Below, in pieces: positions 1 through 64,000 of a DNA stretch of 64,000 nucleotides. Under the pieces are notes generated by a model. The model worked only from the letters and a program-made list of their open reading frames with translations. It was not told the origin of the DNA and ran no database searches. A program made the translations under genes and the position numbers. Source of the stretch: an uncultured Roseicyclus sp. (GTDB taxonomy: Bacteria > Pseudomonadota > Alphaproteobacteria > Rhodobacterales > Rhodobacteraceae); assembly GCA_947500415.1 (NCBI GenBank), contig CANMRT010000004.1, positions 372,001 through 436,000 of the forward strand, read 5' to 3'. How positions within the stretch are numbered: position 1 is the first letter of the stretch; the number at the start of each line of letters is the position of its first letter.

Positions 1-327
1 TGCAGAATGGGCGATCACGAACTCTGGCATGGCCGCTTGCTCAGCCAATAGCGCTGCGACATCGGTTGCCACATCCGGCAACCGCGCGCGCCCTTTTGGG
101 CTTTGCGTGAATCCGTGCCCAGGCAGGTCCGGTGCGATGAAGTCCCAATCCCCGATACCGGCATCCAACAAAGGCGCCCAGGTGTGCGTCGAGGCCCCAG
201 CGCCATGCAGCAGCAAGGCGGACGGCCCGGTTCCCATGCGTTGAAAATGCCACCGATGCGGTGCGATACGCGCGCTTTGGCTGGTAGAACGGTTCGGCCA
301 CCCGGGCGGCGGCAAATGCGCACTCAC
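1..327 (-). CDS. bchO: Magnesium chelatase-associated alpha/beta hydrolase BchO, N-terminal part (runs off window start)
   Basis: Reading the minus strand from GTG at 327 gives VSAHLPPPGWPNRSTSQSARIAPHRWHFQRMGTGPSALLLHGAGASTHTWAPLL...FIAPDLPGHGFTQSP. It has the alpha/beta hydrolase LLLHGAG motif, a GTGA overlap with bchD, and the usual bchI-D-O order. This frame is not in the ORF track. Confidence 0.85.
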   Translation of the reverse strand, partial: MSAHLPPPGWPNRSTSQSARIAPHRWHFQRMGTGPSALLLHGAGASTHTWAPLLDAGIGDWDFIAPDLPGHGFTQSPKGRARLPDVATDVAALLAEQAAMPEFVIAHSA

Positions 328-2015
328 GGTGTCAGCGCCGCGTCCACGGCGCGTGAAAGGCTACGTCCGTCGGCACGGGGCAAGGGCAGATAGGGTGCGC
401 CCATCTCCTGCGCCAAGCCGTCGAGGCCCTTGGTCGGTCGCAACCCGGTGTCGATGACAAGGCCAGGCACACCTTCTGACCGTAGGAAGCGCGCCATTGT
501 AGTCGCGTCTTCCGCGGCCTGCGCCCGGTTCGCGGCACCGCTCAGGTCCACATTTGCGCGCCCATCAGTCAGCAGGGCGATCGAAGGCGTCATGCCTTTC
601 CCACGCGCTAGTCCCGCCAGCTCAAGCGCAGCCTTCAAACCTGATGCCAGTGGTGTGCCGCCCCCTCCCGGAAGGCTCGACAACCGGCGTTTGGTCTGCA
701 CCAGCGACCGCGTCGGCGGCAGCAACACGTCCGATCCTTCGCCACGGAATGCCACCAGCGCCACGTGATCGCGCCGCGCATACGCTTCGGCCAGCAACAA
801 CTCCACCGCGCCCTTCGCCTCTGCCAAGCGCGCCATCGCGGAGGAGCCTGAGGCATCCACCACGAAGATAATCGCGCGGTCCGAGGCCTCTTGATAGCGC
901 CGAATACGCAGGTCCGACGCGCGCACATGGATACGTGTCGCATCGCCGGTCAGCTTACGCCGGATCGTCTGCCAAGGGGCCGCCGTGCGCAGCGTTGCCA
1001 CAAGGTCCAGCCGCGCACCGCCACCGAGTTTTCCGGCGCGTGGCGGCAAGGGACGACCGCGTCTGTTGCCGGTGCGCTTTGCGCCAGACCCAAGACCAGA
1101 CGGCGTGCGATTAACCTTGCCAGCGGCCAGCCGCGCCAACAGATCGACGGGAATCATGGCGCGCGCAGCCTCAAGCAAGATGTCAGTTGGGAATTCGTCC
1201 ACGGAAGGTTCGGTATCCGGCTGATCTTCAGGCGTGCTTTCCGAGGGCGGGGGTGGTGGTGTGTCATCCGCGTGATCTTCTGCCTGCTCCGGCATCTGCG
1301 TGGCCCGTGGCGCAAGCACCAACTCGACGGCAAGCAACAGATCCGGCTCCTCCACCTGCTCCGCGCCAGACAAGGCAGCGGAAGCCCGTGCAACGGCCAG
1401 TGCAAGAAGCGGCGCCCTAAGCGAATCGACTCCCAACCGTGCTGCAACGGTTACGATCTCAGCGACCGCCTCAGGCGCCACTTTTACCTTGGACAAACCC
1501 GCGCGCGCTTCCGCCAATGCAGCGGCGTTAATCTCCAGATCGGGCGCGTCGGACAAGCCATGCTCCGTCAGATCGATATGCAAGGCCAGGCGATCCAGCA
1601 GGGCCGAAGGTGTCCGCTCTCCGGGCTCGGCACCTTCATCAAACGCCACTAAGGACAAGTCCTCGTGCTGGTCCAATGCCGTCGCCAGTCGAGCTGCCAG
1701 CCCGGGTTCGACACGCTCTGCCATTGGCATCAACAATGTTCCGGGAAGGTCCAACAGCCCGTGGGTGCGGTGCAAAGCGCCGGTTTCCAAAGTCGCAGTA
1801 AGGTCCAAACCGCCATAGAGCGCCTCATCGGACATCGAAGGGGCCATGCGTCGAAGGGGCAAGCCATCCAAAGCGGCCTTCAGACCCGCCTCAAACCGAT
1901 CCCTTACCGGGCCAACTCTGGCGCGCACCGAAATGCCGCCAAAAGAAGCGGGATCAAGCGCAAAGCACGCGACGGCCAGATTGACCGAATGCCAGCGTGC
2001 CTCAGCCGCACTCAC
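324..2015 (-). CDS. bchD: Magnesium chelatase subunit D
   Basis: C-terminal VWA/MIDAS domain (FVVDASGSSAMARLAEAKGAVELLL), acidic/proline-rich linker, AAA-like N-terminus; next to bchI with a 4-bp overlap. Confidence 0.93.
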   Translation of the reverse strand: MSAAEARWHSVNLAVACFALDPASFGGISVRARVGPVRDRFEAGLKAALDGLPLRRMAPSMSDEALYGGLDLTATLETGALHRTHGLLDLPGTLLMPMAERVEPGLAARLATALDQHEDLSLVAFDEGAEPGERTPSALLDRLALHIDLTEHGLSDAPDLEINAAALAEARAGLSKVKVAPEAVAEIVTVAARLGVDSLRAPLLALAVARASAALSGAEQVEEPDLLLAVELVLAPRATQMPEQAEDHADDTPPPPPSESTPEDQPDTEPSVDEFPTDILLEAARAMIPVDLLARLAAGKVNRTPSGLGSGAKRTGNRRGRPLPPRAGKLGGGARLDLVATLRTAAPWQTIRRKLTGDATRIHVRASDLRIRRYQEASDRAIIFVVDASGSSAMARLAEAKGAVELLLAEAYARRDHVALVAFRGEGSDVLLPPTRSLVQTKRRLSSLPGGGGTPLASGLKAALELAGLARGKGMTPSIALLTDGRANVDLSGAANRAQAAEDATTMARFLRSEGVPGLVIDTGLRPTKGLDGLAQEMGAPYLPLPRADGRSLSRAVDAALTP

Positions 2016-3031
2016 CCCAAGACCTCTTCCACAACGCGCATAACGCGGGTCGTAGAACCGGCCTCATCCAAGGGATCACGGCGCAGGCGATGGCGCAGTG
2101 CGCTTGGGGCCACCAACCGCAAATGCTTGCGGGACACTTCCGCATCCCCATCAAACGCTGCCAAAGCCCTTGCGGCCCGCAGCAAGGTCAATTCGCCCCG
2201 CAACCCGTCCGAGCCAAGGGCGACGCACAAGGTGGCGCAGTCGCGGATTATCGCATCATCGGCCTCAACCGTCGGCAGCCGTTTGCGGGCGTCCACGATC
2301 CGCGCGCGAAGTTCGGCATCCGCCCCGTCCCAATCGGCACAGAAGCTGAGCGCATCACGATCATAGGCGTCGCGGCGGCGGATCACGTCGATGCGCACAT
2401 CCAGATCCTTGGGGCTTTCGACCTCAACCGACAGACCGAAACGGTCCAACAGCTGCGGCCGCAATTCGCCTTCTTCGGGATTGCCAGAGCCCACCAGCAC
2501 GAACCGCGCGGCATGGCGGATTGAAAGACCTTCCCGCTCCACAACGTTCTGCCCTGATTGTGCGACGTCGAGCAGCAAATCGACGATATGATCCTCCAGC
2601 AGGTTTACCTCATCGATATAAAGATACCCCCGGTTCGCGCGCGCCAGCAGGCCCGGCTCAAACGCCTTTTCGCCCTTGGTCAGCGCCTTCTCGATGTCGA
2701 GCGCGCCAACCACCCGATCCTCGGTCGCGCCAAGGGGCAGGTCGATAACAGGCGTGGGTTTTGCCACGGTATTGGCATCCAGAAGTGTGACCCAATCCGG
2801 CACATCAGAGACGAATTCTGAGTTCACCGGGCACCCGGCCACAGCGTCAATCTCAGGCAGCAGTGCCGCCAACCCGCGCACGGCGGTTGATTTACCAGTG
2901 CCGCGATCCCCAAAGACCAAAACCCCGCCGATGCCACCGTCAATGGCAGTCAGCACCATGGCGCGCTTCATCTCATCCTGCCCGACAATCGCGGAAAACG
3001 GGAACGGCCCGGGTCGCTTCATATCTTTCAT
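2012..3031 (-). CDS. bchI: Magnesium chelatase ATPase subunit I
   Basis: FPFSAIVGQDEMKRAMVLTAIDGGIGGVLVFGDRGTGKSTAVRGLAALLP: AAA+ Walker A typical of BchI/ChlI. Confidence 0.96.
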   Translation of the reverse strand: MKDMKRPGPFPFSAIVGQDEMKRAMVLTAIDGGIGGVLVFGDRGTGKSTAVRGLAALLPEIDAVAGCPVNSEFVSDVPDWVTLLDANTVAKPTPVIDLPLGATEDRVVGALDIEKALTKGEKAFEPGLLARANRGYLYIDEVNLLEDHIVDLLLDVAQSGQNVVEREGLSIRHAARFVLVGSGNPEEGELRPQLLDRFGLSVEVESPKDLDVRIDVIRRRDAYDRDALSFCADWDGADAELRARIVDARKRLPTVEADDAIIRDCATLCVALGSDGLRGELTLLRAARALAAFDGDAEVSRKHLRLVAPSALRHRLRRDPLDEAGSTTRVMRVVEEVLG

Positions 3032-3762
3032 TCGGCGGCTATCCTTGTGTCGGCTCGCAGCGGCTCCGCGAGGTCGAATTGTGCGGGTTCACCATCCCAG
3101 ATGCCTTCGACAGCATCGACGTTGAACCGGGCGTAGAGGTCTTCTTTGAACCATTGTTCCGTCCGCACGGCGCGAATGGCGCGGGCGTGGGGACCATCAT
3201 GGCGCGCGAAGGCGGCCATGCTATCGGCATCTGGCCAGATCGAGAGCGTCACCTGATGCAGCCAGGGCACTTCACCGATCCCGATCTTGAACAAAACGTT
3301 CGGATCTTCCCCGATCACTTTCGAGATGCCGGGTACGCGGCCCCAGAACTTGGCGGCAATGCGCGGCTTGATCGTAGCCCTCGTAAGCGCCGCAATCGGG
3401 CCTGCGTTCGGTTCGGCACTCACATCGAAGGGCGTATCGCCGGCCCATGTGCCTCGGGCGGAGGTTGTGCTCAGGAACAGCGTCCGCGATTCGTCAGCGT
3501 GCTCCCGATACCGCCGGAACACGCGGTTTCCATACATCGCGCGGCGGGCGGTGTCGTGATCGGGCCAGGTCGCCAGAATCGCATAGACGGCGGTGTTTGG
3601 AATGGGCGTGAACCCTTCGCCAGTGCCTGATCCGCACAGTTTCCACGTTCCAATGTCGCGAATCGCAGCCAAACCGCGCCTTGCTAGACCCATCTGCGCA
3701 AACGCCCAAAGACGTGCACGGGGCGCGCCAAAGCGGAACAAGCTTAGAGTCACTGATTGCAT
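3028..3762 (-). CDS. crtA: Spheroidene monooxygenase CrtA
   Basis: MQSVTLSLFRFGAPRARLWAFAQMGLARRGLAAIRDIGTWKLCGSGTGEGFTP is CrtA-like; placed next to bchI and divergent to crtI. The ORF extends to 3777, but that start would abut a regulatory palindrome, so 3762 is preferred. Confidence 0.9.
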   Translation of the reverse strand: MQSVTLSLFRFGAPRARLWAFAQMGLARRGLAAIRDIGTWKLCGSGTGEGFTPIPNTAVYAILATWPDHDTARRAMYGNRVFRRYREHADESRTLFLSTTSARGTWAGDTPFDVSAEPNAGPIAALTRATIKPRIAAKFWGRVPGISKVIGEDPNVLFKIGIGEVPWLHQVTLSIWPDADSMAAFARHDGPHARAIRAVRTEQWFKEDLYARFNVDAVEGIWDGEPAQFDLAEPLRADTRIAAE

Positions 3763-3778
3763 GGCCGGTCTTTCCATG

Positions 3779-3796
3779 TGTCAACTTAATCTGACA
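3779..3796. promoter_or_regulatory. Putative PpsR/CrtJ operator 1
   Basis: TGTCAACTTAATCTGACA = TGT-N12-ACA, with a perfect TGTCA/TGACA inverted repeat, in the crtA-crtI divergent intergenic region. Confidence 0.75.
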
Positions 3797-3828
3797 CACT
3801 GGATTGCGTAATGGAAGGTAAATCGCCT

Positions 3829-3857
3829 TTGCAAAGTGGTAGCGCTCCTCATACTGT
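3829..3857 (+). promoter_or_regulatory. Putative crtI sigma70-like promoter
   Basis: TTGCAA (3829-3834), 17-nt spacer, TACTGT (3852-3857) upstream of ATG at 3883. Confidence 0.45.
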
Positions 3858-3872
3858 AAACAACAATGGACA
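3855..3872. promoter_or_regulatory. Putative PpsR/CrtJ operator 2
   Basis: TGTAAACAACAATGGACA = TGT-N12-ACA, overlapping the candidate -10 of crtI. Confidence 0.65.
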
Positions 3873-3882
3873 CTCTAGTGAA

Positions 3883-5436
3883 ATGAACAGAACCGTGCCC
3901 CCAACAGATGCATCGAGCGCCATTGTCATCGGTGCGGGCCTGGGCGGATTGTCGGCCGCCATGCGACTCGGTGCCAAGGGCTACCGCGTCACCGTGCTGG
4001 ATCGTCTGGACCGTGCCGGCGGGCGTGGGTCATCGATCACACAGAACGGTCACCGCTTTGATCTGGGCCCGACGATCGTGACCGTGCCGCAGGTCTTCCG
4101 CCAGCTTTGGTCGGAGTGTGGGCGCGAATTCGACGCAGATGTCGATTTGCGACCCGTCGATCCTTACTATGAGATCCGCTGGCGCGATGGCTCGTCCCTC
4201 AAAGTACAACAAGACGAAACCGCGATGGAGGCCGAAGTCGCGCGCCTTTCGCCCGGCGACCTCAAAGGCTACCGCAAGTTTCTGGCCGATAGTGAAACCC
4301 GTTACGAGTTCGGCTTCGAAGGATTGGGCCGTCGCCCCATGAACAAGCTGATGGACCTGATCCGCGAACTTCCCGGTTTTGTCCGCTTGCGTGCCGACCG
4401 TTCCGTCTACGCCCATGCCGCGCGCCGCGTGAAAGACGAACGCCTGCGCATGGCGTTGTCGTTCCATCCGCTCTTCATCGGCGGCGATCCCACGCGCGTG
4501 ACGAGCATGTATATCCTCGTCAGCCACCTCGAAAAGGAATTCGGTGTTCACTACGCGATGGGCGGCGTGCAGGCGATGGCCGACGCCATGGTCCGCGTGA
4601 TTGAGGATCAAGGTGGCACGGTTCGACTCAACACCGATGTCGACCAAATCACCGTTGAACGAGGCCGCGCCACGGGCGTGACCATGGGCGATGGCGAGCA
4701 GCTGAATGCAGACATCGTCGTCTCCAATGCTGACCCCGGCACGACGTATGAACACCTTCTGTCGAAGCACCAAAAGAAGCGTTGGACGCACAAGCGCCTG
4801 AACCGGTCCCGCTGGTCCATGGGGCTGTTTGTCTGGTACTTCGGCACCAAGGGCACCCGCGGCAAATGGGAAGATGTCGGCCACCACACGATCCTGAACG
4901 GTCCGCGCTATCAGGGCTTGCTGGACGACATCTTCATCAACCGCGACCTTGCCGATGATATGTCCGTTTATCTGCACCGCCCGTCCGTCTCGGACCCCAG
5001 CGCCGCACCTGAAGGCGACGATACGTTCTACGCGCTGTCTCCCGTGCCCAACCTGCATGGGAAAGGCTCCGTCGATTGGGATGAGATGTGCGAGACCTAC
5101 CGCCAACGGCTTGCCGGTGTCCTCAACGATCATCTCCTGCCGGGATTTGAGGATCACCTGAGCGCCTCGCATATTTTCACGCCGGAAACCTTTGTTTCCC
5201 GCTACCGGTCGCCCCATGGGGCCGGGTTCTCGCTTGAGCCGCGCATTTTCCAATCCGCCTGGTTCCGCCCACACAATATCTCGGAAGAGATTTCGGGCCT
5301 ATTCCTTGTCGGTGCGGGAACACATCCGGGCGCAGGCATCCCCTCGGTCGTCACCTCGTCCGAGGTTTTGACGAAACTTGTTCCCGATGCACCGCGCCCC
5401 TGGGTTCAGCCCACTCAACGCCTTGCTGCTGAGTAA
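3883..5436 (+). CDS. crtI: Phytoene desaturase CrtI
   Basis: AIVIGAGLGGLSAAMRLGAKGYRVTVLDRLDRAGGRGSSI FAD-binding N-terminus; C-terminal GLFLVGAGTHPGAGIPSVVTSSEV. ORF opens at 3811, but the operators argue for the Met at 3883. Confidence 0.95.
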   Translation: MNRTVPPTDASSAIVIGAGLGGLSAAMRLGAKGYRVTVLDRLDRAGGRGSSITQNGHRFDLGPTIVTVPQVFRQLWSECGREFDADVDLRPVDPYYEIRWRDGSSLKVQQDETAMEAEVARLSPGDLKGYRKFLADSETRYEFGFEGLGRRPMNKLMDLIRELPGFVRLRADRSVYAHAARRVKDERLRMALSFHPLFIGGDPTRVTSMYILVSHLEKEFGVHYAMGGVQAMADAMVRVIEDQGGTVRLNTDVDQITVERGRATGVTMGDGEQLNADIVVSNADPGTTYEHLLSKHQKKRWTHKRLNRSRWSMGLFVWYFGTKGTRGKWEDVGHHTILNGPRYQGLLDDIFINRDLADDMSVYLHRPSVSDPSAAPEGDDTFYALSPVPNLHGKGSVDWDEMCETYRQRLAGVLNDHLLPGFEDHLSASHIFTPETFVSRYRSPHGAGFSLEPRIFQSAWFRPHNISEEISGLFLVGAGTHPGAGIPSVVTSSEVLTKLVPDAPRPWVQPTQRLAAE

Positions 5437-5440
5437 TCCC

Positions 5441-6454
5441 ATGATTGATCCGAACGATATGGACCACTGCCGTGCCGCGATCCGGGAAGGCTCCTATTCC
5501 TTCCACGCGGCGTCGAAACTTCTTCCTGCCTCCGTCCGTGATCCTGCCTTAGCGCTCTACGCGTTCTGCCGCTGCGCCGATGACGAAGTCGATTTCGGTG
5601 ATGACAAACCCGCCGCCGTGCTCGCCCTGTCGGAACGTCTTGAAGCCGCCTACCGCGGTCAGCCGCGCAACACCCCGACAGATCGCGCCTTCACCGCGAT
5701 GATCGAAGAATTCGACATGCCGCGCGCCTTGCCTGAGGCGTTGCTGGAAGGCCTCGCCTGGGATGGGATGGAGCGTCGCTACGCCACCCTTTCCGACCTG
5801 CGCGCTTACTCCGCCCGTGTCGCCTCTGCCGTGGGCGCCATGATGTGCGTGCTGATGCGTGTCCGCGACGAACAGGCCCTCGCGCGCGCCTGTGACCTCG
5901 GCGTTGCGATGCAGCTGACCAACATTGCCCGCGATGTTGGTGAGGATGCCCGCGCAGGGCGGCTCTACCTGCCGACCGAATGGCTGGACGAAAACGGCCT
6001 GAGAGATGCCGACGTTCTCGGCAATCCTGCCCCGTCCCAAAAGCTGCAACGCCTCACCAAACGCTTGCTGGCTGAGGCCAACCGCCTTTACCTGCGCAGC
6101 GAGCCTGGCATCGCCCGCCTTCCGCTCCCTGCGCGCCCCGGCATTTTTGCGGCGCGGCACTGCTACGACGCCATCGGGCGCAAGCTAGCGCGTTCTGGAT
6201 ATGACAGCATCTCGATGCGCGCGACGACTACAGGACGGCATAAAATGGCACTTTTGGGCCTGTCCGTCATCCGAGCCGGCTGGGTCAGCATCACGCCCGA
6301 AAGCCCCGTGATCTTCGCGAAGCCCTTGCCCGAGACAGCCTTCCTGGTTGAGGCCGCGTCGCATCCGAAGCCAAATCAATCGGCCTGGAGCGATCCGGTC
6401 ATTTCCGTGCTCAGCCAGCTCAAAGCGCAGGAACGTCTTACCGCCGCCGAATAG
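5441..6454 (+). CDS. crtB: Phytoene synthase CrtB
   Basis: SYSFHAASKLLPASVRDPALALYAFCRCADDEVD and AMQLTNIARDVGEDARAGRLYLP squalene/phytoene synthase motifs; starts 4 nt after the crtI stop. Confidence 0.95.
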   Translation: MIDPNDMDHCRAAIREGSYSFHAASKLLPASVRDPALALYAFCRCADDEVDFGDDKPAAVLALSERLEAAYRGQPRNTPTDRAFTAMIEEFDMPRALPEALLEGLAWDGMERRYATLSDLRAYSARVASAVGAMMCVLMRVRDEQALARACDLGVAMQLTNIARDVGEDARAGRLYLPTEWLDENGLRDADVLGNPAPSQKLQRLTKRLLAEANRLYLRSEPGIARLPLPARPGIFAARHCYDAIGRKLARSGYDSISMRATTTGRHKMALLGLSVIRAGWVSITPESPVIFAKPLPETAFLVEAASHPKPNQSAWSDPVISVLSQLKAQERLTAAE

Positions 6455-6456
6455 CG

Positions 6457-7335
6457 CTATTCTTGCTCTCGCGCCTTGGTGCGCCACAGTGTGAACAGCC
6501 CTGCGCAGATCACGATCGACGCGCCTACAACCACATTTGTGCTCAACGCTTCCCCAAAGACCGTCAGACCAAGGGCTGCCGCAAAGACCAACTGTAGATA
6601 GGCAAAGGGCTGCACGGTTGAGGCTTCGGCGTATTCGTAGGTCTTGATCAGTAGAAAGTGCCCACTCGCGCCGGTGACACACAGAAGGCTCATCCACAGC
6701 CAGTCGCGGCCACTCATCGGCTCCCAGAACCAGACGCCAACGCAGGTCATCAACAAGGCTCCCATCGTGCCTGTCCAGAAAAAGCTGGTCGCCGCGCGAT
6801 CTTTGCGTGCGGCGTAGCGGGTCAGCAGATTGTAGAGCGCGAACAGGAACGCCGAGCACAGCGGCACCAGCGCATAGGGGGAGAACACCGTGATCCCCGG
6901 TTGCAAGATTACAAGAACCCCGATGAACCCGATCCCGATCGCCGTCCAACGCCGCCAACCGACCTTTTCGCCAAGAATAGGGCCTGACAGGGCGGCGACC
7001 AGCAGCGGATAGCAGGTGAAGATCGCATGCGCTTCCACCAGCCCCAGCAGCACGAATGCACCGACCATCACGCAGATCTCGGTCGCCAGCAGGATGCCGC
7101 GAAAGGCTTGCAATACGGGCTGGCTTGTGCGCGCAGCGGCGGCGACTCCACCGGCCTGCCGGGTCGCGATGGTGATGACGAAAGCGGCGAAGAACCAGTA
7201 GCGGATCATCACGACCATCAGCACGTTGTATTCGCCCGCCAGATGTCGGCTGATCCCGTCCTGCATGGCGAAAACGAACGTGGTGGCGATCATCAGAGGG
7301 ATGCCGATCCTTGGATTCTCACTCATGGCATCCAC
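6457..7335 (-). CDS. DMT-superfamily (EamA-type) transporter
   Basis: About 10 TM segments with internal duplication; MIATTFVFAMQDGISRHLAGEYNVLMVVMIRYWFF. Confidence 0.85.
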   Translation of the reverse strand: MDAMSENPRIGIPLMIATTFVFAMQDGISRHLAGEYNVLMVVMIRYWFFAAFVITIATRQAGGVAAAARTSQPVLQAFRGILLATEICVMVGAFVLLGLVEAHAIFTCYPLLVAALSGPILGEKVGWRRWTAIGIGFIGVLVILQPGITVFSPYALVPLCSAFLFALYNLLTRYAARKDRAATSFFWTGTMGALLMTCVGVWFWEPMSGRDWLWMSLLCVTGASGHFLLIKTYEYAEASTVQPFAYLQLVFAAALGLTVFGEALSTNVVVGASIVICAGLFTLWRTKAREQE

Positions 7336-8003
7336 CCACGGGTCATGTGGCGTTTGCGTCCGAATCCCGGCACGCGTTCCACCGTGAATCCCGCCTTAGC
7401 TAGCGCGCGCCGGACATCGCCCACAGCCGTATAGGTCGCGAATGTCCCCTGCGCCGCTGTGTGCTTAGCGACCTCCGTCATCACATCTGAGCCCCACATT
7501 TCCGGGTTCTTCGCCGGGGCAAAGCCATCAAGGAACCAGGCATCTGCCTGCCCATTCCAGGCCGGCAGCGTTTCCCGCACATCGCCATGGATCACCGATA
7601 GGGTGAAATCGGGGCCTTCTATGCGTGACGGCAACTCCGCTCCCGCTGCACCCAACAGCGCGTCCTTCGGCAAGCCCTCGAACCCAGCCAGCGCCTGTTT
7701 CAATGCCACTATCGACAGCGGAAATGCCTCGAACGAGGTGAAATGCAGCGTCCCCCTCACGCCAGCTGCCCGAAACGCCTCCAACGTCGCCAGAAAGTTC
7801 AGCCCAGTGCCAAAGCCAAGCTCCACCACTCGAAATCCATCACAAAACCGCTCCGGCAGATCATTCCCACGCAGGAAGACGTAACGCGTTTCCTCCAGCC
7901 CATTGTCCAGCGAATAGAACGGATCATCGAACTGCACCGAGACCGGCACATTCCCACGCCATTCGATCTTGTGCTGGTCCTGACCCATCTCGCGTCCTAT
8001 CAC
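7323..8003 (-). CDS. mnmD: tRNA (mnm5s2U34) methyltransferase MnmD-like (DUF752, MnmC N-terminal domain family)
   Basis: DPFYSLDNGLEETRYVFLRGNDLPERF, VVELGFGTGLNFLAT, DAWFLDGFAPAKNPEMW motifs. Confidence 0.87.
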   Translation of the reverse strand: MIGREMGQDQHKIEWRGNVPVSVQFDDPFYSLDNGLEETRYVFLRGNDLPERFCDGFRVVELGFGTGLNFLATLEAFRAAGVRGTLHFTSFEAFPLSIVALKQALAGFEGLPKDALLGAAGAELPSRIEGPDFTLSVIHGDVRETLPAWNGQADAWFLDGFAPAKNPEMWGSDVMTEVAKHTAAQGTFATYTAVGDVRRALAKAGFTVERVPGFGRKRHMTRGWMP

Positions 8004-8042
8004 CTGACCGGCGGACGATCTGCCAAGGATGGGGAAGTTTCA

Positions 8043-9074
8043 ATGGCCGAAATCACGGTTCGGGGCGCAGGCATCATGGGCCTCATGTGCGCCTGGGTGC
8101 TGACCAAACGTGGCGCCTCCGTGCAGGTGGTCGACCCGAACGGCGTGGCCTCAGGCGCATCCGGCGGTATCGTTGGCGCGCTCGCCCCCCATGTGCCGGA
8201 GAATTGGAACCCCAAGAAGGCCATGCAATTTGAGGCGCTCGACAGGGCAGAGGCGCTCTGGGCCGAGATTGCCAACGTCGGGGGCTGTGATCCCGGCTAC
8301 GCCCGCACCGGTCGCATTCAGCCCCTTGCTGACGAAGCCGCGATTGCCCTCGCGCAGGGCCGCGCCGAAACAGCGCTGGAGCTATGGCAGGGCCGATACG
8401 TCTGGCAGGTCATGGATGCGAAAGAGGCCGACGTTGTTGTTGAGAGCCCCACCGGAAAGGTCATCAAGGATACGCTCACGGCTAGAATTCATCCCAAACA
8501 GGCATGTTTGAGCCTTGCATCAGCGCTGAACGCGCGTGGTGTCGAAATCAAAACAGACGCCCCAACCACCGGCACTGAAATCTGGGCCACCGGGTCGGCT
8601 GACCTGATCGAAATGTCAGAACACCTTGGCAAACCCATCGGCGCGCCGATCAAAGGGCAGGCTGCCTTGCTGCACTGCGCTATACCCGACGCGCCTCAGA
8701 TTTTCGCCGATGGCCTCCATATCGTGCCCCACGCCGATGGCACCGTCGCCATTGGCTCCACGACCGAGCGTGAGTTCACCGACCCCACCGCTACCGACGC
8801 GCAACTCGACCCGCTGATCGAAGCCGCGCGCCAAGCCGTGCCCATCCTCACTGATGCGCGTGTGATCCAGCGCTGGGCAGGTCTGCGCCCCCGTGCCCGC
8901 AGCCGCGCGCCAATGGTGGGCGTCCATCCAACCCGCCCAAATGCCTTCATCGCAAACGGCGGCTTCAAGATCGGCCTCGCCATGGCCCCGGTGGTTGCCA
9001 ATCTTCTCGCCGATCTGATCCTCGACCAGATCGACACGATCCCTGACAGTTTCCGCCCGGAAGCCAGCCTTTAG
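8043..9074 (+). CDS. FAD-dependent oxidoreductase, MnmC C-terminal (MnmC2)-like
   Basis: MAEITVRGAGIMGLMCAWVLTKRGASVQVVD GxGxxG FAD motif; divergent from mnmD; C-terminal WAGLRPRARSRAPMVG. Confidence 0.8.
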   Translation: MAEITVRGAGIMGLMCAWVLTKRGASVQVVDPNGVASGASGGIVGALAPHVPENWNPKKAMQFEALDRAEALWAEIANVGGCDPGYARTGRIQPLADEAAIALAQGRAETALELWQGRYVWQVMDAKEADVVVESPTGKVIKDTLTARIHPKQACLSLASALNARGVEIKTDAPTTGTEIWATGSADLIEMSEHLGKPIGAPIKGQAALLHCAIPDAPQIFADGLHIVPHADGTVAIGSTTEREFTDPTATDAQLDPLIEAARQAVPILTDARVIQRWAGLRPRARSRAPMVGVHPTRPNAFIANGGFKIGLAMAPVVANLLADLILDQIDTIPDSFRPEASL

Positions 9075-9140
9075 CCGCTGGACATATCTGGCGTCCCACC
9101 ACACAAATCGATCTATCAGACGATTTCGCACGGGGTTCCC

Positions 9141-10760
9141 ATGACACAGCAACACGGCGGCAAGATCCTTGCAAAACGCTTGGCGATGCACGGGGTTGAG
9201 CGGGTCTTCTCTGTCCCCGGCGAAAGCTTCCTCGCCGCCCTCGACGGTCTGCATGATGAGGCGATCCCGAACATCGTTTGCCGCCAGGAAGGCGGCGCTG
9301 CGATGATGGCCGAGGCCTACGGCAAGATGACAGGCCAGCCCGGCGTCCTGTTCGTCACCCGTGGTCCCGGGGCTACCAACGCCAGCGCGGGCCTGCACAT
9401 CGCAATGCACGACGCGACGCCGATGGTGTGTTTCGTGGGGCAGATCCCCCTCAAGCACCGCGACCGCGGCGTGTTTCAGGAGGTCGACTACCGTGCCTTC
9501 TTCGGGCCGTTGGTGAAGTGGGTGGCCGAGGTTGAGCGGACTGACCGACTCGCCGAATACATCGACCGCGCCTTTGCTGTCGCCCAAGCTGGCCGACCCG
9601 GCCCCGTGGTTCTGGCGCTCCCCGAAGACATTCTCTCCGCGATGACCGATCCGCCGGAAATTCGCCCCGGTGCCCGCGCCATGCCAAGCGTGCACCTAGA
9701 CACACTCGCTCCCTTCGTTCAGGCTCTATCACTGGCGAAAAGCCCCCTTATCATCTGCGGCGGGCCGCATTGGTCCGACACAGATCGCCAATCGGCGCAG
9801 ACTCTTGCCGAACGCACAGGCGCACCCATCGCCGTGACCTTTCGCAAGCAGGATTACATCGACAACGACCACCCCAACTACGCGGGTGATTTCGGCGTTG
9901 GCATGAACCCCGCCCTCGGCGCGCGCCTCTCTACCTCCGATTGCATCCTGCTGCTTGGCGCTGAACTCAACGACATCACGACCGCTGATTTCACTCTGCT
10001 TGATCCTGCCAAAGCGCCCACGATCCTTCAGGTTCACCCCGAACCAGAAGCCGCCAGCAAGACCTACCCCGCAACCTTCGCCGTTACCGCCACGCCAAAC
10101 GCCGTCCTGCATCAGCTTGTCGAAGCCATCGAGCCGCTGAACAGTGACAAAGGCGCAGTCGAAGCGCGCGCGTCCTATGAGACCTGGCAGAAACCGCAAC
10201 CCACCCCCGGTGCCGTCCAGATGGAGCAGGTCATCGGCTGGCTGCGCGACAACGCCTCCCCCGATACGATCATCACCAACGGCGCAGGCAACTATGCGGC
10301 CTTCCTGCACCGCTATCACCGCTTCCGCCAATACGGCACGCAGGTCGCGCCAACGTCAGGCTCTATGGGTTACGGCCTGCCCGCTGCGATTTCTGCCAAG
10401 TTGCACAACCCGGACCAGCCGGTCATCTGCCTTGCTGGCGATGGCTGCCTTCAGATGTCAATTCAGGAGCTTTCGACCGCCCGCCAATACGGAGCTGACA
10501 TCATCGTGATCGTCGCCAACAACGGCCGCTATGGCACGATCCGCATGCATCAGGAAAAGACATATCCCGGCCGCGTCTCTGGCACTGATTTGTTTAATCC
10601 GAACTATGCAACGCTCGCTGCGGCTTATGGTGGTACGGGCCATACCGTGACAGACAACGCACAATTCGCTGATGCTTACACTGAGGCTCTTACGGGCGGA
10701 CTACACATCATCGAATTGAAACTCGACCCCAAGATGCTTGCGACCACAAAGAGCCTCTAG
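9141..10760 (+). CDS. Thiamine pyrophosphate-dependent enzyme, acetolactate synthase large-subunit-like
   Basis: HGVERVFSVPGESFLAALDGL, GPGATNASAGLHIA, and the TPP motif GDGCLQMSIQELSTARQYGADIIVIVANN. Confidence 0.88.
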   Translation: MTQQHGGKILAKRLAMHGVERVFSVPGESFLAALDGLHDEAIPNIVCRQEGGAAMMAEAYGKMTGQPGVLFVTRGPGATNASAGLHIAMHDATPMVCFVGQIPLKHRDRGVFQEVDYRAFFGPLVKWVAEVERTDRLAEYIDRAFAVAQAGRPGPVVLALPEDILSAMTDPPEIRPGARAMPSVHLDTLAPFVQALSLAKSPLIICGGPHWSDTDRQSAQTLAERTGAPIAVTFRKQDYIDNDHPNYAGDFGVGMNPALGARLSTSDCILLLGAELNDITTADFTLLDPAKAPTILQVHPEPEAASKTYPATFAVTATPNAVLHQLVEAIEPLNSDKGAVEARASYETWQKPQPTPGAVQMEQVIGWLRDNASPDTIITNGAGNYAAFLHRYHRFRQYGTQVAPTSGSMGYGLPAAISAKLHNPDQPVICLAGDGCLQMSIQELSTARQYGADIIVIVANNGRYGTIRMHQEKTYPGRVSGTDLFNPNYATLAAAYGGTGHTVTDNAQFADAYTEALTGGLHIIELKLDPKMLATTKSL

Positions 10761-12100
10761 TCCCCTTGTTCGGGTCGATCCTCCAGCATCCTGACTTCCC
10801 GCTGCGGGAACGGGATGTTGATATCATTCGCCTGAAAAGTGTCCCAAAGCGCCAGGAACACATTGCCACGAATGTTGGTTAGGCCTCCGGTCGGATCGGA
10901 GATCCAAAACCGCAGAATATAGTCGACCGAACTGTCACCGAACCCAACAACATGGCAAACGGGCGGGCGATGACTCAGCACCCGGTCCACGCCTTGCGCC
11001 GCCTCAATCGCAAGCCTCCGTACCTCATGGGGATCGTCACCGTAGGCCGTGCCAAAATGGATATCGAGCCGCACGAAATCGTTGGAATGGGACCAATTCA
11101 CCACCTGACTGGTGATCAGGTCTTCGTTCGGGATCAGGTATTCCTTTCCGTCCCGCGTGACGACACTGACGTATCGCGCGCCGAGCGAATTAATCCACCC
11201 AAACGTCTCCCCCAGCGAAATCACGTCCCCGGGTTTGATCGACTTGTCGAGCAGGATGATAACGCCCGACACGAGGTTTGAGACGACCTTTTGCAGACCA
11301 AAACCAAGGCCCACACCAATCGCACCGGACAACACCGCAAGCCCCGTCAGGTCGATGCCCGTCAGCCGGAGCCCCACGTAAATCGCCAGACCATAGAACG
11401 CGACCTGCAGGAACTTCTTCGCCAACACCCGCATGGAGGGCGAAATCTCTTCGTTCTTCTCGATCCGCCCCGTGGCACTCACCGTCAGGAATCGCGCCAC
11501 GAATACGAGCACTGCAACCACCAGTACCGCTTGCACCAGGGTCAGCAGCGACAGCCGTGCCTCCCCCAGATTGAACCCAACTGAATCTAGGATCGCTGCG
11601 GCTTCGTCCTGCAAATTCAGGATCGCCAGCGTAACGAAGATCCACGCCCCGTAGCGCACGATCGCCCGCATCAGGTTCGACCGGATTAGCCGCGTGGCGA
11701 AGGCCACGAACAGCCACGCGGTCACCAACTCTGCTATCACGGTTAGTAGGAACGTGCGCGACGGCCATGTCACTTCGCGCATCACAAGAATGACCAACCA
11801 GATCAGCACGACGTAGAAGATCATCTGCAATCTCGTGTGGATCACCACAAGAATGCGCATCCGCCACGTGGGCCAACCCTCCCGCGCGGCCATCCACGCG
11901 CGAACCCTTGGCCCGAACGTGCGCCGCAGGATGATCGCAACCAGCAAAATCGCCAGAGCTATGCCAACCTGATAGGCGTTCCATGGGCGCAGCAGGCTCT
12001 CGGCGAAAGCCTGTCCCTGTTCCCAAAGACCGCTTATCTCCTCCAGCGCTGCATCAACCGCTTCGGACTCTACAGTCTGCTCTTCCGTTTCAGGCTCCAT
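10757..12100 (-). CDS. MscS-family mechanosensitive ion channel
   Basis: [72 protein letters not shown]. Confidence 0.93.
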
Positions 12101-12346
12101 CTCTGCTCCGTGCGCCTCGTTTTTTCCACCTTACTCGCGCGCACGCCCTCCTTGGCAAGCCCGCATGTGCGGTGTAATCCCATCGGCCATGACCAGCTTC
12201 TTCGATATCGGCGACCGCGCGCGCCTGCCTTGGCGCTTCCACGGCGTCCGCGCGTCGCGACTTGGCGGGCTATAAGGCCGCGTCCACTCTCCGATATCGA
12301 CCAGCAAGACACACCCGGACATCCGGGACACCCGAGGATCAATTCC

Positions 12347-13750
12347 ATGACCGGCAAGACACTTTACGACAAAATCTGGGACGCGCATTTGGCGCATGAG
12401 GCCGAAGACGGCACCTGCCTCCTCTACATCGACCGCCACCTGGTCCACGAAGTGACCTCGCCCCAGGCGTTCGAAGGCCTCCGCATGGCGGGCCGCAAGG
12501 TCCACGCGCCCGACAAGACCATCGCCGTGCCGGATCACAACGTGCCGACGACCCCGGGCCGCGAAAACCCCGAGAACATGACACCGGACAGCGCCATTCA
12601 GGTCGCAGCCCTCGACAAGAACGCAAAGGACTTCGGCATTCACTACTATCCCGTGTCTGACGTGCGCCAGGGCATCGTGCATATCGTCGGTCCCGAGCAG
12701 GGCTGGACGCTTCCGGGCATGACCGTCGTCTGCGGCGACAGCCACACCGCCACCCATGGCGCTTTCGGCGCACTGGCCCACGGCATCGGCACGTCCGAGG
12801 TGGAACATGTTCTGGCCACGCAAACGCTGATCCAGAAGAAGTCCAAGAACATGAAGGTCGAGATCACGGGCAAACTCGCGCCCGGCGTCACGGCCAAGGA
12901 CATCACCCTGTCTGTGATCGGCAAGACCGGCACCGCTGGCGGCACCGGCTACGTCATCGAATACATGGGCGAGGCAATCCGCGATCTGTCCATGGAAGGG
13001 CGGATGACCGTCTGCAACATGGCCATCGAAGGCGGTGCCCGCGCAGGCATCATCGCGCCCGACGAGAAGACGTTCGAATATTGCATGGGTCGCCCCCACG
13101 CGCCCAAAGGCGCGCAATGGGAAGCAGCACTTGCGTGGTGGAAGACCCTCTATTCTGACGACGACGCCCATTGGGATGAGGTCGTCACCATTCGCGGCGA
13201 AGACATCGCGCCGGTCGTCACCTGGGGCACCTCGCCCGAAGACGTCCTGCCGATCACCGCTGACGTCCCCGCCGCCGACAGTTTCACGGGCGGCAAGGTC
13301 GACGCCGCCGCGCGCTCGCTCGATTACATGGGCCTGACCCCTGGCACCGCTTTGCGCGATGTGGAGATCGACACCGTTTTCATCGGCTCCTGCACCAATG
13401 GCCGGATCGAAGACCTCCGCGCCGCAGCTGAGATCCTCAAAGGCAAGAAGGTCGCCGTGAAACGCGCCATGGTTGTTCCCGGATCGGGCCTCGTCCGTGC
13501 CCAGGCGGAAGAGGAAGGCCTCGCCGACATCTTTAAAGAAGCTGGCTTCGAATGGCGCCTCGCGGGCTGTTCCATGTGCCTCGCCATGAACCCCGATCAG
13601 CTTCAGCCCGGCGAACGCTGCGCGGCCACCTCCAACCGCAACTTCGAAGGCCGCCAGGGCCGCGGCGGACGCACGCACCTGATGTCGCCCGCCATGGCGG
13701 CCGCAGCGGCAGTGACCGGCAGGCTCACCGATGTGCGTGAGATGATGTAA
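12347..13750 (+). CDS. leuC: 3-isopropylmalate dehydratase large subunit
   Basis: [45 protein letters not shown]; aconitase-family motifs [27 protein letters not shown] and [13 protein letters not shown]. Confidence 0.97.
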
Positions 13751-13756
13751 CGCGCC

Positions 13757-15433
13757 TTACGCTGTGGTCTTGTGACCGATCGGCCGCGCCGCCGATCGGT
13801 CCCGACCAAGTCCGACGCACAAGATCACCACCGGCAATAGCCCAACCATTGCAATCACCAGCGACGGCACCGCCGCCTCGCCCAACCGTTCATCCGCGGC
13901 CAACCGATGCGCCTGCACGGCCAGCGTGTCCATGTTGAACGGACGCATGATCAGCGTCGCGGGCAGTTCCTTCATCACGTCCACGAATACGATCAAAAGC
14001 CCGGTCAGGATTGACGGTCTTAGGATCGGCAAATGCACCCCCCTCAGCATCGAACGTGGGGTGCGCCCAAGGGTCCGTGCGACGGCGTCGACATTGGGGT
14101 TAATCGTACTCAAACCCGCATCATAGGCACTCAATGCCGCCGCGATAAACCGCACGGCATAGGCCGCCACGAGCAGCCAGATCGACCCTGTAATCAGCAA
14201 CCCGGTATCTATGCCAAACCGCGTCTCCATGAACGCATCCAGCGCATTGTCGAAAGCGGCAAACGGCACCAGCAGACCCACTGCAATCACACCCCCCGGC
14301 ACGGCGTAACCCAGCCCCGCGATCCGCACCGCCACGTTTGCGCCTTTGCTCGGGTGCAGACGCGCGTTGAACCCCAGCAGCACCGCAGCGCTGACTGTTA
14401 GGATGGCGGCGATCAGCGCCAGAACCACTGAATTGCGCAGGAAGCCCAGATACCGTTCCGTCAGCAGGTTGTCGAAGGACGACCACCCAAGATCCAACAA
14501 CAGGAACGCGGGCAGCAGGAAGCCCAACAGAACGGGCAATCCACAGAACGTGGCCGCCCCTAACGCCTGCCACCCACTCAACTCCACACTCTGCATCGCC
14601 TCAAACCGCCGCCCCGCCGCGTGCTGTCTTTGATCCCTCCGCTGTCGCCGTTCCAGCGCCGCAATCACCAGCGCCACGATCAGCAGGCACAGCGCCAATT
14701 GGGCGGCGGCGCTCCGGTCGAAGAAGGAATACCACGCCTGATAGATGCCCGTCGCAAAAGTCCGGACGCCGAAGTAGGACACTGTCCCGTAGTCCGCCAG
14801 CGTCTCCATCAGCGCCAGTAACACGCCTCCGGCAATCGCAGGCCGGGCAATCGGCAGGCTCACCCGGAAGAACGCCCGCCACGCGCCATCTCCCAACGTG
14901 CGCGCGGCGATATAGGCCGTGGCAGATTGCTGGAGAAATGCCGCGCGGGTCAGCAAGTAAACGTAAGGGTACAGCACCAGCGTCAGCATCGCCGCCGCCC
15001 CGCCGAGCGACCGGATCTCAGGGAACCAATAGTCGCGCGGGCCCCATCCGGTCAGGTCGCGCAAGGTCGTCTGAACCCACCCGGGATGATCGAGCAAATC
15101 GGTGTAGGCGTATGCAAGCACATAGGCCGGAAACGCCAGCGGCAGGGCCAAGGCGATCTCCAGCAGCTTCCGTCCGGGGAACCGTGTGGCCGTCACAAGC
15201 CACGCCGACCCGGTGCCGATCACGGCGGTGCAAGTACCGACCACGACGATTAGAATGGCCGTCGTCAGGGCAAACTCGCCCAACACTGTGTTCCATAGTC
15301 CCACAAACGTGTCGAACCCGCCCGTAAAGGCCGCAAGCGCCGCGGCAACCATCGGCAGAAGGCATATGCCCGCGATCAGCCATGACAAGCTGCCAAGCCG
15401 AAAGGCTGAGGGAGTGCGGTAACGTTTGGCCAT
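13757..15433 (-). CDS. Iron(III)-type ABC transporter permease (FbpB-like, two BPD_transp domains)
   Basis: Two permease domains with EAA loops (LPIARPAIAGGVLLALMETLADYGTVSYFGV; LPILRPSILTGLLIVFVDVMKELPATLIMRPFNMDTLAV). ORF opens at 15472; Met at 15433 is plausible. Confidence 0.87.
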   Translation of the reverse strand: MAKRYRTPSAFRLGSLSWLIAGICLLPMVAAALAAFTGGFDTFVGLWNTVLGEFALTTAILIVVVGTCTAVIGTGSAWLVTATRFPGRKLLEIALALPLAFPAYVLAYAYTDLLDHPGWVQTTLRDLTGWGPRDYWFPEIRSLGGAAAMLTLVLYPYVYLLTRAAFLQQSATAYIAARTLGDGAWRAFFRVSLPIARPAIAGGVLLALMETLADYGTVSYFGVRTFATGIYQAWYSFFDRSAAAQLALCLLIVALVIAALERRQRRDQRQHAAGRRFEAMQSVELSGWQALGAATFCGLPVLLGFLLPAFLLLDLGWSSFDNLLTERYLGFLRNSVVLALIAAILTVSAAVLLGFNARLHPSKGANVAVRIAGLGYAVPGGVIAVGLLVPFAAFDNALDAFMETRFGIDTGLLITGSIWLLVAAYAVRFIAAALSAYDAGLSTINPNVDAVARTLGRTPRSMLRGVHLPILRPSILTGLLIVFVDVMKELPATLIMRPFNMDTLAVQAHRLAADERLGEAAVPSLVIAMVGLLPVVILCVGLGRDRSAARPIGHKTTA

Positions 15434-15496
15434 AATCCTTGGTGTTTTTGTCGGGATCAGCCAGTAATGCAAGCCCGCATCGCCCAGGCGGGTGGA

Positions 15497-16294
15497 TTAG
15501 ACCCTGCGATAAACCGTCGGAAACCAATCCTCGCGCAGTCGCTCTCCCGGCTGCATCCCATGGCCGGGAAACGGCGGAGAGGTCTTTCCGGGCCGCTGAA
15601 CATAGCGCGCGTCATCCCCCACGAACCGCAGCGACAGAGCCCGCCGGCGCTGGTCCGAGGTATTCCCTCGCGCGCCGTGCAGAATCCAGAAGTTGAACGC
15701 CACGGCATCGCCGGGCTCCAATGCCCACTCCCGGATATCCATGCCCTCCGCATCCGGGTCTGGGACTGGCATGGAGGCCTCCTCATCCGGGTAGAAGTTG
15801 TCCTCGTTCAACCACCGCGTCGGAAGCACAGGCTTCTCCCACAAATGAGACCCTGCAACGCACCTTAGGGACGCATTTGTCACTGAATCGACAGGCGCCC
15901 AAAAGCTGACTGTCTGCTGCCCACCCACGAAATAGTAAGGCCCATCCTGATGCCATGGCGTGGCCTTCGAAGTTCCAGGCTCCTTCACCAGAACATGGTC
16001 GTGAAACAGCTGCGCCGTGGTTGATTGCATCAGGTCGGCCGCTACCTCCGCCGCGGCGCTATCCCGGACAACCGCCTCGAACTCTCCAATGCGCTGCCAG
16101 TTGCAATAGTCGTCAAAGAACCGCCCCTGATCGCCCGGTTTCAGGTTCTCCGCCGCATAGGGGCCGGGTTCCTCCATATTCCGGGCGATGCCCTTGCGAA
16201 TAGTCTCGACGTGATCCGCAAACAGACCCCGCACAACTGTCACACCGTCCCGCTGGAATCCTTCAACCGTCCCACTGTCCAACAGCTCATGCAT
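15497..16294 (-). CDS. Phytanoyl-CoA dioxygenase (PhyH)-family Fe(II)/2OG oxygenase
   Basis: KATPWHQDGPYYFVGG (HxD), ALEPGDAVAFNFWILHGARGNTSDQRRRALSLRFVGDD (distal His/Arg). Confidence 0.85.
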   Translation of the reverse strand: MHELLDSGTVEGFQRDGVTVVRGLFADHVETIRKGIARNMEEPGPYAAENLKPGDQGRFFDDYCNWQRIGEFEAVVRDSAAAEVAADLMQSTTAQLFHDHVLVKEPGTSKATPWHQDGPYYFVGGQQTVSFWAPVDSVTNASLRCVAGSHLWEKPVLPTRWLNEDNFYPDEEASMPVPDPDAEGMDIREWALEPGDAVAFNFWILHGARGNTSDQRRRALSLRFVGDDARYVQRPGKTSPPFPGHGMQPGERLREDWFPTVYRRV

Positions 16295-16298
16295 CCGA

Positions 16299-17549
16299 TC
16301 ACTCCCCCAACGCGGCCCGCTCCGCCCCAAGCCCGCGATACCAATTCACGATCAGCGCGCGTTCTTCTTCGGACATCGCGGTGATGTTCCCCGGCGGCAT
16401 CGCGTGGCTCACGCCCGAATGCAGGTAAATCGACCGCGCATTGATCGCAATCTGCGCGTCATCATCCAACCGCACCCCGCGTGGGGCCCAGTTCAGCCCC
16501 GGCCAGACAGGTTCGGCGTTGTGGCACATCGAACAGCGCCCCAGCACCGTATTGCGCACATCCTCGAACCCGGCGGAGGCCACGACATACTCAAGGTTCT
16601 CCGGAACGACGACCTCGGCCTCATAATCGTAATCCTGATACATCGGGATCGAAGACAACCACATGATGATGATGAAAATCACCGCGCTCGCGCCCCACGT
16701 CCAATGAGGCTGTCCTTTGCCTGCGTGCATCGAGTTGAAGTAATGCCGGATCAGCACCCCCAAAAGAAACACCAACGACGCGATGATCCACGCGTATTCC
16801 GTGCCAAATGACAGCGGATAGTGGTTCGACAGCATCAGGAAGATGACCGGCAGCGTCAGGTAGTTGTTGTGGGTGGACCGCAGCTTGGCGATCTTGCCGT
16901 ATTTTGCATCCGGCATTCGACCCTCTTTCAGATCTTTCACCACGATTCTTTGGTTCGGCATGATGATGAAGAACACATTCGCTGTCATGATCGTGGCGGT
17001 GAACGCCCCCAGATGCAGCAGCGCCGCGCGCCCCGTGAACACCTGATTATAGCCCCAGGCCATGATCACAAGGATTACGAAAAGCAGGAGCATCAGCGCC
17101 GTGGGATGCTCCCCCAGCGGGCTCTTGCACAGAAAATCATACAGCACCCAGCCAATCGCCATGGATCCGCCCGAGATCAGGATGGCCTGAAACGTGCTCA
17201 ACTCGATCTTGTCGTAGTCGATCAGGAACATTTCTGCCCCGCCCCAATAGACAAGCATCAACAGCGCGGCACCGGACAGCCAAGTCCAGTAACTCTGCCA
17301 TTTGTGCCATGTCAGATGCTCGGGCAACCGGGCCGGGGCGACGTTGTATTTCACGGTGTTGTAGAACCCGCCGCCATGCACCTCCCATTCCTCGCCGGTG
17401 GCGTCTTCGGGCAGGTCATCTGCGGGCTTCAGCATCAGATCGAGCGCGATGAAGTAGAACGATGCGCCGATCCACGCCATCGCGGTGATGACATGCAGCC
17501 ACCGCACCGCGAACGCCAGCCAATCTGTGAATACGGCAAGATCGTACAT
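16299..17549 (-). CDS. puuD: Cytochrome c-linked urate hydroxylase/oxidase PuuD
   Basis: N-terminal TM urate oxidase domain (MYDLAVFTDWLAFAVRWLHVITAMAWIGASFYFIALD) and a C-terminal c-type haem motif, GRCSMCHNAEP. Confidence 0.9.
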   Translation of the reverse strand: MYDLAVFTDWLAFAVRWLHVITAMAWIGASFYFIALDLMLKPADDLPEDATGEEWEVHGGGFYNTVKYNVAPARLPEHLTWHKWQSYWTWLSGAALLMLVYWGGAEMFLIDYDKIELSTFQAILISGGSMAIGWVLYDFLCKSPLGEHPTALMLLLFVILVIMAWGYNQVFTGRAALLHLGAFTATIMTANVFFIIMPNQRIVVKDLKEGRMPDAKYGKIAKLRSTHNNYLTLPVIFLMLSNHYPLSFGTEYAWIIASLVFLLGVLIRHYFNSMHAGKGQPHWTWGASAVIFIIIMWLSSIPMYQDYDYEAEVVVPENLEYVVASAGFEDVRNTVLGRCSMCHNAEPVWPGLNWAPRGVRLDDDAQIAINARSIYLHSGVSHAMPPGNITAMSEEERALIVNWYRGLGAERAALGE

Positions 17550-17603
17550 GGCGCGCGTCCCTCTGACAGTATGGGCGCACGCTATACGGTCGCCGGTCTA
17601 TAT

Positions 17604-17620
17604 GATAATTCCTGATTATC
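17604..17620. promoter_or_regulatory. Palindrome in the puuD/LysR divergent intergenic region
   Basis: GATAAT-TCCTG-ATTATC inverted repeat, fitting a LysR-type operator. Confidence 0.5.
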
Positions 17621-17651
17621 CGGATCAGCTTCAAGAAAAACCGAATAATCG

Positions 17652-18554
17652 ATGACCAACATCAATAATATCCGCATGTTCGCCCGCGTCTATGAGCTTG
17701 AGAACATGTCCGCCGCCGCCAGGGATCTGCGCGTCTCGGCGGCCGTGGCGTCCAGCCGGATAGGGGAGTTGGAAAAGCAGCTTGGCATTCGTTTGTTCAC
17801 CCGTACCACGCGCTCCATCCAGCCGACGGAACAGGGGCGCATCTTCTATCCCAAGGCGCTGAAGGTGCTGGAAGCGTTGGAAGAGGCTGAAGCCGCCGTT
17901 CACGAGATCACGCTGAACCCGCGCGGCTCGATCTTCGCCTCCGCGCCCCTTGGCATCGGCCGCCGGTTGATCGCGCCGAACGTCGCGCTTTTCCGTGAAA
18001 AGTATCCCGAAGTGCACACCCGCTTACGCTTGTCTGACCGCGCATTGGATGTGACGGGGGAGGGGTTGGATGTCGCCTTCATCGTCGGCAACCCGCCGGA
18101 TTCGGGACTGATGATGAAACTCATCGCCACGTTTCAACGGGTGCTTTGTGCGGCGCCGGAATATATCAAGCGCAAGGGTCGTCCGGTCTATGGCTCTGAC
18201 CTCATCACGCAGGATCATGATTGCCTTCTCTTGCGCTTTCCCGGCTCCACTGAGTTCCGCTGGTCTCTGCATACGACCGACGGCTACCAGAATTTTGACG
18301 TGACCGGCCCTTACGCCTGCGACGATGGCGACGTGTTAACCCAATGGGCGCTCGACGGGCGCGGGATCATCAACAAACCGGCCTTCGAGGTTCAGGAGGA
18401 TCTGAACAGTGGTGCCCTGGTTCCGGTCTGTCAGAAGTCCCCGCCGCCCGACGCGCAACTGGCCGTACTCTTTCCGCATCGCAAGAACCAGGACCCCAAA
18501 AGCCGGTTCTTTATCGAGTTCATGTCGGAAAAACTGAAGGCGGCCTTCGCTTAG
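17652..18554 (+). CDS. LysR-family transcriptional regulator
   Basis: N-terminal wHTH: NNIRMFARVYELENMSAAARDLRVSAAVASSRIGELEKQLGIRLFTRTTRSIQPTEQG. Confidence 0.92.
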   Translation: MTNINNIRMFARVYELENMSAAARDLRVSAAVASSRIGELEKQLGIRLFTRTTRSIQPTEQGRIFYPKALKVLEALEEAEAAVHEITLNPRGSIFASAPLGIGRRLIAPNVALFREKYPEVHTRLRLSDRALDVTGEGLDVAFIVGNPPDSGLMMKLIATFQRVLCAAPEYIKRKGRPVYGSDLITQDHDCLLLRFPGSTEFRWSLHTTDGYQNFDVTGPYACDDGDVLTQWALDGRGIINKPAFEVQEDLNSGALVPVCQKSPPPDAQLAVLFPHRKNQDPKSRFFIEFMSEKLKAAFA

Positions 18555-18895
18555 CTGCCGCGATAGGTGCTGTAGCTGAACGGGCTCAGTAGCAGGGGCA
18601 CATGGTAGTGATCATTTTCTGTCATGCCAAAGCGTAGTGGGATGACATCCAAAAAGTCACTCGGCGCGCCGCAGGCACGCAGGTAATCGCCCGCATGAAA
18701 GACCAACTCGAAGATGCCGGTCTCAAACTGATCCGGCGGCAGTATCGGGCTATCGGTGCGGCCATCCGCGTTCGTTACTGTCTCCGACAGGTTCACACGC
18801 GTGTCGCCCTCCAGTTTGAACAGCTCAATCCGAAGGCCAGGCGCAGGGCTTCCCTTGGCCGTATCCAGAACATGTGTCGTCAGATAGCCGGTCAT
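18551..18895 (-). CDS. uraH: 5-hydroxyisourate hydrolase
   Basis: MTGYLTTHVLDTAKGSPAPGLRIELFKL and C-terminal YHVPLLLSPFSYSTYRGS (transthyretin-like YRGS tail). Confidence 0.95.
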   Translation of the reverse strand: MTGYLTTHVLDTAKGSPAPGLRIELFKLEGDTRVNLSETVTNADGRTDSPILPPDQFETGIFELVFHAGDYLRACGAPSDFLDVIPLRFGMTENDHYHVPLLLSPFSYSTYRGS

Positions 18896-18972
18896 CAAAC
18901 GTCTCCCGTCAGTGATTGAACCCTCATCTGCGGCACATCGATTTACTTGGAAATGCAAGAACCCCTGAAACA

Positions 18973-18993
18973 CTTTCAAGAATTTCTTGAAAG
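18973..18993. promoter_or_regulatory. Perfect 21-bp palindrome between uraH and the ureidoglycine hydrolase-like gene
   Basis: CTTTCAAGAA-T-TTCTTGAAAG: 10-bp perfect inverted repeat, 1-nt centre, in the divergent intergenic region. Confidence 0.7.
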
Positions 18994-19109
18994 ACCAATT
19001 CTTAATCGTGGTTTATGCGAAGAATGGGGTAGGAGGGTCTCGTGCAGCAACTTGTTCAGGATATGTCGCCGTGGCACCTGTCACGCATCCCATATCGAAG
19101 GCTTTCTCC

Positions 19110-19937
19110 ATGACCACGCCCGCCCGCTACGCCTTCCCTCCCGGTGGTATGCCGGACCACAGCGCCGATCCCGTCGGCACGGCCGTTTTCAAAACTGCCT
19201 ACGCGGTCATTCCTGCCGACACGCAACGAGACATCGTCACCAGCTTTCTGCCCGGTTGGACGGACCATCGCGCCTGGATCCTCGCGCGGCCGATGACCGG
19301 TTTCGCCGAAACCTTCGCGCAATACGCGGTTGAGCTTCAGCCCGGTGGCGGCTCTCTCACACCAGAATCGGACCCGCAGGCGCAAGCGGCACTTTTCGTT
19401 GCCAAAGGCACTCTGCGCCTGACCATCGGGGCGGAAACCCATGACCTTCGCGCAGGCTCGTTCGCTTATCTGCCCGCAGGCGCGCCGTGGCAGCTTTGGA
19501 ACACGGGCAGCGACGTGGCCGGGTTCCATTGGATCCGCAAAGCCTACGTGCCGGTGGCAGGCGCGATGACGCCTGAACCCCTCGTTTGTCACGAGACAGA
19601 CATCACCCCGGTCGGCATGCCCGGCGCTGAGGACAGCTGGGCCACCCAGCGGTTCTTCGACCCCCTCGACACGGGCTACGACTTCCATATCAACATCGTG
19701 AACTTCGCCCCAGGCGGCCGCATCCCCTTTGCCGAGACCCACGTGATGGAACACGGGCTCTACGTTTTGCAGGGCACCGCACGCTACCTGCTGAACGAGG
19801 ATTGGGTTGAGGTCGGTCCCGGCGATTTCATGTGGCTGCGCGCCTTCTGCCCGCAAGCTTGCGTCGCCACCGGGTCCGAAGATTTTCGTTATCTGCTCTA
19901 CAAAGACGTCAACAGACACGTTGGGCTGACGCTATGA
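19110..19937 (+). CDS. (S)-ureidoglycine aminohydrolase-type bicupin
   Basis: MTTPARYAFPPGGMPDHSADPVGTAVFKTAYAVIPADTQRDIVTSFLPGWTDHRAWILARPMTGFAETFAQYAVELQPGGGS; two cupin domains; in the urate cluster. Confidence 0.8.
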   Translation: MTTPARYAFPPGGMPDHSADPVGTAVFKTAYAVIPADTQRDIVTSFLPGWTDHRAWILARPMTGFAETFAQYAVELQPGGGSLTPESDPQAQAALFVAKGTLRLTIGAETHDLRAGSFAYLPAGAPWQLWNTGSDVAGFHWIRKAYVPVAGAMTPEPLVCHETDITPVGMPGAEDSWATQRFFDPLDTGYDFHINIVNFAPGGRIPFAETHVMEHGLYVLQGTARYLLNEDWVEVGPGDFMWLRAFCPQACVATGSEDFRYLLYKDVNRHVGLTL

Positions 19938-20078
19938 AGATAAGGCGTAAGCCTAATAATGCGGCACGGGACAACCGCAACCCGGACCAGGACGACCCCG
20001 CCAGTTGAAACGGCTTGCAGGGCACTCCCCACGGTTCCGAGGATTACAAGAATAACGGTCTTTTGGAGGGACAAAACC

Positions 20079-21494
20079 ATGGCTGACACTTCAATCGGAA
20101 CGCCGGAGCAACTCCGCGATCCAAACTACACCCCACCGCTGGTCAAAGCGGTCCCCTTGGGCGTTCAGCATGTCATGGCCATGTTCGTCTCGAACGTAAC
20201 ACCGGCGATCATCGTCTGTGGCGCGGCGGGTTTCGGGTTCGGCTCCAACAGCCCCGATTTCCCGCAGATGATCTACATGATTCAGATGTCGATGTTCTTT
20301 GCGGGCCTCGCCACTCTGATCCAGACCATTGGCCTTGGCCCCGTGGGTGCGAAGCTACCCATCGTGCAGGGCACGTCATTCGCCTTCATCCCAATCATGA
20401 TCCCGCTGGTTCAGAACCAAGGTGTCGAAGCGATCGCCGTCCTGATGGGTGGCGTCGTCGTCGGCGGCCTGTTCCACGCGGTCCTCGGCCTCTTCATCGG
20501 TAAGATCCGCTTCGCCCTGCCACCGCTTGTGACCGGCCTTGTCGTCACGATGATCGGTCTGGCCCTTGTGAAGGTCGGCATCCAATACGCCGCCGGCGGC
20601 GTGCCCGCGATTGGGACCGAGGAATACGGCTCGCTTCAGAACTGGTCGGTCGCCTTGATCGTGATCTTCGTCACGCTCGGCTTGAAGTTCTTCGCCCGTG
20701 GGATGCTGTCTGTCTCTGCCGTTCTGATCGGCCTGCTGGTCGGCTATGCGGTCGCCTATTTCATGGGCATGGTGAACTTCGGCAACGTGGGGAGCGCCGC
20801 CACCGTGGCGCTTCCCAATCCGTTCCACTTCGGGATCGAATTCACGACCGCCGCCATCATTGGCTTCTGCCTGATGTCCTTCGTCTCTGCGGTGGAAACC
20901 GTGGGCGACGTCTCAGGCATCACCAAAGGGGGCGCTGGCCGTGAAGCGACGGACAAAGAGATTCAGGGCGCTACCTTCGCAGATGGTCTCGGCACCGCTG
21001 TTTCGGGCCTGTTCGGCGCACTGCCCAACACCTCGTTTAGCCAGAACGTCGGCCTGATCGCCATGACCGGCGTGATGAGCCGCCATGTCGTGACCATCGG
21101 CGCGATCTTCCTGATCCTCTGCGGGCTCATCCCCAAAGTCGGTGCCGTCATCGCGACAGTCCCGATTGAGGTTCTGGGCGGCGGCGTCATTGTCATGTTC
21201 GGCATGGTTGTGGCCGCCGGTGTCTCCATGCTGTCGGACGTCAACTGGAACCGACGCAACATGGTGATCTTCGCGATTGCCCTGTCGTTGGGCCTGGGTC
21301 TGCAGCTCGAACCGGGCGCGCTTCAGTACCTGCCGGATACGCTGAAGGTTCTGGCAACCTCGGGCATCCTGCCCGCGGCTCTGATCGCCATCGTGCTGAA
21401 CCTGATCCTGCCAGAAGACCTGGCCGCGGAAGCGACGGAAGAGGTTTCGGGTGGCATGGCCGGTCACGGTGAAGGCAGCCTTCCCAAAGACTGA
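20079..21494 (+). CDS. NCS2-family uracil/xanthine/urate permease
   Basis: VPLGVQHVMAMFVSNVTPAIIV; FVSAVETVGDVSGITKGGAGREATDKEIQGATFADGLGTAVSGLFGALPNTSFSQNVGLIAMTGV, the NCS2 QNxG signature. Confidence 0.93.
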   Translation: MADTSIGTPEQLRDPNYTPPLVKAVPLGVQHVMAMFVSNVTPAIIVCGAAGFGFGSNSPDFPQMIYMIQMSMFFAGLATLIQTIGLGPVGAKLPIVQGTSFAFIPIMIPLVQNQGVEAIAVLMGGVVVGGLFHAVLGLFIGKIRFALPPLVTGLVVTMIGLALVKVGIQYAAGGVPAIGTEEYGSLQNWSVALIVIFVTLGLKFFARGMLSVSAVLIGLLVGYAVAYFMGMVNFGNVGSAATVALPNPFHFGIEFTTAAIIGFCLMSFVSAVETVGDVSGITKGGAGREATDKEIQGATFADGLGTAVSGLFGALPNTSFSQNVGLIAMTGVMSRHVVTIGAIFLILCGLIPKVGAVIATVPIEVLGGGVIVMFGMVVAAGVSMLSDVNWNRRNMVIFAIALSLGLGLQLEPGALQYLPDTLKVLATSGILPAALIAIVLNLILPEDLAAEATEEVSGGMAGHGEGSLPKD

Positions 21495-21516
21495 TCCAAA
21501 CCACTGCATACGACAC

Positions 21517-21547
21517 AAAGCAGCCCCTGTTTTCGGGGGCTGCTTTT
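21517..21547 (+). terminator. Rho-independent terminator after the NCS2 permease
   Basis: AAAGCAGCCCC-TGTTTTCG-GGGGCTGCTTTT. Confidence 0.85.
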
Positions 21548-21563
21548 GGTTTAAGGACCCGAG

Positions 21564-22319
21564 ATGTTTGAGATCGCCATCCTGATCGCCGCTGCCTTTG
21601 GCGCGGGCGTGCTGAACACCATTGCAGGCGGCGGCACCTTCCTGACGTTCCCCGCGCTGGTTCTGGTCGGTATCCCGCCGGTCGCGGCGAATGCCACCAG
21701 CGCCGTGGCCGTCTTCCCCGGATACCTCGGTGGGGCAGTCGGCTTCCGGTCCGAGCTTGCGGTTTTCGACCGGCAGCGCATGGCGCGGCTTGGTGCGATT
21801 GCCTTGTTTGGCGCTGCCGTCGGCTCGGTGCTCCTGCTCATCTCCTCCAACGACGCTTTCTCGGTCGTCGTCCCGTTCCTGCTTCTGGCGGCCACGCTGA
21901 TCTTCCTGTTTGGCGACCGCATCCGCGCTTGGGCTAGCACCCATTCCAAAGGTGTGACCCCTGAGGGCGCCATTGGCCTATTTGTCGTGGCGATTTACGG
22001 CGGCTACTTCAATGGCGGCTTGGGCATCGTCCTGCTCGCCCTTTTTGCGCTTTGGGGCATGACGGACATCCACCAGATGAACGGCCTCAAATCGGGGCTC
22101 AGCTTTCTGGTGTCCTTCATTTCCGTGCTGATCTTCGCCGCAGCTGACCTCGTCGTCTGGCCACAAGCCGTGATGATGATGGTGGCAGCAACCATCGGCG
22201 GCTACGCAGGCGCGCCCCTTGCCCGAAAGCTTCCCAAACCCGTGGTGCGCAGCATCATCGGCATCGTTGGCTTCGGGATGAGCGCGGTGTTCTTCTGGCG
22301 GCTCGTCACCGGCGCTTGA
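21564..22319 (+). CDS. TauE/SafE-family membrane permease
   Basis: [52 protein letters not shown]. Confidence 0.9.
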
Positions 22320-22337
22320 AACAAATGTCGTGAAATC

Positions 22338-22414
22338 TGGTCGGGCTGAGAGGATTCGAACCTCCGACCCCCTGCTCCCGAAGCAGGTGCGCTACCAGGC
22401 TGCGCCACAGCCCG
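22338..22414 (-). tRNA. tRNA-Pro(CGG)
   Basis: Reverse complement CGGGCTGTGGCGCAGCCTGGTAGCGCACCTGCTTCGGGAGCAGGGGGTCGGAGGTTCGAATCCTCTCAGCCCGACCA: acceptor CGGGCTG/CAGCCCG, anticodon loop TTCGGGA, GGTTCGAATCC T-arm, encoded CCA. Confidence 0.97.
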
Positions 22415-22461
22415 ACCGTGCCGCGCGGGATAGCGGTGAGCGGCTCACTTGGCAAGAGGGG

Positions 22462-23427
22462 TCAGTCCCGATCCGGCGGACCCCGGTCCGCATCATCAAG
22501 GAAGGGTGCGACCCGTGGCGCACCGGGTGTGCCCATCCGTGACCGCGTGCGCAGCACCGGCGTAGTGGTCGATCTGCCGCCGCGACCCTCGCGCAGCACG
22601 ATGTAGACACCGGACGCGATGATAATCGCGGATCCGATCACCGTCGCCTGCTCCAATCCTTCGTCGAATAGAAGCACGCCAAACAGGGTGGCCCAAAGGA
22701 TCTGTGAATATTGCATCGGCGCCACCATGACCGCAGCCGCCATTCGGTACGCCAGGATCAGGCAGAACGTCGCCACCAGTGCCAGCGCCGCAATGATCGC
22801 CAGCGCCGCAAGATCCTGCCCCGGCATCGGCTGGTAGACAAACGGCATCGCCACTCCCATCACCACAAAGTTCGCGATCATCGGGTAAAGGATCAGAACG
22901 ACGGAGCGTTCTTCGCGCCCGATCTTGCGCACGATAAGCGAGGCGAAGGCACCGCTACACGCCGCAACCAGCGCCGCCGCGTGCCCAAGCGACAGTTCCG
23001 TTTGGCCCGGTTGCAGCACCACCATAACGCCGCCGAGCCCCACGAATACCGCTGCACCGCGCCGCCAGCCCACCTGCTCCCCCAGCATGGGGATCGCCAG
23101 AAGCGTGATCAGCAAGGGGGCTGCAAACAGGATCGCGTAGGTCTGCGCCAGTGGTAGGACCGAAAAGGCGTAGAACGCACAAAACCCTGTCACGACCGAA
23201 GCCGTAGTGCGCAGCGCCGTCCACCAAGGATGCCGCGGGATCAGGTTTGCCTCCGTCGCATCCCGCAGCAGCAGGAACGTCACGAAAGGAAACCCGAACA
23301 GGACCGAGAAGAAGACAATCTGGAACGGCGCATAGGTGCCGCCCAGATATTTGATCAGCACATCATGGGTTGCGAAAATTCCGAAGGCCAACAGCGCCAG
23401 AAGCGAGCCACGAAGCGAAGCAGACAT
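22462..23427 (-). CDS. DMT-superfamily (EamA-type) transporter
   Basis: LLALLAFGIFATHDVLIKYLGGTYAPFQIVFFSVLFGFPFV; multiple TM segments. Confidence 0.87.
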   Translation of the reverse strand: MSASLRGSLLALLAFGIFATHDVLIKYLGGTYAPFQIVFFSVLFGFPFVTFLLLRDATEANLIPRHPWWTALRTTASVVTGFCAFYAFSVLPLAQTYAILFAAPLLITLLAIPMLGEQVGWRRGAAVFVGLGGVMVVLQPGQTELSLGHAAALVAACSGAFASLIVRKIGREERSVVLILYPMIANFVVMGVAMPFVYQPMPGQDLAALAIIAALALVATFCLILAYRMAAAVMVAPMQYSQILWATLFGVLLFDEGLEQATVIGSAIIIASGVYIVLREGRGGRSTTTPVLRTRSRMGTPGAPRVAPFLDDADRGPPDRD

Positions 23428-23442
23428 GCGGAACCTTTTTGG

Positions 23443-23805
23443 TTAGGCGCAGAGGCCATCCTGCCAAGTCACGGTATTTACGCCGCGATAGCAAAGCTGT
23501 TGCTGATGCATGTAGATCAACGTCCAGACCCCGTCTTCCCCGGGCTCCAGCACATACTGGTTGCGCACGCCCCGAACCGAGTCATCGGCAAACCCTGTCT
23601 CGGCCACCAGAATGGTCATGTTCCCAAAGAAATCCGTGCTGACATCCACCTCAACGCCCGGGTTCCCTTCTTCCTCGGCCAGGTAGCGGTCAAGCACCTC
23701 CGTCGCCAGAACCATCGGGTCCTCAAAAGTATCCCCAACGGTATAGCCATTGGCGTTGGCGGCAGATGCAAACAAAGCAAAACAAAGGGTCAAACGGGTT
23801 AGCAT
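23443..23805 (-). CDS. Small secreted/periplasmic protein of unknown function
   Basis: MLTRLTLCFALFASAANANGYTVGDTFEDPMVLATEVLDRYL: signal peptide-like N-terminus, about 120 aa. Confidence 0.7.
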   Translation of the reverse strand: MLTRLTLCFALFASAANANGYTVGDTFEDPMVLATEVLDRYLAEEEGNPGVEVDVSTDFFGNMTILVAETGFADDSVRGVRNQYVLEPGEDGVWTLIYMHQQQLCYRGVNTVTWQDGLCA

Positions 23806-23842
23806 TGAAATCTCCTCATACGATGAATGCAGCAAGGATGAC

Positions 23843-24307
23843 CTACTTGGCGAACCTGTGCAAAGCCTTTGCGGGGACGGAGAAGTGAACCTTCTCGGCG
23901 CGTGGTGCACCCAGGGCCTCATAGAATTTCAGGGCCTCGGGCTGAAAGCTGCCCCATTCCAACCGGATCGCACCGCTGTCTTCCGCCGTCTGCGCGAGGT
24001 CACGCATCAGGGCTTTGCCCGCCCCAAACCCGCGCGCCTCCGCCGTGACGTACAGTTCCTTGAGGTAGATCGCGATCCCGTCGCCCGCCGGATACACACG
24101 GGTCCACGTTGCAAACCCATTCGCGCGACCCTCGTGCCAGGCAATGCTCGCCGACAGCCCACGCGGCGCGGAAAGGTCCGCGATGATCTCGGCCTCAACC
24201 TCAGGCATCGACGGCCCAACGCCGTAGTGAACCAGACAATCGCGGTAGAGCGTCAGGAACGCCTCCCGATCCTCCGCCGCAAAGGCCCGGACCGTGACCT
24301 CACTCAC
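23843..24307 (-). CDS. GNAT-family N-acetyltransferase
   Basis: [37 protein letters not shown] acetyl-CoA binding motif. Confidence 0.9.
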
Positions 24308-25404
24308 GCCGCCAGTTTGGCGATGATCGCGTCGCCCATTTCGGACGTGCTGATCGGGGTGCCGCCATCGGGGCCCATCAAATCCGCTGTCCGCGCGCCG
24401 TCCGCCAAAACGGACTCAACCGCCTGCTCCAACCGCGTCGCCTCATCGCCCAGATCGAACGAATACCGCAGCGCCATCGCAAAGCTCAGGATACAGGCAA
24501 TAGGGTTCGCCTTGCCTTGCCCCGTGATATCCGGCGCGGACCCGTGGACCGGCTCATACAGCGCCTTGGGCCGCCCATTCTCCATCGGCGCTCCAAGCGA
24601 GGCCGAGGGCAGCATCCCCAACGACCCCGTCAACATCGCCGCGCAATCGCTCAGGATATCCCCAAACAGGTTGTCTGTCAGGATCACGTCAAACTGCTTC
24701 GGCGCCCGCACCAACTGCATCGCACCATTATCCGCGTACATATGCGACAGCTCCACATCGCCATATTCCGCCGCGTGCACCTCGTTCACCACATCCCGCC
24801 ACAGGATGCCGCTCTCCATCACGTTGGCCTTCTCCATGGAACAGACCTTGTTGTTCCTCCGCCGCGCCAGCTCAAACGCAGACCGCGCCGCCCGCGCAAT
24901 CTCGCTCTCCGTATAGCGCTGCGTGTTCACGCCCACGCGCTCATTGCCTTCCTTGTGGATGCCCCGCGGCTCACCGAAATACACGCCCGAGGTCAGCTCC
25001 CGCAGGATCATGATGTCGAGGCCCGAGACGATCTCGCGCTTCAGCGACGAGAAATCTGCCAGCGCGTCAAAACACTGCGCCGGCCGCAAGTTTGCATAAA
25101 GGTCCATCTCTTTGCGCAACCGCAACAACCCCCGCTCCGGCTTCACGGAGAAATCCAGATCGTCATAAGCCGGTCCACCGACAGCGCCGAGCAACACCGC
25201 ATCCACGCTTTGCGCCTGCGCCATCGTCTCGTCGGTCAGCGGCGTCCCATGGGCGTCATACGAGGCGCCGCCAACGAGCCCCTCCGACACCGTAAACCCG
25301 ATCCCCCGCGCTTGGCCGAACCAGTCAATCACCTTACGGACCTCAGCCATCACCTCGGGGCCAATCCCGTCACCGGGAAGGATAAGCAAGCTGCGGTCGG
25401 ACAT
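24304..25404 (-). CDS. leuB: 3-isopropylmalate dehydrogenase
   Basis: [77 protein letters not shown]. Confidence 0.97.
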
Positions 25405-25750
25405 GGGTGCGGTTCCTTTGTTGGTAAGTTGCGCACCGGGTATCTTGCACGTGCGGAAGGGTCAAGAAATCACGGGCCATCTATTGCAACTCTGAGATAC
25501 AGCTGTTGGGTTTCTCTTGGCGGTCGGCTGTCGAAAAGCGAGCATGTCGATGGTAACATGACTAATCGCTCATTAAGCTCAACCAAGTTTAAATTTGACC
25601 TGAACTTGATAGCCGTACTGTCAACAAGCCTCTCAAGACCTGCTTATTTGTCTACGACATCTCGTGTCCAACTGACGGTTTCCGACAAGGAAAAAGGGCG
25701 CTTTGCGTCCGGATCGAATAGAGTATTTCGGCAAGGTGGTAAAACTCGAT

Positions 25751-26776
25751 TTAGAACGCGCGTCGGAGGGCTTCTCGTGTGTTGCTCGAGACGTCATCGT
25801 TTCCGCCCGAAAAACCAAGGAAGAAGTCTATTAGATTTGGCTGCAATTTCTTTGAAAAGACCTCCCATTGTCTATCATCATTGAGAATTTGCAGTTTCTG
25901 GTACACTTGATGAAACCTCAGATCCTCGTCTTTAAGAAATTCAAACAGACGCTTTATTGCTGATAGTGCTAGTTCAAAGGCTTCCCTTTTGCCTTGGAAC
26001 GTACTTATCCGTAATGGTACCTCGTTTGCAGCTACCCTTATTCTACTGACATCTTCGCATGTTCCAATTTCTTCATTTTGGTCCGATCTTTCCATTTTCT
26101 CGGAACTTATACAGATCAGCTGTTCCAACTCTCGAAGACCATTCTCCAATTTCTGAACGCAGACATCGGAAGCCCTACGGTTCTTCAATGTTGAATGTTC
26201 AAGTTGGAGGAGAACATCCACATACCAATCCAGATCGGATTGAACTCTTTCCACCAATACGACTGAATTGACTCCCTTTTGGCGTCCGACTAATTGAAGT
26301 AAATACCCGAAGCGACCTGCTGCTAGCATTTTCTTTCCCTGATTGATCGATTGCTCAAGATTAGCAAAGATCCGCTGCAGGTCGGCAAGTAGGCTCACCA
26401 TACTCGATGCCTCGATGCTTCTTGAGTAAAAATCGTAGCATTGGCTTAGCTCGTCGAGTACGGCATCCATCTTCGAGATCAAGTCAGGGCCAACATCATC
26501 TTCACTTGTCGTTTCTTGCTGCTCTGGAGCTTTATCGTCTGGTGTCACTTCTCCTTCTTCGAATTCTGCTTCTTGCTCGACCAAAATGAGATCACTCAAA
26601 TCCACACCGAGGGCTGCTGCCACATCCAGTGCGTTACTCTGGCTCACCGGCTGACCTTGCTCAATGCGCTGAAGAGTCGAAAGAGAGAAGTCGATGTCAC
26701 TGAGTGCAACGAATTCCTCCTGGGTGCAGTCCATTCCCTCGCGAAGTTTCTTTACTACCCCGCCGTTGAGTTTCAT
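25751..26776 (-). CDS. XRE-type HTH protein with long uncharacterised helical C-terminus
   Basis: MKLNGGVVKKLREGMDCTQEEFVALSDIDFSLSTLQRIEQGQPVSQSNALDVAAALGVDLSDLIL is HTH_3-like, followed by about 270 aa of no recognisable family; AT-richer than its surroundings. Confidence 0.75.
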   Translation of the reverse strand: MKLNGGVVKKLREGMDCTQEEFVALSDIDFSLSTLQRIEQGQPVSQSNALDVAAALGVDLSDLILVEQEAEFEEGEVTPDDKAPEQQETTSEDDVGPDLISKMDAVLDELSQCYDFYSRSIEASSMVSLLADLQRIFANLEQSINQGKKMLAAGRFGYLLQLVGRQKGVNSVVLVERVQSDLDWYVDVLLQLEHSTLKNRRASDVCVQKLENGLRELEQLICISSEKMERSDQNEEIGTCEDVSRIRVAANEVPLRISTFQGKREAFELALSAIKRLFEFLKDEDLRFHQVYQKLQILNDDRQWEVFSKKLQPNLIDFFLGFSGGNDDVSSNTREALRRAF

Positions 26777-26931
26777 TGAATTTTTCGGTCTTGGCACACC
26801 AGAAATCCCGGTTCTTGAAGGGTTTCTGAATGGTTGTTTTTGATCGGTCCTGCAAGTGCTGAGGTGTTCTTGCCGTGGAAGCAAACCGTCGAGAGCCCAT
26901 CTTGGTTCAATATCAATGACGGAGTAGAGGC

Positions 26932-27057
26932 ATGAGCAAGCTGTATGAACTGATTGAGAAGGCGGAGCTTACGATTTCCGCACGACAAGTCCACGCCAAG
27001 GGCATCGCGGTGTTCCTTTTGGTGGCCGCCATGCTTTTGGTCGTGGTTTTCGGCTAG
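26932..27057 (+). CDS. 41-aa single-TM microprotein (not in ORF track)
   Basis: ATG with GGAG upstream; MSKLYELIEKAELTISARQVHAKGIAVFLLVAAMLLVVVFG*; hydrophobic C-terminal helix; divergent from the XRE gene. Confidence 0.5.
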   Translation: MSKLYELIEKAELTISARQVHAKGIAVFLLVAAMLLVVVFG

Positions 27058-27176
27058 GTTTACCTTGCCGTGTCCGGGAATGCGTTCAAGGTAGAGCTGC
27101 TATCGCAGGCAACTAAATCCGGCCGTTGTTTACTGTGTTCTAATTTGGCGCACTTCCACGGCCTAACCCCTCACCC

Positions 27177-28064
27177 TCACCCACACACCCCACCAACCCC
27201 CTCCGCCAGCATCTCCCACACCGCCGCGACGCGCGGCTGATGCCGCAGCCGGTTATGCGCCGTCAGCCACACGGGCAGGCTCGGCAATTCCAACTCCGGC
27301 ATCACCTGCACCACGTCCGGTGATCGCTCGGCCACCACCCCCTGCCCGATGCCAATGCCGCACCCGGCGAGCACGAACTGCCAATAGGCCACCTGATCAT
27401 CGGTCGTCACCGTGAACCAGTTGCGCGTCACCAGCATCCCCATCTCGCGCATGGCCCTGATGATCCGATCATCGCGGTCATAGCCGACCATGCCGAAATC
27501 GCGCAGGTCGTCCACCGATGTCGGCATCCCGTGCGCCTCAACAAACGAACGGCTCGCATAAAGCCCCAAGGGCAAATCCCCCAGATGCCGTGTGACGGTA
27601 TCCAGTTGCGTGGGCCGATACATGCGCAGCGCGATGTCGGCCTCGTGGAACAGCAGGTTCTCGGTCGAATCCGTGGCCACCACGTCCAGCCGGATGCTCG
27701 GATACTCCGCCCTAATATCCGCCAAAATCGGCGGCAGGATATGCGTCGTCACAAAGACGGATGCTGTGACCCGCACCCGCCCCTCCAGCCCCGGCTGCTC
27801 CCCCGCCACCTTCAGCGAGGCACGCCGTAACGCATCGCGGATGTCCCGCGCCTCGGCGATCAGGCTTTCGCAGAACTCGCTGGGGGTGAAGCCGGTCTCA
27901 TCCCGCCAAAACAGGTAGTCCCCTGCAACCTCTTCGGCGGCGCGGATCAGGCGGCTGATGGTGGGCTGGCTGGTGCCCAGAACCTTCGCCGCCCCGGTCA
28001 TGGTGCCCTCTTCCGCCACCGCCAAAATGGCGCGCAGCATGGGCCAGTCAAAATCATGTGCCAT
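27177..28064 (-). CDS. LysR-family transcriptional regulator
   Basis: MAHDFDWPMLRAILAVAEEGTMTGAAKVLGTSQPTISRLIRAAEEVAGDYLFWR wHTH. Confidence 0.92.
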   Translation of the reverse strand: MAHDFDWPMLRAILAVAEEGTMTGAAKVLGTSQPTISRLIRAAEEVAGDYLFWRDETGFTPSEFCESLIAEARDIRDALRRASLKVAGEQPGLEGRVRVTASVFVTTHILPPILADIRAEYPSIRLDVVATDSTENLLFHEADIALRMYRPTQLDTVTRHLGDLPLGLYASRSFVEAHGMPTSVDDLRDFGMVGYDRDDRIIRAMREMGMLVTRNWFTVTTDDQVAYWQFVLAGCGIGIGQGVVAERSPDVVQVMPELELPSLPVWLTAHNRLRHQPRVAAVWEMLAEGVGGVCG

Positions 28065-28118
28065 TCAAAAATGAATAGCGAACCTCAGGATTCAGTCAAT
28101 TGCTATTCATGGATGAAT
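28063..28118. promoter_or_regulatory. Paired inverted-repeat operator between LysR and the epimerase-family gene
   Basis: ATTCAAAAATGAATAGC (28063-28079) and GCTATTCATGGATGAAT (28102-28118): 17-nt arms inverted with 14/17 identity; the right arm contains the perfect palindrome ATTCAT-GG-ATGAAT. Confidence 0.65.
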
Positions 28119-28147
28119 GATCAACGTGATACAGGAGACCTCAACCG

Positions 28148-29065
28148 ATGGAGAACCCCATGCCCAAAACCGCCCTCATCCTCGGCGCCACCGGCCGTTT
28201 TGGCCGCCACATGGCAGTCGCCCTGAACCGCCACGGCTGGACCGTCCGGAGCTTCAACCGCGCAAAGGACGACCTCGTCCAAGCCGCTCAGGGCGCGGAC
28301 CTGATCGTAAACGCCTGGAACCCGCCCTATTCCAAATGGGCCAACACGGTTCCGGGCCTCACCAAGCAGGTGATCGAAGCCGCCAAATCCTCCGGCGCCG
28401 CCGTCATGATCCCCGGAAACGTCTACGTCTTCGGCGAGGACATACCCGCGATCATCGGCCCCGACACCCCCCACCGCGCCACGAACCATCTCGGCCAAAT
28501 CCGGCGTCAGCTGGAAGATGCATACCGCGAGGCAGGCGTGAAAACCGTGATCCTGCGGGCAGGCGATTACATCGACACAGAAGCCTCTGGCAACTGGTTC
28601 GACCAGATCATCGCCGCCAAAATCGCCAAGGGAAAGCTCAGCTACCCCGGCCCCCTCGACCAGATGCACTGTTGGGCCTACCTGCCCGACCTCGCCGAAG
28701 CCGGCGCGCAGCTGGCCGGAAAGTTGGACGATTTACCTACGTTCAGCGATTTCATGTTTGAAGGTTACAATATGACCGGCGCGGACCTCGCCAAAGCCGT
28801 AGAGAAAGCAACGGGCAAAACGATCAAAGCGAAACAGATGTCATGGTTTCCGATCCAACTGGCGCGCCCCTTCTGGGCAGAGGCCAAACACTTGATCGAA
28901 ATGCGCTACCTTTGGCGACTTCCACATCAAGCAGATGGCTCGGCTTTGGCGAAGGTCTTGCCTGACTTTCCCCAAACGTCGCTGACGGATGCATTGCGAA
29001 CCGCCTGCGCACCGATGCTTCAGAATGCGATGTCCACCCAAACCAGCCGGTGGTCAGAAGCCTGA
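28148..29065 (+). CDS. NAD(P)-dependent epimerase/dehydratase-family (extended SDR-like) protein
   Basis: KTALILGATGRFGRHMAVALNRHGWTVRSFNR Rossmann motif. Confidence 0.85.
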   Translation: MENPMPKTALILGATGRFGRHMAVALNRHGWTVRSFNRAKDDLVQAAQGADLIVNAWNPPYSKWANTVPGLTKQVIEAAKSSGAAVMIPGNVYVFGEDIPAIIGPDTPHRATNHLGQIRRQLEDAYREAGVKTVILRAGDYIDTEASGNWFDQIIAAKIAKGKLSYPGPLDQMHCWAYLPDLAEAGAQLAGKLDDLPTFSDFMFEGYNMTGADLAKAVEKATGKTIKAKQMSWFPIQLARPFWAEAKHLIEMRYLWRLPHQADGSALAKVLPDFPQTSLTDALRTACAPMLQNAMSTQTSRWSEA

Positions 29066-30165
29066 ACGACTGCTTCCGCCAGTGGCCCATCCTCAGGCCA
29101 GATTACTGCACTGCCTATCACCTCCAGCTCGGCGGCGGGCAGGATGTAGTCGACCCGCAAATCCCCCGGCGTCGGATCCTCCCAATCGGCAGTGGCACGT
29201 CCAAAGGCGCTTTCAGGAGTAGGGTCTTGCAGCGCGGGCAGCGACAGAAGCGCATGAAGCGCCTCGCGCCGCCCTTCCCCGCGCAGTGGGTCGAGGTTCA
29301 AAGTGCCGACATATGCAAAATGCTCTGCCTCGAAGGCCTCGCCGTCCGGGCTCCAACCCTCAAGATAAAGCTCCCAGAACCGCAACTCATCAGCATTGCG
29401 CAGGCCGTTACGATCCTCAGGCCCGTCAAAAACCGGAGCGGAAGCGTGGGAGGTGAGGATGTGAAACGAGCTCTCAGGCAGCAGGATTTCAACATCCCAA
29501 GCCGCAACCGAATGCAGCCGCAATATCGGCAACGCTGCCTCTGGCGTCACGCCTGCGGCGCTGTTGTCCGGTAAATCCTGCCACAGAAGCTCCGAGAAAT
29601 TCCGGACCTCCCCGATGGGATATCGCGACAGAAGGGCCATGCCGCCTGCGCCACTAAAGCGTCCGTAGCCATGAGCATCGCGAGCCCTATCCGTGCGGCC
29701 ATCGCCATCGAGGTCAAAGCCCGTCGGCCAGCCGGAGTTGGGACGCAGGCTGACATAGTGAGGGTAGGTCAACCCACGCTCATCCAGTGCATCAGCGAGG
29801 GCTGAAATCGTCGCGCCACCGGCATTGTAGTCGACGTCCTGCAACACGATGATGTCCGCATTTGCGGCCAGAATGACCTCAACCGTCGCAGCGGGAATTT
29901 CATCAAGCCGAAGGATGTCGCGCAGGATCACACCGGGGCCACGGCCTGAAAGCTCAGTGTGGAAAGTGGCCAGACGTAAGGTATCTGCCGCGGCCGCAAC
30001 ACTCCCGACGACAAGCGCAAAACATGCGATCAGGAGGGAACGGCAGCACCCGGTGCGTCGGTTTCGACGCTGGCGACCAGGCGCGAGCGACGGGCACGGA
30101 TCATCCGCGCAATCCGCAACATGGCCAGCCCGCGCATCACGAGGCTGAGGGGAAGGAACATCCAT
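29020..30165 (-). CDS. Endonuclease/exonuclease/phosphatase-family protein, probably exported (start uncertain)
   Basis: SLLIACFALVVGSVAAAADTLRLATFHTELSGRGPG...ANADIIVLQDVDYN...HILTSHASAPVFDGPEDRNG. The ORF opens at 30267; the start could be anywhere from there down to about 30033. Confidence 0.7.
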   Translation of the reverse strand: MDVPSPQPRDARAGHVADCADDPCPSLAPGRQRRNRRTGCCRSLLIACFALVVGSVAAAADTLRLATFHTELSGRGPGVILRDILRLDEIPAATVEVILAANADIIVLQDVDYNAGGATISALADALDERGLTYPHYVSLRPNSGWPTGFDLDGDGRTDRARDAHGYGRFSGAGGMALLSRYPIGEVRNFSELLWQDLPDNSAAGVTPEAALPILRLHSVAAWDVEILLPESSFHILTSHASAPVFDGPEDRNGLRNADELRFWELYLEGWSPDGEAFEAEHFAYVGTLNLDPLRGEGRREALHALLSLPALQDPTPESAFGRATADWEDPTPGDLRVDYILPAAELEVIGSAVIWPEDGPLAEAVVQASDHRLVWVDIAF

Positions 30166-30998
30166 ATCGTCACCGCCCATACCATCGTCTGTGTCGACCC
30201 CAGCACAGGCACCTGCATCTGATTGGCCGCCATGACGGCAACCACCGGGATGATGAATGGACTGCAAATTCCAAAGATAACGTTAACGCGGGCGTCGCGG
30301 ACCAACCTTTTGATAACGTCTCCACCGGCAGTTGGGTCAAACGTGGGTAGATTTACCCAGACGTTGAAGGCCGTACCACGGTTGGGCCAGTTCCCCGTGC
30401 GCAGCAGTGCCGAGAACAAAAACAGCGACAGGATAGTGATCAGCACGGCAAAGCCAGCCATCGCCTGAACCTGCGTAGCGATGATGGGGTCAACACCTTC
30501 GGGGAGGTGATCCAGCACAAGGCGAAGCGGGCTGAACGTGAAATCCAAAGCGCGACCAACAAGGAACCCAAGCGCGGTGATGACAACGGACAGGGTCGAG
30601 CCTTCGCGTTCTGCACCCATGATGACGGACAGACCAAACAGCATCAGGAACAGCGCGATCACACGAATGCGGTTGAATGGGGGGGCGTCGCGAAACTCGA
30701 TCAGGCCGGGAAACTTGGCGCCGTATTCAAAGGCAGTCACAAGCGCGAAGGCCAATGCAACCAGTGTGATGACTTGCGCGCTTTCCGCCGTTGCGCCCGG
30801 CGCAAGCAGGGACGGCGTCAGAATGACGACGACGATCATTATCGCCCGCACAATTGCGCCGACCAATCTGGTGAACACCGTTACTACCTCAATCTGATGT
30901 CGGTTCATGCCGACACCTTGTTCTGCCTTTTGGCCCGCTTCGTGTTGGGATCCGTCCAATTTCATGTGAATTGGTAAGGATGCCCCTATTGCAGGCAC
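30030..30998 (-). CDS. Multi-spanning membrane protein of unknown function
   Basis: Several TM segments (AIVRAIMIVVVILTPSLLAPGA, VITLVALAFALVTAFEYG, VIALFLMLFGLSVIMG); no family recognised. Start may be internal (MNRHQIEVV). Confidence 0.65.
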   Translation of the reverse strand: MPAIGASLPIHMKLDGSQHEAGQKAEQGVGMNRHQIEVVTVFTRLVGAIVRAIMIVVVILTPSLLAPGATAESAQVITLVALAFALVTAFEYGAKFPGLIEFRDAPPFNRIRVIALFLMLFGLSVIMGAEREGSTLSVVITALGFLVGRALDFTFSPLRLVLDHLPEGVDPIIATQVQAMAGFAVLITILSLFLFSALLRTGNWPNRGTAFNVWVNLPTFDPTAGGDVIKRLVRDARVNVIFGICSPFIIPVVAVMAANQMQVPVLGSTQTMVWAVTIWMFLPLSLVMRGLAMLRIARMIRARRSRLVASVETDAPGAAVPS

Positions 30999-31130
30999 GA
31001 TTTTGACACATTTGTGCCCAATTTGCCCCGGTCCCGCAACTGAAACGGCGCGCCTCTGGCTGAGACGCGCCGGTTAAGCTGCTGACCTGTCACAGTTTTG
31101 CATCACCGCACAAAGGTGCGGCGTAGCGGT

Positions 31131-31736
31131 TCAGACCCAGGGACGCGCCTGTTCGGCCTGTGCCTCAAACGCTTCGATGGAGGCGGATTTTTCGAGCGTC
31201 AGGCCAATGTCATCAAGACCATTGAGCAGGCAATGTTTGCGAAACGCATCAACTTCAAAGTTGATTTCGCCGCCATCGGGGCCGGTGATCGTTTGGCTCT
31301 CAAGATCAACGGTAACGACGGCATTCGCGCCGCGCTCCGCGTCGTCCATCAACATATCGACCTGCTCCTGCGGCAGAACGATGGGAAGGATGCCGTTCTT
31401 GAAGCAGTTGTTGTAAAAAATGTCGGCAAAGCTGGTAGAGATCACGCAGCGGATGCCGAAATCCAACAAGGCCCAAGGCGCATGTTCGCGGGAGGAGCCG
31501 CAACCAAAGTTGTCGCCGGCGACAAGGATCTGAGCCTCACGATACGCGGGTTTGTTCAGCACGAAATCCGGGATCTCGTTGCCGTCATCGTCAAAGCGCA
31601 TCTCATCAAAGAGGTTCACCCCAAGGCCCGAGCGTTTGATCGTCTTCAGGAACTGCTTCGGGATGATCATGTCGGTGTCGACATTGATCAGGGGCATGGG
31701 CGCTGCAATGCCTGTGAGTTTGGTGAACTTTTCCAT
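31131..31736 (-). CDS. leuD: 3-isopropylmalate dehydratase small subunit
   Basis: [92 protein letters not shown]. Confidence 0.97.
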
Positions 31737-31792
31737 GGGCCTCTCCTTGCCGTCGTGGCGTGGCTTACCGCCTTGGCCAGCGGGTCACAAGA

Positions 31793-32602
31793 TCACTCAG
31801 GGGTGGCGAAGGTCATGTTTGCCCAATGGGTCGCCCAAATCGCGCCGTTGTCGGAGGTTTCGGGGTCCAATTCTTCAAGGAACACCGCATCGGCCATATA
31901 GTTCATACCCGGTTCAACCGGCAGAGTTACGACGCCCTCGGCATTTGTGCGGTGAAGCGTGATCTCAACTTCGCCGTCTGCGTTTTCGGCGAAGAGTTCC
32001 ACCTGATAGTCGGGCTGCAACGCGCCGTCATAATAGAGCTGCATCTCGATGCCGCCCGTGGTGTCATCGGTATAGGGGTTGGTGAGAGAGACAAGCTCAG
32101 CCCGCAGCCCGAACTGACGATCCGTGCCGGCACCTTCGCCGATGGACACCATGGATTTTGCATAGCGGATGTAGTTTTCGCTCACGTCTTCCAGGCTCAG
32201 CCCGCGGTCTTCGTGCATCGCCGTGACGTCGCCCAGGTCCTTATGCTCGGCGAAACCCAAGAAGCGCTCCCACTCGGACCAGACGATATTGAGCGTGTTG
32301 GATTGGTAGATGATGATCGACAGGCCCTCGGGCACACCTTCCATGTTCAGTGCGGGAATATCCCCCAGTCGCCCGTTCACGTTGGACCCACCGGTTCCGG
32401 CGATAACGGCGAAAGCCTCAAAGGATTGCGGAAGGAAACTGCTCGGCGCACCAACGAAATCCTCACCCACGCGGATGTCAGCCACCAAAGCATCGCCTGC
32501 GTCGATCATGAAATCGACGGGATCGATCCAAAACTCATGGGCCATGCCCTTGCCTGTGAGTGTCAGTAAAGTAAGTGTCGCGGCAGCGAGTACGGGTTTC
32601 AT
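31793..32602 (-). CDS. DUF4198-type secreted protein
   Basis: Signal peptide then HEFWIDPVDFMIDAGDALVADIRVGEDFVG...; typical DUF4198 N-terminus. Confidence 0.75.
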   Translation of the reverse strand: MKPVLAAATLTLLTLTGKGMAHEFWIDPVDFMIDAGDALVADIRVGEDFVGAPSSFLPQSFEAFAVIAGTGGSNVNGRLGDIPALNMEGVPEGLSIIIYQSNTLNIVWSEWERFLGFAEHKDLGDVTAMHEDRGLSLEDVSENYIRYAKSMVSIGEGAGTDRQFGLRAELVSLTNPYTDDTTGGIEMQLYYDGALQPDYQVELFAENADGEVEITLHRTNAEGVVTLPVEPGMNYMADAVFLEELDPETSDNGAIWATHWANMTFATPE

Positions 32603-32617
32603 GAGAAGGTCCTTCCG

Positions 32618-33745
32618 ATGGATGGTTTAACGATGATGTGGCGTGCGCTGTTGTCAATCGCACTGTTGTTCACGTGTCTGCCAGCGACCGCGCATGAGAT
32701 ACGCCCGACGATCGCAGATATCGAGGTCGGCGAAGCGGAAGTGACCATGTCGCTGCGGGTGACGCTTGAGACGTTGATCGCCGGTATCGACCTGAGCGAG
32801 GTGGACGACACCAACGACGCGCCTGAGGCTGCGGTCTACGACAGGTTGCGCGCGCTTGATCCCGGTGCGCTTGAAGAAGCCTTGCGGGAAGCCTGGCCGC
32901 GGATCAGCGAAGGCTTCATTCTGGAGGTCGAAGAACAGCGGCTTTCGCCTGAGATCGAAACGGTGCAGATCCCGCCTGTAGGTGATGCAGAACTGCCGCG
33001 CGACAGCCTTCTGACCGTGACCGCCGATTTGCCCGACGGAGATGCCGGCGTTCAGATTGGCCTTGCCCCGCAATTCGGCACCTTCATCCCACGCCAGATC
33101 GGTGGCGGGGAGGATGCCTATGAGGGCTTCCTTGATGGTGGCGAACTCACGCCGGAACTGCCGCGCGCGGAGGTGCTGACCGAAGGCTGGCTTGACGTTT
33201 TCCTGCGCTACATCGGGGCGGGGTTTGAACATATCATTCCTCTGGGCCTCGACCACATCCTGTTCGTTCTGGGCCTCTTCTTCTTTGCCACGCAGCTGCG
33301 CCCACTTTTGTTTCAGATCACGGCGTTTACCGTGGCCCATACGATCACCTTGGCACTGGCCGCGACGGGTGTCGTCAGCATCCCCGCAAGCATCGTGGAG
33401 CCGATGATCGCCGCGACGATTGTCTTTGTCGGCATTGAGAACACGCTGGGTTGGGGCAGCACGCGGGGCAGGACGACATTGGTCTTCGCCTTCGGCCTTT
33501 TGCACGGCCTCGGTTTCGCAAGCGTTCTTGGCGACTACGGCATCGCGTCGGACCGGTTCGTTGTGGCCCTGATCGGGTTCAATATCGGCGTGGAGTTCGG
33601 GCAGATCGCAGTCGTGGCAATCGCCTTTGCGCTGGTCGGATGGTTCATGTCGAAGCCGTGGTACCGCAAAGCCATCGCGATCCCCGCATCCCTCGTGATT
33701 GCAGCGATCGGCGCCTATTGGGTGATTGAACGGACCCTTCTGTGA
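32618..33745 (+). CDS. HupE/UreJ-family membrane protein
   Basis: GFEHIIPLGLDHILFVLGLFFFATQLRPLLFQITAFTVAHTITLALAATG...GLLHGLGFASVLGDYG. Confidence 0.88.
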   Translation: MDGLTMMWRALLSIALLFTCLPATAHEIRPTIADIEVGEAEVTMSLRVTLETLIAGIDLSEVDDTNDAPEAAVYDRLRALDPGALEEALREAWPRISEGFILEVEEQRLSPEIETVQIPPVGDAELPRDSLLTVTADLPDGDAGVQIGLAPQFGTFIPRQIGGGEDAYEGFLDGGELTPELPRAEVLTEGWLDVFLRYIGAGFEHIIPLGLDHILFVLGLFFFATQLRPLLFQITAFTVAHTITLALAATGVVSIPASIVEPMIAATIVFVGIENTLGWGSTRGRTTLVFAFGLLHGLGFASVLGDYGIASDRFVVALIGFNIGVEFGQIAVVAIAFALVGWFMSKPWYRKAIAIPASLVIAAIGAYWVIERTLL

Positions 33746-34965
33746 GCTTTGTTCGGGAGAACGCCCGTTGGCTTGCAACCGGGCTTCTCCTGTCCCTCGG
33801 ATCCTCTTTCGGACAGACTTATTTCATTGCGCTTTTCGCGGGTGAAATCCGGGCGGCCTATGGGCTGACCGATGGGCAATGGGGCGGCATTTACACCGTC
33901 GCTACACTCTCTTCAGCCGTCCTGCTGATCGCCCTTGGGGGACGGGCAGATACGATGCGTTTGTCCCGACTGGCTTTAATAGTCGCTGTCGTTTTGGCGG
34001 TGGCTGCCGTGTTGATGGCGGTTGGCCAATCCGTCTGGTTGCTTGTGGTCACCGTGTTCCTTTTGCGGTTCTGCGGACAGGGTATGATGACCCACATGAA
34101 GGCTACCGCCATGGCGCGATGGTTTGTGGCGACGCGAGGCCGTGCGATGGCCATCACCAACCTTGGATATCCGGTGGGCGAGGCACTTTTGCCCCTGCTG
34201 GTCATCGGCGTCGTCGCGGCAATCGGATGGCGCGCGACGTGGGGGGTGACAGCCCTTGTTATCGTGGCCGTGTTGATCCCGTTGTTGATGGTGTTGCTGT
34301 CGCAAGACCGCGCGCCGAAGGGGTCCAATGGCGGGCAGGGTTCGCCGGGCCTTTACGGGCGGCACTGGACGCGTGCGGAGGTTCTTTCGCATCCGCTTTT
34401 CTACGCCTTCATCCCTTTCCTTTTGACACCCGGTTTCATCGGAACCGTGGTCTTTTTCCATGCCGTGCATGTGGCCGAAGTGAAGGGATGGGATTTGATC
34501 CAGCTGGGACCAAGCTATTCCTCCTACGCCATCGCAAGTGTGACGGTTGGGTTCCTGTCCGGGGCCCTGGCGGATCGGTTCGGCCCCACCCGCCTTTTGC
34601 CCTTCGCCTTGATCCCCATGGCGTTGGGCATGTTCCTGATCGGGCCCGCTGATACGCCGATGGAATGGGCGGCGGCGCTGGCGCTTGTTGGCGTGACGCA
34701 AGGCGTGGCGGCGACTTTGGGTGGCACGTTGATGCCGACGCTTTTTGGCACCAACCATCTGGGGTCGGTTCGTGCAATTGCGACGGCGATTATGGTGGTC
34801 TCTACCGCCATTGGTCCGGGGCTGACGGGGTGGGTGATCGATCTTGGCATCACCTATCCGGAACAGGGCATTGCGCAGGGGCTTTGGTGCCTGTTGATCA
34901 GTGCTGCGATGGTTCCGGTGATGCTTTGGGCCGGGCGTTTGCAAAAGCAAAAGGCGCCCGTTTGA
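33742..34965 (+). CDS. MFS transporter
   Basis: 12-TM pattern; ATRGRAMAITNLGYPVGEALLPLL; overlaps the HupE-like gene by 4 bp. Confidence 0.88.
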   Translation: MSFVRENARWLATGLLLSLGSSFGQTYFIALFAGEIRAAYGLTDGQWGGIYTVATLSSAVLLIALGGRADTMRLSRLALIVAVVLAVAAVLMAVGQSVWLLVVTVFLLRFCGQGMMTHMKATAMARWFVATRGRAMAITNLGYPVGEALLPLLVIGVVAAIGWRATWGVTALVIVAVLIPLLMVLLSQDRAPKGSNGGQGSPGLYGRHWTRAEVLSHPLFYAFIPFLLTPGFIGTVVFFHAVHVAEVKGWDLIQLGPSYSSYAIASVTVGFLSGALADRFGPTRLLPFALIPMALGMFLIGPADTPMEWAAALALVGVTQGVAATLGGTLMPTLFGTNHLGSVRAIATAIMVVSTAIGPGLTGWVIDLGITYPEQGIAQGLWCLLISAAMVPVMLWAGRLQKQKAPV

Positions 34966-34975
34966 GGGCGCCTTT
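34950..34975 (+). terminator. Hairpin terminator overlapping the MFS stop codon
   Basis: AAAGGCGCCC-GTTTGA-GGGCGCCTTT; the stop TGA (34963-34965) lies in the loop. Confidence 0.7.
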
Positions 34976-35023
34976 CAGGTGTAGTGAATCTGTAGTTTTT
35001 TTGTAGTTATTCTGTAACTACAC

Positions 35024-36043
35024 TTATTCCCAACCAACGTCGTTGAAGATGGCCTGCGCGAGCGGCACGTTTCCGGCAACGGCGGCGAGGTCCACATCGT
35101 CGGCTTCCCATTCGCCCAGAGCCATGACCGACTCGGCCAGTGGAACACCTTCGACGACGGGGTATTCATCATTGCCAGCGCTGAAATACTGCTGCGCCTG
35201 ATCCGAGGCGAGGTATTCGAGGAAGGCCACGGCGGCCTCTTGGTTGGGCGCGTTGGCCGCGATGCCGCCACCAGACAAATTCACGTGGGCGCCGTTGCCA
35301 CCCTGATCCGGGAAAACCCAGTTGATCGTGGCGCGGTCGGCTTCGTTCAGACCTTCGACGTCACGGCGTAGAGCGCGGGCGAAGTAGTAGGTGTTCGAAA
35401 TCGAGATATCGCATTCGCCCGACACAAGCCCGCGCAGCTGGTCGGTGTCGCCGCCCTGCGGATCGCGGGCGAAGTTGTTCACGACACCAGCGGCCCATTC
35501 GCGGGCGGCTTCCTCGCCGAAGTTCTCGATGATCGAGGACAGAAGAGTCTGGGAGTAAACGTTGCCGGAGGAGCGGTGGCAGACCATGCCCTCATAGGCG
35601 GGGTCGGCGAGATCGACATAGGTCTGGGGCGGGTTTTCGACATCGGCGCTGTCGTAGAAGATGATCCGCGCGCGCTGGCTGAATCCGAACCACAGGTTAT
35701 CGTCGTCGCGCAGGTTTGCGGGGATGCGATCCGCCAGAACGTCGCTCTCGACGGCTTGCAAAAGGCCCAGGTCAGCAGCGCGCTGCAGGCGGCTGGTGTC
35801 GACAGTCAGGAACACATCAGCGGGGCTGTTGGCGCCCTCGGCTTCCATCCGCGCGATCAACTCATCCGCGTTGCCTTCGATGCGGTTGATGGTGATGCCG
35901 GTCGCATCGGTGAAGTCCGAATACAGACGCTCGTCCGTTTCGTAGTGGCGCGAGGAATAGAGGTTCAGCTCCTGTGCGTGTGCGGCAGTGGCGGCTGAAA
36001 CGGCGATGGTGGTGCCAAGAAGGGCGGCGATTGTGCGTGTCAT
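35024..36043 (-). CDS. Fe(3+) ABC transporter substrate-binding protein (FbpA/FutA-like)
   Basis: QELNLYSSRHYETDERLYSDFTDATGITINRIEGNADELIARMEAEGANSPADVFLTVD; signal peptide. Confidence 0.93.
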   Translation of the reverse strand: MTRTIAALLGTTIAVSAATAAHAQELNLYSSRHYETDERLYSDFTDATGITINRIEGNADELIARMEAEGANSPADVFLTVDTSRLQRAADLGLLQAVESDVLADRIPANLRDDDNLWFGFSQRARIIFYDSADVENPPQTYVDLADPAYEGMVCHRSSGNVYSQTLLSSIIENFGEEAAREWAAGVVNNFARDPQGGDTDQLRGLVSGECDISISNTYYFARALRRDVEGLNEADRATINWVFPDQGGNGAHVNLSGGGIAANAPNQEAAVAFLEYLASDQAQQYFSAGNDEYPVVEGVPLAESVMALGEWEADDVDLAAVAGNVPLAQAIFNDVGWE

Positions 36044-36058
36044 GGAAGGCTCCTCGAG

Positions 36059-36133
36059 TTTCCGACTAAAACAGTCAGATGCTTTGAAGCGCAGAGTCGC
36101 CGGGTCGTCAAGATGTTTCCGACAAAAACTATC
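36059..36133. promoter_or_regulatory. Two similar 19-bp imperfect palindromes upstream of the iron-binding protein gene
   Basis: TTTCCGACTAAAACAGTCAGA (from 36059) and TTTCCGACAAAAACTATCGGA (from 36116), 57 bp apart; each contains TCnGAY...RTCnGA dyad symmetry. Confidence 0.55.
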
Positions 36134-36253
36134 GGAGATTGGCAGCTCGCCTCGGATAAGAACCCCTTGAACGTCACACCAGAACTTCGCGGTTGCCGCT
36201 GCGTTGGGAGCGCGTAGGTTTCAGAGAACGGGCAAGAGGAAGGGACAGCCACG

Positions 36254-37420
36254 ATGCGCGCAGGCCTTGCCTTTCTGATCGTCGCCTATTGCCTCAGCCA
36301 ATTCTTTCGCGCGTTCCTCGCCGTTCTCAGCCCTGTGCTTGAGGCGGAGTTAGGGACAACAACGGGCGATCTCGCGCAGGCCTCAGGCCTTTGGTTCGCC
36401 GCCTTCGCGCTGTTCCAGCTCCCCGTGGGATGGGCGCTCGACACCATCGGGCCGCGCCGCACGGCGTTCACATTGTTCAGCATTGGCGCGGTCGGGGGCT
36501 GCGTTGTTTTCGCCGGTGCGAGTGCGCCGTGGATGATCTCGCTCTCCATGGTGATGATCGGCATCGGATGTTCTCCGGTTCTGATGTCTGCCTACTTCAT
36601 CTTCGCCCGCAGCTTTTCGCTCGCCGTGTTCGGCACGCTTGCAGGGGTGACGGTGGGCATCAGTTCCCTCGGCAACCTCCTGTCCGCCGCGCCCCTTGCC
36701 GCAGCGGTCGAGGCCTACGGATGGCGGGAGACGCTCTGGGCCGCAGCCGTGTTCACCGCATGTGTGGCCATAGGCATCGGAGCCTTCGTGCGCGACCCCG
36801 AGAAACCGCAGGGGGAGGCGGTGGGTTCTTTCGCGGAGCTCCTCCGCATCCGCGCGATCTGGCCGATCCTTGTGGGGATGTTCATCTGCTACACGCCCAT
36901 GGCCGGTATTCGCGGCCTGTGGATCAGCCCCTATGTGACGGAGCGGTTTGACGCAACGCTATCGCAGGTCGGCACGGCAACGCTTGTCATGGGATTGGCC
37001 ATGGTGGCGGGCAATTTCCTGTACGGTCCGATTGATAAAGTCTTCAGCCGAAAGTGGGCCGTGTTCGCAGGCAACCTTTGCGTGGCATTGCTGTGCTTGT
37101 CGCTGTTTGCTGTGCCGCCCGCAACGCTACCCTTGGCCATCGCGACCTTCGCGGCCATCGGCCTGCTCGGCGCGTCTTACCCTGCGGTCATGGCCCACGG
37201 GCGCAGTTTCCTACCGCCTCACCTGACGGGGCGGGGTGTAACGCTGTTGAACCTGTTCGGGATGGGTGGCGCGGGCGTGATGCAATTCGCCTCCGGCCCG
37301 ACCCATGCCGCATTGGCGGGGTCCTTGGGCGCAGAGGCGGCTTTTGGCATTCTGTTCGCAATCTTCGCAGCGGTCATCCTTGCGGGCCTGACCGTCTACG
37401 CCTTTGCGAAGGATGGTTAG
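36254..37420 (+). CDS. MFS transporter
   Basis: MRAGLAFLIVAYCLSQFFRAFLAVLSPVLEAELGTTTGDLAQASGLWFAAFALFQLPVGWALDTIGPRRT. Confidence 0.9.
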   Translation: MRAGLAFLIVAYCLSQFFRAFLAVLSPVLEAELGTTTGDLAQASGLWFAAFALFQLPVGWALDTIGPRRTAFTLFSIGAVGGCVVFAGASAPWMISLSMVMIGIGCSPVLMSAYFIFARSFSLAVFGTLAGVTVGISSLGNLLSAAPLAAAVEAYGWRETLWAAAVFTACVAIGIGAFVRDPEKPQGEAVGSFAELLRIRAIWPILVGMFICYTPMAGIRGLWISPYVTERFDATLSQVGTATLVMGLAMVAGNFLYGPIDKVFSRKWAVFAGNLCVALLCLSLFAVPPATLPLAIATFAAIGLLGASYPAVMAHGRSFLPPHLTGRGVTLLNLFGMGGAGVMQFASGPTHAALAGSLGAEAAFGILFAIFAAVILAGLTVYAFAKDG

Positions 37421-38694
37421 GCGGCTGTCTTGCGGCGCCGGTTGCGACGGGGGCGACGTGGTTTGCCCTCGGCACCTGCCGGTTTGGGGGCACGGTTGCG
37501 TTGACCTTGGCCACCGCCGCCGCCGCCACCAGCACGACGACGTCCGCCGCCACGCTTGGGCTTGTCGACCTTCACGGCCTCGGGCCGCTCACCGTAGGCC
37601 ACCGGAATGCTGATCTTCATCAGTTTCTCGATGTCTTTCAGCAGATCAACCTCTTCCGCGCTGACCAGAGCAATCGCTTCCCCCTCACGGCCCGCACGCG
37701 CGGTGCGGCCAATCCGGTGGACGTAGTTGTCTGGTGTATCGGGAAGCTCATAGTTGATGACGTAAGCCACGCCCGGAATGTCGATGCCACGCGCGGCCAC
37801 GTCGGTTGCTACGAGGATCTTCACGGTGCCGTCGCGGAACGCCTTGATGGCGCGGTCGCGCTGGCCCTGCGATTTGTTGCCGTGGATCGAGGCCGCGTTG
37901 AAGCCGTCGGCCACCAGCCCTTTCATCAGCTTCTCACAGCCATGCTTCGTGCGGCCAAAGACCAGCACCAGCGCCTCGGGATCCTTGCGCAGGATCGCGC
38001 GCAGGGCATCGCCCTTTTCGGGCTTGGACATGAACCGCACCGATTGCGTGACCTTGTCCGCCGCCTTGCCGGGGGGAGAGACCTGAACGCGCCTGGGGTT
38101 GTTCAGGTAAGCCTGCGACAGCTCTTCCATCTGCTTGGGCATGGTAGCCGAAAACAGCATCGTCTGGCGTGGCGTACCAAGCGCGGGCGCGATCTTGCGC
38201 AGCGCGTGGATGAAGCCGAGGTCGAGCATCTGGTCCGCCTCGTCCAGTACAAGGTGCTGCACGGTATCAAGGCGGATCGCCTTGCGCTCCATCAAGTCGA
38301 TCAGACGGCCGGGCGTGGCGACAAGGATGTCGATGCCCTTGGCAATCGTGGAGATCTGACGCCCGATGCTTTGGCCGCCCACAACGGTGGCCACTTTGAT
38401 CGGCGAGTTCTGCGTGAAGACACGAAGGCTATCGGCGATCTGGTTCACCAACTCACGCGTCGGTGCAAGGATCAGGGCGCGGGTCGTCTTGGGCTCGGGC
38501 TTGCCGTGCAGACCCAAGAGATGCTCCAGCAGAGGCAGGCCAAAGGCGAGCGTTTTGCCGGTGCCGGTCTGGGCGAGGCCCATGATGTCGTGGCCTTCCA
38601 GCGCCAAAGGAATGGCCTGGTTCTGGATCGGAGTGGGTTCGCTGAACCCGGCGGTTTTCAGGGATTTGGCGAGGCTTGGCTTCAGGCCAAGCAT
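37417..38694 (-). CDS. DEAD/DEAH-box RNA helicase (RhlE-like)
   Basis: Q-motif GFSEPTPIQNQAIP, AQTGTGKT, PTRELVNQI, VLDEADQML, FSATMP, HRIGRTARAG; basic glycine-rich C-terminus. Confidence 0.95.
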   Translation of the reverse strand: MLGLKPSLAKSLKTAGFSEPTPIQNQAIPLALEGHDIMGLAQTGTGKTLAFGLPLLEHLLGLHGKPEPKTTRALILAPTRELVNQIADSLRVFTQNSPIKVATVVGGQSIGRQISTIAKGIDILVATPGRLIDLMERKAIRLDTVQHLVLDEADQMLDLGFIHALRKIAPALGTPRQTMLFSATMPKQMEELSQAYLNNPRRVQVSPPGKAADKVTQSVRFMSKPEKGDALRAILRKDPEALVLVFGRTKHGCEKLMKGLVADGFNAASIHGNKSQGQRDRAIKAFRDGTVKILVATDVAARGIDIPGVAYVINYELPDTPDNYVHRIGRTARAGREGEAIALVSAEEVDLLKDIEKLMKISIPVAYGERPEAVKVDKPKRGGGRRRAGGGGGGGQGQRNRAPKPAGAEGKPRRPRRNRRRKTAA

Positions 38695-38984
38695 GTCGAA
38701 ATCAAACAATACGTATCCTTTCGGGATCGCGCCATCAGGGCACGAACCGAATTGGCCGCACATGGACGTGCGGCGAAGCTAGGGTGCGACCGGGCGGCTC
38801 ATCCGCCGATCGTCAGAGCCCTGCGTGATGGGGATCTTGGGAATGTGTATCGGTGCTGGTGGCCCACTTTTTGGGCGACTGCTCACGCGGCAGTGCAGCA
38901 TCGTTATGGAGCAGATGGAGGGTTGCGGTGGATAAGTCAAGTTTTTCCCACGATAACTTCTGAGCGCGAAGGGCGGCCCCTGAC

Positions 38985-39035
38985 CCTGGGTGGGGGTAAA
39001 GCCCCCTCCCAGGGGGAGGGTCGGGGGCTGCCCGA
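38985..39035. repeat. GC-rich palindromic intergenic element
   Basis: GGTGGGGGTAAAGCCCCCTCCCAGGGGGAGGGTCGGGGGCTG: nested GC hairpins (CCCCCTCCC/GGGGGAGGG, AGCCCCC/GGGGGCT). Only copy noticed. Confidence 0.4.
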
Positions 39036-39185
39036 TGGTTCCCATCGTGCGGGGTGGGCATTGACCGTCGCTACCCATCATCACCGACCTTTATGACACC
39101 CTTCAGTGATCTTGGTGTCGCGCCTCTTCCCTTGCCCGCGCCCTTCGCGTAAGCCCGCGCCGTCCCATTCGAAAAGGAACAGATC

Positions 39186-40208
39186 ATGGGTTACCGAGTC
39201 GTCGTCGCAGGCGCCACCGGCAACGTGGGCCGCGAAATGCTGAACATCCTGGCCGAGCGCCAGTTCCCTGTCGATGAGATCGTGGCGCTTGCCTCGCGTC
39301 GGTCGCTGGGGTCCGAGTGCAGCTTTGGTGACAAGACACTCAAGACGAAAGACCTCGACACGTTCGATTTCGAGGGCTGGGATATCGCTCTGTTCGCCAT
39401 TGGCTCGGACGCGACTAAGAAATATGCACCCAAGGCAGCGAAGGCCGGGTGCATCGTGATCGATAACTCCTCGCTCTACCGCTACGACCCGGAAATTCCG
39501 CTAGTCGTGCCGGAGGTGAACCCCGAGGCCGTCGATCAGGTGCACAACAAGAATATCATTGCGAACCCGAATTGTTCGACCGCGCAGATGGTTGTGGCGC
39601 TGAAGCCCCTCCATGATCGCGCGAAGATCAAGCGCGTGGTTGTGTCGACTTATCAATCCGTCTCCGGTGCCGGGAAGGACGGCATGGACGAGCTGTGGGA
39701 GCAGACCAAGGCGGTCTATAACCCGGTGAAGGACGTGCCGCCCACAAAATTCCAGCGCCAGATCGCTTTCAACGTGATCCCGCAGATCGACGTCTTCATG
39801 GAAGACGGGACCACGAAGGAAGAATGGAAGATGGTGGTCGAGACGAAGAAGATCGTCGACCCCGCTATCAAGGTCACGGCCACCTGTGTGCGAGTTCCGG
39901 TCTTTGTGGGTCATGCGGAAGCGGTGAACATCGAGTTCGAAGATTTCCTTGATGAAGAGGAAGCCCGCGACATCCTACGGGAAGCACCGGGCATCATGGT
40001 CGTCGATAAGCGCGAAGACGGCGGCTATACGACGCCCGTAGAATGCGTGGGTGACTATGCGACGTTCATCAGCCGGATCCGTCAGGACTCGACGATTGAG
40101 AACGGTCTGAACCTATGGTGCGTTTCTGACAACCTGCGCAAAGGCGCGGCGCTGAATGCGGTTCAGATTGCGGAAACGCTGGGTAACCGGGTGCTGAAGA
40201 AGGGCTGA
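39186..40208 (+). CDS. asd: Aspartate-semialdehyde dehydrogenase
   Basis: MGYRVVVAGATGNVGREMLNILAERQFPVDEIVALASRRSLGSE; IIANPNCSTAQMVVALKPLHD; VVVSTYQSVSGAGKDGMDEL. Confidence 0.96.
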   Translation: MGYRVVVAGATGNVGREMLNILAERQFPVDEIVALASRRSLGSECSFGDKTLKTKDLDTFDFEGWDIALFAIGSDATKKYAPKAAKAGCIVIDNSSLYRYDPEIPLVVPEVNPEAVDQVHNKNIIANPNCSTAQMVVALKPLHDRAKIKRVVVSTYQSVSGAGKDGMDELWEQTKAVYNPVKDVPPTKFQRQIAFNVIPQIDVFMEDGTTKEEWKMVVETKKIVDPAIKVTATCVRVPVFVGHAEAVNIEFEDFLDEEEARDILREAPGIMVVDKREDGGYTTPVECVGDYATFISRIRQDSTIENGLNLWCVSDNLRKGAALNAVQIAETLGNRVLKKG

Positions 40209-40278
40209 TCGCGGCGATTTCAGGGGTTAAAAAACGGTTAATCGTTTCCTGGAAATGATTTAGAAACAGATACTTAAG

Positions 40279-40312
40279 GGAGGGTTGCAACCTTGCAACC
40301 CTCTTTTTTTTT
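40279..40312 (+). terminator. Rho-independent terminator after asd
   Basis: AGGGTTGCAA-CC-TTGCAACCCT followed by a nine-T run after CTC. Confidence 0.92.
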
Positions 40313-40452
40313 GGTGTCCCACCCAAGGATCGACTCTCGGCCTCCGTCTTACCTTCATATCCACCCCCCTCCCGGGCCGGGTTTCCCCACCTTGTTTGGC
40401 GGGGCGACCCGGCCGATTGTACTTATTATATTCACGTGAAGGACCGCCCCTG

Positions 40453-42132
40453 ATGAAACGCCTTTTCCTGACCACCGCCATTTGCGCCGCTTTGCCCTTT
40501 GCCGCCCAAGCCGATGACATTTTGATCCGCGCCGATCTGTCCGGCGCCACAGTTTATGCCACCGCTGCCGACGTGATCCGCACCGGTACGGCCACGATCC
40601 CCGCCGGTCGCCACCGCCTGCTGATCGCCATGCCTGACATGGATGAAGCGGCTTTGCCCCAAGTCTCCGGTCCAGAAGGCGTCCGCTTTGGCCCGCCGCA
40701 ACCGCTGCGCAATTTCGCGCTGAATGAGGGCGCGCTGGATGACGCAGCCCAAGCTGCTGCCCGCGCCGATGTGGAGGCCGCGGAAGAGGCACTGATCGCC
40801 GCGCAAGATGCCTTGGTCGAGGCCGATGCCGCCATCCGTTCGGTGGAAACGCAGCAAAGCTACGTCGCAGCGATTTTGCGCGGTGGTGAGAACGGTGTAG
40901 CGATGCCCGAAGATCCCGCGCTTGTGCCGCAGTTCCTTGCCACGCTGGGCTCCGAAAGCGCGCGTCTGGCCACGGAACTCCAGGACGCCCGCATTGCGCG
41001 GCGTGATCTGGCAGAGGCCGTGACCGACGCACAAACCGCCCTTGGCGTCGCCACCCAGGTCCTGAGCGAGCTGCGGCCTTTAGGCACCCAGATCAACGTC
41101 TTTGCGGTTGATGTGTCGGCCAGCGAAGAGGTGACCGGTGACATCTCCCTGTCTTACCTGACCGCTTCGGCGGGGTGGGCCCCGAGCTATGAGCTGGATT
41201 TGGATACCGAGGCGGATGTGCTGTCGGTCGAGCGGTTCGTTGTGTTGCGCACCTATGGTGCAGCGCGGTGGGAAGACGTGGACGTGACGTTCTCAACCGC
41301 CAGCCCCGCGCGGGATCGGGAGCCGACGAATGTGTTTTCACGCCCGGCGCGTCTGCTGAACCCGCAGGATGCGCGGGGTGGTAGCGCGCTTTCGGATGGG
41401 CTTGCGTTGGAATCCTTGCCGGCCCCGCAACCGGCCATCGCAGGCTATGCCGCCGCGATTGAGCCCGTCGTGATTGTCGAAGAGGCGCGGTCTCTTGGCG
41501 CCGAGTTTTCGGGCCTCTCCGTGTCCTACCCGTATTCGACGCCGGTGTCGGTTGGCACGACGGGCGAAGTCCTGTTGCCGTTCGATACACTGGAGCTGGA
41601 GGTCGAAACGGAAAACCGCGCAGTGCCGCGGTGGGACGAAACCGCGTTCCTGATCGCCATGACGGAGAATGACACGGGTGAGCCGATCCTGCCGGGCGAC
41701 GCTGTGTTTTACCGCGACGGCGCTTTGATGGGTGAGGGGTCACTGCCCTTGATCGCCAGCGGGGCGGAGGCCGAGATGGCTTTCGGTGCGTTGGATCATT
41801 TGCAGTTGGTCTGGCTTGATCGCTCGCTAGCCGAAGGCGACCGGGGTCTCTTCACGACCTCTACCACGCAATCGCGGGAATTGGCGTTCGGTGTCGAGAA
41901 TACTGGTGCGGAGGCGGAGAACGTGCGCATTTACCACGCGGTGCCGTTTGCGGAGCAAGAGGATCTGGAGCTTGATCTGACGCTGTCGCTACGACCCACG
42001 GAAGAAGATGTGGACGACCAGCGTGGCGTCCATGCCTGGGAAATCACTGTGGCGTCCGGCGAAACTGAACTGGTCGAAATGGGGGTCGATTTCGAATTCC
42101 CCGAAGGTCAGATCCTCGACTGGCAGCCTTGA
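40453..42132 (+). CDS. DUF4139 (mucoidy inhibitor MuiA-like) exported protein
   Basis: Signal peptide MKRLFLTTAICAALPFAAQADD; YLTASAGWAPSYELDLDTEADVLSVERFVVLRTYGAARWEDVDVTFSTASPAR. Confidence 0.82.
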   Translation: MKRLFLTTAICAALPFAAQADDILIRADLSGATVYATAADVIRTGTATIPAGRHRLLIAMPDMDEAALPQVSGPEGVRFGPPQPLRNFALNEGALDDAAQAAARADVEAAEEALIAAQDALVEADAAIRSVETQQSYVAAILRGGENGVAMPEDPALVPQFLATLGSESARLATELQDARIARRDLAEAVTDAQTALGVATQVLSELRPLGTQINVFAVDVSASEEVTGDISLSYLTASAGWAPSYELDLDTEADVLSVERFVVLRTYGAARWEDVDVTFSTASPARDREPTNVFSRPARLLNPQDARGGSALSDGLALESLPAPQPAIAGYAAAIEPVVIVEEARSLGAEFSGLSVSYPYSTPVSVGTTGEVLLPFDTLELEVETENRAVPRWDETAFLIAMTENDTGEPILPGDAVFYRDGALMGEGSLPLIASGAEAEMAFGALDHLQLVWLDRSLAEGDRGLFTTSTTQSRELAFGVENTGAEAENVRIYHAVPFAEQEDLELDLTLSLRPTEEDVDDQRGVHAWEITVASGETELVEMGVDFEFPEGQILDWQP

Positions 42133-42657
42133 TTATTCATCCTCGATCAGGATGATGTCTGGCTCCTCCCCCAGATCTGGAAACAGACTGGGGTGGGCGC
42201 CGGGCTTTGCCTTTTCCAACACGCGGTGGGCCAACCAATCGTGAGAATGGTTCGGAAAGGCCGCCCCGAAGCGCCGCATCAGATCGGCATAGGGCCAGCC
42301 AAGGTCCGAGGCCTTGCAGATACGGGCGGCGGTGCTCAGACAATGGAGAGCGAGGCCACCGCCACGTTCGCGGAACGTGTAGCCATGAACGGCCAAGCGT
42401 TCTTGCAGATCTTCCCATCCGGTGGCCTGAGCCAGATCAACTGCGAGGAGGGCGCGGAGCGGCCCGAGGAGCGATTGAGATCGACGCTCCTCCACCCTTT
42501 CGGGTATCCTCGCAGTTTCCCTTTGTTCCGTGAGTGATTGTACCAGAAGGAGGTGCGCAAAGGTGACCGGCGACATGCCATTGGCCTGCGCGCGGTGGCG
42601 CAGGACTTTGGTCAGGTCAGGGGGTAGGCTGACGAGGAGGGGGACGGACATTTCCAT
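42133..42657 (-). CDS. Hypothetical protein with ribbon-helix-helix-like N-terminus
   Basis: PLLVSLPPDLTKVLRHRAQANGMSPVTFAHLLLVQSL is RHH-like; the GWEDLQERLAVHGYTFRERGGGLALH segment is reminiscent of relaxase-associated domains. Confidence 0.5.
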   Translation of the reverse strand: MEMSVPLLVSLPPDLTKVLRHRAQANGMSPVTFAHLLLVQSLTEQRETARIPERVEERRSQSLLGPLRALLAVDLAQATGWEDLQERLAVHGYTFRERGGGLALHCLSTAARICKASDLGWPYADLMRRFGAAFPNHSHDWLAHRVLEKAKPGAHPSLFPDLGEEPDIILIEDE

Positions 42658-42696
42658 GGCCCACCCCAGCGCGATTCTGGTTAAGGGCGCGTTAAG

Positions 42697-43227
42697 TCAG
42701 CCTTCGACGGTTTCCTGTAGACGCGCCAAGCCACGCTCATAATCCGCACCAACGAGGCCATCCATCATCAGGCCGAACCAACGGCCAATCGGGCCAGCGC
42801 CCATGTCGGCATCCAAGCCCCAAACGACGCGCGTGCCCTCGCCTTCCGGGACAAGCCGCCACCAGGCTTCAGCCGTGCCCATATCGCCGAAATCGAGCTC
42901 CGTCCGGACGCTTTCATTCTCGGCGAGTTCAACGATTTCCTGCCGTCCGTTGCCCACATTTGGATGCTCGGACGTCCACTCCATCACGTTGCCTACGCCC
43001 GTGTCAGGCCCGGAATATTCCACGACCATATCCGGGTCCAAATCCCCCCAGGGCGACCATTCGGAGAAAGCTTGAAGCGAGCTCACATGGGGGAACACGG
43101 CCTCGGGCGGGGCGTCCACGACCAGATCCCGTTCCACAATGACATGACGGGGCAGGAAAAAGCCTACCACGAGAAGCAAGGCGACTATGGCCACAAGGCC
43201 GATAAGAATGTTCCGCAGAATACGCAT
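42697..43227 (-). CDS. SRPBCC/polyketide cyclase-like protein with N-terminal TM
   Basis: MRILRNILIGLVAIVALLLVVGFFLPRHVIVERDLVVDAPPEAVFPHVSSLQAFSEWSPW. Confidence 0.88.
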   Translation of the reverse strand: MRILRNILIGLVAIVALLLVVGFFLPRHVIVERDLVVDAPPEAVFPHVSSLQAFSEWSPWGDLDPDMVVEYSGPDTGVGNVMEWTSEHPNVGNGRQEIVELAENESVRTELDFGDMGTAEAWWRLVPEGEGTRVVWGLDADMGAGPIGRWFGLMMDGLVGADYERGLARLQETVEG

Positions 43228-43306
43228 GGTTCCCTCCCGTGCAGTTAATTTGCGGGCGATACTACCACAGGTTGAGCGATATTAGGCAAGCCAGGGCAAA
43301 GGCCCG

Positions 43307-43618
43307 TCAGAATCTTTCGGCCCGTAGCACTTCGCAATCGCTGACACTGATCACACCGATATGCTTTTCGACCACTGCAAAAGCCTTGTTCAAAAGGTCG
43401 TCCAGCTTCTCTTCGGAAATGATGCAAATAACCTGAACCATGCCTTGCCCACGTCCGATCTGGCCCTCACGGCTCCAGTTTCCGGACCGCCCACCACCTG
43501 CGAGCACCGGCAGGATCGAATATCCCGTCACACCGGCGCTTTCCATGGCATCCGTCAGACGAGACTGCATGACGGCTTCGATAATCACGGCAACGCGCTT
43601 TGCCTTGTGGGTTTGCAT
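43307..43618 (-). CDS. PII-like protein, SbtB-type
   Basis: AKRVAVIIEAVMQSRLTDAMESAGVTGYSILPVLAGGGRSGNWSREGQIGRGQGMVQVICIISEEKLDDLL; ferredoxin-like PII pattern directly downstream of SbtA-like gene. Confidence 0.78.
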   Translation of the reverse strand: MQTHKAKRVAVIIEAVMQSRLTDAMESAGVTGYSILPVLAGGGRSGNWSREGQIGRGQGMVQVICIISEEKLDDLLNKAFAVVEKHIGVISVSDCEVLRAERF

Positions 43619-43619
43619 G

Positions 43620-44600
43620 TCAGCCTCCGGTCACGAAACTGGCCACCGCAAGGTAAAGCGGGATGCCAAGGGTCAGGTTGAATGGGAACGTAACGCCAAG
43701 CGAAAGGGTCAGGTAGATAGACGGGTTCGCTTCGGGCAGGGCCACACGCATGGCGGCGGGCACGGCGATGTAGGAGGCCGAGGCAGAGAGCGTCATGAAC
43801 AGGACCAAGCCGCCGGGGCTAAGGGCCAGAAGGACGCCCGCGATCAATCCGAAGACTGACCCTACAATCGGCATCACAACACCAAAGAGGAATAGCCCAG
43901 GCTTCAATACGCCACGCGCTTCCCGCAGGCCGCGGCCGGCGACGAGGCCCATATCCAGCAGGAACAGGCACAGCACACCCTGGAACGGTGTGACGATGAA
44001 TGCGGCAATCAGGTCGAGCCCTTCGTTGCCCGTGATGACGCCGATCAGGAAAGAGCCAACAAGCAAAACGATGGAGCCGTTCAAAAGAATCTCGCGCATC
44101 AGGCCCGCGTCCATCTTGGCCGCGTTTTTGTCGAAGCGCGCGATGAGCCAAAGGGCCGATAAGATGGCAGGTGCCTCCATCACGGCAGCGACGGCGACCA
44201 TGTAGCCTTCGGATGCGAGACCCGCGCCCTCCACAACAGATGTGGCTGCCACAAACGTCACAATGGAGATCGAGCCATAATGGCCTGCGACCGCTGCCGC
44301 ATCGACGACGGAAAGGCCGGTCATCAGGCGGAGAAGCGCAAAGGCCACCATCGGGATCGCAAAGGACAGGACCAGACCGGCGACGAGTGAAAGGATCAGC
44401 GTGGAGTCGATGCCGTTGGAGGCAACCGCAGCGCCGCCTTTGAAGCCGATGGCGAACAGCAGGTAGATCGACATGCCCTTAGCGATGGCTTCGGGGATCG
44501 ACAGGTCTGACCGCGCGAAAGCTGCTAGGACGCCAAGCGCGAAAAACAGGATGATCGGAGACAGCAGATTATTTGCGGCCAGCGCCAGCATACCCTCCAT
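43620..44600 (-). CDS. Sodium-dependent bicarbonate transporter, SbtA family
   Basis: NNLLSPIILFFALGVLAAFARSDLSIPEAIAKGMSIYLLFAIGFKGGAAVA: SbtA family N-terminus. Confidence 0.9.
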   Translation of the reverse strand: MEGMLALAANNLLSPIILFFALGVLAAFARSDLSIPEAIAKGMSIYLLFAIGFKGGAAVASNGIDSTLILSLVAGLVLSFAIPMVAFALLRLMTGLSVVDAAAVAGHYGSISIVTFVAATSVVEGAGLASEGYMVAVAAVMEAPAILSALWLIARFDKNAAKMDAGLMREILLNGSIVLLVGSFLIGVITGNEGLDLIAAFIVTPFQGVLCLFLLDMGLVAGRGLREARGVLKPGLFLFGVVMPIVGSVFGLIAGVLLALSPGGLVLFMTLSASASYIAVPAAMRVALPEANPSIYLTLSLGVTFPFNLTLGIPLYLAVASFVTGG

Positions 44601-44666
44601 CGAGGTCTCCCCTAATCCAACGGTCGTCTGGGCTGGGCTTTACGGATGCCAGCCACAGCGTGCAAG

Positions 44667-45341
44667 TCAGGTGCGTGCGAAATGGCGGACGGTCCCGTCG
44701 AAGGTTTCGAGATCCATTTCGGCGATGTCGGCCCAGATGCCATGCAGGCTGAGCCTTCCATCGTCGACGGCTTCCTTCACGAAAGGGTAGCCCAGTAGGT
44801 TTTCCAGGCTGACGTGAATGCCTTCTTTTTCCAGAGCGGTTTGTTTGTCTTCGGCATCTTCGATGTCCGCAACACGGTCGTAGCCGGGGCGCAGAGTATC
44901 CAGCCATCGGCCAATGAAGCTCTCGGTCTTATCAAAGTCCGGCGCATTGCCTTCGCACATAGCGATGCATCCAGCTACACCGCCGCACTTTGAATGGCCC
45001 ATGACAAGGATATGTTCTACCTTCAGATGCTTCACCGCGAACTCAACAGCAGCGGCCGTGCCGTGGTGTCGGCCATCAGGGGTGTAGGGAGAGACGAGGT
45101 TGGCGATGTTGCGGTGCACGAACAGCTCGCCCGTGCGCTGACCAAAGACGGAGTTGATCGCGACCCGGCTGTCGCAACAGGCGATGACCATGGCGCGGGG
45201 GTGCTGACCCTCTTCCGCCAGTTTGCGGAACCATTCTTCGTTTTCCGGGAACCGGGTTTCCTTCCAGTCGCGGTAGCGGTCCAGAAGATAATCGGGCAGG
45301 GATTTCACGCGATGCATCGGAAGCCTCTTGGTTCGTTTCAT
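44667..45341 (-). CDS. Beta-class carbonic anhydrase
   Basis: VIACCDSRVAINSVFG and ILVMGHSKCGGVAGC zinc-binding motifs. Confidence 0.95.
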   Translation of the reverse strand: MKRTKRLPMHRVKSLPDYLLDRYRDWKETRFPENEEWFRKLAEEGQHPRAMVIACCDSRVAINSVFGQRTGELFVHRNIANLVSPYTPDGRHHGTAAAVEFAVKHLKVEHILVMGHSKCGGVAGCIAMCEGNAPDFDKTESFIGRWLDTLRPGYDRVADIEDAEDKQTALEKEGIHVSLENLLGYPFVKEAVDDGRLSLHGIWADIAEMDLETFDGTVRHFART

Positions 45342-45485
45342 TGAATGTTTAACGGGAATTCCAACTAAATTGCAGCCGCTTTCTGCGCTCGCATAAAGGG
45401 TTTCTTCAGCACGTCAGTTCAGTGTGTTCGTTGTTCCCTGATTGGGGACCGTCCTGTGGTGGGGGCGATGTAATGGAGCGAGAGA

Positions 45486-45890
45486 ATGACAAGGAACCAA
45501 GGGGCCGGGGTGGCCCTTGAAGTTGCGGCATTGTCGATGGAGGAACCCGCGCGGTTCGACCCGGAATGCCTTGAAACGCTGTGCCGAAAGATTGGCGAGG
45601 TGCGGGCTGAGGCGGAAGTTGCCCTCGCTCTGCATCGCATTTCCGAGGGGCTGCCCAAGCTGCCCGGCCTGCTGAACCGTGATGAGCATGCCTTCCTTCG
45701 GGAAGTGGACCAGGTTGCGCGCGACGCGGAAATGATCGGCATGTCGACATTGGCCCGCGTGGCGCAGTCGGTGCTGGATAACTTCAAGCTGGCCGATCAT
45801 GTCGCGCTGGCCGCGACCCTTGCCCGCCTTGAACGTGTTGGGGAACGTTCGATCCATGCGGTTTGGGATCTGGAGGATCTTTCCGGCTGA
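45486..45890 (+). CDS. Small helical hypothetical protein (Hpt-like size)
   Basis: ORF FDPECLETLCRKIGEVRAEAEVALALHRISEGLPKL..., predicted all-helical; next gene follows in the same direction. Confidence 0.6.
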   Translation: MTRNQGAGVALEVAALSMEEPARFDPECLETLCRKIGEVRAEAEVALALHRISEGLPKLPGLLNRDEHAFLREVDQVARDAEMIGMSTLARVAQSVLDNFKLADHVALAATLARLERVGERSIHAVWDLEDLSG

Positions 45891-45950
45891 TCCCATCTTG
45901 CGAAGCGGCCCCTAAACGCTAGGCTGCGCGCACCGAAGAAGGGTGCGAGC

Positions 45951-47330
45951 ATGTCATTGAAATTTGCCGAAGCGCGGGCGGATGCCCTTCCTGTAACGCT
46001 GGTCAACCCAGATACAGTAGAAGACGACCTGTCCCAGCTGACCGATGCGCAACGCGCTTGGGCGCAAGCGCACGGGTTTAGCGGGCAATTGGGTCAATCC
46101 CTGACGCTGCCGGGCGATGGATTGGCCGGTGCGCTGGTAGGGCGTGGCTCGGCCAAGGATCGGGCCCGGAAGAGGTTCGCGATAGGTGCAGCCATCGCGG
46201 GTTTGCCCGGGGGTTGCTACAGCATCGTGAACATTTCGGATGACCGGGCCGAGGCGGATGAAATCGCGCTCGGCTATTTGCTGTCGTGCTATCGATTTGA
46301 TCGGTATCGCAAGCAATCGTCCTCCAAAGCTGAACTGGTCGCGCCGGACGGATGTGATGCGGAGCGCCTTGAGCGGATTGCCGACGCTGAGGCGCTCACC
46401 CGTGACCTGATCAACACGACCGCTGAGGACATGGGACCCGATGCGTTAGAGGCCGCGGTACGCGCATTGGCAGGCGCATTCGGGGCTGAGGTTTCGACGG
46501 TCGAGGGCGACGCGCTGAAGGAGCAGAACTTTCCATTGATCCACACCGTTGGCCGCGCAGCCGCAAAAGCGCCGCGACTGATCGAGATGACATGGGGCAG
46601 CGAAGGCCCGGCGCTGACCTTGGTGGGAAAGGGCGTGTGTTTCGACACCGGCGGTCTGAACCTGAAACCCGGCGCGTCGATGGGCTTGATGAAAAAGGAC
46701 ATGGGCGGTGCTGCGAATGTGCTGGGCCTCGCGCGGATGATCATGGGGGGTGGTATGACCTGTCGCCTACGCGTGTTGATCCCAGCGGTTGAGAACAATG
46801 TCGCGGGCAATTCCTTCCGGCCTAGTGACATCTATACGGCTCGCAATGGGCTGACGGTGGAGATCAACAACACCGATGCCGAGGGGCGCCTGGTTCTGGC
46901 TGATGCGCTGGCCTACGGCGCTGAAGCATCGCCCGATCTGATGATCTGCATGGCAACGCTGACCGGGGCCGCGCGTGTTGCGGTCGGTCCCGATATTGCG
47001 CCTTTCTATACAGATGACGAGGCGCTGGCCGGGACGCTCGCCACCGCCGCCGCACAGGTTGCCGACCCGGTTTGGCGACTACCATTCCATGATGCCTACG
47101 AGCCGATGGTCGAGCCGGGTATCGCCGACCTGGACAATGCGCCAGCCGGCGGCATGGCGGGGTCCATCACCGCAGCCCTTTTCCTGCGCCGCTTTGCCGA
47201 TGTGCCCCGGTTTGTGCATTTCGACATTTACGGCTGGCAACGCGCCAATGCCCCGGCGCGCCCGAAAGGGGGCGTTGGCCAAGGCATCCGCGCGTTGTTT
47301 GAAGCCCTGCCGGAGGTTCTGAAGCAATGA
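45951..47330 (+). CDS. Leucyl aminopeptidase family (M17) peptidase
   Basis: VGKGVCFDTGGLNLKPGASMGLMKKDMGGAANVLGLA and NTDAEGRLVLADALAYG. Confidence 0.95.
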   Translation: MSLKFAEARADALPVTLVNPDTVEDDLSQLTDAQRAWAQAHGFSGQLGQSLTLPGDGLAGALVGRGSAKDRARKRFAIGAAIAGLPGGCYSIVNISDDRAEADEIALGYLLSCYRFDRYRKQSSSKAELVAPDGCDAERLERIADAEALTRDLINTTAEDMGPDALEAAVRALAGAFGAEVSTVEGDALKEQNFPLIHTVGRAAAKAPRLIEMTWGSEGPALTLVGKGVCFDTGGLNLKPGASMGLMKKDMGGAANVLGLARMIMGGGMTCRLRVLIPAVENNVAGNSFRPSDIYTARNGLTVEINNTDAEGRLVLADALAYGAEASPDLMICMATLTGAARVAVGPDIAPFYTDDEALAGTLATAAAQVADPVWRLPFHDAYEPMVEPGIADLDNAPAGGMAGSITAALFLRRFADVPRFVHFDIYGWQRANAPARPKGGVGQGIRALFEALPEVLKQ

Positions 47331-48163
47331 GCGATCCCCGAACTACTCCGTCCAATGGCCGTGTCGCCCATGCCTCGCTGAAGGGTGTGGTAGAGGCCGA
47401 GCGCTACTCCGAAGGCCGCATGATGATGGTGCAGCAGCCCATCGCCAACATTGCTGAGCAACCGCGTGGTGCGCGCACCAGTCAGCTGGTGTTTGGCGAA
47501 CGTTTCATGGTGCTCGACACCGAAGACGGTTTCGCTTTCGGGCAATCCGAGAAGGACGGCTACGTCGGCTATGTCTTGGCCGGTGCGTTGACCGGGGCTG
47601 AGCCTGCGACGCATTGGGTGATCTCACCCGCGACGCATCTCTATCCCAAGGCCAACCTGAAGGCGCCACCTGACGTGTGTTTGTACTTTGGAAGTCAGGT
47701 GAAAGTGGTTGGCGAGAAGGGTTCTTACAAGCGCATCCACACCGGGCATTTCATGCCGTCCCAGCATCTGATGCCGATCAAGGCGCGCTTTGCGGATCCG
47801 GTTGGTATTGCTGATCTGTTCCTTGGCACGCCCTACCTTTGGGGTGGAACGAGCCGGTGGGGCATTGATTGCTCGGGCCTTACGCAGGCGTGTCTGTTGG
47901 CCTGCGGCATCGACTGTCCGCGTGACAGTGACCAGCAAGAGGCGGCACTGGGGGAGGATATTTCCGCAGATGAGGCCCTAAAGCGCGGCGATCTGATTTT
48001 CTGGAAAGGCCACGTGGGCCTGATGGCCAGCGACCGAATGCTGTTGCACGCCAACGCGCATCATATGTCGGTGGCGTATGAGCCGTTGAAGGACGCCGCG
48101 GCGCGGATCGAGGCGAGTGAATTTGGCCCGATCACGTCCCGCAAGCGGCTGGCTTTGGATTAA
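47327..48163 (+). CDS. NlpC/P60-family cell-wall hydrolase
   Basis: LFLGTPYLWGGTSRWGIDCSGLTQACLLACGIDCPRDSDQQ catalytic Cys motif; GDLIFWKGHVGLM His motif. Confidence 0.93.
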   Translation: MSDPRTTPSNGRVAHASLKGVVEAERYSEGRMMMVQQPIANIAEQPRGARTSQLVFGERFMVLDTEDGFAFGQSEKDGYVGYVLAGALTGAEPATHWVISPATHLYPKANLKAPPDVCLYFGSQVKVVGEKGSYKRIHTGHFMPSQHLMPIKARFADPVGIADLFLGTPYLWGGTSRWGIDCSGLTQACLLACGIDCPRDSDQQEAALGEDISADEALKRGDLIFWKGHVGLMASDRMLLHANAHHMSVAYEPLKDAAARIEASEFGPITSRKRLALD

Positions 48164-48546
48164 TCGACCGCGCGGATCAGTTTGCGTTCCAGAACACGAA
48201 GTACGGTCTTCAGGTCGTGCCCTCGTTTGAGGATGCGCCCGTCCATGCCTATGACGGCATATTCCCCCTGCTTTTCGCGCAGCTTTGGGCGTTTTTCGAT
48301 CCGATAGAGCGGGTTCTCAGCGGTTCGTCGAAAGATCGAGAAGACAGCGACATCGCTTAGATGGCTGATCCCGTAGTCTCGCCATTCGCCTGCCGCGACC
48401 ATGCGCCCGTAGAGGCCCATGATCGGCCCCAACTCCGTGCGATGAAACGCGATCTGATTTTGGGAAGAGGACGGCCCCGTGGGCTGGAAGTGCATCACCA
48501 TGAAAGGATGGTGGGGGGAAGGGGAAGGCGGGTCAAGCGACATCAT
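48160..48546 (-). CDS. DUF2794-like hypothetical protein
   Basis: QIAFHRTELGPIMGLYGRMVAAGEWRDYGISHLSDVAVFSIFRRTAENPLYRIEKRPKLREKQGEYAVIGMDGRILKRGHDL. Confidence 0.7.
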   Translation of the reverse strand: MMSLDPPSPSPHHPFMVMHFQPTGPSSSQNQIAFHRTELGPIMGLYGRMVAAGEWRDYGISHLSDVAVFSIFRRTAENPLYRIEKRPKLREKQGEYAVIGMDGRILKRGHDLKTVLRVLERKLIRAVD

Positions 48547-48585
48547 CGGCCGTGACCCCCCGCAACGCTGTGGAAAGGTGTTTCG

Positions 48586-49029
48586 TTACTGTTCTTCAGC
48601 AGTTGCCGCCAAAGTCGCGCCCGTGCTGCCGATGTAGACGACCATGACAACGGCAGGGACATCGCCATTGTTGCTTCCGGTATGGGGCCAGTTGACGGCC
48701 TCAAGCATGACATCGCCGGGATTGTAAGTTCGCAGCCCTTCGGATCCGTAGTCGATGGTCAGGCTACCGCTCTGGAAGTAGGCAAACATCGGAACGCCGT
48801 GGATGTGCCATCCGGTTTGCGCACCGGGTTCGACGGTGATGACCTCAACAGTTATTTCGGCTTCTCCATCGGGATAGACAATCTGTTGGCCAATAACGTC
48901 TTCAGAGTCGCGGAGGATGACATTGGCTGTGATGTCAGGATGCGCTTCACCGGTTGGGGTTGAAGGATGAGCATGGGGCGCTGTCGCCAGACCGGAGATA
49001 GCAAGGGCGAGAAGGCTGGTTCGGATCAT
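48586..49029 (-). CDS. Exported single-domain cupin protein
   Basis: Signal peptide MIRTSLLALAISGLATAPHAH; EPGAQTGWHIHGVPMFAYFQSGSLTIDYGSEGLRTYNPGDVMLEAVNWPHTGSN. Confidence 0.85.
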   Translation of the reverse strand: MIRTSLLALAISGLATAPHAHPSTPTGEAHPDITANVILRDSEDVIGQQIVYPDGEAEITVEVITVEPGAQTGWHIHGVPMFAYFQSGSLTIDYGSEGLRTYNPGDVMLEAVNWPHTGSNNGDVPAVVMVVYIGSTGATLAATAEEQ

Positions 49030-49120
49030 ATGAGCCTCTTGGGCAAGAGCGAGGGGGCGGGCCCTTTGGGCCCATGCGAAGGGGTCGCGCCCCCTGTGTA
49101 GAATGGCGATTCCGATCACG

Positions 49121-49159
49121 AAAAGAAAAACGGCGCGCCTGCTTTCGCAAGGCGCGCCG
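49121..49159 (-). terminator. Rho-independent terminator of ilvE
   Basis: On the minus strand CGGCGCGCCT-TGCGAAAGC-AGGCGCGCCG followed by TTTTTCTTTT. Confidence 0.88.
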
Positions 49160-49184
49160 CTGTTGCAATTCGGTTGACCCTAGC

Positions 49185-50054
49185 TCAGGCGCGAACCAGA
49201 TCCTCGTAGCTCTGTGCGATATCGCGGGTCATCGCGCCGACTTCGAAGTTGTAGTCGCCGATTTGGCCCACGGGCGTGACTTCAGCCGCCGTGCCGGTCA
49301 GCCAGCATTGCTCGAAGCTTTCAAGCTCTTCAGGCATGATGTGGCGTTCGTGGACTTTCACCTGTTTGCTTTCCAGCATTCCGATGACCGTCTGGCGGGT
49401 GATGCCGTTCAGGAAGCAATCAGGTTTGGGCGTGTGAACCTCGCCGTCTTTGACGAAGAAGATGTTCGCGCCCGTCGCCTCGGCCACGTAGTTGCGGTAG
49501 TCCATGAAGAGCGCGTCCGAGCAGCCTTTGGCCTCTGCCGCGTGCTTGGAGGTCGTGCAGATCATATACAAACCAGCGGCCTTGGCGTGGACCGGGATCG
49601 TTTCAGGCGAAGGGCGCTTCCACTTGGAGATGTCGAGCTTCGCGCCCTTCATCTTGGCGTCGCCATAGTAGCTGCCCCATTCCCACGCGGCGATAGCGAG
49701 CCGGACCGGGTTCTTGGCTGAGCTGACACCCATATCCTCACCCGCACCACGCCAGGCAACGGCGCGCACGTAGGCGTCGGTCAGGCCATTTGCCTTCATC
49801 ACCTCGTATTTCGCGGCTTCGATCTCATCCACCGTGTAGGGGATCTCGAAATCGATGCATTTTGCCGAGTAATGCAGACGCTCTGAATGGCGACGGCTCT
49901 CAAAGATCTTGCCGTTGTAGGCGCGCTCACCCTCGAACACGGACGACGCGTAATGCATCGCGTGGGTCAGGAGGTGTACGTTGGCATCGCGCCAATCAAT
50001 CAGCTTGCCGTCCATCCAGATTTGACCGTCACGGTCATCATAGGCTCCAGCCAT
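49185..50054 (-). CDS. ilvE: Branched-chain amino acid aminotransferase
   Basis: IWMDGKLIDWRDANVHLLTHAMHYASSVFEGERAYNGKIF; class IV PLP aminotransferase pattern. Confidence 0.93.
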   Translation of the reverse strand: MAGAYDDRDGQIWMDGKLIDWRDANVHLLTHAMHYASSVFEGERAYNGKIFESRRHSERLHYSAKCIDFEIPYTVDEIEAAKYEVMKANGLTDAYVRAVAWRGAGEDMGVSSAKNPVRLAIAAWEWGSYYGDAKMKGAKLDISKWKRPSPETIPVHAKAAGLYMICTTSKHAAEAKGCSDALFMDYRNYVAEATGANIFFVKDGEVHTPKPDCFLNGITRQTVIGMLESKQVKVHERHIMPEELESFEQCWLTGTAAEVTPVGQIGDYNFEVGAMTRDIAQSYEDLVRA

Positions 50055-50243
50055 GGTCCCTTCCTTTCCTCACATTAACCCGCTTCCACTCGGGCATCGT
50101 TTCCAAATGTTGCGCAAGATGGGTCCGCTTCGGACATAAAATTACGCAAAATGCCAGTTTGGCTACCAATTGATTCTTGGAAAGTCAACAAGGCTGACAT
50201 AAACTGACCTAAACCGGCTGAACCGGTCAAGGAGGGGACAGAT

Positions 50244-50756
50244 ATGGCCGATCGCGGCGGTTCCGGGGCGATCACGCGCGGGGATACCCTGCTGTTCCTG
50301 ACGGATGATCAGCTGCGTCGAGGCATTGAAGCGATGTTTTTCGCCTATCGCGGGTTTACCGCCGATCCGGACCGTATCCTGACCGAGAAGGGCTATGGCC
50401 GCGCCCATCACCGTGCTGTCCACTTTATCAACCGCACGCCAGGGACGACCGTAAACAACCTTTTGTCCATCTTAGGCGTCACGAAGCAGTCGCTGAACCG
50501 CGTGTTGCGGACGTTGGTGGATGACGGTCTGGTTGAGGCACGGGTAGGCATCCGGGACAAACGCGAGCGTCACCTTCATCTGACAGAAGAGGGCAAGGCG
50601 TTGGAACAGGCCCTGTCCGAGGCACAACGCAACCGGATGCGCGCCGCCTTTCGCAACGCTGGACCCGAAGCCGTGCAAGGCTTTCGCGCAGTGTTGGAAG
50701 AGATGATGGACCCCGAGATGCGCCGACAGTACCTTGACGGTGTGGAACAGGGATAA
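50244..50756 (+). CDS. petP: MarR-family regulator, PetP-like
   Basis: GYGRAHHRAVHFINRTPGTTVNNLLSILGVTKQSLNRVLRTLVDDGLVEARVGIRDKRERHLHLTEEG; 3 bp upstream of an OmpR-type response regulator, as in Rhodobacter petPR. Confidence 0.75.
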   Translation: MADRGGSGAITRGDTLLFLTDDQLRRGIEAMFFAYRGFTADPDRILTEKGYGRAHHRAVHFINRTPGTTVNNLLSILGVTKQSLNRVLRTLVDDGLVEARVGIRDKRERHLHLTEEGKALEQALSEAQRNRMRAAFRNAGPEAVQGFRAVLEEMMDPEMRRQYLDGVEQG

Positions 50757-50759
50757 GCC

Positions 50760-51467
50760 ATGGAAATTGAGGCACATCTTCTGATCGTCGATGACGACGA
50801 ACGCATCCGGCAGCTTCTGCAGAAGTTCCTGATGCGCAATGGGTTCATGGCGTCCGGTGCGCGGGACGCGGCCCACGCGCGCAAGTTGTTGGATGGGCTG
50901 AGTTTCGACCTGATCGTTTTGGACGTGATGATGCCGGGCGAAGATGGGTTGAGCCTGTGCCGCGACATCCGCGCGACGGCTGCAACGCCGATCCTGTTGC
51001 TAACCGCCAAAGGAGAGGCCGATGACCGGATCGAGGGGTTGGAGGCCGGCGCTGACGATTACCTCGCCAAGCCGTTCGAGCCCAAAGAGCTGTTGCTGCG
51101 GATCAATGCGATCCTGCGCCGGATGCCGATCCCGGCCGAGGAAAGCACGGTACCGCAAGTGCTTCACCTTGGGCCGATCCGCTATGACATCGAACGGGGT
51201 GAGATGTTTCAGGGCCAAGACCCCGTGCGCTTGACCGCGACCGAAGCTGCCCTGATGCGTATCTTCTCGCACCAGCCGGGTGAGGCTATCACGCGGGCGG
51301 ATCTGGTGAGCCTGCTCAACCGCGACAAGGTTGGCGGCGATCCGGTGCAGGAACGTGCGGTTGATGTGCAAATCACCCGCCTGCGCCGCAAGATTGAAGT
51401 GAACCCGAAACAGCCGCGTTACTTGCAGACGGTGCGTGGCGCGGGGTACATGCTCGCCCCTGATTGA
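50760..51467 (+). CDS. petR: OmpR-family response regulator, PetR-like
   Basis: LLIVDDDERIRQLLQKFLMRNGFMASGA...LIVLDVMMPGEDGLSLCRDIRA...LLLTAKGEADDRIEGLEAGADDYLAKPFEPKELLLRI; no kinase gene adjacent. Confidence 0.78.
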   Translation: MEIEAHLLIVDDDERIRQLLQKFLMRNGFMASGARDAAHARKLLDGLSFDLIVLDVMMPGEDGLSLCRDIRATAATPILLLTAKGEADDRIEGLEAGADDYLAKPFEPKELLLRINAILRRMPIPAEESTVPQVLHLGPIRYDIERGEMFQGQDPVRLTATEAALMRIFSHQPGEAITRADLVSLLNRDKVGGDPVQERAVDVQITRLRRKIEVNPKQPRYLQTVRGAGYMLAPD

Positions 51468-51474
51468 GGCCCCC

Positions 51475-52386
51475 ATGCTGATTGTGAACAACCCTTCCGG
51501 CCTTCGGCACGAGATGCCCGAGGGCCACCCCGAACGCATCGCACGTTTGGAGACGGTGTTTGCCGTTCTCGCCGACGTCGATGCGCTGCGCGAAGAGGCC
51601 CCCGAAGCGAGTGAAGACGACATCGCACTGTGTCATCCGCAGGACTACATCGATGCGATGCGGGAGGCGCAGCCCACCACCGGCATGGTGCAGATCGACG
51701 CTGATACCAGCGCCTCGCCCGGCACGTGGGAGGCCGCGTTGCGCGGTGTTGGTGGCTGTCTTTTGGCCGTCGATCGGGTGCTGTCCGGTGCCCACAAGCG
51801 GGCTTTCGTTGCCACGCGCCCGCCGGGCCACCACGCTGAGAAGACCCGCGCCATGGGGTTTTGCCTGTTCGGCAACATCGCCATTGCAGCGCAACATGCT
51901 TTGGATCGGCACGGGTTGGAGCGTGTCGCGGTGGTCGATTTCGACGTCCACCATGGCAATGGCACACAGGATCTTCTTTGGGACGAGCCGCGTACGCTGT
52001 TCATCAGTTCGCACCAGATGCCGCTCTATCCCGGATCGGGTGCCGTGCATGAAACCGGCGCTTCGGACAATGTGATGAACCTGCCCTTGCCACCGGGGTC
52101 CGACGGCCTTGCCATGCGGTCGCGCTACGAGTCCCACGTTTTCCCCCGCTTGCGTGAATTCGACCCGGACTTGATCCTGATCTCCGCAGGCTTCGATGCC
52201 CACACACGCGACCCCCTTGCGAACCTTCTATGGGAGGACGAGGATTTCGCCTGGGTCACGCGGGAACTGGTGAAAGTGGCCGAAGAGGTATGCGACGGGC
52301 GCGTGGTCTCGACACTCGAAGGTGGCTATGATCTGGAAGGATTGGGCGGCGGTGTGCTGGCCCATGTGACGGAGTTGGAGGACTAA
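51475..52386 (+). CDS. Histone deacetylase/acetylpolyamine amidohydrolase-family protein
   Basis: HPERIARLETVFAVL; RPPGHHAEKTRAMGFCLFGNIAIAAQHAL; VVDFDVHHGNGTQDLLW. Confidence 0.94.
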   Translation: MLIVNNPSGLRHEMPEGHPERIARLETVFAVLADVDALREEAPEASEDDIALCHPQDYIDAMREAQPTTGMVQIDADTSASPGTWEAALRGVGGCLLAVDRVLSGAHKRAFVATRPPGHHAEKTRAMGFCLFGNIAIAAQHALDRHGLERVAVVDFDVHHGNGTQDLLWDEPRTLFISSHQMPLYPGSGAVHETGASDNVMNLPLPPGSDGLAMRSRYESHVFPRLREFDPDLILISAGFDAHTRDPLANLLWEDEDFAWVTRELVKVAEEVCDGRVVSTLEGGYDLEGLGGGVLAHVTELED

Positions 52387-52387
52387 G

Positions 52388-52630
52388 ATGGCGGACACCC
52401 CAATCGAAGAGATGAGCTTCGAAGATGCGATCCGCGAGTTGGAGCAGGTTGTCACGCAACTCGATCGCGGCGAAGTCGCGCTGGAGGATTCCATCAAGCT
52501 CTACGAACGCGGCGCGGCGCTGAAGGCGCGGTGTGAGGCCAAGCTGAAGGAGGCTGAGGAAAAGGTCGCACAGATCACCCTTGATGCGAATGGTGAAGCG
52601 ACCGGGTCCAGTCCCGTTGAGGGTCTGTAA
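52388..52630 (+). CDS. xseB: Exodeoxyribonuclease VII small subunit
   Basis: MSFEDAIRELEQVVTQLDRGEVALEDSIKLYERGAALKARCEAKLKEAEEKV. Confidence 0.95.
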   Translation: MADTPIEEMSFEDAIRELEQVVTQLDRGEVALEDSIKLYERGAALKARCEAKLKEAEEKVAQITLDANGEATGSSPVEGL

Positions 52631-52633
52631 CGC

Positions 52634-53500
52634 GTGTTCGAAACGGCCCTGACCAATGCGCAAAGCCGCATCGGTGACTTTCTGACAGAACAGATGGCGC
52701 GACTTAGCGATGACATGATCGCCCAGGGCATGCGCTATGCGACCAATGGCGGCAAACGCCTTCGCGGGTTTCTGGTGCTGGAAAGCGCGGCTCTGTTCGA
52801 TGTGCCAGCGGAGAGGGCGCTGTATGCGGCTGGAGCCGTCGAGTGCCTTCACGCCTATAGCCTTGTCCACGACGACCTTCCCTGCATGGACGATGACGAC
52901 CTGCGCAGGGGCCAACCGACTGTTCATAAGAAATGGGACGAAGCGACTGCCGTTCTGGTGGGGGATGCGCTGCAGACTTTCGCCTTTGAATTGCTCAGCT
53001 GCGAGGAGGCTGGAACAGCCGAGGAGCGTGTGAGGTTGGTTGGTGCGCTCGCGAAAGCAAGTGGTGCCGAAGGCATGGTTCTGGGTCAGGCGCAGGATAT
53101 TGCCGCCGAAAGCGCAGGTCGTCCGCTGACCTTGGATGAGATCACGGATTTGCAGGCCAACAAGACGGGGCGTTTGATTGAGTGGCCTGCCCATGCGGGT
53201 GCGATCTTAGGTCGGGCTGATCCAACGCCGTTGCGCGCCTATGCGCAGGCGATCGGCCTCGCGTTCCAGATTGCCGATGACATTCTGGATGTTGAAGGCG
53301 ATGCGGAGAAGGCTGGCAAGGCGCTGCGTAAGGATGAAGAGGCGGGGAAGGCGACGTTTGTGTCGCTGCTGGGCCTGAATGTGGCCAAAGCCCGCGCGCG
53401 CGATCTTGTGGCGGAAGCAGATGCGGCACTCGCGCCCTATGGCGAAAAGGCGCAGGTGCTTCGCGATTTGGCACATTACATAGTGACTCGTGATAAGTAA
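52634..53500 (+). CDS. ispA: Farnesyl/geranyl diphosphate synthase
   Basis: NGGKRLRGFLVLESAALF; LVHDDLPCMDDDDLRRGQPTVHKKWDEATAVLVGDALQTFAFELL; FQIADDILDVEGD. GTG start. Confidence 0.95.
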   Translation: MFETALTNAQSRIGDFLTEQMARLSDDMIAQGMRYATNGGKRLRGFLVLESAALFDVPAERALYAAGAVECLHAYSLVHDDLPCMDDDDLRRGQPTVHKKWDEATAVLVGDALQTFAFELLSCEEAGTAEERVRLVGALAKASGAEGMVLGQAQDIAAESAGRPLTLDEITDLQANKTGRLIEWPAHAGAILGRADPTPLRAYAQAIGLAFQIADDILDVEGDAEKAGKALRKDEEAGKATFVSLLGLNVAKARARDLVAEADAALAPYGEKAQVLRDLAHYIVTRDK

Positions 53501-53515
53501 CGAAGGCTAAGCCAA

Positions 53516-55435
53516 ATGAGCGAGCGCCCGAATACCCCGCTGTTGGACACTGTCCGGCAACCCGCTGATCTGAAATATCTTTCAGACGAAGATCTGCGCA
53601 AACTGGCCGATGAATTGCGGGCGGAGATGATCTGGACCGTTAGCCAGACGGGCGGCCATTTCGGTGCCGGTCTGGGTGTTGTCGAACTCACCGTCGCGCT
53701 GCATTCCGTCTTCGACACGCCGCGCGACAAGCTGGTCTGGGACGTCTCGCACCAATGCTATCCGCACAAGATCCTGACTGGACGGCGCGAGCAGATGCTG
53801 ACGATCCGGCAGAAGGATGGTTTGAGCGGGTTCACGAAGCGTAGCGAGAGCCCGTTTGATCCGTTCGGGGCGGCGCATTCTTCCACGAGTATTTCCGCGG
53901 CTCTTGGCTTTGCCGTTGCACGTGACCTTGGGGGAGATTGCGACACAGGTCACGGCGATGCGATTGCCGTGATCGGGGACGGCGCCATGTCAGGCGGCAT
54001 GGCGTTTGAGGCGATGAACAACGCGGGCCATTTGGGCAAGCGGATGATCGTGATCCTGAATGACAATGAGATGTCGATTGCCCCACCGACCGGGGCGATG
54101 TCTTCCTATCTTTCACGGCTTTACGCCGGTGCACCGTTCCAGGAATTGAAGGCAGCCGCAAAGGGCGCGGTGTCGCTGTTGCCCGAGCCGTTTCAGGAAG
54201 GCGCGCGGCGGGCGAAGGAGTTGCTGAAATCCGCAACGGTTGGTGGGACGCTTTTTGAGGAACTTGGGTTTTCCTATGTCGGGCCTATTGATGGCCACGA
54301 TATGGAGAGCCTTCTGGCGGTCCTGCGTACCGTGAAAGTGCGCGCTGACGGGCCAATCCTGATCCATGCCATTACCAAAAAGGGTAAGGGGTATGCAGAA
54401 CATAGGGCCGATCGCGGACATGCAACGGCCAAGTTCGACATCGCGACGGGGGAGCAGAAGAAAGCACCGAGCAATGCGCCAAGCTACACCAAGGTCTTCG
54501 CGCAGAGCCTGATCGCGGAAGCCGTGGACGACCCGAAAGTGGTCGCCGTGACGGCGGCCATGCCGGATGGCACGGGGCTGGACCTTTTTGCGGAACGTTT
54601 CCCAACCCGTTGCTTCGATGTCGGAATTGCCGAACAACATGCGGTGACATTCTGCGCCGGGATGGCCGCGGGTGGGTTGAAACCCTTCGCGGCGATTTAT
54701 TCAACGTTCCTGCAGCGGGGCTACGATCAGGTTGTCCATGACGTGGCGATCCAACGTCTTCCAGTACGGTTCGCGATTGATCGTGCAGGGCTTGTTGGGG
54801 CTGACGGTTGCACCCATGCGGGCAGCTATGACGTAGGCTATCTCGCAAATTTGCCGGGCTTTGTCGTGATGGCCGCCTCGGATGAGGCCGAGTTGCGCCA
54901 TATGGTGCGGACTGCGTTGGAAATTTATGACCGGCCGAGTGCGTTCCGGTTTCCGCGTGGCGAGGGCGTCGGTGTTGAATTGCCGGAGCGTGGACAGGCA
55001 CTTGAGATCGGAAAGGGTCGAATGATCGCGGAAGGAAACCGCGTTGCGATCCTGAATTTCGGGGCACGCTTGAAGGAAGTGCAGGAGGCGGCGGAGAGCC
55101 TTTCGCAGAAGGGTGTCACGCCGACGGTAGCGGACGCGCGGTTTGCCAAACCGCTGGATCAAGAGATGATCCTGCAACTCGCGCGCCACCATGAGGCACT
55201 TATCACGGTGGAAGAGGGTGCGGTTGGCGGCTTCGGCTCTCATGTCGCGCAATTGTTGGCGGAGAGGGGCGTGTTTGACACCGGATTGAAGTACCGCTCC
55301 ATGGTGTTGCCTGACATCTTTATCGATCAGGCGAGCCCGGCGGATATGTATGCAGTGGCCGGGATGAACGCCGAGGATATCGAAGCAAAGGTGCTGCGGA
55401 CCCTCGGCGTGGAAGTCATGGAAAAGCGGGCCTAG
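53516..55435 (+). CDS. dxs: 1-deoxy-D-xylulose-5-phosphate synthase
   Basis: [14 protein letters not shown]-type N-terminus, [66 protein letters not shown]. Confidence 0.97.
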
Positions 55436-55438
55436 GCC

Positions 55439-55633
55439 TTAGCAATCGGTGCAGGTCTTCAGGCCGAACACCCGGTAGATCGGGCAGAAGTTCATAAAGG
55501 CTGTGGCCACGAAGATCACGCCCAGATAGCCCCAGAGCCCGATGGTTCCGGTGACTGCCAAGACAATGAGAAGCGCGCCAAGGATCAGGCGCGCGGCACG
55601 GTCCCAAGTGGCAAGGTTTCGGGTGAAAGTCAT
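55439..55633 (-). CDS. DUF2892-family inner-membrane protein
   Basis: MTFTRNLATWDRAARLILGALLIVLAVTGTIGLWGYLGVIFVATAFMNFCPIYRVFGLKTCTDC. Confidence 0.88.
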   Translation of the reverse strand: MTFTRNLATWDRAARLILGALLIVLAVTGTIGLWGYLGVIFVATAFMNFCPIYRVFGLKTCTDC

Positions 55634-55698
55634 GGGGTCTCTCCTTTGATTGGATGGTCCCATTTTGAACTGCGTAGAATGGATTGTCGGTGACAGAG

Positions 55699-56313
55699 TC
55701 ACACTGCTTGCGATTTCGCGTAGATCGCTAGGGCGCCAGCATCGATCACTTGCAACCTCCCGCGCCCCAATACCAACCAACCCTCCCGTTCGAAGGATTT
55801 GAGTGTCCGCGATACGACCTCACGCGCGGTGCCGATTTCTTGCGCGATGTCTTGCTGTGTCATCTCCACTGCGCCATCGCCGCGATTTGCCAGCCAGGCG
55901 GCCAGCCGTAGATCGGTGCGGTGAAGCAGGAGCGCGTCGATCACATCGGTCAGCTCACCCAAACGCTGAGTGAACCCTTCGAAGACCATATCGCGGAAGG
56001 CGGCATCCTCTGCCAACAGGCGCTTGAAGGTTTCGGCGCCGATAGCCAGCGCAGACACCGGCCCCTCGGCATAGCCATAGCCGCTATAGGGTCGCGCGCC
56101 GAGAAGACAGGAGGTCGTCATCACGCAACTTTCGCCTTCATGGACACGATAAAGAACCATCGTGCGCCCTTCGGCATTGGTCTGTTCGACCCGAACATGC
56201 CCTTTGGTGACGATAAGGAAGGCGCGACTCTCGTCGCCGGGGCTAAAGAGACAGGTGCCGTCCGGTGCGTTAATCGTACTGCCTTGCGACGCGTATTTCG
56301 CGGCGTCGATCAC
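55699..56313 (-). CDS. Crp/Fnr-family transcriptional regulator
   Basis: Cyclic-nucleotide-binding-like N-terminus and HTH EMTQQDIAQEIGTAREVVSRTLKSFEREGWLVLGRGRLQV. Confidence 0.93.
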   Translation of the reverse strand: MIDAAKYASQGSTINAPDGTCLFSPGDESRAFLIVTKGHVRVEQTNAEGRTMVLYRVHEGESCVMTTSCLLGARPYSGYGYAEGPVSALAIGAETFKRLLAEDAAFRDMVFEGFTQRLGELTDVIDALLLHRTDLRLAAWLANRGDGAVEMTQQDIAQEIGTAREVVSRTLKSFEREGWLVLGRGRLQVIDAGALAIYAKSQAV

Positions 56314-57122
56314 CGCTTTTCCAAACGCTCTTCGATGACCTTCAGACGTTCCAGAACCTCATCGCGATACTTGTCGGTCGCGGCATTGGATTCTTCAGAA
56401 TGGGCGTCTTGCATGGAGTTCACGACGAGGCCGACGATCAAGTTCACAACGGCGAAAGTCGTGACCATGATGAAGGGCACGAAGAACATCCAGGCGTAGG
56501 GGTACACCTCTTGGACGGGCCGAACGATGCCCATGGACCACGACTCGAGCGTCATGATCTGGAATAGCGAGTAAAGCGATTGGCCGAGGCTGCCGAACCA
56601 CTCCTGAAAATTCGCGGCTTGGTCTGGCGTGCAAGTCGGGCACGGGCCGCCGAAAAGCTTCGTCGCCATAACCGCGCCGATGTAGAAGATGATCGACATC
56701 AGCAAGAAAACGGAGCCCATGCCGGGCAGCGCCGTCAGCAGACCTTCGACCACGCGGCGCAATGATGGTACGCCTGAAACAACGCGCAGGACCCGCAGAA
56801 TGCGAAGGGCGCGGAGGACGGCGAGGCCTTGGCCCGCGGGAACAAGCGCGATTCCGACGATGATGAAATCGAAGATATTCCAGCCATTGCGGAAAAAACG
56901 CAGGCCTAGGGCGAAAAGCTTTAGGGCAATCTCGGCAACGAAGATGCCAAGACACAGACGGTCGAGTGCGTAGATCAGGCCAGAATACCGCGCCATGACC
57001 ACGTCGGATGTCTCAAGCCCCAGGATGATCGCGTTGAAGATGATGACGCCGATGATGAAATTCCGGACCTGCGGACGGTCGAGGAAGTCGGCCATACGGG
57101 TGCGGAATGTCTGGTCGGCCAT
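56310..57122 (-). CDS. Voltage-gated sodium channel, NaChBac/NavAb type
   Basis: S4 sensor LRALRILRVLRVVSGVPSLRRVV and selectivity filter LFQIMTLESWSMGIVRPVQEVYPYAWMFFVPFI. Confidence 0.92.
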   Translation of the reverse strand: MADQTFRTRMADFLDRPQVRNFIIGVIIFNAIILGLETSDVVMARYSGLIYALDRLCLGIFVAEIALKLFALGLRFFRNGWNIFDFIIVGIALVPAGQGLAVLRALRILRVLRVVSGVPSLRRVVEGLLTALPGMGSVFLLMSIIFYIGAVMATKLFGGPCPTCTPDQAANFQEWFGSLGQSLYSLFQIMTLESWSMGIVRPVQEVYPYAWMFFVPFIMVTTFAVVNLIVGLVVNSMQDAHSEESNAATDKYRDEVLERLKVIEERLEKR

Positions 57123-57142
57123 CAATGCGCTCCTGCGGGAAA

Positions 57143-58366
57143 TCAGCTTTGGATATGGGGCAGGGAAAACTTGGCCGCAAGTTCCACATGGGGCGACCAG
57201 CGGAATTGATCGACCGGCCGCACCCATTCGAGCGTGTAGCCCGCATCGGTTAAGATTTTCGCATCGCGGGCGAAGGTGACGGGATTGCAGGAGACGGCGG
57301 CGATCGTTGGGATCTGCGCCTTGGCGATTTCGTGCGTCTGAGCCTCTGCACCCGCGCGGGGTGGGTCGATGACGACGGCGTCGAACTTGGTGAACTCATC
57401 GGGCAGCAGGGGGCGACGGAAGAGATCGCGCGCCTCGGTCGTGATCGGTTTAAGGCCGGAAGTGTGGTTGGAGGCTTGCGTGAGGGCGGCGAGTAGATCC
57501 GGCGCGGCTTCGACGGCATGGACCGGTGCGTTCCGGCTGAGCGGTAGAGCGAAAGTGCCGAGGCCGCAGAAGAGATCAGCGATGTGTTTCGCGCCTTGGG
57601 TGGCCTCAGCGACGGCGGCTTGAAGGGCATCTTCGCCTTCTGGGGTGGCTTGCAGGAAAGCACCTGGGGGCGGGGTCACGCGCGCAGGGCCTACGGTAAG
57701 GGTTGGCGGCGTTTCGATGAATACGGGTTCATCCTCCCACGTCAGACGGATGAAGGGCTGCGCAATGGGGGGCAGGGCGGCGCGTAGAGGGCCGTCGAGG
57801 GGTTTGCCGCCGGTAACACGTAGGTCGATGCCGGTGTCTGTTAGCGTTAGGGCGAAGGCGAGAGTGGCGGCGCGCGAGGCACCGATGCGAGTAATTTGTT
57901 CGAGCGCTGGGAGCGTTTCGAGCAGGCTTGGATGCAGCAGAGTACAGTCTCTGATTGGCACGATAGTGTCTGATCTTCGTGCATGAAAGCCGACCAATGC
58001 ACCCTTCTTGGTGCGGGTACCTGCGAGGGTCGCGCGACGGCGCGTGCGGGGCGCGGAGGAGAGGATCAGGCGCAGTGGGGTGGGTAGATCGTGCGCCGCG
58101 AGAGCGTTTGTGATCACATCTGCTTTCCAAGCCGCTACGAATGGATCAGAAGCGTGCATCAAGCTACATCCGCCGCAGGATTTGTAATGTGGACAGGGAG
58201 CTTTCACGCGGTCGGTTGAGGGTGTGATCACAGACGGTGATGCGATGCGATCGCCTGTGATGCTCCCTGAAATGACCTCTCCTGGGAGGGTCATTGAGGC
58301 ATAAATCGGCCCGTCCGCTATGCCGTCTCCGTGGTGGCCAAGGCGTTGAATTGTGACCTCAGCCAT
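57143..58366 (-). CDS. TRAM-domain class I SAM-dependent RNA methyltransferase (TrmA/RlmD family)
   Basis: MAEVTIQRLGHHGDGIADGPIYASMTLPGE; Fe-S Cys motif CPHYKSCGGCSLMH; DLFCGLGTFALPLS; VSCNPVTFARDAKIL. Confidence 0.93.
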   Translation of the reverse strand: MAEVTIQRLGHHGDGIADGPIYASMTLPGEVISGSITGDRIASPSVITPSTDRVKAPCPHYKSCGGCSLMHASDPFVAAWKADVITNALAAHDLPTPLRLILSSAPRTRRRATLAGTRTKKGALVGFHARRSDTIVPIRDCTLLHPSLLETLPALEQITRIGASRAATLAFALTLTDTGIDLRVTGGKPLDGPLRAALPPIAQPFIRLTWEDEPVFIETPPTLTVGPARVTPPPGAFLQATPEGEDALQAAVAEATQGAKHIADLFCGLGTFALPLSRNAPVHAVEAAPDLLAALTQASNHTSGLKPITTEARDLFRRPLLPDEFTKFDAVVIDPPRAGAEAQTHEIAKAQIPTIAAVSCNPVTFARDAKILTDAGYTLEWVRPVDQFRWSPHVELAAKFSLPHIQS

Positions 58367-58817
58367 AGGCGATGGCCGGTGAAAAGGCGTAGCCTTCGGG
58401 TGAGAGGATCGTGGCTTCGCGCAGACCGTGGGGTTTGTTGGCCGGTGGCTCAATCACATGATGACCGAGAGTTTCAGCGCGCTGGACGGCAGCTTCTGGG
58501 TCGATTCCGAACAGGTAGAATTGTGCGCCGCCGCCGCGGGGCGGGTTCTCTGGGATCAGCTGCGGCAGCGGATTGGAATGGTAGGTGCCGTCCGAGTGCA
58601 ACTGGATCAGCGCGCTGCCATGACGGATGATGGCAAAATCATCGGATAAGCGGTGGGCGATCAGGCCGAAGGTGTCGGTCAGGAATGACGCCAACGCGCG
58701 GACATCGCGGGTCAAAAGGTTGAGGCCAACGCCAGACAGGGAACGGCCGAAATCCTCGGCGGGGATTGTTTCTAGGTCCATAGAGGGAGGATTGCGGGAA
58801 AGGGGGCGGCGGGACAA
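58359..58817 (-). CDS. VOC-family (glyoxalase/bleomycin resistance-like) protein
   Basis: GVGLNLLTRDVRALASFLTDTFGLIAHRLSDDFAIIRHGSALIQLHSD; overlaps the methyltransferase start by 8 bp. Confidence 0.85.
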   Translation of the reverse strand: MSRRPLSRNPPSMDLETIPAEDFGRSLSGVGLNLLTRDVRALASFLTDTFGLIAHRLSDDFAIIRHGSALIQLHSDGTYHSNPLPQLIPENPPRGGGAQFYLFGIDPEAAVQRAETLGHHVIEPPANKPHGLREATILSPEGYAFSPAIAYG

Positions 58818-58838
58818 GTCCTGTGACAGGTGTGCACC

Positions 58839-59342
58839 CTATAGACTGTCGAGGAAGCGGGACACGTCGGATGGGGAGCGGAGGTGGTGGACCGCGACGT
58901 CGGGTTCGGCTTTGGCCATCCAGCGGAGGCCAGCGAGGCGATTCTTTTCGCGTGTGTCCCAGATCCATTTCCAGAATTCGAGGCTCACCTGTTCCGGGCA
59001 GCCGTCGGGCAGGTCTGGGCGCGTTTTTCCGTAGTGATGGAGGGTGCGTTTGGCGACGCGCCAGGCGCGGAGGGGGAGTGGGAAATCGAGGTTAATGAGG
59101 GTGTCGCAGCGACTGAGGCGGTGTTCCTTGGTGGCACCCAGCCCGCCTTCAAAGATCCACGTGTCGCGGTTCTGGACCTCCATCGCCATGGCAATTTTCT
59201 CTGGCTTGGGGCGTTCATTCCAACCGGACATCCAGTGGATCTGGTCGATGTGATAGACAGGTAGGCCAGTTTTCTCACCCAGAAGACGGGCGAGTGTCGA
59301 TTTTCCGGAGCCCGGCTGGCCTATGATCATCACGCGCTGCAT
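58839..59342 (-). CDS. P-loop kinase-like ATPase (adenylate kinase/FlaR-like fold)
   Basis: RVMIIGQPGSGKSTLARLLGEKTGLPVYHIDQIHW. Confidence 0.85.
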   Translation of the reverse strand: MQRVMIIGQPGSGKSTLARLLGEKTGLPVYHIDQIHWMSGWNERPKPEKIAMAMEVQNRDTWIFEGGLGATKEHRLSRCDTLINLDFPLPLRAWRVAKRTLHHYGKTRPDLPDGCPEQVSLEFWKWIWDTREKNRLAGLRWMAKAEPDVAVHHLRSPSDVSRFLDSL

Positions 59343-59345
59343 CGG

Positions 59346-61205
59346 TCACTCGGCTGCGGCCACGTCATCCGTGCCGATGAAGCCGCCCGATTGGCGGGTC
59401 CAGTAGCGTGCGTAGAGGCCGTCGCGCGCGAGGAGTTCGTCGTGGGTTCCGTCTTCGACGATGCGGCCCTGATCGAGGACGATGATGCGGTCCATGGCAC
59501 TGAGCGTCGATAACCGGTGGGCGATTGCGATGGTGGTCTTGCCCTCCATCACGCGGGTGAGGGTAGACTGGATAGCAGCCTCAACTTCGGAGTCGAGGGC
59601 GCTGGTGGCTTCATCTAGGACGAGAATGGGTGCGTCTTTGAGAAAGGCGCGGGCCAGCGCGATGCGCTGGCGTTGGCCGCCGGAGAGTTTCACGCCGCGT
59701 TCCCCGAGGAAGGCATTGTAACCCGTACGGCCTTTGAAATCCTGGAGATCGAGGATGAAATCATGGGCCTCGGCGCGCTTGGCGGCGTCGATGATCTCGG
59801 CCTCCGTCGCTTCGGGGCGGCCATAGTGGATATTATCCCGGGCGGTGCGATTGAACATCGCGGTTTCCTGCGTGACCATGGCGATCTGCTGGCGGAGGCT
59901 GTCCTGGGTGACGCCAGCCACGTCTTGCCCATCGATCAAGATTCGACCCTGTTCGGCATCGTAGAGCCGCATTACGAGGTTCACGAGCGTGGATTTGCCG
60001 GCACCTGACGCACCGACAACGCCGAGTTTCTGACCGGGTTCGACGGTAAGGTCGATGCCATCCACACCGCCCGCGCGCTGGCCGTAGGCAAAGCTGACAT
60101 TGTCGAATTCGACGCGGCCCTTGATGCGCGGCAGGGCCGCTGCGCCAGGTGCGTCGGTCAGGCCGTGGGCGGGGGTGAGCGTTCGCATCCCATCCTCCAA
60201 CTCACCGACGTTGGCGTAGATGCCCATTAGGGTGAAAGAGACCCAGCCGGTCATCTGCGAAATGCGCATGGAGATCGCTCCGATGGCGGCAATGTCACCT
60301 GGCGTCACTGCGCCGGTGCGCCAGAGAAGGACAGCGCCGATCACTAGCAGGACAGGCAGCAACCCGGCGGTTGCCATGAGGACGAACCGGAAGGCGGTGG
60401 AGAGGTAGCCGAAGTGGAGCGCGGCCTCGCGGTAGCCTGACATTGCGCCGATGGCCGCGGTATCCTCATGGTCTGTGTGGCCGAAGAGTTTGACGGTCTT
60501 GATGTTGGTGACGGTATCGACGACCTGACCGGTGACGTTTGCGCGCGCAGCGGCGCGGGCCTTGGCGCGGATACGGATGCGAGGCAAATACCAGCGGATC
60601 AAGGCGGCGTAGATGCCCATCCAGAGGACCAGCATCAGGGCGATACGCCAGTCGATGGCGACCAGTAGGCCGATGGTGCCGATGATAGTGATGACGGCGT
60701 AAACGGCGGCGGAGATGACTTCCTGCACGATATTGACCAACGCAGAGGTCGATTGCGCCTGCTTCTGCGCGATGCGACCTGCGAAATCGTTGTCGAAGAA
60801 GGTCACGTCGTGGCCGAGGGTCCAGCGGTGGAGGCGCGACTGGATCAGGGGGGCAAGGTTCGGCGGTAGTACGATGCCAGAGAAGGCGGCGGAGAGGCCG
60901 AAGAAGAGCGGGCGGATGAGGATATAGAAGCCGATGTACGCGGCGATCAGCAGGGCATGTTCGGAGAGATAGTTGGCGCTTTCGCCTGTGGTGCTGTCGA
61001 TCATCACGCCCAGGAACCAGGCAGAGACAACCTCCATCAACCCGGCCATGCCGGAAAAGGCAGCGGCCACGAGGATCACCGGCCAAGCGCCAGTGAGACA
61101 CCATTTGATGAAGGCCCAAAGCGTCTGCGGGGGCGGCCCTTCGGCAGGGGCGAAAGGCGGGATCAGGGTGCCGAGCCAGACGCCTGCGCGTTTGATCTGC
61201 TTCAT
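59346..61205 (-). CDS. ABC exporter half-transporter (fused TMD-NBD)
   Basis: VGASGAGKSTLVNLVMRLYDAEQG Walker A, VKLSGGQRQRIALARAFLKDAPILVLDEATSALDSE. Confidence 0.95.
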   Translation of the reverse strand: MKQIKRAGVWLGTLIPPFAPAEGPPPQTLWAFIKWCLTGAWPVILVAAAFSGMAGLMEVVSAWFLGVMIDSTTGESANYLSEHALLIAAYIGFYILIRPLFFGLSAAFSGIVLPPNLAPLIQSRLHRWTLGHDVTFFDNDFAGRIAQKQAQSTSALVNIVQEVISAAVYAVITIIGTIGLLVAIDWRIALMLVLWMGIYAALIRWYLPRIRIRAKARAAARANVTGQVVDTVTNIKTVKLFGHTDHEDTAAIGAMSGYREAALHFGYLSTAFRFVLMATAGLLPVLLVIGAVLLWRTGAVTPGDIAAIGAISMRISQMTGWVSFTLMGIYANVGELEDGMRTLTPAHGLTDAPGAAALPRIKGRVEFDNVSFAYGQRAGGVDGIDLTVEPGQKLGVVGASGAGKSTLVNLVMRLYDAEQGRILIDGQDVAGVTQDSLRQQIAMVTQETAMFNRTARDNIHYGRPEATEAEIIDAAKRAEAHDFILDLQDFKGRTGYNAFLGERGVKLSGGQRQRIALARAFLKDAPILVLDEATSALDSEVEAAIQSTLTRVMEGKTTIAIAHRLSTLSAMDRIIVLDQGRIVEDGTHDELLARDGLYARYWTRQSGGFIGTDDVAAAE

Positions 61206-63058
61206 TCGGCGGCCTCCCCTGTGTCCGGCTCAATCCCGATGAACCCGCCCGACTGGCGCGCCCAGAAATTTGCATATAGGCCGTTCGCGGCCAGAAGCGC
61301 TTCGTGAGTGCCGTCTTCGACGATGCGTCCGTCATCGAGCACCACGATCCGGTCCATCCGGGCAATAGTGGACAGCCGGTGGGCGATGGCGATGACGGTC
61401 TTGCCCTCCATTACGCCATAGAGAGTGTCCTGAATCTGAGCCTCCACTTCGCTGTCGAGCGCGGAGGTTGCCTCGTCCAGCACAAGGATCGGCGCGTCCT
61501 TGAGGATCACGCGAGCGAGCGTGACGCGTTGGCGCTGACCCCCGGAGAGCTTCACCCCGCGTTCCCCGACATGAGCGTCGTAGCCCGTGCGGCCCTGCGG
61601 GTCTTCGAGGTCGAGGATGAAGTTGTGCGCCTCGGCGCGGTGGGCGGCGGCCAACATCATCTCTTCGCTGGCGTCAGGACGACCGTAGAGGATGTTGTCG
61701 CGAACGGAGCGGTGCAGGAGGGAGCTGTCTTGCTGCACCATCCCGATTTGCAGGCGCAGGCTGTCTTGCGTGACTTGGGCGATGTCCTGCCTGTCGATCA
61801 AAATACGACCCTGTTCAGCGTCGTAGAACCGCAGAAGTAGCTTGACGAGAGTTGATTTTCCCGCGCCTGAGCGACCCACAAGTCCGACCTTCTCGCCGGA
61901 GTTGATAGTCAGTTGCAGCGCGTCGATCCCGCCCGCGCCGCGCCCATAGTGATGTGAGACGCCGTCGAATGTAATCTGGCAATCAGTGATCTGGAGCGGC
62001 TTCGCACCTCGTGTGTCGGTCAGTTGGATCGGTTCGGTGATCGTCTCCATCCCCTCAGCCACGACGCCGAGAGAGCGGAAGAAGGTGCTGACCGCCCACA
62101 TGATCCACCCGGTCATGGCGTTCAGGCGCAGGGTGAGCGCGGTGGCAGCGGCTACAACGCCGACGGAGGCCGCGCCTTGGCTCCACAACCATATGCCCCA
62201 GCCGACAACAGCCACGATAAGGAAGCCATTCAGCGTGACGAGCATCACGTCCATGGTCGTGAAAATCCGCATCTCGCGGGCAAAAGTTTGGCGGGTCTTT
62301 TCGATGGCGTCCTTTGCGTAGGCGAGCTCGCTGTCGTGGTGGGCGAAGAGCTTCACGGAATGGATGTTCGTGTAGCTGTCCACGACGCGACCCGTGGTCA
62401 TGGAGCGGGCATCGGCGCTGGCCTTTGATGCCGGGCCGACGCGCTGCATGGTCCAGCGGAGCAGTAGTGCGTAGAGGGCAAACCAAGCGACGAGCGGAAT
62501 GGCGAGGCGGGGGTCAGCCTCGGCCAACAAGATCGCAGCCCCGACCAAGTAGGCGAGTGAAAAGGTGATCGCATCAAAGACCTGGAAGATCGCGTCGCCC
62601 GCGCTTCCAGGGGTTTGCATAATGCGGTTGGCGATACGGCCCGCGAAGTCATTTTCGAAGAAGCCGACGGATTGACGCAGCACCTGCTTGTGGGCCCGCC
62701 AGCGAACCAGAGCGCCGAATTGCGGCAGCACGCCATTGTTTAGGAGGGCAGTGCCAAGCGCCTGCAGGGCAGGACGGAGAAGAAGGATGAAGACCGCCGC
62801 AAGGATCAGTTCGGTACCGTAGTCTGAAAGGACCTGCGCCGGTTCCCCGTCGGTCAAAAGATCGACGACACGACCTAGGTACCAGATCAACCCGATCTCC
62901 ACCGCGGCCACGACAACAGACATCACAGCAGTGATGGCGAAGAGGCCTTTGAATGGCTGCGAGTATTCCCAAAGGAACGGCCATAGACGGCGTGGGGGGC
63001 GATCGTCTTCGGGGTAGCCCGTGTACGGATCGACCAGATTTTCGAATTTACTGAACAT
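61202..63058 (-). CDS. ABC exporter half-transporter (fused TMD-NBD)
   Basis: MFSKFENLVDPYTGYPEDDRPPRRLWPFLWEYSQPFKG; VGRSGAGKSTLVKLLLRFYDAEQG; VKLSGGQRQRVTLARVILKDAPILVLDEATSALDSE; 4-bp overlap with the next gene. Confidence 0.95.
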   Translation of the reverse strand: MFSKFENLVDPYTGYPEDDRPPRRLWPFLWEYSQPFKGLFAITAVMSVVVAAVEIGLIWYLGRVVDLLTDGEPAQVLSDYGTELILAAVFILLLRPALQALGTALLNNGVLPQFGALVRWRAHKQVLRQSVGFFENDFAGRIANRIMQTPGSAGDAIFQVFDAITFSLAYLVGAAILLAEADPRLAIPLVAWFALYALLLRWTMQRVGPASKASADARSMTTGRVVDSYTNIHSVKLFAHHDSELAYAKDAIEKTRQTFAREMRIFTTMDVMLVTLNGFLIVAVVGWGIWLWSQGAASVGVVAAATALTLRLNAMTGWIMWAVSTFFRSLGVVAEGMETITEPIQLTDTRGAKPLQITDCQITFDGVSHHYGRGAGGIDALQLTINSGEKVGLVGRSGAGKSTLVKLLLRFYDAEQGRILIDRQDIAQVTQDSLRLQIGMVQQDSSLLHRSVRDNILYGRPDASEEMMLAAAHRAEAHNFILDLEDPQGRTGYDAHVGERGVKLSGGQRQRVTLARVILKDAPILVLDEATSALDSEVEAQIQDTLYGVMEGKTVIAIAHRLSTIARMDRIVVLDDGRIVEDGTHEALLAANGLYANFWARQSGGFIGIEPDTGEAAE

Positions 63059-63096
63059 GACATTTCCCGTGTCAGGCGGGAGATATAGCGCGTGGT

Positions 63097-63672
63097 TCAG
63101 AGAAAGACCATGACGGCAGAGGCGAGAAGTCCCGTGGCCATGACGCGCGCGAAGATGGTCCAGGCCTTTGGGGTGGTGAGGAGTAGCGCGAGGAGGGATC
63201 CGGCGAACGTCCAGAAGAGACAAACGCCCAAGTTTAGGGTCGAAAATGTTGTGCCTAGACGCAGCGCTTCGCCTATCGGCGAGAGACCGCTGGGAAAGCC
63301 GGATGCGGCAGCGAGAGCCACGGCCCAGACCTTGGGGTTCACCCATTGGAAGAGGGCGGCTTTGAGAATGCCCCATGGTTCGGCGGAGGACTCGGAACGC
63401 GTGGCGGACGAACGCCAAAGGGCGATGCCCATCCAGACGATCCAAGAAGCTGCGATGATTTGGAGGGTGATTTCGAGGGCTGGGTAAGTGGAAAGTAGTG
63501 CGCCGATTCCGAACCCAGTGAGACCAGCGGTGATGCCAACGCCAAGGGCCACGCCCACGACATGGGGAAGGGTGCGGGCGAAGCCGAACCGGGCGCCCGA
63601 AGCGGTCAGTAGGATGACGTTTGGTCCGGGGCTGAAGAGGCCTGCGAAGACGAAGAGGTAGAGCGGGTCCAT
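63097..63672 (-). CDS. LysE-family translocator
   Basis: MDPLYLFVFAGLFSPGPNVILLTASGARFGFARTLPHVVGVALG. Confidence 0.92.
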   Translation of the reverse strand: MDPLYLFVFAGLFSPGPNVILLTASGARFGFARTLPHVVGVALGVGITAGLTGFGIGALLSTYPALEITLQIIAASWIVWMGIALWRSSATRSESSAEPWGILKAALFQWVNPKVWAVALAAASGFPSGLSPIGEALRLGTTFSTLNLGVCLFWTFAGSLLALLLTTPKAWTIFARVMATGLLASAVMVFL

Positions 63673-64000
63673 CTAGGCGAACAGGTCTGCTTTGGTCAGC
63701 GTGAAGCCGCTGTCGATCCAGCGTTGCTCAAGGTCGCGCAGCCTTTGGCCAAGGGCCGGCCCTTGTAGATCAGGCATCAAGTCGGCGGCTTGAACGGGGA
63801 AGATCGCCTTTGCGCCGAATTCGGCGGCATCGAGTGCCTTGGGGTCGACCGGCTGTTCGAACAGGGCCGCGCGAAGGAAAATGATGTCATGTGCCTTATC
63901 CGCGCCGTGGCGATAGCCGAGGGCGCCAGGGGATGTCGTGCTGGCCATCTCTGCTCTGTAGATCGCGTGCTGGGTAGTATCCGCTTTGGACAGGCGTAGG
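63673..64000 (-). CDS. CCA tRNA nucleotidyltransferase, C-terminal part (runs off window end)
   Basis: Minus frame stays open to the edge: LRLSKADTTQHAIYRAEMASTTSPGALGYRHGADKAHDIIFLRAALFEQPVDPKAL...ADLMPDLQGPALGQRLRDLEQRWIDSGFTLTKADLFA, resembling alphaproteobacterial CCA-adding enzyme C-termini. Confidence 0.65.
   Translation of the reverse strand, partial: LRLSKADTTQHAIYRAEMASTTSPGALGYRHGADKAHDIIFLRAALFEQPVDPKALDAAEFGAKAIFPVQAADLMPDLQGPALGQRLRDLEQRWIDSGFTLTKADLFA

Follow-up and report, generated by a model that had tools for sequence, protein, structure and literature searches.

A probable integrase-less hotspot of gene turnover between leuB and a LysR-type regulator gene in Roseicyclus

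Integrase-less recombination hotspots are intervals in which variable cargo lies between two fixed genes, with no mobility gene and with elevated exchange and tree conflict in the flanks (Oliveira et al. 2017, PMC5635113). The leuB-LysR interval studied here resembles them in being located between two conserved genes and holding different genes in each genome, in the lack of an integrase, transposase or tRNA at the slot, and in the raised exchange and conflicting trees of its flanks. In contrast to the published hotspots, it displays a sharp between-species peak within one genus, is very small (one or two genes) and has a constant junction at the LysR stop codon. We assigned it to this class by the pattern of its cargo and not by the gene-number threshold of Oliveira et al. 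The kind is thus known; as a site the hotspot is new as far as our searches go, and a search of the literature on hotspots at leuB in this family of bacteria found nothing relevant. The core defence hotspots of Pseudomonas aeruginosa (PMC10250203) likewise combine conserved flanking genes with variable contents, and one cargo of the leuB slot is a DUF4238 protein, a family for which anti-phage activity has been reported. Save for this relation, the leuB slot holds no recognised defence system.

The window, i.e. the whole stretch of 64 kb that was analysed, contains an AT-rich island between leuB and LysR, which the preliminary description had claimed and a composition scan bore out: the G+C content drops to 43-50% at about 25.5-27.0 kb compared with ~62% in the surroundings. 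The segment of ~1.7 kb between the two genes (46-54% G+C) contains an XRE-type HTH gene and a 41-aa ORF with a transmembrane (TM) stretch. Its left flank is leuB (24304..25404, minus strand), encoding 3-isopropylmalate dehydrogenase (Pfam Iso_dh, E 3.7e-135), with a leuB upstream region common to the congeners (25405..25478) that holds TCAAGAAA and is 85% identical to that of G405 over its first 65 bp (blastn). The right flank encodes a LysR-type regulator (27177..28064, minus strand; Pfam LysR_substrate and HTH_1) whose last codons read GVGGVCG* (asterisk, stop). The only tRNA within the window, tRNA-Pro (22338-22414), lies 3 kb from the slot, beyond leuB.

The genus set comprised 13 genomes with one genome per species, namely the present genome (G000) and 12 congeners. 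All 13 possess leuB, and in ten of them it is adjacent to LysR. Half of these ten (G399, G400, G403, G404 and G406) have an empty slot with a leuB-LysR gap of 75-84 bp; the other five (G000, G405, G381, G398 and G407) have a filled slot with a gap of 814-1782 bp. The cargo of G000 consists of the XRE gene and the putative microprotein. In G405 it is a DUF4238 protein (Pfam E 3.1e-13) that occurs in no other genome of the genus. The G381 cargo looks like a secreted protein, with an apparent signal for secretion, whereas G398 has a membrane protein and G407 a 165-aa ORF with no family named. In blastn comparisons of the gaps the five cargos were mutually unrelated, save for the leuB leader and, in the four other than G000, pieces of a repeat; the variable cargo segment of the present genome (25479..27176) is without similarity to the segments of the other filled species. 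Neither an integrase nor a transposase was found among the main cargo ORFs of the five gaps, and the G000 gap holds no integrase-like ORF.

Both flanking genes show a peak of identity between filled species at fourfold sites. The leuB gene of G000 shares 74, 74 and 72% and its LysR gene 82, 70 and 71% of these sites with G405, G381 and G398, respectively, compared with a background mean of 48-49% (sd 5-7) in ~40 other window genes, a baseline of automatically picked ORFs in the 64-kb window from which five doubtful or very short frames were removed. The corresponding z values range from 3.7 to 5.0. In the comparison of G000 with the empty G406, leuB (47) and LysR (49) are at background level. 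Identity peaks close to the island and declines to background level in the distal parts of the neighbouring genes on both sides. Split into quarters, leuB of G405 yields 59-76-90-70 towards the island, its SDR gene yields 72-66-43-45 away from the island, and LysR of G407 yields 71-69-46-42, being raised only in the island-proximal half. The single-gene trees (FastTree) conflict with each other: for an outer gene (29020-30267), G407 and G406 are close sisters and are joined by G381 (0.972), whereas in the LysR tree G407 groups with the filled species (0.999) and in the leuB tree G381 groups with G000, G405 and G398 (1.000). The identity peak and the tree conflict fit raised homologous recombination in both flanking genes.

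With a probability of roughly 0.78, we consider the locus to be an integrase-less gene-turnover hotspot that would be refilled via homologous recombination in its flanking genes. For the recombination route and the order of events we infer that an ancestral insertion close to the LysR 3' end would have supplied the new tail of this gene and opened the gap between leuB and LysR; afterwards, cargo-bearing DNA may have passed from one congeneric species to another through homologous recombination in the leuB and LysR flanks, with the outcome that each filled species would carry its own cargo. The slot would then be a compact case of between-species cargo replacement with a footprint visible at synonymous sites. 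It can be seen both empty and filled, has a right junction that is fixed, and is a place to look for small accessory genes of new kinds.

The XRE-type HTH protein (25751..26776, minus strand) has 341 amino acid residues. It consists of an HTH at residues 8-63 (Pfam HTH_3, E 2.3e-6; 28 bits with a curated cutoff of 23), an acidic linker (~67-95) and a predicted helical C-terminal region. The N-terminal HTH is shared with XRE-family (HTH_3) regulators, among them phage repressors and the control proteins of restriction-modification systems; in contrast to these, the remaining ~270 aa matched no family in the libraries searched, as had been expected from the first reading of the sequence. Because of the HTH domain, we infer a role as DNA-binding regulator, which, like every biochemical function ascribed here to the cargo, is a prediction from sequence. 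The low GC3 (0.468) and codon adaptation index (CAI, 0.48), combined with a clear codon-position periodicity (GC1 0.60, GC2 0.33), indicate that the gene is probably foreign and was acquired horizontally from a lower-GC source. Searches with pattern or first-look filters, which may miss very divergent relatives, found no relative over the full length in 396 further family genomes, the 12 congeners, plasmids and phages, nor in order and phylum samples, viral contigs and a GTDB contig scan. A PDB search returned HTH matches only, all marginal, and a single-sequence AlphaFold model (pLDDT 40.6) was kept out of the fold searches. Several partial matches were rejected. Those to residues 160-240 at the order level were weak, fell on a helical stretch of a ~400-aa protein, which we take to be TelA-like, and were attributed to chance. 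A phylum-level match to residues 217-329 (E 2.6e-6) was spurious, since it ran antisense to an ORF of 835 aa whose codon-position bias is that of a genuine gene. Two other phylum-level matches covered the HTH only.

Type I toxins and other bacterial membrane microproteins are small hydrophobic single-helix peptides. The product of the 41-aa ORF (26932..27057, plus strand), probably a single-helix membrane microprotein, resembles them in length and in its single hydrophobic helix (residues 3-40 in a structure model, pLDDT 86). This is a resemblance only; the peptide shows no sequence relation to them, and there is no Rfam match near the ORF. Both the ORF and the Shine-Dalgarno-like GGAG/GAGG upstream of it were recovered, and the earlier interpretation of the ORF as an unannotated TM microprotein is plausible. 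The codon-usage shift that the preliminary description had assigned to the whole island holds for the XRE gene (GC3 0.47 vs 0.74; CAI 0.48) but not for the 41-aa ORF, whose GC3 (0.738) equals the mean of the window's reference genes and whose CAI is 0.715.

The 41-aa ORF could also be a chance open frame. An ATG-initiated ORF of at least 41 aa arose in 68% of shuffles of the 400-bp intergenic stretch, and the ORF is not conserved in relatives. However, only 9% of the shuffles combined such an ORF with a TM-like stretch, and 1.5% with both a TM-like stretch and a Shine-Dalgarno-like motif. The host-matching codon usage is moreover limited to the reading frame itself, the other two frames of the same strand having CAI values of 0.427 and 0.452. 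Codon choice differed from composition-matched synonymous nulls (P<0.002): the CAI of the ORF was reached by 0 of 5000 synonymous recodings at local composition and by 0.16% at 60% G+C, and a single one of 70 out-of-frame ORFs inside known genes reached its codon match. Because of this host-like synonymous codon choice, length alone saying nothing, we judge the ORF to be probably coding and translated, and a chance frame to be rather unlikely. In searches with filters of the kind used for the XRE protein, which may miss very divergent relatives, the 396 other family genomes, the 12 congeners, plasmids and phages yielded no full-length relative of the microprotein, and the other four filled gaps showed no small TM ORF with a comparable hydrophobic stretch. 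G247 gave a match of 39% (E 0.09 per genome, 397 genomes searched) inside a longer frame at the end of a contig, which was dismissed as not significant. The best lead for a relative may be a 126-aa frame at a contig end (L079, 24-404), the N-terminus of which (LSKLFELVESASLSL...) resembles that of the microprotein (SKLYELIEKAELTI), a similarity that is not statistically significant.

The presence of a DUF4238 protein as G405 cargo in the same slot raises the question of whether the slot serves mainly as a hotspot of defence against phages, in which case the XRE gene, alone or together with the peptide, would be an unrecognised defence gene. One alternative content of the slot represents a family with reported anti-phage activity: a single DUF4238 protein conferred strong resistance against T7 (PMC9122126), and DUF4238 systems were found in Pseudomonas island hotspots (PMC12629846). 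Since a member of this family gave T7 resistance, the slot may have a role in defence. On the other hand, PADLOC matched the XRE protein only as a generic HTH control protein and returned no match for the other four cargos, and the G381 cargo looks secreted. Apart from the generic match, no PADLOC defence-system model matched the XRE protein or the other cargos. We regard a slot devoted mainly to defence as doubtful.

The XRE protein and the 41-aa membrane peptide may also form a functional pair, i.e. a regulator with a toxic or signalling peptide, which would move as a unit and would be compatible with a hotspot at this site. The two genes are divergent, share a 155-bp intergenic region and are both missing from the congeners; the small ORF has coding-like codon usage, and its peptide is a hydrophobic single helix. 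A weak inverted repeat between them (CAGAAATCC-N11-GGGTTTCTG; 26800..26828) could serve as operator, but is not significant and is expected by chance (P 0.15 in shuffles). Promoter and terminator scans at the locus gave results at chance level. Further arguments against a pair are that neither protein has a homologue in the searched genomes, hence no co-occurrence, and that codon adaptation is sharply unlike (CAI 0.715 vs 0.48). Because of this strong difference, there are hints that the XRE gene and the 41-aa ORF have different histories. A literature search for a pair of an XRE protein and a small membrane protein found nothing relevant. A functional pair appears unlikely to us, and cargo replacement at a hotspot describes the locus with better support.

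The junctions of the slot bear on a further alternative, according to which a site-specific or non-autonomous mobile element would use the slot as its target and insert at the 3' end of LysR. Among filled genomes, similarity ends no more than two or three nucleotides from the new LysR stop. The constant right junction of 23 nt (GTTGGTGGGGTGTGTGGGTGAGG; 27175..27197, minus strand), which comprises the LysR 3' end with the stop and 2 nt, occurs as one copy per filled genome with at most 2 mismatches and is absent from the other eight genomes of the genus. The LysR tail GVGGVCG* (GVGEVCG* in G407) is found in the five filled genomes only. In the empty genomes LysR ends with ...SPLLS* or similar, and TCAAGAAA, the complement of that end, therefore precedes the leuB leader there. 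TCAAGAAA still lies beside leuB in most filled genomes and is apparently the displaced original 3' end of LysR. A MITE- or REP-like repeat of ~174 bp (L058, 5222-5364) was observed at the leuB side of the filled slot in G405 and G381, and partly in G398 and G407; in G405 and G381 it has 21-bp inverted repeats (GCCCCGCCATCGACGGGCCTG...). Three features are consistent with such an element: all five filled species have the same right junction, no more than 2-3 nt from the LysR stop, the original LysR end has apparently moved to the leuB side, and the repeat carries inverted repeats. However, the repeat is missing from the G000 segment and the junction is single-copy per genome. Selection alone would favour a junction at the stop codon, because breakpoints inside LysR would be selected against, and the identity peak in the flanks is a prediction of homologous recombination. 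Insertion by an element of this kind seems quite improbable to us. We give very little credence to the proposal that the XRE protein and the divergent 41-aa peptide constitute a new two-gene defence/stress module, in which a regulator or sensor would control a membrane-active peptide, delivered via a cross-species slot at leuB; side-by-side orphan genes need not be a functional pair.

Next to the tRNA-Pro gene, a block at 16299-22319 encodes a urate oxidase (Urate_ox_N), a LysR protein, a HIU hydrolase/transthyretin, a double-cupin protein that is probably a ureidoglycine aminohydrolase, a xanthine/uracil permease and a TauE-type transporter (Pfam). Nothing matched the block in the equivalent regions of five congeners; it therefore seems to be another species-variable segment, a cassette for purine degradation. 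Two congeners, and only these, carry a second leuB-like gene with 63% identity (G407:C2:750572-751654 and G406:C2:948178-949263; L036 and L037).
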